Shown one piece after another: positions 1 through 27,079 of a stretch of DNA of 27,079 nt. Numbering within the stretch: position 1 is the stretch's first letter; every line of letters starts with the position of its first letter. The stretch spans positions 1 through 27,079 of IMG/VR virus record IMGVR_UViG_3300009506_000164. One strand, written 5' to 3'. The notes beneath the pieces are model-generated. The model did not search any database, was not told where the DNA came from, and saw nothing but the letters and a program-made list of their open reading frames with translations. The stretch comes from a virus. Made by a program: the position numbers and the translations under genes.

Positions 1-10
1 TTTTCTTCAT
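1..10 (-). CDS. Start of an unidentified gene, cut by the left edge
   Basis: Only the first codons are inside the window: an ATG at positions 10-8 on the minus strand followed by two lysine codons. The support is a good ribosome binding site, AGAGGAG, ending about 9 bases before the ATG, and an exact TATAAATA late-promoter box further upstream at 153-146 with no other credible ATG in between. Nothing can be said about function. The reading continues beyond the window. Confidence 0.4.
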
Positions 11-62
11 TTCTAATTCTCCTCTAGTTTCTTGTCTTAGAATTGTCTTTGTTGTCTGGAGT

Positions 63-77
63 GGTACCCTTTGTACC
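63..77. repeat. Small inverted repeat in the leader of the left-edge gene
   Basis: GGTAC and GTACC flank a 5-base spacer. The repeat lies in the roughly 130-base stretch between the TATAAATA box at 146-153 and the ATG at position 10, so it would sit in a 5' untranslated leader on the minus strand. The arms are short and this could be chance. No other structure, and no ATG-started gene, was seen in the 1-177 stretch. Confidence 0.2.
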
Positions 78-145
78 TAATGACGCTCCTCGCCACCAGA
101 CGACGAAATCTTATATTACTTTTGTGATTCCGTCAACTGTAATTC

Positions 146-153
146 TATTTATA
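146..153 (-). promoter_or_regulatory. T4-type late promoter, exact TATAAATA
   Basis: Exact match on the minus strand to the T4 late consensus recognised by the gp55 sigma factor. It lies just after the stop of the 226-residue gene (178-858) and points to the gene beginning at position 10, leaving a leader of about 130 bases, unusually long for this window. Confidence 0.6.
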
Positions 154-177
154 GTGACTGTGTGAAAGGAGGGCAAA

Positions 178-858
178 TTATATTTTTCCCTTATCTTCCC
201 AGGCGTAATCAATTTCAAGAATTTCACCTCTGTCTTCTTCTTGAACCAATGGACTGCATCTCTCTTTATAAGGTTGCCGCCAGTCAGCGAAGACCTGAGA
301 GTCTTGCAGATCGCGAAGTTTTTGGTTCTCTTCGGAAGTGGTGTAATGAACCTGACGGAAGACATCAAAGAAGCGTCGCATGCGAGTTGGAGAGATGCCT
401 TTGCTGGCGAAGATGTATTCGAGAATTGCGTAGCCTGACCATTGACGAGGGTAAAAATGTTCTTTAACCTTTTCGCCCTTCTTGATTGCATCTTTGGTTC
501 TGTAGCCAGTCCATAGAGCAGGGAGGTCATATATCGTGTTGCCCAAATCCCGAGCGTGGTCATTCAGTTCCATCGGATCAATGTCATCGGCGTGTTTCCA
601 GAGCCAGTTATACTTCCGCCATGTTGCCTTCAGTTTGCTGTTGATGCGTCGTTCCTGTTTGGCTTGTCGCTTTGCTTGGTTGAATGCTTGATGTCCCTGT
701 TTCTTTGCTTCAGTGAGAACATTAGATGCGGTGGGAATACGAAATTGCTGGGTGCACTCAAGAGTGCCCACAGTGCCAGGACGCGTTTCAGCGGCTCGCA
801 ACTTGCGCTGAAATTTGTTGAGGACCTTTGTGGTCGGGTCTAGTTTTCTGGCGGACAT
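178..858 (-). CDS. Unrecognised 226-residue basic protein
   Basis: I do not recognise this family. I start it at the ATG at 858 (MSARKLD) because AGGTG lies 6 bases upstream of it; an in-frame GTG three codons earlier (867) overlaps that site. The protein is rich in K, R and Q, with a long basic, probably helical stretch around residues 50-85 that is heavy in A, K, Q and R, then a region rich in W and Y. A compact aromatic motif HFYPRQWSGYAIL falls near residue 135. No signal peptide or membrane segment is evident. It lies downstream of the fibre gene, and a possible TTGACT-type promoter follows that gene's stop, so it may be expressed early rather than with the virion genes. A DNA-binding or homing-endonuclease role is conceivable but no catalytic motif was found. 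Confidence 0.7.
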   Translation of the reverse strand: MSARKLDPTTKVLNKFQRKLRAAETRPGTVGTLECTQQFRIPTASNVLTEAKKQGHQAFNQAKRQAKQERRINSKLKATWRKYNWLWKHADDIDPMELNDHARDLGNTIYDLPALWTGYRTKDAIKKGEKVKEHFYPRQWSGYAILEYIFASKGISPTRMRRFFDVFRQVHYTTSEENQKLRDLQDSQVFADWRQPYKERCSPLVQEEDRGEILEIDYAWEDKGKI

Positions 859-885
859 ATTATTCACCTGTTAAAGATGAATAAT

Positions 886-914
886 ATTGTCCTCAAAACT
901 GCGCAGAAAGTCAA
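886..914 (-). promoter_or_regulatory. Possible sigma70-like promoter for the 226-residue gene
   Basis: TTGACT (914-909) is separated by 17 bases from GACAAT (891-886), with ATATTAT overlapping just downstream. The -35 is good, the -10 is poor. The spacer contains the palindrome CTGCGCAG. It lies immediately after the stop codon of the large fibre gene, the same placement as the stronger TTGATT promoter at 8919-8891. This is the weakest of the three such elements. Confidence 0.35.
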
Positions 915-917
915 CGA

Positions 918-3602
918 TTAGAACGCTGGAATATAGATTACACCCGTCGCTGTTGTGATCCCAGCGATACTGAATACGGTTGCTTGTACCTTATAGTAGC
1001 GAGAAGGCGAGATTGACAGGAACTGTAAATGCAGATCTGTCAGTGCTGACGTAAAGTAATCGGATTCGCTGTTCAGCGTTGTGTAAGTTATACCATCTTC
1101 ACTCAGCTGGATACCTCTGTTTGTATCGCTGTGTTCGTTTGCATCTAGTGGCCACCACGTTGAACCATCCGAGGAAGTTGCAAGACAACTATACTCAATG
1201 TATGTGTAATCACCAACTACGTTCAAATTCAAACTACTTGGTATTGTAGCACCGACAGGTGAACCAATGTAAGGTGGAGAACCTGCTGATGCACCAATGA
1301 AGTTTGCCGAAATAGTTCCAGTAGGAACATTAGGTCCAACAGCACCACGCAACGTGATAGAGACATCGTCAAAGCCCGCGATTAATCCAGGAGGAGAACC
1401 AACAACAGGAGTGTAGATACGGATGATGTTCCCACGTGAAACATTCCACAGTGGTTCAGCGGTGTGTGTTGGCGAACCTGCTGGAACACCTTCTGTCAGT
1501 GCAGTTCCCAAACCCATGTCAAATGCCGTTTCATTTCGTGAGATTGCCGACTGGTAGAATCGGAACGTACCAATTCGCTGTTCTGTTGTACCGTCATCAA
1601 GAGTGACAGCAAAATCTCGATCTACTGTAGGTGGACGTGTGCGGCTTTGTGCCTGATGCCCATAACTGAACAACACAAAGTCACGAGGTGCAACATATTT
1701 GAACATTATTGAGTCAGAGCCAACATCAGCAAAAGATTGAGCGGCAAAATCGTATGGACGAGGAAGCTCAAATGTTGGAACCGAAGGAGTAGGAACACTC
1801 TGCGCCTGCCATGTGTTGCCAACCTTTGTTAGAACTTGTCCATCCACAGGAAGTGGAGAACCAACTAAATCAACATCACTTAGATCACCGAGATTAGCTG
1901 CCCAGTCAGTAACAACTCCAACAGGGCTGCCCTGCGTGCGAGTTGTGATGTTTCTACCACCTGTGATTGTGAGAGTGTCGCTCGCTGTGGCAGCTGTAAC
2001 AGCACCAGTATCAGCTGCGACTGTTTTGAATACTTCCTGCAAGTACACTGCATCTGGAGATGGCTCCCAAATCGAACCATTGTAACGTAGAACATCACCA
2101 ACTGCAAGAGCTGGTGATCCGGTTGTGGTGACATCCGCCATGTCATTTAAAACATAGTTCAGAATCGTTTTCACTTCTGTTGGTGTCTTGGCTGTAAATG
2201 CACCAGCACTTCCAACAATAAATTGATTGGTTGCGGCTGATAGTGCAGCTATCTGATCAAGGTGAATGTTCCAAGCTTCTACCCCTGAAGTAGAACCTGG
2301 TGCAGCGCTCTTCCACGTTGTAGATGCACCACTGAAATAGAGAACATGTCCTGCGGATGGTGCTAATGCCGAATCGACATCTTCTAGGTTGGGCAAGTAT
2401 GCTCCAAACTCAACACCAGATGCACCTGTTGTAACTCGTAGAATTTTGGAACCACTGCTTGCATAGTCGGCAGGAGTATCACTCAAGGATATAAATGTTT
2501 GTCCAGCAGCAACCGAAAGAATCAACTCCGAAGGACGAAGAAGAATTGTTGTTTCGTCAATAGCAACCGCTATTGGCTTTTGCCCTGGGTCCGGTGAGTA
2601 CCCATCTGCTTCTTCCGATGTCAAAACACCTGGCTGATCTTTGTCAACATAAATTAATTCATTGACCGTTGTCCACGCCCAATTAGGATTATTGACAACA
2701 CCACTTGTTGTAACCTGAACAAGCTCGCCTGATACACCTGCCTCTTGTTCGAGAATACCAACGATAGAGCTATCTTGTACAGCTACTGTCAGGGGAAGAA
2801 CTTGATGCAGGCCAGAGAAATAAACCGCTTGATATGCTGCGATTGGCTGCTGTGCGATACCATCAAGAACAATCGTCTCCACACGAGAACGAGCTGTTGA
2901 CTGCAAACCTGTATAGAAGAGATCTTCCGTTGTAAAAAATGTTGTTGCATTGCTAGCAAGTGTTCGTTTGAGAACACTTCCATCATGATCAAAGACAAGT
3001 GCACCAACGCGATACGAAGCCGTTGGTAGACCAACAGTTGTACCAACGAAGGAAGGCGTGTTTATTGAAAGACTTGTGAAACCACCGCCAAAGGTATACT
3101 TAGCGACAAAGCAACGTATCTTTTCTGCAAATGCACCATAAGTTGGTGGAATGCCGCTGAACGTCCATTCCTTCATTATCTTGTTGGCAGTGTCGTACCA
3201 ATGATAACCAGTTGGACGAATTGATGCTGCGGTGCTTGCTACAGTTCCAGGATCAGGAGCGTATTTGGTCCAGCCATAAGAGGTCAAGCCTGTGGAACGA
3301 TCAAGATCAACGTACAAATAGTAATCATTGCTGCTTGGACCGGATCCACCACCCTCCGTGAATGGAGCGTTGTTGTTTGCTGCTGTGCCATATCCCCAAG
3401 CGTTGATATCACCACTCTGGCGCAGCGTCAATAGGTAGTTCGTATCACGGTGAGCAAAAGCAAGTTGGAACATCTGCTCAATAGGGGCATGAAGATCAAC
3501 CTTCGAATTGGTGGCAACTGCAACAAGGAAGTTTTGCGTGCCTGTTGGTGTGCCGGTGTCCGTAGAGTAAGTTACTACGCCCTGTGAGAATGTCAGAATC
3601 AT
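918..3602 (-). CDS. Large tail-fibre or adhesin-like virion protein, 894 residues
   Basis: A long, low-charge protein rich in G, S, T, V and P with few lysines, typical of phage fibre and adhesin proteins. The middle part holds three diverged copies of a fibre repeat of the form 'L-x-D-x-x-D-V ... G-x-V-L-x-Y/T ... W', seen in PNLEDVDSALAPSAGHVLYF, in NDMADV to the W of GSIWEPS, and in GDLSDVDL to the W of NTWQAQ. Tripeptide GSP occurs seven times in loops. The C-terminal third looks like beta-rich modules ending in VIYIPAF. The ATG at 3602 is preceded by GGGGAA, and a GATAAATA late box lies 38 bases upstream. The neighbour 5' to it is another fibre-like gene. It probably forms part of the distal tail or a receptor-binding appendage; which T4 fibre it replaces cannot be told. 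Confidence 0.75.
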   Translation of the reverse strand: MILTFSQGVVTYSTDTGTPTGTQNFLVAVATNSKVDLHAPIEQMFQLAFAHRDTNYLLTLRQSGDINAWGYGTAANNNAPFTEGGGSGPSSNDYYLYVDLDRSTGLTSYGWTKYAPDPGTVASTAASIRPTGYHWYDTANKIMKEWTFSGIPPTYGAFAEKIRCFVAKYTFGGGFTSLSINTPSFVGTTVGLPTASYRVGALVFDHDGSVLKRTLASNATTFFTTEDLFYTGLQSTARSRVETIVLDGIAQQPIAAYQAVYFSGLHQVLPLTVAVQDSSIVGILEQEAGVSGELVQVTTSGVVNNPNWAWTTVNELIYVDKDQPGVLTSEEADGYSPDPGQKPIAVAIDETTILLRPSELILSVAAGQTFISLSDTPADYASSGSKILRVTTGASGVEFGAYLPNLEDVDSALAPSAGHVLYFSGASTTWKSAAPGSTSGVEAWNIHLDQIAALSAATNQFIVGSAGAFTAKTPTEVKTILNYVLNDMADVTTTGSPALAVGDVLRYNGSIWEPSPDAVYLQEVFKTVAADTGAVTAATASDTLTITGGRNITTRTQGSPVGVVTDWAANLGDLSDVDLVGSPLPVDGQVLTKVGNTWQAQSVPTPSVPTFELPRPYDFAAQSFADVGSDSIMFKYVAPRDFVLFSYGHQAQSRTRPPTVDRDFAVTLDDGTTEQRIGTFRFYQSAISRNETAFDMGLGTALTEGVPAGSPTHTAEPLWNVSRGNIIRIYTPVVGSPPGLIAGFDDVSITLRGAVGPNVPTGTISANFIGASAGSPPYIGSPVGATIPSSLNLNVVGDYTYIEYSCLATSSDGSTWWPLDANEHSDTNRGIQLSEDGITYTTLNSESDYFTSALTDLHLQFLSISPSRYYKVQATVFSIAGITTATGVIYIPAF

Positions 3603-3640
3603 GTGATTATTTCCCCAAATTTATATGTACGTTCCTCGTA

Positions 3641-3648
3641 TATTTATC
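3641..3648 (-). promoter_or_regulatory. Late promoter box GATAAATA for the 894-residue fibre gene
   Basis: One base off the T4 late consensus on the minus strand, in the 83-base gap between the two fibre genes and 38 bases upstream of the downstream ATG. The spacing leaves room for a leader with a GGGGAA ribosome binding site. Confidence 0.5.
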
Positions 3649-3685
3649 TGAAGTGACAGCCTCTCCGAGAATTTTATTTGGATTT

Positions 3686-5200
3686 TTACGCAACTATTGC
3701 CCAGTCAGAAACTCGACGCCAATTGACACCATCTGTCACCACTGCAACGCCAGCAAGTGGGCTACCATCCTGTCCGTCGCTCGTATACGCAATTCGACCA
3801 GCTGGTGCTGCCGCTGGAAGCGTTGCAACGGTGTATGTTGGCAGCGTGAGCGGACCTGTTGGGACACGTGTTCCATCCGTCAGCAGGTATTGTGGGTGAT
3901 CATCGTCGGACAATCCGGACAGGTTGCCGTGATCTGTTGCCGCACTGCCAATCGTTGATGAGAACACCTGTGTATCTCGCCAGTCAATGTAACTGCTACC
4001 AGTATCTGTTGCTCTGAAGCGTACTAGTGTTGTATTTGTGTATAGGGTTCTTGTTTGGCCAATGAATGTTGCAATTGGTACAAACTCCTGAAATGGAAGT
4101 CCGGCCAACGAATTCAGCTCTGAGTTTGCTGCAGCTTGTGCCGCTGTTATGTTGGCATATTCGGCAATACCCTGCAGTGCAATAACTGGGTGCCTCATGT
4201 CATTGGTTGCCAATATATGGAAAAGGAAGAAACTGTTATCTGATAGCTCTGTCAAGGACCAAACACCACCCGATAGCTGGTTGTAAGGTGGAAGACCATT
4301 TACTGCACCAGTCCAGTTAACACCATCACTATAGATGAATGGGAAGTTAGTTGGCGTAGATTTGTACCACACTGCACCTGCACCCAAACGATAGAACACA
4401 GGGAGCTGTGCAATTGGTGTTAGGTCTTGTAGCAGGTCATAGCTATTGACACCACTGCCAATATCATAGATGTGATGTGGAATATCCTCATCACGAATGA
4501 ATCCATTACCAATATCAATCTGGACATCTGCATCTGTTGGTGTACCTGGGTCAGCTGTGAATGTTCCACCTGGAGCCAAGCCAGAAATATACTGTGTACC
4601 AAAGGAAAGGTGGAAGTGAGCGTGTGTAACACCATCCATAACCATACCATGACGTTCATCACCAAAATATACCGCTGTCTGGGTATCGGTGTTCCAGTAA
4701 AGAACTGCCACGTAAACGTTGTCAACAAACAGTAATGTTGCATCGAATACTGTGGTGTACTGAATTGTATTGTTTACGTCAATATAAAGGAAGTACTCAC
4801 CTGTTACATCTGGAATTGTTAGTGAGATTGGAACATAGCTCTCATACCGAATACCATGAATGTAGTAGTCGAAGTATGGAGGAGATCCAGACAGGGATGA
4901 TCCTATTCTTGGTGCAATTGTGAACTCTCGTGTTGCAGGGCTACCATCATCAAATGTCATGTACGACTGATCACGATCAAGATAACCTGTGTACGCCTCA
5001 CCATCTCTCCATATGTTGAATATTGGAACATTCATAAAATCACGCACGTTGTTGATTGGATGCTTGTAAGTGCGAGTTCCATCACACACCGCCATCGCAT
5101 GCGTGAGATCAAGAGGTGCTGGACTTCCAGCAGCATCAGGCAGGTGACATATGTCTGCGTAGCTTGCTGGTGTTGATTTTGTGAGGACTAGGTTTGCCAT
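3686..5200 (-). CDS. Tail-fibre-like virion protein, 504 residues
   Basis: Begins MANLVLTKST at the ATG 5200 with AAAGGT upstream. The protein is rich in Y, T, G and D. The middle carries a segment around DERHGMVMDGVTHAHFHLS, a type I associate with fibre-like virion proteins of large phages, followed by a dense D/G stretch. Near the C-terminus is the fibre collar motif DHGNLSGLSDDDHPQYLL, a well-known element in many phage tail fibres, followed by a short terminal domain ending GVNWRRVSDWAIVA. GSP tripeptides occur four times. It is separated by 83 bases from the 894-residue fibre gene, and both probably belong to one appendage. Expression probably comes from the GATAAATA box at 5256-5249. 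A fibre role is well supported by the collar motif; its exact position in the virion is inference. Confidence 0.8.
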   Translation of the reverse strand: MANLVLTKSTPASYADICHLPDAAGSPAPLDLTHAMAVCDGTRTYKHPINNVRDFMNVPIFNIWRDGEAYTGYLDRDQSYMTFDDGSPATREFTIAPRIGSSLSGSPPYFDYYIHGIRYESYVPISLTIPDVTGEYFLYIDVNNTIQYTTVFDATLLFVDNVYVAVLYWNTDTQTAVYFGDERHGMVMDGVTHAHFHLSFGTQYISGLAPGGTFTADPGTPTDADVQIDIGNGFIRDEDIPHHIYDIGSGVNSYDLLQDLTPIAQLPVFYRLGAGAVWYKSTPTNFPFIYSDGVNWTGAVNGLPPYNQLSGGVWSLTELSDNSFFLFHILATNDMRHPVIALQGIAEYANITAAQAAANSELNSLAGLPFQEFVPIATFIGQTRTLYTNTTLVRFRATDTGSSYIDWRDTQVFSSTIGSAATDHGNLSGLSDDDHPQYLLTDGTRVPTGPLTLPTYTVATLPAAAPAGRIAYTSDGQDGSPLAGVAVVTDGVNWRRVSDWAIVA

Positions 5201-5248
5201 TATTTTTATACCTTTAGGGTTATGTTGTCGATAATCTATCCGTCAAAG

Positions 5249-5256
5249 TATTTATC
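5249..5256 (-). promoter_or_regulatory. Leftward late promoter box GATAAATA
   Basis: One base off TATAAATA. It lies 48 bases upstream of the 504-residue fibre ATG and only 1 base from an oppositely oriented AATAAATA box, so the 92-base intergenic region seems to hold back-to-back late promoters. Confidence 0.5.
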
Positions 5257-5257
5257 A

Positions 5258-5265
5258 AATAAATA
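5258..5265 (+). promoter_or_regulatory. Rightward late promoter box AATAAATA
   Basis: One base off TATAAATA on the plus strand. It leaves 27 bases to the ATG at 5293, with AAGGAG 5 bases before that ATG. It would drive the plus-strand cassette 5293-7072. Confidence 0.5.
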
Positions 5266-5292
5266 AACATGCACATTTACTAAGGAGAAATC

Positions 5293-5958
5293 ATGGCAGA
5301 GATCATCATTGCCTCGTATTTTGAGGATGGAAGTGGTCCCGCTACGGGTCTTACCCCAACACTTCGCATCTGGGAAGTCACGGCTTCAGGACAAAGTCTG
5401 GTTGTTGGTGCACCCTGTGGTTCGGGTCAAGCAACGGACGGAATAATGACCGAAATGACTGATTGCGGTTCTCCATTAGCGAAAGATGGCTTTTATCGTT
5501 TCACGTTTACGGATTTGATCGGGTATGATGTGACAAAGACATACGCCATCCGCATTGATGGCGGTGCTTCCTTGGCTATTCCATTTAGATATCAGGCGAA
5601 CAGCATTTCGCCAACAGACGCTCTTGATGCAGCTGCAGTTGAAAATGCTGTCTGGGATGCCCCTATTGCTGCTCATACGACAACTGATACTATGGGTGAA
5701 CTACAAAATCTTATTGATCTTATTCGCAAATACAGCACAAATCGAACGAAGATTGACACCACAAATAAGACACTCACAATATACGACGACGATTGTGCGA
5801 CCGTGCTTCGTGTCTTCCGTCTGCTTGATCATACAGGAACTCCAAGTATCACAGAGGTTTGTGAGCGAACATCTATTGGTGGTACACTGAGTGGTTCTTC
5901 ACCAACAGGCTCGGTTGGTCCTGATGGACAGCCAACCTGTTCAACGGCAGCGCCGTAA
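5293..5958 (+). CDS. Virion structural protein, probably tail or baseplate associated, 221 residues
   Basis: Starts at ATG 5293 with a strong AAGGAG site. The N-terminal 95 residues alternate beta-strand-like segments with G and T (LRIWEVTASG, FYRFTFTDL, TYAIRIDGG), suggesting an immunoglobulin-like or similar beta domain. A linker follows with the segment DALDAAAVENAVWDAPIAAH (residues about 112-131), a pattern I know from phage structural proteins, then a probable coiled stretch (GELQNLIDLIRK). The next segment (TKIDTTNKTLTIYDDD ... TVLRVFRLLD) is typical of minor structural proteins. The C-terminus is a low-complexity G/S/P/T tail with a late cysteine. It is the first gene of a three-gene plus-strand cassette between minus-strand fibre and terminase genes. 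Function beyond a virion component is not established. Confidence 0.65.
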   Translation: MAEIIIASYFEDGSGPATGLTPTLRIWEVTASGQSLVVGAPCGSGQATDGIMTEMTDCGSPLAKDGFYRFTFTDLIGYDVTKTYAIRIDGGASLAIPFRYQANSISPTDALDAAAVENAVWDAPIAAHTTTDTMGELQNLIDLIRKYSTNRTKIDTTNKTLTIYDDDCATVLRVFRLLDHTGTPSITEVCERTSIGGTLSGSSPTGSVGPDGQPTCSTAAP

Positions 5959-5961
5959 TAT

Positions 5962-6444
5962 ATGGCCGTTGACGTTGGCATCACTGGAGGAATCATTACA
6001 GGTGGGATGGGACGTCCTGCCTGTCGTAGTATCATTACAATGTCGATTTTTTCTTTGTATGCGGATGTTTCCTCCGTTACAGGTGGTGGCATACCATTAG
6101 CACCAGGGCAAATCAAGGATTTTTACCAACCAGTCGATACATCACATCTCACACAAACCGGTGTCGATACGACAAACATCACGCAGAACCCAATCCAGGG
6201 TGATATGGCGGATCCCTCTGTCTATGGCAAGAAACTGATCAAGGTTGGAATAAAATTCAACGAACATGCCTTTGAAAAAGAGTATCTCGTCTCTGAGAGA
6301 CGCGCTAAGCACGTCATTACTGTGATCAATTTGATCAACGGAACAAAAGCGCGGTTGAGTGCGGTTGCCAATAATATCCGAGTTATCACAACACGAGCAA
6401 ATGTGGTTGTGAAGAATTTGCGCACAAAATACTTTGGGAAATAA
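5962..6444 (+). CDS. Unrecognised 160-residue protein in the plus-strand structural cassette
   Basis: Begins 3 bases after the previous stop, without a visible Shine-Dalgarno site, so translation is probably coupled to the upstream gene. A later in-frame ATG (residue 16) has AGGTGGG very close before it and could be an alternative start. Residues 1-60 are G, I, T and P rich. Residues 84-160 are basic, with KKLIKVGIKFNEHAFEKEYL, SERRAKHVITVINLI and a K/R-rich end (VVVKNLRTKYFGK), suggesting an alpha/beta domain with nucleic-acid or capsid contacts. I do not recognise the family. Its place between two virion-type genes suggests a structural protein; this is inference. Confidence 0.55.
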   Translation: MAVDVGITGGIITGGMGRPACRSIITMSIFSLYADVSSVTGGGIPLAPGQIKDFYQPVDTSHLTQTGVDTTNITQNPIQGDMADPSVYGKKLIKVGIKFNEHAFEKEYLVSERRAKHVITVINLINGTKARLSAVANNIRVITTRANVVVKNLRTKYFGK

Positions 6445-6447
6445 ATA
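6440..6447 (+). promoter_or_regulatory. Late promoter box AATAAATA before the 201-residue gene
   Basis: One base off the late consensus, overlapping the stop codon of the preceding gene and ending 19 bases before the ATG at 6467. Because it shares bases with a coding end it could be chance, but its spacing is close to that of the other late boxes here. Confidence 0.35.
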
Positions 6448-6466
6448 CATAGTATAACTGGGGCTG

Positions 6467-7072
6467 ATGATGAGTACAAACATTCTAACGATAACAAACA
6501 AGAAAAAGAATGATCTGGAATTTGATCTTGAGATCGAAGGATTGGAGGGAGGACCTTCAGATGTTCGCTTTGTTATTGAAACCTCCGAGATGGATCTTGG
6601 CTTCAAGTGTACCCAACAAAAGGGTAAGAAGTGCTCTGTAAATATTCCCCCTCTTCCTCACCTTGAAAAGACAATGTATCCGTTTCGCATTGAAGTTGTT
6701 GCGGATGGATACTACTTTGTTCCAATGAAAGGTCAGGTCAATGTCGTTGGCACGTTTGACGTGTATGCGAGTGAGCCAAAGAATAAGACGATTGCTCCAC
6801 CTAAAAAGGATGAGAAGGAAGAACCCAAGAAAGCTGAAAAAGCCAAGAAAGGAAAAACAGAGGCAAAAGAATCCGCTTCAGTGCTTGCCAACAAGTTGCT
6901 TCGTGAGGCAAATGAGCAAGCCAAAGAAACAAAGCAGGTGCTCCCCGAAACTTCCAAAATAGAAAAGAAACCTTTCTTCAAGCCTGTTACATTTGTTGAG
7001 AAGAAAGAGCCTGTTGTGCCCACCGAAAAAGATACTCGCGTTCACGACATCATTGCCGGCATCAAGAAGTAG
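6467..7072 (+). CDS. Virion-type protein with folded N-terminus and Lys/Glu-rich tail, 201 residues
   Basis: Starts with tandem ATGs (6467 and 6470) after CTGGGG; the second has the better spacing. Residues 1-105 look like a compact beta domain (LTITNKKKNDLEFDLEIEGL, VRFVIETSEMDLGFKC, FRIEVVADGYYFVPMKGQVN). I associate this type with proteins of T4-like marine phages located near head genes, but recall no proven role. Residues 106-150 are a very charged K/E/P linker (KKDEKEEPKKAEKAKKGKTE) and the remainder is also K and E rich, ending VHDIIAGIKK. A charged tail of this kind fits a scaffold, core or DNA-contacting virion protein. The stop codon abuts the stop of the oppositely oriented zinc-binding gene with no gap. 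Confidence 0.65.
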   Translation: MMSTNILTITNKKKNDLEFDLEIEGLEGGPSDVRFVIETSEMDLGFKCTQQKGKKCSVNIPPLPHLEKTMYPFRIEVVADGYYFVPMKGQVNVVGTFDVYASEPKNKTIAPPKKDEKEEPKKAEKAKKGKTEAKESASVLANKLLREANEQAKETKQVLPETSKIEKKPFFKPVTFVEKKEPVVPTEKDTRVHDIIAGIKK

Positions 7073-7621
7073 TTAGCCTCTAGCAACAATTCCCATTTTC
7101 TGCAGTTCATCTACTAAAGCAAGTAGATGCTTACACATGCCTGGAACGTGCATTGGGTTTGCAGGTGGGCGAGTTTGTGTCTTACGACGATATGGAGGTG
7201 GTGCCTTACCAACCAAAGCATCATCACCTGCGTTCTGGCGAGCAAACCGATAGTGAAAGTCAAGACAGTTGCAGCGAACTTGCACGTTGTTTCCCATCAA
7301 AGGAACAGGCTGTGCGATGTTGTATTCGTTGTTGTCGGAACCTGTGAAAGTAATGTTTGTTGGTGTTTCTTGGTCCTCGAAGTTTACCTCCTGAAACATT
7401 ATCTCAGGATTGTACCGATGTCCTCTGTTGTTTGCTTGTCCTTCAGCATATAAAGAATGCGAGGGAACGTAAGGTGTCAAACGAACTATAGGAATCTGGA
7501 CAGGACCAACAGCATGCTGACGAGCCTTTGTTCCTGGAAATCCACGCGTGATGTTGTTTTCCAAATCACGGATGGAAATCTCATCTATCTGCTGAATTAG
7601 GTTGAAGTTTGTCTCGTCCAT
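7073..7621 (-). CDS. SWIM-like CxC...CxH zinc-binding protein, 182 residues
   Basis: The C-terminal half shows C117-N-C119, then after 43 residues C163-K-H165 in GMCKHLLAL. This CxC-x(n)-CxH arrangement is the signature of SWIM-type zinc fingers. Between the two pairs are aromatic residues (DFHYRF) and a proline-rich basic loop (PPPYRRKTQTRPP). The first 110 residues are a less distinctive domain. I have seen similar small proteins in marine T4-like phages, but their role is unknown to me; DNA or protein binding is the usual inference for SWIM motifs. It lies downstream of a terminator that ends the HD-Pnk unit, so it needs its own promoter. A CATAAATA box ends only 5 bases before the ATG and no Shine-Dalgarno site is visible, so the message may be leaderless. 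The zinc ligands are visible; function is open. Confidence 0.7.
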   Translation of the reverse strand: MDETNFNLIQQIDEISIRDLENNITRGFPGTKARQHAVGPVQIPIVRLTPYVPSHSLYAEGQANNRGHRYNPEIMFQEVNFEDQETPTNITFTGSDNNEYNIAQPVPLMGNNVQVRCNCLDFHYRFARQNAGDDALVGKAPPPYRRKTQTRPPANPMHVPGMCKHLLALVDELQKMGIVARG

Positions 7622-7626
7622 AAGAC

Positions 7627-7634
7627 TATTTATG
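7627..7634 (-). promoter_or_regulatory. CATAAATA late-type box directly before the SWIM-like gene
   Basis: One base off TATAAATA, between the upstream terminator and the ATG at 7621. With the usual T4 late geometry, transcription would begin at or next to the ATG, giving a leaderless message. Either that is real, or the true promoter lies elsewhere. Confidence 0.4.
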
Positions 7635-7659
7635 AAAAGAAGAGGGACTTTCGTCCCTC
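7635..7659 (-). terminator. Intrinsic terminator after HD-Pnk
   Basis: Read on the minus strand, GAGGGAC - GAAA - GTCCCTC forms a 7-pair stem with a GNRA tetraloop, followed by TTCTTTTC. It starts 6 bases past the HD-Pnk stop codon and separates that gene from the zinc-binding gene. Confidence 0.75.
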
Positions 7660-7664
7660 AAAAA

Positions 7665-8864
7665 TTAAGCCTTCTTTAGGTTGTTGTCAAAGACCCAAAT
7701 GTCGTCAACCTCACCAAACTGCGGCAAGTGAACCGACATGTAGTGGTTGCGAACAGCGGCAAGAGGAACAGTCTTGTCGTCGCGAGACGTCTGACGATCC
7801 AACACCGTCTGCAATGCGATAGGCATCAAAACCGCAACTACGTAGTAGCCGCGATTACGAGCCTGATCAATGAAGAAACGGCGGCGCTTTCCTGACAAGT
7901 TCGTGTTATCAACAACCAGATCGTTTCCTTCCTTTACCAGCTCAATGAAGCGCTGGTTTGCCTTCTGATTAAACTCCTTGTCCTCGATCTGACGTTCATA
8001 CGCGAGGCGATACATCTCCTTTGCAGTCATCTGATCGTACGCCAACTTATGATACTCTGCATCCGAGACATACCAATCCAACCTCAACGCATCCCAAGAG
8101 AATACATTCAGTGTTTCACCAGCAGACTCAGCCTTGTCCACCAATCCGTAAATCAGTGTAGACTTGCCAGTTCCCGACGCACCAATTGGCATATAGAGGA
8201 TAGGCTGTCCCAAATTACGACCAGTGTGTCGCTCAGAGTTGACGATACCCTCGACCAAGTCGTTGAAGCCTTCGATCCACGAATGAACCTTCTGACGCTT
8301 CTCAACGTAGTCATCACTCATTCGACCGTAGGTATCTGCCAACAACATGTTGGTGAAAGCACGAGGACCATTCTCAGGAAACAGCTCAACAGCAGTCAGC
8401 GCAAGGTTGTGTAGCTTCTCAGCCTTCTTAACGCCCCAAGGCAAATGCTTCTCGATGATCCAACCAACACGGTAGATATCAAAGGCAGTGAACTCAAAGC
8501 GATCAGCCAACATTGCGAAGTTTGTGGCAGCCCAGTTTTCCCACATACGAGCGGAAATCTGCTCGTGACCGCCAAACGACTTGTAGTGACCACGCTCAGG
8601 CTTGTACTTGATGCCGTTCTTCTCACAGGCAGAAGGCTTTCCAACGTCATGGAAAGCGCAGGAAAACGCTCCAAGCAGGTCCTCATAAGACCACTCGTCC
8701 TTTGCGAAGTGGACATACTGAGACACGACCATATCCGTGTGAGTGCCGATATTTCGCTCACGGTGCCAAGGAGATTCCTCAGCAACGACAGACATATCAC
8801 GGTACAATTCCGTGGTCTGGAACTCGTTGAAATACCAGTAAATAAAACGCGCCTTGAAATCCAT
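7665..8864 (-). CDS. HD-Pnk: HD phosphohydrolase fused to 5'-OH polynucleotide kinase, 399 residues
   Basis: I start at ATG 8864 (MDFKARF) because AGAGGT lies 7 bases upstream; an in-frame upstream start at 8900 would overlap the promoter. The N-terminal half is an HD domain: H42, the H72-D73 doublet in AFHDVGK, H100 in GGHEQ, H140 and D177 in LLADTYGR are the likely metal ligands. The C-terminal half is a P-loop kinase: Walker A GASGTGKST (228-236), D258 and R261 in SWDALR matching the T4 Pnkp D35/R38 pair, DNTNL (319-323), and an arginine-bearing lid before a VP-x(4)-VR segment as in T4 Pnkp. This order matches the HD-Pnk end-healing enzymes described from Runella, which remove 2',3'-phosphates and phosphorylate 5'-OH ends. 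A likely job is repair of cleaved host tRNA or other RNA. No ligase is in this window. It has its own promoter and terminator. Confidence 0.85.
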   Translation of the reverse strand: MDFKARFIYWYFNEFQTTELYRDMSVVAEESPWHRERNIGTHTDMVVSQYVHFAKDEWSYEDLLGAFSCAFHDVGKPSACEKNGIKYKPERGHYKSFGGHEQISARMWENWAATNFAMLADRFEFTAFDIYRVGWIIEKHLPWGVKKAEKLHNLALTAVELFPENGPRAFTNMLLADTYGRMSDDYVEKRQKVHSWIEGFNDLVEGIVNSERHTGRNLGQPILYMPIGASGTGKSTLIYGLVDKAESAGETLNVFSWDALRLDWYVSDAEYHKLAYDQMTAKEMYRLAYERQIEDKEFNQKANQRFIELVKEGNDLVVDNTNLSGKRRRFFIDQARNRGYYVVAVLMPIALQTVLDRQTSRDDKTVPLAAVRNHYMSVHLPQFGEVDDIWVFDNNLKKA

Positions 8865-8890
8865 GAAAATTACCTCTGTGTTTGATTGTG

Positions 8891-8919
8891 AGTATCCCAC
8901 ACTTTGGGGTGAAAATCAA
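8891..8919 (-). promoter_or_regulatory. Sigma70-like promoter for HD-Pnk with dyad in spacer
   Basis: TTGATT (8919-8914), a 17-base spacer TTCACCCCAAAGTGTGG, then GATACT (8896-8891). The spacer begins and ends like that of the promoter at 25170-25142 (TTCACCC at the upstream end, GTGG at the downstream end), and both contain an imperfect or perfect CACCC/GGGTG dyad. It lies between the gp17 stop and the HD-Pnk start, 26 bases before the ATG. Confidence 0.6.
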
Positions 8920-8924
8920 CAGGT

Positions 8925-10472
8925 TTAGCCAAAAATCATTGGCATTGGGTCATCATCCTCAGGATTACCCGAACCACTTTCTAACCAGTTGTCTTCTTGG
9001 AAGGCATAGAGCTTGTTGTATGCTTCTTGGTCATATGAAGAGATCTCTTCCAAAATGCGCATAACAATCAGTAGTGCCGAAATGCTATCATCTGTTCCAC
9101 CTATTTGGGCAGCGTACGAACCGCTCTTACGAACGTACATTTTGAACTCTTTGAGTGTCATCACGGAATTGATATGGAGATTGCCCTTCTCGATCATTTC
9201 TTTCAGATTGACACAAGCTCGCATTTTTGATTTGGCTGTTGTTGTCATGCCGCGACGAGTTGCACCTGGCTCTGAAACAAACTCAGCTGTGTCACTTGGA
9301 TTCTCATCAGCCTCATACAGTGAAATGATACCTTCACCAACACCGTTATTCTCAACCGAGAAGTACACGATACCACCTTCTCTCTCGATGTACCTGATAA
9401 TATTTTTGAGCACATTGTACACATGTGGAGGTGACATGGAGTTCGAGCGGAATTCCCCAATCTGTTTCATATCGGGAAACGAGACGATGGCAATAACACT
9501 AAAGTCTTCTCCAGATCCAGTAGATGGATCGACCCCAATGAGATAAGTTTTGCCTTTTTCAATCTTCTCCCAGAAATGTACTTCACGTAGATCAAACATT
9601 GGTGGGAAGTTTTGATTCTGTTCAAATCTCTTTGATTCGTTTGCGATCCAAATTGAGTCAAGCAAGAGAGCGTCGGATGATAGGAAGATACATTCAAACT
9701 CCTGCTCCCACTTCCTCTGACCAAACTTACCAATCATTGCTTCTTTGAATGCCTCATCGCGTCCAGGAGGTGCATCCCACTTAACCCACTTTGACTGGAA
9801 TCCATTCACACCAATCTCGGCACCTCGCCACAGTTGTGCAAACAAATTCATATCACCATTAGGAGTGGAAGTGATAATGCAATCACCACCTGTTGACAAG
9901 GTAGGTGCAATAGCAGCCCAGAATTCTTCTGCAATGTTTGGAGCAACAAACGCAAACTCATCAAGATACAGTAGGGAGATAGCCATACCACGGCCTGAGT
10001 CTTCGGATGTTGCTGTTGACTCTATTCGCGAACCATTGTCAAAACCAACACTATGTTTGTTCCATCCGTCATCAACAACGCCTGGTTTCAACCACATTGG
10101 CAAGTGCTCATATGCGTAACGAATACGAGCTATCATTTCCTTAGCACCTTTCTCCTTGTTTGATGCTATCAGGATTGTCTTATCGAAGTTGAAAATTGCA
10201 TACCAGAGAAGATATGCTGATGCAGTTGTTGACTTACCTGTCTGTCGAGCTGAAAGAATGATGTTGTCTCTGTTCTTCCAGTACATTGTTATCAGTTCAC
10301 GCTGATAATCATACAACTCAAAATTTACGGCACCTTTCGTTGGGTGAACGATCTTTACGTATGTTTCGATGAAGTATAATGGATCACGCATACACTTCTC
10401 AAACTCCAACACCTGTTCAGGTGTGAACTCTGATTCTTCGTGCGCACGTTTTATGAACCTATTCTTTGCCAT
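8925..10472 (-). CDS. 17: Terminase large subunit, gp17-like
   Basis: Packaging motor ATPase and nuclease that cuts concatemeric DNA and pumps it into the prohead through the portal. Visible motifs in 515 residues: the adenine-binding region around DYQREL (55-60), Walker A SARQTGKS (74-81), Walker B LLYLDEF with D171 and catalytic E172, coupling motif TSTPNG (201-206), then the RNase H-like nuclease with D315 (GVDPSTGSGEDFS), E374 (VENN) and D461 or D462 (GGTDDS). It is shorter than T4 gp17 (610) but complete. AAGGG lies 5 bases before the ATG. It follows the nuclease-like gene by 36 bases in the order gp4, gp16, unknown, gp17, so the terminase pair is split by an extra gene. It ends DDDPMPMIFG; the C-terminal tail of gp17 normally contacts the portal. 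Confidence 0.97.
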   Translation of the reverse strand: MAKNRFIKRAHEESEFTPEQVLEFEKCMRDPLYFIETYVKIVHPTKGAVNFELYDYQRELITMYWKNRDNIILSARQTGKSTTASAYLLWYAIFNFDKTILIASNKEKGAKEMIARIRYAYEHLPMWLKPGVVDDGWNKHSVGFDNGSRIESTATSEDSGRGMAISLLYLDEFAFVAPNIAEEFWAAIAPTLSTGGDCIITSTPNGDMNLFAQLWRGAEIGVNGFQSKWVKWDAPPGRDEAFKEAMIGKFGQRKWEQEFECIFLSSDALLLDSIWIANESKRFEQNQNFPPMFDLREVHFWEKIEKGKTYLIGVDPSTGSGEDFSVIAIVSFPDMKQIGEFRSNSMSPPHVYNVLKNIIRYIEREGGIVYFSVENNGVGEGIISLYEADENPSDTAEFVSEPGATRRGMTTTAKSKMRACVNLKEMIEKGNLHINSVMTLKEFKMYVRKSGSYAAQIGGTDDSISALLIVMRILEEISSYDQEAYNKLYAFQEDNWLESGSGNPEDDDPMPMIFG

Positions 10473-10508
10473 AGTACCCTTATTTAGATACTAGTTTGAG
10501 AGGGTTAC

Positions 10509-11516
10509 CTACTGCTCAAGTTGGATCTTCAAGCCAATGCGTGTAGCACCTGCAGAAGGACCACCGTAAGTTGCGAGGTTTGCAGACTTAAAACGAGGTA
10601 TCTTGTCGACTGGGTATATTTTGACATCGTCCTTTGCGCGGTTGTAAACAACAAAGTAGTCATCACCACCTTTCTTCAGGTGATCAATAATAACTCGACG
10701 GACGTGATCCATCATTGCAGGGTCTGTTGACTTAAATGCTCTAGGTAGCTTACCAGACTTCAAAACACCCTCATCACCAGCAAATCCAATGGTATGATCC
10801 TCTGCGCGGTACTTGTCAACAAGTTTCTCAAAGGAGTGATACTCACCGTTTGTGACAGCTGCTGCCAGATCATCGAGAAGAGGTATACGAAGACCACGCC
10901 GAAATGATTTGTCAAAGAACGTAATTGGAGCTGTCCAGCTTGCAGTGCCCTTGATCTCAAACTGATGACGCTTACCATCCACACTGACAAGTAAGTCTGG
11001 CTTTGTGCTGCCAACAGGGGCTTTGCCAAGCACCTGAACATGATCTTGTCCGTACTCTTGGTACAGACGCTGTAGGACTTGGTTCTGTGCACTATCACCT
11101 AAAGCAACACGTCCCTGCTTTGCACCGGCTGGTTTTGTGATTGAACTAATTGGAACATAACCAATCGCATCAGCTGCGTCAGCAGAGTTAATTCCTACTT
11201 GCGTGAACACACCATTTGCATTGCGCTTTGGTGCTCCAATTTGAACACCTCTATACAGCGTGCCAGGAATAATGATATGAACTTGGGTTCCAGCTTTGAG
11301 ATGCTCATAACCAGGAACTGGCTGAACAACATCTACAGCCTTATGAAGTTTGAAACCACCACCTTCATTGTTGTGAGGTGAGTTGATGTAATCGGTCCGT
11401 TCACCCGCACCAGAGTAGCCCTTGTTTATATCACCAGGAAAATTTTTGGGGGTGAAAGGTGTCTCTAGGAGATCTTCATGCTCGGCATGAATTGGATGAA
11501 CCTCAAACAGTTTCAT
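10509..11516 (-). CDS. PD-(D/E)XK nuclease-like protein between the terminase genes, 335 residues
   Basis: Residues 173-174 (KPDLL) and 187-189 (FEIKG) give the PD-x(12)-ExK active-site pattern of PD-(D/E)XK nucleases, preceded by a helix with E154 (QRLYQEYG), another common element of the fold. The following S-W-T segment and basic FRRGLR fit a DNA-binding face. Residues 1-140 form a separate region: an N-terminus MKLFEV with an acidic segment containing LLE-T (residues 16-19), a G/P-rich stretch, and a beta segment around TQVHIIIPGTLYRG. The C-terminus ends in TRIGLKIQLEQ. Its ATG overlaps the gp16 stop by one base, so it is coupled to terminase expression. It may be a packaging-associated or restriction-type nuclease, or an internal protein shipped with the DNA. 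The nuclease call rests on motif spacing only. Confidence 0.65.
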   Translation of the reverse strand: MKLFEVHPIHAEHEDLLETPFTPKNFPGDINKGYSGAGERTDYINSPHNNEGGGFKLHKAVDVVQPVPGYEHLKAGTQVHIIIPGTLYRGVQIGAPKRNANGVFTQVGINSADAADAIGYVPISSITKPAGAKQGRVALGDSAQNQVLQRLYQEYGQDHVQVLGKAPVGSTKPDLLVSVDGKRHQFEIKGTASWTAPITFFDKSFRRGLRIPLLDDLAAAVTNGEYHSFEKLVDKYRAEDHTIGFAGDEGVLKSGKLPRAFKSTDPAMMDHVRRVIIDHLKKGGDDYFVVYNRAKDDVKIYPVDKIPRFKSANLATYGGPSAGATRIGLKIQLEQ

Positions 11517-11956
11517 TAGCCTTTCTCCAACAGCTTCATTAGTTCATTGCGGTCCATTATGAGATTCTGATTTAGAGTTTTGGGACGAGCATCTGTATGT
11601 GCCTTGACAACCAGCTTGTCTTTGTTTGATTTAACAGTTGCTTTGGTCTGAACAGCATTGAGGGCAGCAGTTAGAAACTGAACTGCAACTTCGGCGTTGC
11701 GGGCTGCGTACTTACCTTCAACCGTTTCAACAACACCAGACTGAACTTCAAACTGTGTCATGGCAGTTTCATAGATTTCCTGAAGCTGGTCTTCGATCTC
11801 GGCATCTTTGTCATCATAGACACCTTCAATCTTGACAGCCTCCGCAGGCATCTCGGGCTCAATGAATTCAGTCATCGTTGTTCCTGACTCAATCTCAAGC
11901 ACATCCTCTAAAGGGTGCTCAGCAGGCTTTTCTGTCTTCTTGATCTGTCTTGCCAT
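11516..11956 (-). CDS. 16: Terminase small subunit, gp16-like
   Basis: The small terminase regulates gp17 and recognises DNA for packaging. This 146-residue protein has the T4 gp16 layout: an acidic N-terminal part (EPEMPAEAVKIEG), a central helical region (EIEDQLQEIYETAMTQFEVQS and ARNAEVAVQFLTAALNAVQT) of the type that forms the oligomeric coiled ring, and a C-terminal part LNQNLIMDRNELMKLLEKG that parallels the end region of gp16 with its 'NATVF...TELM' segment. Position also supports it: 6 bases after gp4 and just upstream of the nuclease-like gene and gp17. T4 gp16 is 164 residues, so the length fits. A GATAAATA box lies 51 bases upstream inside gp4. Confidence 0.8.
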   Translation of the reverse strand: MARQIKKTEKPAEHPLEDVLEIESGTTMTEFIEPEMPAEAVKIEGVYDDKDAEIEDQLQEIYETAMTQFEVQSGVVETVEGKYAARNAEVAVQFLTAALNAVQTKATVKSNKDKLVVKAHTDARPKTLNQNLIMDRNELMKLLEKG

Positions 11957-11961
11957 AATAA

Positions 11962-12399
11962 TTACCTAAAAATATCCTTTTCCGTCATGATACGGAAAGT
12001 CCAACCGTATTTATCGCAATATTGTTTGGCGGCAGCCCATTTTGCCTGATTTATTGCAAATGTAACATCCTCATACAGCTTGGTTTTGGGGTTGCGTGAG
12101 CGAGAACGACGCTTCTCCTTTGCAGGTTTCACTTCCCAGATCTCCTGTACGATCTGTCCTCTTCGATTCCGATATTGGACCCAATAATCCGGGAAATACC
12201 TGTGTATGCGATTGTCTGTTGGTTTGATGTAGGGAATTATGATCTCTTCCGAAGACCATTTTAGAATGTTTGGATTGTTATCCAAAAATACGTCAGTTTT
12301 ATACTCCCAAGAAGACATGTAGCGAATCTTTGTAGGATCGCCCACGTATTTGTCTGGGTGTTTAGGAGTAAACCATCCTTGCTTGAATCTGCCAGCCAT
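11962..12399 (-). CDS. 4: Head completion protein, gp4/gp50-like, with nuclease-type motif
   Basis: T4 gp4 acts late in head maturation, after packaging, before tail joining. This 145-residue protein aligns by eye over its whole length with T4 gp4 (150 residues): an N-terminal 'QG-F-P-P-K-Y' segment, IRYMSSWEYKTDVF, NPNILKWSSEEIIIPY, then PDYWVQYRNRRGQ, EIWEVKP, INQAKWAAAKQYC and the ending FRIMTEKDIFR. The pair P-D at DYW and E-V-K fourteen residues on has the spacing of a PD-(D/E)XK nuclease site, so an enzymatic role on DNA ends is possible. The start at 12399 is supported by this alignment although no Shine-Dalgarno is obvious; a TCTAAATA box sits 5 bases before it. It is followed after 5 bases by gp16. 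Confidence 0.92.
   Translation of the reverse strand: MAGRFKQGWFTPKHPDKYVGDPTKIRYMSSWEYKTDVFLDNNPNILKWSSEEIIIPYIKPTDNRIHRYFPDYWVQYRNRRGQIVQEIWEVKPAKEKRRSRSRNPKTKLYEDVTFAINQAKWAAAKQYCDKYGWTFRIMTEKDIFR
12008..12015 (-). promoter_or_regulatory. Late promoter box GATAAATA upstream of gp16
   Basis: One base off the late consensus, inside the 3' part of the gp4 gene and 51 bases before the gp16 ATG. Being inside a coding region weakens it, but the box is followed by the same A/T to mixed transition as other late boxes here. Confidence 0.35.
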
Positions 12400-12407
12400 G
12401 CATATAT

Positions 12408-13448
12408 TTAGAAGCTAAAAGGTCCAGCGTTGACAACAGGTCCATCAGGCTTGATTGGATATGTCGCTGGAAGGTCAAGAGAAGCAACAGATTCATCGGA
12501 GAAATCACCCTTGTAGCTAATCTCAAATGAGTCATACTGGAATGTTGCCTCTACCGTTGAAGGACCACTCTGTTCCCAATCCAATTCATTGAATCGAATT
12601 TCTGTGATCTTTGGATTGCGATATGTATAAACAACCATCTTCTTACCAAACTCAAGGATGTGCATCATCTGGATGGACTTCAGAATTGTGACATTACCAA
12701 GATCGGAGTCTGATGGAAGCACGCCTGTTCCAGCTGAGTAGTCAAGTCCAAGAGGATTGATACCTGCATTCGTTGGATCAGCTGTAGAAACACTACCACT
12801 ACCAACACGTAAATTATCCAGAGTTAGAGCATCAATGTTCTGCGTATTCCAGTTCATACCTGCCTCCTCTGTGAACTGGATAGGCTGTTCAGCAATATTG
12901 GTGATTGGACTCATCAAACGAATGTAAGTGTTCCACCAGCTTCCTGTTGCATCTTTCAGGTCATCATACATCGTCATTGTGACAGGCTGGAATTCAGAGC
13001 GTCTCAAAACACGAGTACGATAGTTATACATGTTCACTTCTTCATACTCATAAGTCATGTTTGGACGAGTAGACTGCTTTACAAACCAGTGTGGGTTACC
13101 ATCAACAAAGTGAGTGCCACCAAACAGGTCAGTGAAGTCGGGGTAAAGAGTAAACTTCGTTGCAAACATGAATGGAAATTTTGGTGGTTGCAACTGAGCA
13201 AAATAGCTCGCGTATGGAGTAGGAGGACAACGAAGTTCATTCAATCCACTTGAGAATTGCCCTGCAAGAAAATCACCACGCTTGGCGGCATTGACACCAC
13301 CTTCGATACGATCACCAATGTTTTCTAATGTTGTTTGGAAGTTCTCGTAATCACGACGAACGTCTCGTGTACGAAAAGATGGGGAACGACCACCAATATT
13401 GGTGCCGGTTGTTGTAAAGCTTTTCAAACAGCTGCGTGGATCTGGCAT
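12408..13448 (-). CDS. Second tail-tube-fold protein, probably gp54/gp48-like tube initiator or tube-associated protein
   Basis: 346 residues, ATG 13448 with AAGGAG upstream. Residues 1-75 are an extra N-terminal region (helix around RRDYENFQTTLENIGDRIEGG). From about residue 90 the pattern resembles the tube fold: FPFMFATKFTLYPDF, then RPNMTYEYEEVNMYNYRTRVL, EFQPVTMTMYDDL, and near the end KSIQMMHILEFGK, NPKITEIRFNELDWE and STVEATFQYDSFEISYKG. The same strand order (a shared-sheet strand, 'P-x-T-M-x-x-x-D', 'G-x-W-x-x-x-V-x-x-x-x-L-D-x', 'T-x-x-x-Q-Y-D') is seen in the adjacent gp19. T4 gp54 and gp48, which nucleate the tube at the baseplate, share this fold and this size. It could instead be a second tube subunit. 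Assignment to 54 or 48 cannot be made by eye. It follows the gp19 terminator and has its own late box. Confidence 0.65.
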   Translation of the reverse strand: MPDPRSCLKSFTTTGTNIGGRSPSFRTRDVRRDYENFQTTLENIGDRIEGGVNAAKRGDFLAGQFSSGLNELRCPPTPYASYFAQLQPPKFPFMFATKFTLYPDFTDLFGGTHFVDGNPHWFVKQSTRPNMTYEYEEVNMYNYRTRVLRRSEFQPVTMTMYDDLKDATGSWWNTYIRLMSPITNIAEQPIQFTEEAGMNWNTQNIDALTLDNLRVGSGSVSTADPTNAGINPLGLDYSAGTGVLPSDSDLGNVTILKSIQMMHILEFGKKMVVYTYRNPKITEIRFNELDWEQSGPSTVEATFQYDSFEISYKGDFSDESVASLDLPATYPIKPDGPVVNAGPFSF

Positions 13449-13469
13449 ATAAACTCCTTAGCGTAAGAG

Positions 13470-13477
13470 TATTTATG
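13470..13477 (-). promoter_or_regulatory. Late promoter box CATAAATA for the second tube-like gene
   Basis: One base off TATAAATA, 21 bases before the ATG at 13448, between the gp19 terminator and the gene. AAGGAG lies between box and ATG. Position makes this one of the better one-mismatch boxes. Confidence 0.6.
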
Positions 13478-13492
13478 GTTGGGAACCCAGGC

Positions 13493-13521
13493 AAAAAAAG
13501 AGGGTGCATCCTGCACCCTCT
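13493..13521 (-). terminator. Strong intrinsic terminator after gp19
   Basis: On the minus strand a perfect 10-pair stem AGAGGGTGCA / TGCACCCTCT with a 3-base loop is followed by a run of Ts. It lies 53 bases past the gp19 stop and ends the transcript of the most abundant tail proteins (gp18 and gp19). Confidence 0.9.
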
Positions 13522-13574
13522 GAAAGTCCACGTCCTGTGGAAAGGTCGTCCTTGCTTCGTCCGTGATCCGGAAT

Positions 13575-14165
13575 TTATCCGTTCTGACCTGGACCGCCTG
13601 TTGCAACACCTTGACCCTGATCGTAACCACCGATTAACTGGCGGGCGTGATCATAACGAACCATCATTGTGATCTTCACTGGCTCATTTGCGGAGTAGTC
13701 AAGCTCGGAATAGTCAACGTTCTGCAACCAGCAGCCTTCAACGATCCACTGCTCAATAACAGTTTCATTACCATCCAGCATATCAAGTGTGGTAACAAAC
13801 TTGTAAAGTGCACCTTCGCCTCTAGCTGCTAACCACTGTCCTTCAGCACCAACCAACCACTGCTGTGCTTGTAGCTGATCCTGAACAACTCGTGTAGCTG
13901 TACCAGTAACATCATCCTCGACTGTTAGAGTCATTGGCTCAAAGTTGTACTTACCAGCAACCCATGCACGAGAATTGTAACGATCCAACTGTACTTCTTC
14001 GAAGTTTAGCACTGGTCGAGTAACGGTAACAGCCTGCATCGATAGTGGCTGTGAATCAACACCACCTCCCAAGTTGCTAAAGGTAATGCGCCATCTGTTG
14101 TTCAACTTTGGCTGTAGGATACCAGAGCCTACACCTGGGATTCCCATATCATTAATAGTTGCCAT
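13575..14165 (-). CDS. 19: Tail tube protein, gp19-like
   Basis: Forms the inner tube through which DNA leaves the virion. 196 residues, a little longer than T4 gp19 (163). Visible tube features are RWRITFSNLGG, the strand pair MQAVTVTRPVLNFEEVQLDRYNSRAWVAGKYNFEPMTL as two consecutive strands, DDVTGTATRVVQDQL, and the C-terminal EQWIVEGCWLQNVDYSELDY followed by KITMMVRYDHARQL, which match the conserved 'W-x-L-x-G-x-x-x-x-x-V-x-x-x-x-L-D-Y' and 'V-x-x-x-x-x-Y-D-x-A' patterns. It ends in a G/Q-rich tail. It lies directly downstream of gp18, as in T4, has an exact TATAAATA box 27 bases upstream and a strong terminator downstream, consistent with high late expression. Confidence 0.93.
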   Translation of the reverse strand: MATINDMGIPGVGSGILQPKLNNRWRITFSNLGGGVDSQPLSMQAVTVTRPVLNFEEVQLDRYNSRAWVAGKYNFEPMTLTVEDDVTGTATRVVQDQLQAQQWLVGAEGQWLAARGEGALYKFVTTLDMLDGNETVIEQWIVEGCWLQNVDYSELDYSANEPVKITMMVRYDHARQLIGGYDQGQGVATGGPGQNG

Positions 14166-14192
14166 GTTTTAACTTCCTTTTCCGTTTCCTAA

Positions 14193-14200
14193 TATTTATA
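14193..14200 (-). promoter_or_regulatory. Late promoter, exact TATAAATA, for gp19
   Basis: Exact T4 late consensus on the minus strand in the 47-base gap between gp18 and gp19, 27 bases from the gp19 ATG, with AGGAAAAGGAAG-type purines serving as ribosome binding region. Confidence 0.85.
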
Positions 14201-14212
14201 ATTCAAACTACC

Positions 14213-16429
14213 TTACCCAATATCAGCGCCAGTAGCAACGATACGAATTGGTACGTAGATGAATTCAGCAGCTCTGACAGGCTTGAGAGCAATGTCGATG
14301 TACATTTCATTGCGGTCAATACGGTCAGGTGTGTTGTTTGTTTCATCACAAATTGTTGCAAAGTCATACAAACCACGCTTGACAACGATGTCACTCAAGA
14401 AGGAGTCAACAACTGCCTTCAAGTTGTCACGTGTCAACTGATCGTTTGGCTGGAACACGAAGCTTAGAGTATTCTTACGAATCTGGCGACGTACATAAGC
14501 CATCAAACGGGTTACGTTGATACGGTCAAGTGCGCTTGCATCTGGTGCAGAGGTCTTCTGACCCCAGACCAAGATACCACGACCTGGGAAGAACACGATT
14601 GGGTTAACATTGACAAAGTAACGATATAGATCATCACGCTGTCCCTGATCAACATAAGTTGGAACAAATGTTGTTGGTAGTCCAAGAGTACCAGAAACAT
14701 AACCCAACTGATCAACACCGGTCACGAGACCACGACGGGTACCAGCTGGTGCAAACCATACCTCAGAAACACTGTCGCTGTATGCCCATGTCTTCAGTGC
14801 AGTACCAGATGGAGCAACACAGATTGTGTTACCATCAACGTTGGTTGCCAACTGCCATGGGTAGTAGTACGAAATCAAGTTTGATGTTGCACGTTCTGTT
14901 GTCTGTGCCCAAGCAACAGCTTCGGAAGGTGTTAGGTTGGATGGAACATCACCAATAACGACCGCTTCCTGCTTAACTGCTGTACTTGCTGCCAAGTCAA
15001 CCATCTCGTTGTTTGTTTCCCAGTAGCCTGGGCAAACAATGATGTTGTATTCAAAGTTCTCAGAACGAATGTCCGAGTTCCCAACAATTTCAGCGTTCAG
15101 TGCTGTAACGATTGCTGTGCGACGAGCTGCATCATTTGCACCAAGACCTGTTAGGTTAAAGAACTCCTGTGTGTACTTGTAATCGTCTGCAGCAGCGATC
15201 AGATCATCGGAAGCGTCTGCAGCAGTCCACTCTTCAGGGAATGCAGGGTTAGAACCAGCTCCTGGGAATGTACCATCAGATCCTGGACCCGCAAGATTTG
15301 GACCAGCATCGTTCGAACCTGTACCGTCGCCTGCACGACCAGCTATACCAACATATGGAGGTGGAACTGCTGGCTGGTCAAAGCCATTAGGGAAGACATC
15401 ATAGCCACCTGTGCTGGATGAGTCATCCTCAAATGTTGCTTCAACGTTAGCAAATGAGTACAGTGGATAAACAACTTCGGTCATTGCCGTGTTGAGCAGT
15501 GATAGATATTCAGAAGCATCAACTGTTTCTTTGTAACCATCAACACCAGCGGTTGTTGTGATTGTGTAACCAACAGGGCTACCAGTAATCAGTGTTGCAA
15601 AGAAACCACTGGTTGTCATAACAACAGAAGTGCTGGAACCAAGATCAGTACCACCACCATTCACCGCGGAGCTCTGGATCTTAATTGCACCAGCAACCAA
15701 AGAGGCTGTTGCTGCTGAACCTAGCTGTGTGTTAAGGTCGTTGAGCAGAGATTCAACACTATGAGCATCGCCACCTGGTGAACCAGCCTGGTTTGGAGAG
15801 CCTGGTAGAGGCGAACCTGTTGGCTGACCTAGTGTTAGTGTGATAGGTGTACCATCAACTGTGACAACTGCTGTATCACCATTAAAGGCATTCAGCACTG
15901 TCGAATTTGTAAGTGTAGCCGAATAGGACAGAGTAACATATGCATTTGTCCAAGGATCCCCTGGGAACAACTGATTTGTTAGATTCTGTTCATTGATGTA
16001 GGTGTTAACAAGGTTCTCCAGGGCAAAGGCAGATTCTGTGATCTTCTTGTCCCACAAAGAACGGATGTTGTCGATGTTGTCATCAAGGTTAACATTTGCG
16101 CGAACAACATATGCAAGTGAACCCTGGTTTAGGTACTGCTGTAGAGCAGCAAGACCATACTCATTTCGAGCATCACCATCATGACGATTGCCAGAAGAGT
16201 CCGTAAGGAAATTTGGAACACCATAAAGTTCCAAAGCAGTCTTCTGGGATGTAACAGTACGGACAACACCACTTTCGTATGTTCCGGCGGCTGGTGTTAC
16301 TCCATCCTGTTGAACCTTTTCATCGGCGGTTGCAATAAAGAACAATGGTACCGTAGAGGAGCCTGCTGGAATAAAGAAGCTCTCATCAGTAACCGTTACG
16401 CTCACGCCTGGACTAACTAGTGTTGCCAT
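14213..16429 (-). CDS. 18: Tail sheath protein, gp18-like, with inserted variable domain
   Basis: Contractile sheath subunit. The N-terminal MATLVSPGVSVTVTDES with IPAGSSTVPLFFIATA is the classic sheath start, and the C-terminal part (RLMAYVRRQIRKNTLSFVFQPND, LSDIVVKRGLYDF, RIDRNEMYIDIALKPVRAAEFIYVPIRI) is the conserved sheath core that interlocks neighbours. Length is 738 against 659 in T4. Residues about 165-400 are an insertion: a beta domain (TAVVTVDGTPITLTL, SVESLLNDLNTQLG, AGAIKIQSS) with GSP tripeptides at 205, 210, 216 and 283, then a G/P/D-rich linker (340-400). Such surface domains vary between T4-like phages. A similar beta pattern occurs twice in the gp13 extension. Exact late promoter 55 bases upstream. 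Confidence 0.95.
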   Translation of the reverse strand: MATLVSPGVSVTVTDESFFIPAGSSTVPLFFIATADEKVQQDGVTPAAGTYESGVVRTVTSQKTALELYGVPNFLTDSSGNRHDGDARNEYGLAALQQYLNQGSLAYVVRANVNLDDNIDNIRSLWDKKITESAFALENLVNTYINEQNLTNQLFPGDPWTNAYVTLSYSATLTNSTVLNAFNGDTAVVTVDGTPITLTLGQPTGSPLPGSPNQAGSPGGDAHSVESLLNDLNTQLGSAATASLVAGAIKIQSSAVNGGGTDLGSSTSVVMTTSGFFATLITGSPVGYTITTTAGVDGYKETVDASEYLSLLNTAMTEVVYPLYSFANVEATFEDDSSSTGGYDVFPNGFDQPAVPPPYVGIAGRAGDGTGSNDAGPNLAGPGSDGTFPGAGSNPAFPEEWTAADASDDLIAAADDYKYTQEFFNLTGLGANDAARRTAIVTALNAEIVGNSDIRSENFEYNIIVCPGYWETNNEMVDLAASTAVKQEAVVIGDVPSNLTPSEAVAWAQTTERATSNLISYYYPWQLATNVDGNTICVAPSGTALKTWAYSDSVSEVWFAPAGTRRGLVTGVDQLGYVSGTLGLPTTFVPTYVDQGQRDDLYRYFVNVNPIVFFPGRGILVWGQKTSAPDASALDRINVTRLMAYVRRQIRKNTLSFVFQPNDQLTRDNLKAVVDSFLSDIVVKRGLYDFATICDETNNTPDRIDRNEMYIDIALKPVRAAEFIYVPIRIVATGADIG

Positions 16430-16484
16430 TGTTGTTTTCTCCTTACTAAAAATCCTTTACTTTTTCTTGTTTAAGGTGTATCTG

Positions 16485-16492
16485 TATTTATA
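16485..16492 (-). promoter_or_regulatory. Late promoter, exact TATAAATA, for gp18
   Basis: Exact late consensus immediately after the gp15 stop and 55 bases upstream of the gp18 ATG; AAGGAG lies shortly before the ATG. It probably gives the separate, strong transcript for sheath and tube. Confidence 0.85.
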
Positions 16493-17272
16493 TTAGGTAC
16501 CATTAAAGTCGGGTAAATCCACCTCATCCCCGTCAAACCACAACTCATAACCGATACCCTGCGCATCCAAATCTGCGATCATTTCCTCGTTGGTTGTCGA
16601 ACTTGTGCTAACCGCACCAATTCTTGCCCAAATGTCCTTGATAAAGTCATCTTTTACATTAGCTGGAGCAGATATCCAAATAGGGAAAGTGAATGTCAAA
16701 TTGCTTATGAGCATACGACGATCTGTTCCAATAGGGTAATTATCTTCATAATCCATTCCTGTCAACTCAACTGTTGTTATTTTCGTCCAATCAAAGATTG
16801 CGTCCGTCTTCTGGATCTGAACAATTGGGTCAAATAAAACAAGGATCTGTTCCAGTATCTGATATCGCTGTTCGTGGTTGCTTGTCCATATTGCAAGGCT
16901 TGCATTTAGCTTGTATGGGACAGGCATCTGCTGTCGTACAGTTTTGATATCATCAGGAACAACACCACCAAGAGGCAAGTATGAATTACGGCGGACTGCA
17001 CCAACGCCCTTTCGTAGTTCTGGTGCCAAATCAATACCAGTTATGACAGCACTCATAATAGGCAAACGAATTGGCTTGTTCTGTGTATAGTCACCTTTGA
17101 TCCAAGCAACAACACGATCACGGTTTCCATAGATTACGGGAACAGAAATATTCTCCTGTTCGTCGGAGCGATCTGTTTTGCCAATGGATGCTTGCATCCC
17201 TGCAAAGATTGCCATGAACTGCAGGATATACTTTTTGATTTGCTCATCGTAATAGTAATGTTTAAATGCCAT
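16493..17272 (-). CDS. 15: Tail sheath stabiliser and completion protein, gp15-like
   Basis: T4 gp15 forms the terminator ring at the head-proximal end of the tail. This 259-residue protein (T4: 272) follows the same plan: an aromatic N-terminus (FKHYYYDEQIKKYILQFMAIF), SVPVIYGNRDRVVAWI, LPIMSAVITGIDLAPEL, then PVPYKLNASLAIWTSNHEQR with YQILEQILVLFDPIVQIQ, corresponding to T4 'PIKMIYELSIFTRYEDDMFQIVEQILPYFQP', and an acidic C-terminus (WFDGDEVDLPDFNGT) matching the acidic end of T4 gp15. GGTG precedes the ATG. It is 10 bases downstream of gp14, the conserved T4 order 13-14-15-18-19. Confidence 0.93.
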   Translation of the reverse strand: MAFKHYYYDEQIKKYILQFMAIFAGMQASIGKTDRSDEQENISVPVIYGNRDRVVAWIKGDYTQNKPIRLPIMSAVITGIDLAPELRKGVGAVRRNSYLPLGGVVPDDIKTVRQQMPVPYKLNASLAIWTSNHEQRYQILEQILVLFDPIVQIQKTDAIFDWTKITTVELTGMDYEDNYPIGTDRRMLISNLTFTFPIWISAPANVKDDFIKDIWARIGAVSTSSTTNEEMIADLDAQGIGYELWFDGDEVDLPDFNGT

Positions 17273-17282
17273 AGTTTACACC

Positions 17283-18971
17283 TTATTTGGCAATGTCATC
17301 TGCAGGGGTTCGTGTAGCACTTCCAAGGAACTCCTGTAGAATTGGTTTTGTTGTTTTTGCTAATGCACGCTTATCAGACTCCATGAAGATCCAACGTGCT
17401 TTTGCATTTGAGTATCTAAACAGGCGTGGTGGTATGTTTGCATCCGTTCCTGTATATGTCAAACGATGGAAATCACCATCCGAAGGACTGGTTGGCATTG
17501 TATCACCTTCTGTGTATGGTAAGCCATTTGGTGGCAAGCCATCTTCCACATACAGCTGCCGTGGATTTAGACCAATGTTGCGCAAACCAGCTGCGGCACC
17601 TTTCTGTTGCACCTCGGCAGCTGCCAACTGTTCTTCACTAAATTGGGTGATATCAGCTGGATCTCGTCCTCGCTCAGGTAGATGGCTTTGGTCGGTGGCC
17701 GTTTCTTCAATCGACTGTGAAATGTCGGAGTAATCCTGAATAACAGGGTGTTGTCCGTCGTCCATACCGTGAGTCCCATCAAAGTTCTGGAAGAAGCCTG
17801 TACCATCCTCATATCCTTCCAGACCACCAAATATGTCTGCTGTCTCCTGTGTTGCAAGCATTGGGGCGACAATGATACGTTGCAATAGGGGTTGCCATCC
17901 TGGAGTGTATCCATCTGTCGACCACGCAACATCTGTCACTTCCATATACTTCTTTACAGCTTGAAGGTTGGGAGTATACTGCTGCTCACTTGGCATTTCG
18001 ATAATGTCACCAATAACCAATGGACGTCCTAGCTTTCGGACCGATGCGCTGAAACTGATAACCAAATAGAATGTTTGTGAAGGTAGCTCAATACCAAAAC
18101 GAGCCATGTCTGATTGTGTATCAATCAAATCATAATACGCCTTCACGCGAACGCTTTCATCTGCATAATCACGGTCACGATTTTCGTGCCAGATCTCGTC
18201 TTCGATATCATCAATGGTCGTTAAATCATAGTCAAACATCTCCAGTGCCTGAACAGCCCACACATCTCCTGTTCCACCATTAAACTCCAATGGACGTAGT
18301 CTCCAATAACGCATTGGAACAGATCCATTGAACATGACTGTGTTTAAACAATCATCATCTGAAAGAGTTAGAATTGCAGCACCATACCACTTTTGTCCAT
18401 CATTTGATCGTTCAACACGAACCTTTGTTGCTCGGTTCTGTGCCAAAGTCCCCTGCTTGATTTTAATTGAAGAGATGTTGTGTTTGATTGCGGTATCAAC
18501 ACTGTAACGAACACGATCATTCTCAAGCTTAATTTCACCAAAGTCATAACCAATGTAAGCAGAGGCTATTACCCCTGTTCCTTTTTGAGCTGATCGCCAT
18601 TCAGTCACATACGTTGTGAAAGCCTGCTCTTTTGGAAAGCCTGCGGTGTCACCACCAGAAAGTGCTACACCATTATCCGTCAAGTCAATAAGTTGTCCCT
18701 GTTCGTGAACACCAAGCAGCTTGAAAACATTAATCTCTGCACCCGCAATACCTAGTATCTCATCAAGAATATCATCCATGAAACAATTGTCAGGAGTTTT
18801 GGTAAGATCCCATGGGCTGCAATCCTTGCTTGTTGTTGGACAAGGAACTGGAAAACCGGTTGTCTGGTTGCAACCATTCTGATTTCCGGTGTCGGGCGGA
18901 GTGCCACCGATAGGATTTCCATCCTTATCATACTCATCACCACATACTGTTTGGTTCTTGCAATCCACCAT
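17283..18971 (-). CDS. 14: Neck protein, gp14-like, carrying a discoidin-like (F5/8 type C) domain
   Basis: 562 residues, about twice T4 gp14 (256). Residues 1-65 are cysteine-rich (C4, C10, C34, C44, C51, C63). Residues about 78-248 look like an F5/8 type C domain: YIGYDFGEIKLEND, ISSIKIKQG, ATKVRVERSNDGQKWYGA, MRYWRLRPLEFNGG and a closing VQALEMFDYD. Residues about 250-400 match gp14: VKAYYDLIDTQSDMARFGIE, LGRPLVIGDIIEMP, YMEVTDVAWSTDGYTPGWQP and ADIFGGLEGYEDGTGFF. The C-terminal residues 490-535 resemble one copy of the W/Y-rich repeats of gp13 (DGDFHRL ... RLFRYSNAKARWIF). gp14 and gp13 form the head-tail connector, so the extra domain probably faces outward and may bind glycans. ATG overlaps the cupin stop by one base (TAATG). 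Confidence 0.85.
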   Translation of the reverse strand: MVDCKNQTVCGDEYDKDGNPIGGTPPDTGNQNGCNQTTGFPVPCPTTSKDCSPWDLTKTPDNCFMDDILDEILGIAGAEINVFKLLGVHEQGQLIDLTDNGVALSGGDTAGFPKEQAFTTYVTEWRSAQKGTGVIASAYIGYDFGEIKLENDRVRYSVDTAIKHNISSIKIKQGTLAQNRATKVRVERSNDGQKWYGAAILTLSDDDCLNTVMFNGSVPMRYWRLRPLEFNGGTGDVWAVQALEMFDYDLTTIDDIEDEIWHENRDRDYADESVRVKAYYDLIDTQSDMARFGIELPSQTFYLVISFSASVRKLGRPLVIGDIIEMPSEQQYTPNLQAVKKYMEVTDVAWSTDGYTPGWQPLLQRIIVAPMLATQETADIFGGLEGYEDGTGFFQNFDGTHGMDDGQHPVIQDYSDISQSIEETATDQSHLPERGRDPADITQFSEEQLAAAEVQQKGAAAGLRNIGLNPRQLYVEDGLPPNGLPYTEGDTMPTSPSDGDFHRLTYTGTDANIPPRLFRYSNAKARWIFMESDKRALAKTTKPILQEFLGSATRTPADDIAK

Positions 18972-19426
18972 TACATTATGTCCGTGTCACCATCATAGTG
19001 CTCTTCGTGTTCCTCTGCATCCTTTTTAGTCTTACGAACAGTGTTCTTCATGTGGTTTGGTGGTGAGTAAATTGTGTAGACCTTCAAGTCTTCCTCACCA
19101 TCATTAACTAGATTGTGTTCTGTACCTTGTGGAACAACAAATGCAAATCCATCACTTATCTGTTCTTCCTTACCATTTAGGATAACTTTACCTTTACCTT
19201 TCTCAACACGAATGAACTGGTCAATAGCCTCATGCACTTCCATGCCAATATCACCACCTGGTGGGATGCTCATTAGAACCACCTGTAGGTTTCGAGAGGT
19301 GAAAAGAACTCGGCGATAGTCATTGTTCTTGAGTGTGTCCTTCTCGATATCAGTGACAAAGTGATCATGTCCCTTCTCACCTTTAATTTCTTCCATTTCT
19401 TTTTCAAAAAGGTCTTGGAGATGCAT
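18971..19426 (-). CDS. Small cupin protein embedded in the neck operon, 151 residues
   Basis: A single-domain cupin of the small mannose-6-phosphate-isomerase-like type. Motif 1 is GMEVHEAIDQFIRVEKGKG (residues 61-79) with H65 and Q70, and motif 2 is GFAFVVPQGTEHNLVN (93-108) with H104 as likely metal ligand; the first motif has only one of the usual two histidines. VLMSIPPGGDI leads into motif 1 as usual. The first 35 residues are an extra acidic helix (HLQDLFEKEMEEIKGEKG) and the C-terminus is charged, ending in EEHYDGDTDIM. It overlaps the gene before it by 23 bases and gp14 by one base, so it is made together with connector proteins. Role unknown: enzyme, sugar binder or virion component are all possible. 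Confidence 0.88.
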   Translation of the reverse strand: MHLQDLFEKEMEEIKGEKGHDHFVTDIEKDTLKNNDYRRVLFTSRNLQVVLMSIPPGGDIGMEVHEAIDQFIRVEKGKGKVILNGKEEQISDGFAFVVPQGTEHNLVNDGEEDLKVYTIYSPPNHMKNTVRKTKKDAEEHEEHYDGDTDIM

Positions 19427-19661
19427 TGTCTATTCCTCTTTCTAAATCACGAAGTGCTTTTGACTTCTTCTTTTTCTTTTCCTTTCGCTCACACCAAGTC
19501 CTACCTTTGCAGAACTTGTTTGGCAGTGGTGCATTTACATCACCATAGTGCTGTATGGAGGCTGCTGGAGTTGGTCGAGAAGCATCAGGTCCAACCACAG
19601 GAACACCTCCACCTGCAGCAATACCACCAACGTCTTCTTTTATTATCTCACTTAATTTCAT
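19404..19661 (-). CDS. Unrecognised 85-residue protein coupled to gp13 and cupin
   Basis: The ATG at 19661 shares a base with the gp13 stop (TAATG) and the 3' end overlaps the cupin by 23 bases, so coupling strongly supports that it is a real gene. The N-terminus MKLSEIIKEDVGGIAAGG has a short amphipathic segment followed by I-K-E-D, which fits the (L/I)-x-E cleavage site of T4 prohead protease. The middle is rich in P, A, G and V. Two cysteines (CKGRTWCERK) precede a strongly basic stretch of lysines (KEKKKKKSKALRDLE). Its size, basic charge and N-terminus are reminiscent of small internal or DNA-associated head proteins. I do not recognise a family. Confidence 0.7.
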   Translation of the reverse strand: MKLSEIIKEDVGGIAAGGGVPVVGPDASRPTPAASIQHYGDVNAPLPNKFCKGRTWCERKEKKKKKSKALRDLERGIDNASPRPF

Positions 19662-22600
19662 TAGCCTATGATGAACTCACAGTTCATTCCATATTCTTCA
19701 ACATTATTGACAACATAGTTATCAAGTTCAGCCTGTAGCTTCTCAAATTCATCATTTGCTTCCTGAGCAAGATCAGATGCATTCAAAGATACACCACCAC
19801 CTGCACCTGGTAGGGAAGCAAACTTACCACGAATTTGTGATAGAATTCTCTTCGAGTGTGCCAAGGCATATCTCTCGATCCAACGACCCGTGAACCTATC
19901 TGTCAAGAGATCCTGTTCTGTTCGTTCCACTGCAACATCCATAAGGATTGTTTCTGGAGTTGAGAAATACTGGTGTAGCGTTAGAGACCTAGCAGACTCA
20001 TTCCAGTTAAATGTGATGCGAGATGCAAACAAGTGTTCCAATGTTTCTATGTACTGGCTAACAATATGGAAACTCAATAGATCAAATGTTCCCATGTTGT
20101 ATAGGTGCTGCAAAACAACCTGTCCAAACACACCTGAACCATGTGCACTTGTCATGAAGGCTGAAGTAATGCGGAAGCAACCCATGACCTGAACAATCTT
20201 GTCATGTCCATACTGACCATCTGCCAAAGAATAACCATTGCCTTCACTATCTGTCTCAGCGGTTGGTTTTGTTAGCTTGTAAATCTGCTTGCCTGCATTC
20301 ACATATAGTTTCATGAAACCACGACGGTATGCAGCCGAGCTGTTTCGACGCAGTTCCTGAATAGCAATACGAATTGCTTCATCGAGCTGGCCTTTGGTTA
20401 GCTCAACCTGAACAACTGGATGTCCAAGCTGCTTACGAATATCGTCTGCTAATCGACGGTGCTCATCTTCTGTCCCATCAGTACCAATTCCTTCCTGTTC
20501 ATATGTTGGCAGGCAAGATAGACCATCTGTACCAACAAACATGCAGCTGAATGTTGGTTGCTGGTTAAGGCTAAAGAAGATTTCATCATCGGCAATGCTA
20601 CGACCCACATCAACATTGGAACCACTACCCGTGGAGGTTGCCGTAAAGACGATTGTGCCATCTGTTGACACAGTTGCAGTTGCAAGTGGAGGGGATTCTA
20701 CCCAAGTTGTGCCATTCCACATCATCAATGTACTTGTTGTGGTATCATACCACAAGTCACCAGTATCTGGTTTTGGTGAAACGGTGCTGAAGATAACACT
20801 CATCCACGCTGTACCATTCCACATCCACAAAGCGTTGTTTGTTGTGTCATACCAGAATGTGCCAGATGGAATTGTTGTGCTTGATGGGTCAACATCAGAG
20901 TCAACAGGATCAAATTCTACCCAAGCTACTCCACTCCACTCATACCACTTGGAGGTTGAGGTATCATACCAGATATCACTAACTGCTGGTGCTGTTGGAT
21001 CAGTTGGGGAGGAGATGAATGTGACTTCTATCCACTGTGAACCATCCCAGGACGAAAGAGTAGTGCCATCGTACCAAACAACACCTATAGCTAGTGAGAC
21101 TGGTGCTGTTGGATCAGTTGTACTTTGGATAAAGTGTTCTACCTGAACCCATGCAGATGCAACCGAGTCCCAGATGTATAAGATGTCAGTGTCAGAGTTC
21201 CACCACAGGTCACCAGAAGCAACAATAGATGGATCTGTATCATATACGATTGCACACTGAGAAACCCAAGCTGTGTTTCCAGCATTACGAATGAATAGTT
21301 CTGCATCACTGTTTATCCAGTACTGGTTTGCAACTGGAGAAGTTGGCTCTGTACCAATAGTTAAAGGATAACTAACAACAGTAGCTTCTGTTGTGCTATA
21401 GTTGGTTAGTGCTGTGAAGAGAGTTCCACCTGCTGTGATAACAGGCTCAGATTCATCTGCACTTACCAAGCGAATTCGTGTAGAAGGCTGGGTGCCAACA
21501 AAACTAATTGTTGCAAGACCTGCAAGCTGTGAGTTAATTGAGGCAAACACCTTATCAAAGCGACCAGATGTTGCATCGCAAACATTAACAACGATGTCAA
21601 GCACATTGCCTGCAATCGTAATCTGTTCTGTGTACTCACCATCAGCCAAAGCAAGGTCACTGTTCGAGTGTCCTGCTGATAGTGTGAAATCAATGTAGCT
21701 ACGACCAACAGGATTCCAAATATCAGCAACAGGTGTGTCATAAATCCAAAGAAGGTTGTCACCATCATCAAACCAGTATGTACCCGTTGGCAGGGCAGTA
21801 GGATCATCACTCCAATAAAGAGCATCTGTCTCATCCCAGACACAGGTTACTTCATTCCAGTGACGAAGCAGTAGATCATCAGGATTGTACCAATAGTAAC
21901 CAGCATCTGCAGTTACACCATCTGAAGGATCCGTTGTCTGGTCATAAAGAGTTAGTTGATCCCAGATATTACCATTCCACTGGAATGCAGCTGAAGGAGA
22001 ACCAGAACGGTACCAATAGTCAGAGGAAGTTAGTCCTGATTCTAATGTTGGGTCTTTTGCATAGCGAACGATGCTGGCACTTGAAACTAGAACCCAAGCA
22101 AGTCCATCCCACTGGTATAGTTCGCTCGTGGAAGTCTTGTACCAATAATCACCCAGTGCAAGTGCTGTTGGATCTGTTGGCTCCTGGATAGCATCAACTT
22201 CCGTAAACGCATAACCATCCCACTGGTATAGAATTTCAGTGGTGGTATTGTAATAGTAGGCATTTGTATTAGGTGGAACTGGACTCTGTGATGCTGAAAC
22301 AAGCAAGCCTATCTGTACGTTGATGGCATCAACCAAATCACCATACGTTTGAGCATTTGATCCATTGATTGTGATGGTATATTGTACATCATCAATCTGC
22401 ATGTCCATTGCATAGGTTGCACCAAGTGATAAACCAGTACCATCTGTTGCCGTGATTGCATTTGGAAAACTGATTGTAACGTAGCCACTTGAATCATCTG
22501 TCTTTGTCAAGCATGGATCGAGCGAATACGCATGTGAGCCCTGTGGACAGTAACGGTACTGACAATCGACAGCATATCCTGTGACATAGTAAGGAGTGTT

Positions 22601-22978
22601 CTCATCTAAACCTGTGATATCAACATAGGTTGTGAGGTCTGTACCTGTACCCTTTTTAACGCACTCATAAAAAGCACCGACGACAAGAGCCGTACCGATA
22701 GTATCACCGGCATGCAAATCGCGATCACCTGTAGGATCACCAGTGTATATTGTTTCATTGGTTGGCTTGACAGTATCCTTGTCCGCACCGACATTATCGA
22801 GTGTGATTACGATACCACCGTACGCCTGAGTCTCTGCTGTACAACCATCGGGAGGAGTTGGAATATTCCACGAGATGCGTGCAGTTGAAGCGCTCGTACG
22901 ATCCAATTGTACTGTGATCTCAGCAGCTTCTTTACAAAGCTTGCCAGGTGCGTCAGCGTAAGCGTCAAAGGTTCCCAT
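19661..22978 (-). CDS. 13: Neck protein gp13 fused to a very long repeat-rich N-terminal extension, 1105 residues
   Basis: T4 gp13 has 309 residues; only residues about 838-1105 correspond (RRLADDIRKQLGHPVVQVEL, DEAIRIAIQELRRN, RWIERYALAHSKRILSQIRGK, EANDEFEKLQAELDNYV and the ending MNCEFIIG, parallel to T4 PPFGILVG). Residues 18-140 resemble a fibronectin-III type domain (VQLDRTSASTARISWNIP ... LDENTPYYVTGYAV). Then come about eleven copies of a 30-45 residue unit with consensus (G)D-x-W-Y-x-T-x-T-x-x-L-Y-x-W-x-G-x-x-W-V, at residues 240-425 and 550-760, split by a beta domain at 430-530 that resembles the gp18 insert. The extension likely decorates the neck as whiskers or an adhesin. AGGAG 8 bases before the ATG, CATAAATA 27 bases upstream. 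Confidence 0.9.
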   Translation of the reverse strand: MGTFDAYADAPGKLCKEAAEITVQLDRTSASTARISWNIPTPPDGCTAETQAYGGIVITLDNVGADKDTVKPTNETIYTGDPTGDRDLHAGDTIGTALVVGAFYECVKKGTGTDLTTYVDITGLDENTPYYVTGYAVDCQYRYCPQGSHAYSLDPCLTKTDDSSGYVTISFPNAITATDGTGLSLGATYAMDMQIDDVQYTITINGSNAQTYGDLVDAINVQIGLLVSASQSPVPPNTNAYYYNTTTEILYQWDGYAFTEVDAIQEPTDPTALALGDYWYKTSTSELYQWDGLAWVLVSSASIVRYAKDPTLESGLTSSDYWYRSGSPSAAFQWNGNIWDQLTLYDQTTDPSDGVTADAGYYWYNPDDLLLRHWNEVTCVWDETDALYWSDDPTALPTGTYWFDDGDNLLWIYDTPVADIWNPVGRSYIDFTLSAGHSNSDLALADGEYTEQITIAGNVLDIVVNVCDATSGRFDKVFASINSQLAGLATISFVGTQPSTRIRLVSADESEPVITAGGTLFTALTNYSTTEATVVSYPLTIGTEPTSPVANQYWINSDAELFIRNAGNTAWVSQCAIVYDTDPSIVASGDLWWNSDTDILYIWDSVASAWVQVEHFIQSTTDPTAPVSLAIGVVWYDGTTLSSWDGSQWIEVTFISSPTDPTAPAVSDIWYDTSTSKWYEWSGVAWVEFDPVDSDVDPSSTTIPSGTFWYDTTNNALWMWNGTAWMSVIFSTVSPKPDTGDLWYDTTTSTLMMWNGTTWVESPPLATATVSTDGTIVFTATSTGSGSNVDVGRSIADDEIFFSLNQQPTFSCMFVGTDGLSCLPTYEQEGIGTDGTEDEHRRLADDIRKQLGHPVVQVELTKGQLDEAIRIAIQELRRNSSAAYRRGFMKLYVNAGKQIYKLTKPTAETDSEGNGYSLADGQYGHDKIVQVMGCFRITSAFMTSAHGSGVFGQVVLQHLYNMGTFDLLSFHIVSQYIETLEHLFASRITFNWNESARSLTLHQYFSTPETILMDVAVERTEQDLLTDRFTGRWIERYALAHSKRILSQIRGKFASLPGAGGGVSLNASDLAQEANDEFEKLQAELDNYVVNNVEEYGMNCEFIIG
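20986..21120. repeat. 21-base direct repeat inside the gp13 extension
   Basis: The 21 bases at 20986-21006 recur exactly at 21100-21120, start to start 114 bases (38 codons). They encode the same part of two adjacent W/Y repeats of the gp13 extension. An exact DNA match of this length within diverged protein repeats suggests recent duplication or gene conversion of repeat units. Confidence 0.7.
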
Positions 22979-23005
22979 AAATTAAACTCCTAGAATATGC
23001 AGGAG

Positions 23006-23013
23006 TATTTATG
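23006..23013 (-). promoter_or_regulatory. Late promoter box CATAAATA for the neck operon
   Basis: One base off TATAAATA, in the 52-base gap upstream of gp13 and 27 bases before its ATG, with AGGAG in between. It would drive gp13, the 85-residue gene, cupin, gp14 and gp15 as one unit. Confidence 0.6.
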
Positions 23014-23030
23014 CGGAGTTATCAGTTCCG

Positions 23031-23558
23031 TCAGGAACTTTGAAGTGCTGCTATGAAGCTATTTTTCTGTGAAGGGGTCAAAGATTTAATAAACTGCTGG
23101 ATTGCACCACCACCCGCAGCTTTTGGTGCCGCTGCTTGGTTCTGTGGTTGAGCTGGGGTTTGAGCACGTGCAGCACGCTTTGTACCACCGGCAAGCGCAG
23201 CTTGGAAAACAGCATCAAGCGCTTGTGTTGGAACATCTTTCAATGGAGTGGTTTTCTGCACGTTGCCGAGTGCGTTGGCAACAAACGGAAGATTCTTAGA
23301 TTTGATGAAAGTAGCAAGATCGTCAACGGTGGCGGCATTTAGTGCCTTACCCATTTGTCCTGCAAACTGCTGAAAACCAACCTTGAGTTTTTTGGCTTGC
23401 TGAGCTGTTTCACCTCGCGCTTGAAGATTTGCACCGGCGCCCTTTGCACCGACTGCACTGAGCGCTTTACCAGCCATCTTTCTTCCGACACCTGTGAACA
23501 GCTCGTCTAGTTGCTCTTGTTCCTTAGCGGCTTCGTTGATATCCTGTAGCAGTTTCAT
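23031..23558 (-). CDS. Unrecognised 175-residue Ala/Gln/Lys-rich protein, candidate internal head protein
   Basis: ATG 23558 is preceded by GGAGAAGGA, a strong site. The sequence is basic and rich in A, Q, G and K. It begins MKLLQDINEAAKEQEQLDEL, in which I-N-E-A resembles the T4 prohead-protease consensus (L/I)-x-E and the whole start resembles the capsid-targeting peptide of T4 internal proteins (MKTYQEFIAEA). Then comes a G/A/K-rich stretch (GRKMAGKALSAVGAKGAGA), two helical regions (QFAGQMGKALNAATVDDLATF and FVANALGNVQ), a QPQNQAAAPKAAGGG linker (about 138-152) and a C-terminal helix KSLTPSQKNSFIAALQSS. No family recognised. It lies just upstream of the neck operon with its own late box. 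Internal-protein status is inference from the N-terminus and composition. Confidence 0.65.
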   Translation of the reverse strand: MKLLQDINEAAKEQEQLDELFTGVGRKMAGKALSAVGAKGAGANLQARGETAQQAKKLKVGFQQFAGQMGKALNAATVDDLATFIKSKNLPFVANALGNVQKTTPLKDVPTQALDAVFQAALAGGTKRAARAQTPAQPQNQAAAPKAAGGGAIQQFIKSLTPSQKNSFIAALQSS

Positions 23559-23582
23559 TCCTTCTCCAACAAAATAAGAGAT

Positions 23583-24242
23583 TTACACCTCGTATTTATC
23601 TTGTTGGACTTTTTCCACTGCATTTCTAACGACTTCCAACCGACTGTGTTTTACGGAAGCGGGGTTGCACTTTTTCTGGAGGAGTTTGCGAGCAACAAGG
23701 ATGTTTTCAGGGTGAAGCTCAACAGAGCCCGATGCAAGGAAACGTGACATGTAACCAAATATGTCCTTCGCTTCGATTCCCTCATTCTTGGCGTCGAGGA
23801 TCTTTAGTGCTGCTTCTGGTGATACGGTGCTGAGTCCCCTGACAGCTGGTAGGAGCAGAAGTTTAAAGATTCGGCGGATCATAGGATGAACGCTGTGCTT
23901 AGTGCCTGTGCTGAGTTCGACACGTCGAGTGAAGTGAGTGTACACAGCGTCCTCTGTTTCGGCTACGACGTCGTTCCAGAACGCAACGAAATCCTTATCC
24001 TTGCGATACTTCTTGCCTGTATGCACAGTGATGGCTTTGCCGCGATCAAGTTGCACTTCCTCCGGTGTGATCTGGTCAAGCAGACACCGACGAACGAGAT
24101 CCACAGCTTCGATAAGATCAACCGTATCAAGAATGTTGCGAGTGTCCTCAACTGTGAGGGGTGTGTTTGCTTGCACAATCAAAGCCATCATGGGATCGAT
24201 GGCAGAAAGTACTGGTTCGGGATTAAAACCAATCTTCGACAT
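23583..24242 (-). CDS. Unrecognised 219-residue protein
   Basis: I start at ATG 24242 (MSKIGFNPEP) because AAAGGTG lies just upstream; the longer reading from a TTG at 24308 would overlap the previous gene by 34 bases and has no clear ribosome binding site. The protein is mixed alpha-helical with many hydrophobic residues: DPMMALIVQANTPLTVEDTR, VDLIEAVDLVRRCLL, DFVAFWNDVVAETEDAVYTH, MIRRIFKLLLLPAVRGLS and EAALKILDAKNEGIEAKDIF. No catalytic motif, signal peptide or clear membrane span was identified. It lies in the small-gene group between gp23 and the neck genes, downstream of the sigma70-like promoter at 25170. No function can be offered. Confidence 0.65.
   Translation of the reverse strand: MSKIGFNPEPVLSAIDPMMALIVQANTPLTVEDTRNILDTVDLIEAVDLVRRCLLDQITPEEVQLDRGKAITVHTGKKYRKDKDFVAFWNDVVAETEDAVYTHFTRRVELSTGTKHSVHPMIRRIFKLLLLPAVRGLSTVSPEAALKILDAKNEGIEAKDIFGYMSRFLASGSVELHPENILVARKLLQKKCNPASVKHSRLEVVRNAVEKVQQDKYEV
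23593..23600 (-). promoter_or_regulatory. Late promoter box GATAAATA for the 175-residue gene
   Basis: One base off the late consensus, overlapping the last codons of the upstream gene and 34 bases from the ATG at 23558. The strong ribosome binding site lies between. Confidence 0.5.
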
Positions 24243-24274
24243 TTTCGGCACCTTTGCTGTGAAAGTTTTTGGAA

Positions 24275-24595
24275 CTAAAACTCTTCGATAGTATTCTTGG
24301 ATAACCAACTCTTCAGCTTCTCTCCGTTCCAGTAAACTGGTCGTTCGTCAGCATCGTTTTCATCCAAGATGATGGAAAGAGGCTCGGGGTTGTTGATGTC
24401 TGTATACTTCCACTCAACGATAATTGACTGCTTTGGTTTCAAAGCAACCTCTTCGCGTTCAGCTCTTGACTCCCCAAGGCGGATTTTGCAGTACTTCTTT
24501 ACCACGTAATGAGTCGAAGCAATGGGCGTCTCTTGGATCGCCTTTCGCAGCGTCTCTTTGGACTGAAGATACTCTTTGAATGTCAATTTTTCCAT
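24275..24595 (-). CDS. Unrecognised 106-residue charged protein
   Basis: Starts MEKLTFKEYLQSKETLRKA, a helical, charged N-terminus of a kind seen in several T4-like phage proteins, with I-Q-E-T a few residues on. The central part looks like a small alpha/beta domain (THYVVKKYCKIRLGES, KQSIIVEWKYTDI, EPLSIILDENDADERPVYW) ending KLKSWLSKNTIEEF. No Shine-Dalgarno site is visible close to the ATG; a GATAAATA box ends 8 bases before it, so the message may be leaderless if that box is used, or translated by read-through from the gene 27 bases upstream. Function unknown. Confidence 0.65.
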   Translation of the reverse strand: MEKLTFKEYLQSKETLRKAIQETPIASTHYVVKKYCKIRLGESRAEREEVALKPKQSIIVEWKYTDINNPEPLSIILDENDADERPVYWNGEKLKSWLSKNTIEEF

Positions 24596-24603
24596 CGTAG
24601 TAA

Positions 24604-24611
24604 TATTTATC
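24604..24611 (-). promoter_or_regulatory. GATAAATA late-type box just before the 106-residue gene
   Basis: One base off the late consensus. It ends 8 bases before the ATG, too close for a normal leader; AGGAG lies upstream of the box, not downstream. Either a leaderless late start or chance. Confidence 0.3.
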
Positions 24612-24622
24612 TAAACTCCTGT

Positions 24623-24937
24623 TTATTCGCCCATAATAAACCAGAAAACTCTCTTGCCTATTTTAAATTCCGTGAATTCGGGGCGAATTACGTTGCGCCA
24701 AAGATTTTGATCTGCATCCTTCTTAAACTTTTCGTTTTGCTGACGCTGTTTGTTAATCTGTCGGACCTGACCAGTAGACTTGAAAAAGCCCAACTCCTTT
24801 AATATAGAGGGGAGGAAAATCTCGCCCTTGTCGTTGGATGCTTCTTCGATGGACAAAAAAACAGTCTCCTCCTTTTTGGAGACTCCAAGCAACTCAAGGC
24901 TGACCAACGGTGTGCCCACCACAATATTTTCAATCAA
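24623..24937 (-). CDS. Unrecognised 104-residue protein starting at TTG
   Basis: I choose the TTG at 24937 (reading (M)IENIVVGTPLVSL): it overlaps the stop of the preceding 59-residue gene as TTGA, and AGGAG lies 8 bases before it. Longer readings from ATGs up to 25009 would run far into the preceding gene and add a non-protein-like, Arg/Cys-rich leader. The protein has a hydrophobic first half (IVVGTPLVSLELLGV, ETVFLSIEEAS, GEIFLPSILKELGFF), then a basic Q/R/K helix (GQVRQINKQRQQNEKFKKD) and an ending EFKIGKRVFWFIMGE. No family recognised; a small DNA- or RNA-binding regulator is one possibility. The start codon choice is the main uncertainty. Confidence 0.55.
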   Translation of the reverse strand: MIENIVVGTPLVSLELLGVSKKEETVFLSIEEASNDKGEIFLPSILKELGFFKSTGQVRQINKQRQQNEKFKKDADQNLWRNVIRPEFTEFKIGKRVFWFIMGE

Positions 24938-25113
24938 GCGGCTTCTCCTGTCTCTCTTCTGAGCGCTTGCCATGCAGGGGTGGCGGCCGACTGAGCACGA
25001 CCTGCACACTGTCGAACAGTGACGATGTCATCTTTTTCAAGGGCATCGAGAGCTGCCCACAGTTCAGCTTCCATCTCCTTTTTAATGACAGCGTACTTAC
25101 AGGGTTGGTCCAT
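24934..25113 (-). CDS. Unrecognised 59-residue protein, first gene after the sigma70-like promoter
   Basis: ATG 25113 has GGAGG 4 bases upstream and lies about 20 bases after the predicted transcription start of the promoter at 25170-25142. The protein starts MDQPCKYAVIKKEMEAELW and continues with an Ala/Glu-rich helix (AALDALEKDDIVTVRQ) and a basic end (WQALRRETGEAA). A competing reading in another frame over the same bases is poorer, being rich in S, P and R without this ribosome site. No function recognised; small size and early-type promoter suggest a host-takeover or regulatory peptide, which is inference. Confidence 0.6.
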   Translation of the reverse strand: MDQPCKYAVIKKEMEAELWAALDALEKDDIVTVRQCAGRAQSAATPAWQALRRETGEAA

Positions 25114-25141
25114 GTGACCTCCACATAATTTGATATAGCGC

Positions 25142-25170
25142 ACTATACCACCCGAAGGGTGAAAAGTCAA
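25142..25170 (-). promoter_or_regulatory. Sigma70-like promoter with perfect dyad in the spacer
   Basis: TTGACT (25170-25165), a 17-base spacer TTTCACCCTTCGGGTGG, then TATAGT (25147-25142). The spacer contains the perfect inverted repeat CACCC-TTC-GGGTG, and the -10 overlaps a second near-dyad TATAG-TGCG-CTATA. The elements are near-consensus for host sigma70 and could carry an operator. It lies directly after the gp23 terminator and before the 59-residue gene. Confidence 0.8.
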
Positions 25171-25178
25171 CAGGCAAT

Positions 25179-25206
25179 AAAAAAGCCCCTCCGAAGAGGG
25201 GCTTTT
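25179..25206 (-). terminator. Intrinsic terminator after gp23
   Basis: On the minus strand AAAAGCCCCTC - TTCG - GAGGGGCTTTT forms an 11-pair stem with the stable TTCG loop, followed by more Ts. It begins 32 bases after the gp23 stop and ends the capsid transcript. The plus strand also has a T-rich exit, so it may work in both directions. Confidence 0.9.
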
Positions 25207-25237
25207 AGGCTTTTTAGCTTAACAGCTAATTTACGAC

Positions 25238-26709
25238 TTAGGCAATATCAAGAGCCTGAACTGTGATCTTACCGTAGTAGTCGCGGCTGTTACCCAACGA
25301 TGTTGTTGGATCGGTGAAGCTGGTCTTACCATAACGAGTCATCAACGAGACAACTGGCTGGAATGTGACTGGGTTAACAATCACGCCGGAGCTCATTAGA
25401 GGAATGTATGGTGCGTAGAAGTAACCAGCATCGGTCTCACCGTTACCACCCTTGTAACCCATCAGGATTGTGTCGTTGCCGTCATTACGAGCAGCAGCAA
25501 CTGGATCACTGAAGATGCCGTCTGCTGGGGAGTTAACACCAACAACGCCAGCCTGGTTCCATAGGTAGCTGTAGACCTTGATTGTGCCGTTTAGTGTACC
25601 AACAAGCATGGTGTTGTTAGGACCCTTGAACGAACCGCTAACAGCTGGAGCAAAGACGGACTTAGCAGCAGACTGTAGAACGGAAACGACCATTGGGGAC
25701 GCAACCATGAAGTTAGCCGAACCACGACGAGTACGACGACCGATTTCGTTAGCAACGAAGTTGACGAGAACGCCAAGGTTTGCTAGACGATCACCGATGT
25801 ATGCTGGAGTGTAGTTACCAGCTGTACCGTATGCACCTGCACCAGCACCGTCAAAGACGGCTGTAGTACCAGCTAGGGCGATAAGGTCACCGATGATTTC
25901 GGAATCGATTTCCTGAACGATTTCAGCAGACAGACCCTGTGTCATTTCAGACTCAAGATCAAGGCCGTGCTGTGCGTTCAAGTCCTGCATTGCCTCGATG
26001 GTCCAACCAGCCTGTAGCTTACGGCTCTTAGCCTCAACTGCCTGGCTAACGACCTCTAGGCTCATCTTACGACCACCAGAACCTTCGATTGTGGAACCGG
26101 AACCACCAACTGTACAACCGCTTAGTGCGTCAAGAGTAGAACCCCAACCTTCACCAGTTGTTGTAGTAGCAGCGATATCAGCAACACCGTCCTGCTCACC
26201 AAGACCGGAAGCACCGGCTGTCTGAGCGTCATCTGGAGCACCTAGTGGGGAAGCACTAGAAACAGCACCGGAATAGAAGCTACGGAGGTATGGGTTAAAA
26301 CCAGCAACCGAAGTTGGGTTACCAAATGCCTCATCACCAGCTGTGATGCTCTGCTCACCTGCAGATGTGGATGGGAAGCGACCGTTATCGGTAGCAGCCT
26401 CACCGTACTTGTAACGTAGAGAGTAAACCAGACCAACTGGACCACTCATTGGCTGAACACCAACAAGCTCAGTAGCAATTGTGCCTGGGATAACACGACG
26501 AATCATTGGGATCAGGATCTTACGGAAACCTGCAATGTCGTGTGCAGCTGTAGAACCGTGTGGCTGACCAGCAGCGGTTTCAGCTAGAACGCTAGAACGT
26601 AGTTCTTCTGGTTTTCTAGAAGAGGACCAACGACCTTAGCCTGTGAAGAACTAAGACCTTCCATCAAGGCTTCTTTGGTCTCACTCCAGTTTTCAAACAT
26701 CTCTTCCAT
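25238..26709 (-). CDS. 23: Major capsid protein, gp23-like, frameshifted near its N-terminus
   Basis: Builds the icosahedral head shell. The main open frame covers 25238 to about 26634; from the internal ATG at 26506 it gives 422 residues, but the in-frame codons upstream continue the gp23 pattern (LAETAAGQPHGSTAAHDIAG, FRKILIPMIRRVIPG, LVGVQPMSGPVGLVYSLR). Conserved gp23 segments follow: EAKSRKLQAGWTIEAMQDL, GLDLESEMTQGLSAEI, NEIGRRTRRGSANFMV, and near the end FYAPYIPLM and VVSLMTRYGK. The true start is probably ATG 26709 (MEEMFENWSETKEALMEGL, AGGAG upstream), but that frame stops at 26584. One base must be gained, or a -1 shift made, in the window 26636-26587, for example at the A-run 26615-26612. 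Repaired length would be about 490 residues (T4: 521). A likely gp21 cleavage site LAE-T follows the break. Confidence 0.9.
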
Positions 26710-26769
26710 TTTCTTCTCCTTAGAGTTTCGAGTTGTTATTAGAGTTAGTTAATACTAGCGTTTTAGGAA

Positions 26770-27079
26770 TTACAGACCTGCTAGACGCTTCAGGCGTAGA
26801 CGAGCGCTCTCAGAGAGATGCTCCTTACCTTCTTCGTCACGAGCTTCCTGCTCTTCCTTTAAGGTTTCGTTATCACCGGTAACAACTTTGCCGTCACCTT
26901 CTGATAGTGTCTCACCTTCATCTTCTTCGGATGCGTCTTCAGCTAGTACTGTATCTTCCTTCTCTGAAGCCTCCTCAACGGTCTCACGTAGAACGCGACC
27001 GATGAAGGTCTTATAGCCTTCTTCAAGCTGTTCAGTTGCAACGTTACGAAGGATAGCCTCCATAACCTCACGCTGACGA
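26770..27079 (-). CDS. C-terminal end of a prohead core scaffold protein, gp22-like (partial)
   Basis: The frame is open to the right edge; an ATG at 27063 has no well-spaced ribosome site, so I treat this as the end of a longer gene. The visible part is helical then extremely acidic (EEASEKEDTVLAEDASEEDE, EGETLSEGDGKVV, LKEEQEARDEEGKE), ending SARLRLKRLAGL. It contains several (L/I)-x-E sites (VLAE, TLSE, TLKE, HLSE), the motif cut by the T4 gp21 prohead protease, which destroys the scaffold during maturation. Position directly upstream of gp23 matches gp22 in T4. The assignment rests on position, charge and cleavage motifs rather than on alignment. A 60-base gap separates it from gp23, without a visible late box. 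Confidence 0.65.
   Translation of the reverse strand, partial: RQREVMEAILRNVATEQLEEGYKTFIGRVLRETVEEASEKEDTVLAEDASEEDEGETLSEGDGKVVTGDNETLKEEQEARDEEGKEHLSESARLRLKRLAGL

Follow-up and report, generated by a model that had tools for sequence, protein, structure and literature searches.

Why should a gene cluster for phage heads and tails house an enzyme of the kind that heals broken nucleic acid ends, and what would it heal there? The question is raised by a 27,079-base virus record, a 27-kb fragment (the window, meaning the whole stretch of DNA analysed), in which a 399-aa gene at 7665..8864 on the minus strand combines an N-terminal HD phosphohydrolase with a C-terminal polynucleotide 5'-kinase (HD-Pnk), an identification based on the open reading frame, Pfam, PHROGs, an alignment and a structural model. 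The gene starts at the ATG at 8864, with a ribosome-binding site read from the sequence (AGAGG, 8873..8877, minus strand) 8 nt 5' of it; an alternative start at the GTG at 8900 is unlikely because that codon lies inside the spacer of the promoter described below. The upstream neighbour is terL, encoding the terminase large subunit (8925..10472, minus strand), which is recognised by Pfam Terminase_6N/6C and is linked to HD-Pnk in relatives. The downstream neighbour (7073..7621, minus strand) is a SWIM-type zinc-finger gene, named from a PF04434 match of 14.5 bits, below the Pfam cut-off, together with the annotation of phage relatives and synteny. An earlier note on this DNA had located the gene in the packaging region, which is borne out by the adjoining terL and by the head and tail genes around both neighbours.

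The same note had read the protein as a fusion of an HD domain with a P-loop kinase, and this is confirmed by a Pfam AAA_33 match (42.6 bits), by invariant motifs, by the predicted structure and by homology to gp110 of Rhodothermus phage RM378. PHROG 6931, to which no function name is attached, covers residues 16-391 (130 bits). In the window protein the HD domain scores too low for Pfam to detect, and a PDB sequence search with this single protein returned nothing useful; the HD domain of homologues reaches PF01966 (37.2 and 33.3 bits for proteins of Campylobacter phages). In the window protein the domain spans residues 1-209 (8238..8864, minus strand), with the ligands H42, H72-D73, H100, H140 and D177, and has a structure match to 3wfo. 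The kinase domain, supported by alignment, profile and structure, spans residues 218-398 (7671..8213, minus strand) and carries the Walker A sequence GASGTGKST at 228-236, D258, D319 within a VDNTN motif, and R361. An alignment of 57 members of at least 330 aa was examined for missing HD or Walker residues, the observation named beforehand as counting against the fusion enzyme, and all were kept: H42, H72, D73, H100, H140 and D177, as well as the kinase residues G233, K234, D258, D319, R328 and R361, are invariant in 57/57. This alignment excludes L001, L012, L014, L074, L075 and shorter members, and retains the near-identical populations L049/50/51/53, L058/59/60 and L004/L070. For a profile built on 12 family members, the E-value is 1.4e-14 with T4 Pnk (1ly1) and 5.5e-14 with the kinase of C. 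thermocellum Pnkp (4gp7); in the profile alignment to 1ly1, D258 falls on T4 D35 and R361 on T4 R126, and D319 stands one column before T4 D85. The kinase domain forms the C-terminal end of the modelled protein with nothing beyond it, and the HAD phosphatase domain, a feature of T4-type Pnkp, gave no Pfam match at E up to 1.

The AlphaFold2 model, built from 37 aligned sequences, has a mean pLDDT of 94.5 and a pTM of 0.93. Residues 1-209 superpose on the tRNA-processing enzyme 3wfo with Z 17.0 over 170 residues at 3.0 Å, and 3wfo and its sister entries, which we take to be tRNA nucleotidyltransferase, reach Z 16.3-17.0, with about 170 residues superposed at about 3 Å, whether the full model or the HD part alone is used. 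The next HD-domain entries among the matches listed (SAMHD1, exopolyphosphatase) score Z 12.4 or less. The HD part of homologues also matches tRNA nucleotidyltransferase models of NCBIfam and PHROG, and some homologues are annotated as tRNA nucleotidyltransferase or poly(A) polymerase. However, the HD part is all that is held in common with those enzymes, and the annotation was rejected: a nucleotidyltransferase head of the Pol-beta type gave no Pfam match in five homologues at E up to 1. Residues 215-398 match the kinase of CthPnkp (Z 15.9), seryl-tRNA(Sec) kinase (15.3) and T4 Pnk (14.4). A comparison with predicted structures of viral proteins gave as its best full-length matches a 374-residue protein, the length of which fits gp80 of Salicola phage SCTP-2, and a Campylobacter phage 'polyA polymerase'.

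The domain order distinguishes the protein from T4 Pnkp. The kinase domain and the proposed job in tRNA repair are shared with phage T4, in which Pnkp (PseT) is paired with Rnl1, but in T4 Pnkp the kinase comes first and is followed by a HAD phosphatase, whereas the window protein has the HD domain first and the kinase second. The layout of the window protein is that of the bacterial HD-Pnk of Runella slithyformis (Munir and Shuman), which reportedly has an N-terminal HD phosphoesterase and a C-terminal 5'-kinase, and enzymes of this kind are said to act on both DNA and RNA. Full-length HD-kinase homologues of about 23-26% are found in Campylobacter phages CPt10 and F348 and in Salicola phage SCTP-2, each with an Rnl1 in its genome; unlike in the window, they lie in other gene neighbourhoods, away from terL. 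A scan of genome contigs for bacterial HD-Pnk gave two partial HD matches (L103, L104), and the F348 protein, used as query against plasmids, found a single match, which is kinase-only.

HD-Pnk is an enzyme kind already known in phages, as is established by the homology to RM378 gp110 together with what PMC1997131 says of RM378 PNKP. Gp110 is a full-length homologue with the same domain order and with the HD and kinase motifs kept (25% identity over 377 columns; BLASTP 7e-11); it scores 425 bits to PHROG 6931 and is the one protein in the RM378 genome that the family profile matches (E 3.6e-47), although it is annotated 'probable poly A polymerase'. Because it is the sole HD-Pnk of that genome, gp110 is presumably the kinase/3'-phosphatase of Blondal et al. 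2005. RM378 PNKP is, according to PMC1997131, the one HD-type enzyme with demonstrated 3'-phosphatase activity. RM378 differs from the window in that its HD-Pnk (98060-99145) lies outside the terL slot, terL being at 53361-54887; the phage also encodes an RNA ligase, Rnl1 gp103. PMC1997131 also describes Deinococcus radiodurans DRB0098, in which an HD domain likewise precedes a kinase and R371 is the counterpart of T4 R126; the likeness is one of description, and unlike the phage gene this bacterial one sits in an operon with ligase-like and macro-like proteins. DRB0098 labelled a DNA 25-mer, and the R371K change strongly reduced its kinase activity. However, the substitutions H81A and D82E left 3'-phosphatase activity undiminished in an assay limited by background, and for this reason the role of the HD domain in DRB0098 is unproven (PMC1997131).

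How the gene is transcribed bears directly on when the enzyme might act. The earlier note had proposed a sigma70-like promoter and a terminator belonging to the gene itself, and both hold when relatives are compared. The site TTGATT-17-GATACT (8891..8919, minus strand), which begins at the very position, 8919, where the interval marked in that note ends, matches the consensus at 8/12 positions and is weak alone (P about 0.09 for the 60-nt gap): a best score of at least 8 in a 127-nt stretch was reached in 1511/2000 Markov shuffles (Markov-1 resamplings), and a promoter scan at 9/12 found none at this position in the window. It is rescued by its relatives, since homologous sites at the same place score 10/12 in L002 and 9/12 in L015, and there is a family-wide excess of sites 3' of terL. 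Where HD-Pnk directly adjoins terL, the window included, the 120 nt that follow the terL stop contain a site of at least 10/12 in 18/24 loci against 1.6 expected, and one of at least 11/12 in 11/24 against 0.2 expected. Where a gene intervenes between terL and HD-Pnk, the same stretch has a site of at least 10/12 in 9/25 (1.5 expected). Taken over all upstream regions of HD-Pnk, at least 9/12 is reached in 31/50 (10.9 expected). Ten other genes of the cluster are near expectation, the largest excesses being those of terS (12/45 against 9.1) and SWIM (9/40 against 5.8).

The T4-late word TATAAATA shows a different distribution: it is enriched before the tail tube gene (8/28, 0.7 expected), SWIM (8/40, 0.55), g5293 (8/24, 0.9) and g6467 (4/34, 0.45), but not before HD-Pnk (1/50 against 1.1 expected). 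Exact T4-type late promoter words of this form occur in the window at 14200-14193, 16492-16485 and 153-146, all on the minus strand, and 27 and 55 nt separate the first two from the tail tube and tail sheath genes that they precede. On the 3' side, an intrinsic terminator (GAGGGAC-GAAA-GTCCCTC with a T-rich tail, 7642..7659, minus strand) was found by a scan that on its own returned one site against 3.6 expected for the whole scan; the same hairpin, with compensatory changes in the pairs, is conserved 3' of HD-Pnk in L002 and L015. A strict terminator follows HD-Pnk in 7/45 cases against 0.1 expected and is absent from 38/45; one follows the tail tube gene in 13/32. By these promoter and terminator counts, the promoter is common to the family at large, and the terminator belongs to the window's own sub-clade and a few others.

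The place of the gene beside terL is not peculiar to the window. A scan of viral contigs with HD-domain motif patterns, blind to synteny, gave 62 loci, and terL is present in 54 of them; the other eight are cut near the gene (L017, L052), lie in other neighbourhoods (L066, L070-L072) or are kinase-only (L074, L075). With duplicates removed, HD-Pnk shares the strand of terL in 49/49 loci and lies at most 150 nt from it in 21 of the 49, and SWIM follows within 150 nt in 35/43. The distances of HD-Pnk and of terL are correlated (Mantel r 0.81, 0/5000 permutations, 38 pairs). The synteny, promoter and Mantel counts exclude the duplicates L001, L014, L050, L051, L053, L059, L060, L094 and L095 and still include the close pairs L026/L028 and L038/L039. 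A reverse search started from terL and kept the best 80 of 210 loci, of which 53 had at least 2500 nt downstream; here the slot holds the fusion in 35, HD and kinase in separate frames in one, a kinase alone in seven and nothing in ten, and seven of the ten empty slots still have SWIM near terL. XacN1 and RAS14, the nearest named phages by terL (320-385 kb), have no HD-Pnk between terL and SWIM and carry a stand-alone kinase elsewhere. The earlier note had called the gene a self-contained island. Self-containment stands, in that the gene has its own promoter and terminator; recent acquisition is ruled out by co-inheritance with terL, though empty sites exist, and HD-Pnk is a long-established occupant of the terL-SWIM slot. 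No published description of its link to terL was found in a literature search that was thin on subscription journals.

Variants of the slot were seen in several relatives. The HD and kinase halves lie in separate reading frames, about 400 nt apart, at L165:7563-9276 and L062:6595-8327, and a kinase-only gene occupies the slot after terL in L142, L144, L145, L150, L153, L157, L158, L166 and L174; no Rfam RNA or intron reached the gathering score in L062, L165, L157, L166, L144 or the window. In the closest relative, HD-Pnk and SWIM are separated by a 1097-aa gene with a PcfJ-like domain (L002:11191-14484) in the opposite orientation, with a homologue at the same place in L015 and none in the window. 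L022 has a 425-aa gene without a Pfam match between terL and HD-Pnk (L022:6727-8004), and several relatives have a reading-frame end like that of this gene just 5' of HD-Pnk. In L018, L065, L045, L058 and others terL is spread over two or three reading frames, which suggests inteins, introns or homing genes.

An end-healing enzyme would require a partner to seal the healed ends. No Rnl1, Rnl2 or RtcB was found in the 27-kb window, nor in G001 (155 kb), the closest relative, which is probably cut rather than complete, since its tRNAs lie near one end. The search for Rnl1 and Rnl2 in relatives covered 32 records chosen as long, with 30 of the 62 loci left out. All six terL-linked records of at least 180 kb (G007, G018, G026, G039, G040 and G041, the last with a kinase-only slot) have Rnl1 and/or Rnl2 over the cut-off, and a ligase is present in 3/9 of those of 90-180 kb (G008, G011, G019), a trend with record size that is as expected for fragments of large genomes, given the size of the nearest named relatives. 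Among phages with an unlinked HD-Pnk, RM378, SCTP-2, CPt10 and F348 have Rnl1, which in F348 is a putative gene shortly downstream of HD-Pnk with two small genes between, and G027 (239 kb) has no Rnl1, Rnl2 or RtcB match. RtcB exceeded the cut-off in 0/5 and 0/35 records, two contigs or phages being common to both sets. At least four of the 11 ligase matches over the cut-off in the terL-linked records among these 32 lie within 1 kb of a tRNA gene. However, the pairing with a ligase is not specific to HD-Pnk, because ligases are also present in G033, G034, XacN1 and RAS14, in which the terL slot has no HD-Pnk; each of these has a separate kinase-only frame elsewhere (that of G034 with an internal stop), and kinase and ligase thus co-occur more generally than HD-Pnk and ligase.

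Taken with the intact active sites, these associations make it probable that HD-Pnk is a bifunctional enzyme preparing ends for sealing of the Rnl1/Rnl2 type. The HD domain would clear the broken end of an RNA strand of its 2',3'-cyclic or 3' phosphate, the kinase domain would phosphorylate the 5'-OH end, and a ligase of the Rnl1 or Rnl2 type, predicted to be encoded elsewhere in the large phage genome, would seal the break; the likeliest substrate would be tRNA cut by a host anticodon nuclease. Since the promoter and terminator make HD-Pnk a one-gene unit within the packaging cluster, its transcription by host polymerase could precede that of the late genes, at a stage when damage to tRNA would have consequences.

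The healing of DNA rather than RNA ends is the alternative that survives best, although we think it unlikely. Here nicks or breaks in phage DNA would have their 5'-phosphate and 3'-OH ends restored by the enzyme, perhaps ahead of packaging, so that a DNA ligase could close them. Such a role would account for a place beside terL, on the same strand and inherited with it. The labelling of DNA by DRB0098 (PMC1997131) is in keeping with this, as is the activity on both DNA and RNA mentioned above for enzymes of the Runella kind. However, the host-type promoter separates HD-Pnk from late expression, and packaging does not need it in the relatives whose slot is empty (10/53, from the best 80 of 210 loci). 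The Campylobacter and Salicola phages keep the gene away from terL, and the HD domain is most like a tRNA enzyme among the structure matches listed. Terminase cuts, moreover, leave 5'-phosphate and 3'-OH, ends that need no healing. A broader reading, which we hold to be quite unlikely, would join both substrates: the terL-SWIM slot would be a dedicated end-healing site in a clade of large T4-like phages, with a kinase core, a host-type promoter and an HD phosphatase that can be exchanged and is fused, split off or missing, and might serve early tRNA repair and, by late read-through, the mending of DNA ends at the site of packaging. If true, this would tie a nucleic-acid repair enzyme to the terminase.

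It is very unlikely that the HD domain acts instead on a nucleotide signal or nucleic acid in the manner of Cas3'' or a phosphodiesterase, with the kinase as regulator, in an anti-defence enzyme that repairs no strand. In favour of such a role, HD phosphodiesterases that act against signalling defences are described for jumbo phages (PMC7824862), and PADLOC returns Cas3/Cas10 HD matches; the best cas3_HD score of five proteins (22.1 bits, in L002) is below the curated cut-off of 43.45, and a Cas3'' HD nuclease was rejected as a candidate on that ground. Cas3 is absent among the 50 structure matches listed for the HD domain, which excludes nothing. Against this role, the kinase is Pnkp-like, with the arginine aligned to T4 R126 invariant, the HD structure is nearest a tRNA enzyme and clearly above SAMHD1-type folds among the matches listed, the fusion matches the RM378 protein, and large relatives carry ligases. 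That the protein joins an HD domain to a toxin-like zeta/PezT P-loop kinase is extremely improbable: Zeta_toxin scores 19.2 bits in Pfam (cut-off 22.3) and PezT matches weakly (E 0.0019), but AAA_33, T4 Pnk and CthPnkp score far better and no antitoxin-like partner gene was seen adjoining HD-Pnk.

The gene extends an enzyme kind characterised in RM378 to a large clade of uncultured T4-like phages, whose proteins of this family have no functional name in PHROGs and whose late gene cluster houses the gene under a separate host-type promoter. The kinase-only and split forms in the slot offer natural material on when the HD phosphatase is needed, and whether the gene is expressed early, depends on an RNA ligase and rescues the phage from defences that cut RNA can be tested directly. 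Two other genes of the window may be recorded here. Between terS and terL lies a 335-aa gene (10509-11516, minus strand) with no Pfam or PHROG match, which by eye resembles a nuclease-type fold and has homologues of 31-38% at the same place in L016, L044-L047 and L068. The gene at 19661-22978 (minus strand) encodes a 1105-aa, probably structural protein with many W-rich WYxTxTxxLYxWDG repeats.

Follow-up and report, generated by a model that had tools for sequence, protein, structure and literature searches.

Head-tail adaptors of the T4 gp13 type are usually compact, and the locus described here raises the question of why such an adaptor carries a module three times its own size, most of it unannotated. 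The window, a virus record of 27,079 bases that is probably a fragment, contains a minus-strand frame of 1105 residues, which starts with an ATG at 22978 and ends with a stop at 19661. Read leftward, the order is the major capsid protein, several other genes, the fused gp13, an 85-residue ORF, a cupin, a gp14-like protein, gp15, the tail sheath (gp18) and a tube-like ORF, assigned to the tail tube by eye. The features discussed below are:

19661–22978, minus strand: whole gene, gp13-type neck adaptor with N-terminal extension, 1105 aa (frame, profile, sequence match, fused homologues)
22508–22954, minus strand: fibronectin-III-like (FN3-like) domain, residues 9–157 (AF2 model, VIA Z of about 9 to many FN3 domains)
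22289–22489, minus strand: split β-domain, first half, residues 164–230, model positions 1–68 (profile)
21689–22276, minus strand: W/Y units U0–U4, residues 235–430 (unit profile)
21356–21688, minus strand: inserted β-domain, residues 431–541 (weakly like the split β-domain, E 0.06)
21100–21120, plus strand: 21-base exact repeat, copy 2, TDPTAP codons of U7
20986–21006, plus strand: 21-base exact repeat, copy 1, TDPTAP codons of U8
20678–21355, minus strand: W/Y units U5–U10, residues 542–767 (unit profile)
20564–20683, minus strand: split β-domain, second half, residues 766–805 (profile; weak alone in the window, strong in the relatives L011, L012 and L014)
20474–20563, minus strand: conserved linker PTYEQEGIGTDG, residues 806–835 (alignment, conservation)
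19664–20473, minus strand: gp13 adaptor domain, residues 836–1105 (profile, sequence, fold)
17283–18971, minus strand: gp14-like neck protein, 562 aa, with a discoidin-like (F5/8 type C) domain (profile matches)

The initial annotation had recognized gp13 in the last 270 residues, without mention of the minus strand, and profile, sequence and fold comparisons all confirm the assignment. The phrog_211 profile (head-tail adaptor Ad2) matches the whole protein with E=3e-179, and the solved T4 gp13 sequences in the PDB match it with E=3e-6. The gp13 domain superposes onto T4 gp13 (9lu6) with a VIA Z of 14.0 and an rmsd of 3.7 (114 aligned), and Foldseek matches it to 9mkb with E=1e-9. Residue 10 of T4 gp13 aligns to residue 841, which gives an extension of ~831 residues. 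The gene order also follows that of T4, with 13, small ORF, cupin, 14-like, 15 and 18 in the window and 13-14-15 in T4.

The gp14-like protein is, besides gp13, a second enlarged neck protein of the lineage. It measures 524–562 aa in the window and in its homologues from L005, L001 and L002, and the compact relatives align with its second half only. Its discoidin-like domain scores 29.3 bits in XacN1, above the Pfam cut-off. A W/Y unit in this protein, suspected by eye, was dropped since the unit profile found none. The cupin (Cupin_2, 61 bits; phrog_13536) lies at 18971–19426 on the minus strand, between gp13 and the gp14-like gene. Elsewhere in the window, a 411-residue protein (7665–8900, minus strand) ends in a kinase-type P-loop domain (AAA_33) and, judged by eye, begins with an HD-type part. 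The window's proteins contain the tripeptide GSP 17 times, compared to 2.4 times expected from shuffles, with varied codons. Nearly all copies lie in a pair of fibre-like ORFs (918–3602 and 3686–5200) and in the tail sheath (14213–16429), and the tripeptide is possibly a modification or turn motif.

Is the long frame genuine? Full-length homologues were identified by tblastn in Xanthomonas phage XacN1 (977 aa) and in Stenotrophomonas phages RAS14 and CM1 (976 aa), where they are recorded as hypothetical or without annotation, and IMG/VR holds dozens more, some on contigs of 290–364 kb. To avoid bias, the survey used the gp13 part alone as bait, and W/Y units and gp13 share one frame in all 63 of the 63 metagenomic relatives whose upstream frame is closed. 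The few relatives without units have a frame cut by the contig end, and one relative (L019) shows an apparent frame break. A missed stop, an assembly join and separate genes in relatives, each named in the initial annotation as a way in which the fusion could fail, were looked for, and the fusion stands in XacN1, RAS14, CM1 and the 63 relatives. That two genes were joined by a sequencing or assembly artefact is a negligible prospect, since isolates and dozens of independent contigs carry the same fusion; nothing was found in its favour.

The fusion of array and gp13 is kept across one jumbo-phage lineage. More distant relatives (PA5oct, SCTP-2, Hallingskeid and pEa_SNUABM_47) have a compact gp13 of 250–262 aa, and in the gp13 tree 84 extended sequences lie apart from 4 compact ones on a long branch, the node support being ambiguous after rooting. 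A search of genome contigs found no member of the family in host genomes. In a survey of a new lineage of aquatic jumbo phages, gp13 is listed as a core gene with no domain detail (PMC12619734), and our literature search found no paper that describes the fusion. The extension has been kept across a diverse lineage, comprising XacN1, RAS14 and dozens of metagenomic contigs of up to ~360 kb. The fused gp13 is a marker of this lineage and would show how a recruited appendage can join the connector chain.

From the N-terminus, the protein consists of the FN3-like domain, the first half of a β-domain, an array of 11 W/Y units, the second half of the β-domain, the conserved linker and gp13. An FN3-like domain had been proposed for the extension, and the model of residues 9–157 indeed adopts the β-sandwich fold, with a Z of about 9 and an rmsd of 2–4 to FN3 domains. 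The Pfam fn3 profile scores below its cut-off of 25 bits (16.9 bits for the XacN1 and 14.1 bits for the RAS14 homologue), and we therefore restrict the claim to an FN3-like fold.

The split β-domain was traced with a 95-position profile trained only on non-gp13 proteins of these phages and on an intact insert of L009, whose protein carries a clear copy elsewhere (97 bits). In the gp13 fusions, profile positions 1–62 are found just before the array and positions 64–95 just after it. When the array is removed in silico, a single contiguous match results, with 61.1 instead of 40.6 bits for L011, 54.1 instead of 26.1 bits for L012 and 45.3 instead of 26.4 bits for L014; the maxima of controls with a shuffled C-terminal half were 46.3, 30.2 and 32.8 bits, respectively. 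For the majority of sequences in one half of the family, the gain exceeds the shuffled controls. It is small in the window (37.5 compared to 31.9 bits, control maximum 35.4), and the profile does not detect the C-terminal half in XacN1, RAS14 and L034-type members. Since removal of the array restores one contiguous match, the array appears to be nested in one loop of the split domain, an arrangement well supported by profile matches in part of the family and extended to the rest by alignment. As this loop belongs to a domain located between the FN3-like domain and gp13, the former is probably not a distal tip.

The initial annotation had also noted a β-domain between two blocks of units. Such a domain is present at residues 431–541, but it is an insert shared only with the nearest relatives (L006, L045 and L046), while the split domain flanks the array. 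The insert has the same order of elements as the split domain, despite the weak match (E 0.06), and is possibly an intact copy related to it. The domain that is split in the fusion also occurs in other proteins of these phages. The tail sheath of the window (14213–16429, minus strand) contains an inserted copy at about residues 165–256 (52 bits; this copy was in the training set), and ORFs near gp13 in two relatives (L013:9037-11535 and L005:2430-4040) consist of 3–5 tandem copies of it. These tandem ORFs have no Pfam match, and the L013 protein matched no phage record. We considered naming the split domain after the flagellin IN domain; the resemblance found no sequence support in Pfam or the PDB, and the name was abandoned.

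The W/Y array had been estimated at about eleven units in two blocks. The unit profile finds exactly eleven, of ~38 residues each, arranged as five (residues 235–430) and six (residues 542–767). Eleven units are also present in 53 of the 63 relatives, and several of the other counts are underestimates due to weak units. True exceptions are L115/L165, with 9 units, and L147 and L166, with 15, so that strict fixation at 11 is ruled out. The extra units of L147 and L166 are similar and lie near the start of the array; this sublineage has undergone a real expansion. Comparison of copy number across relatives gives a mode of 11, the number in the window.

The initial annotation had suggested, from an exact 21-base repeat at 20986 and 21100, that duplication of units is ongoing. 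The repeat itself is real. It is the longest exact repeat of the gene, and a length of 21 is reached in 1 of 300 synonymous shuffles, slightly exceeding what synonymous codon choice predicts. It lies inside a conserved (T/P)TDPTAP motif, its flanks have diverged, and the same TDPTAP codons are used in other units and in relatives. The best match of a unit in another phage is the unit at its own position in 67% of cases, compared to 9% by chance, which indicates that the array is old. Positional orthology and the shared TDPTAP codons, together with the modal number of 11, lead us to reject a recent duplication in the window.

Related units are not confined to gp13. They occur in other large ORFs of the genomes with fused gp13 (in XacN1, a frame of 3315 residues and several smaller ones), and three are found in a protein of cyanophage S-N03 annotated as a tail fibre. 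A sequence search found no relatives of the unit among solved structures.

The AF2 model of the full window protein has a mean pLDDT of 68, which is moderate. The L011 protein, which lacks the insert, was modeled from 66 sequences with a mean pLDDT of 86 and about 90–95 in the array, each unit being built of three to four short strands. The overall pTM of 0.56 leaves uncertain how the domains are placed relative to each other. Matches in a viral fold library were to giant-virus collagen-like proteins and to neck proteins, and Foldseek searches of the PDB returned β-propeller proteins at low TM and mixed probability. The unit number of 9–15 and the existence of single units elsewhere argue against an obligatory propeller ring. 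Mean pairwise identity is 0.49 for the FN3-like domain, 0.43 for the linker, 0.52 for gp13 and 0.36–0.37 for the array, whose near-invariant columns are mostly tryptophan. Judged from the alignments, this pattern fits a base that would touch conserved parts of the phage and an array that is conserved in its core and varies at its surface.

The T4 gp13 dodecamer surrounds a channel of 44–56 Å and holds twelve fibritin fibres, of which six serve as whiskers and six form the collar (PMC12270204). Twelve extensions of 830 residues could not fit a channel of this type, so the extension would be located outside the neck and, by analogy with T4, likely projects from it. We consider it rather probable that a T4 gp13-type adaptor has here become its own neck appendage, a covalently built-in collar or arm outside the channel. 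About twelve copies may ring the neck, as in T4. The FN3-like domain and the β-domain would form a conserved base docking on neighbouring subunits, the capsid or the portal vertex, and the array, leaving and re-entering through the same loop, could be a semi-rigid arm or collar of β-beads. The extension would then bulk and guard the neck, and perhaps touch folded-up tail fibres or the cell surface, achieving as a built-in part what T4 gp13 obtains by binding separate fibritin whiskers. Two points stand against a collar or arm. According to the XacN1 paper, neither microscopy nor homology revealed tail fibres, and its microscopy text mentions no neck appendage; and the 9–15 units of a few relatives indicate that 11 is not obligatory.

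A narrower and overlapping form of this explanation is a purely mechanical collar, reinforcing the junction of capsid, neck and tail without contact to fibres or cells. The FN3-like domain and linker are conserved like gp13, and the Milano collar and the neck decoration proteins of phage 812 have been proposed to stabilize the neck (PMC10491603, PMC12886913). However, sister jumbo phages of similar size manage without the extension, and the lower conservation of the array suggests that it is exposed; we regard the restricted form as somewhat unlikely.

The array could instead be a secondary adhesin, whose exposed aromatic residues would bind glycans of the host or the environment and keep the phage on the cell. 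Its units are rich in W and Y and have relatives in the annotated tail fibre of the cyanophage, the neighbouring gp14-like protein contains a discoidin-like domain of a sugar-binding superfamily, and the D domain of the Milano collar resembles glycan-binding proteins (PMC10491603). But the tryptophans hardly vary from unit to unit or from phage to phage, as befits a hydrophobic core; unit counts are largely constant, with no sign of hypervariable positions; and a neck-fibre module of phage A-1(L) with a carbohydrate-binding fold did not bind the host (PMC10966104). The profile search that had been proposed for the repeat returned no carbohydrate-binding family (Pfam, E up to 10). Glycan binding through an aromatic ladder, as first suggested, is in our view unlikely as the function of the array.

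Finally, the extension might serve as an assembly module, cut off or flexible and not persisting in virions, and the text of the XacN1 paper makes no proteomic statement on this protein. The conserved linker with no evident protease motif, the strong conservation of the FN3-like domain and the entry of T4 gp13 after head packaging make this very improbable.

We return to the built-in appendage and its possible origin. The wac gene of T4 stops 31 bases short of gene 13, and the extension thus occupies the place of the whisker gene. Cyanophage S-BM1 has a gene for a YadA-type structural protein of 1816 aa (L185:1-1461) directly upstream of a compact gp13, in the position of T4 wac, which makes this position a plausible source of neck appendages. 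Fibritin_C (PF07921), which covers only the C-terminal fibritin domain, gave no match in the records of XacN1, RAS14 and four large relatives (T4 control, E=2e-34), and no Pfam family, Fibritin_C included, matched the fused protein. The fibritin coiled coil is likewise lacking, as the array is modeled solely as short strands at a pLDDT of about 90–95. That this lineage exchanged a recruited whisker for a built-in one, with twelve arms, an 11-unit array looping from the split domain and a base held by the FN3-like domain, seems to us evenly balanced. If true, this would be a neck architecture absent from the literature found, in which copy number is genetically fixed at one arm per adaptor subunit.

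The closest known system is T4 gp13 (phrog_211, Ad2) itself, similar in sequence and fold over the C-terminal 270 residues and in the gene order 13-14-15. However, T4 gp13, with 309 aa, is free of any extension and recruits separate fibritin, whereas the gp13 of the window has ~831 residues fused in front. Fibritin (wac) shares with the extension the gene position directly before gp13 and, as we infer, the role of neck appendage; it is a trimeric coiled coil with a foldon encoded by a separate gene, whereas the extension is predicted to be all-β, is fused and has no Fibritin_C match. The W/Y units (GDxWYDTxxxxLYxWDGxAWV) resemble those of phage tail fibres and giant-virus collagen-like proteins in unit sequence (S-N03) and local fold, but these fibre-type proteins have one to few units, compared to a run of 11 on a neck adaptor here. 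The neck fibres of Anabaena phage A-1(L) (PMC10966104) and the collar of Milano (PMC10491603), the latter β-rich, are also non-fibritin neck appendages. Like the decoration proteins of phage 812 (PMC12886913), they are separate proteins attached to the neck, whereas in the present lineage the comparable part belongs to the adaptor chain.
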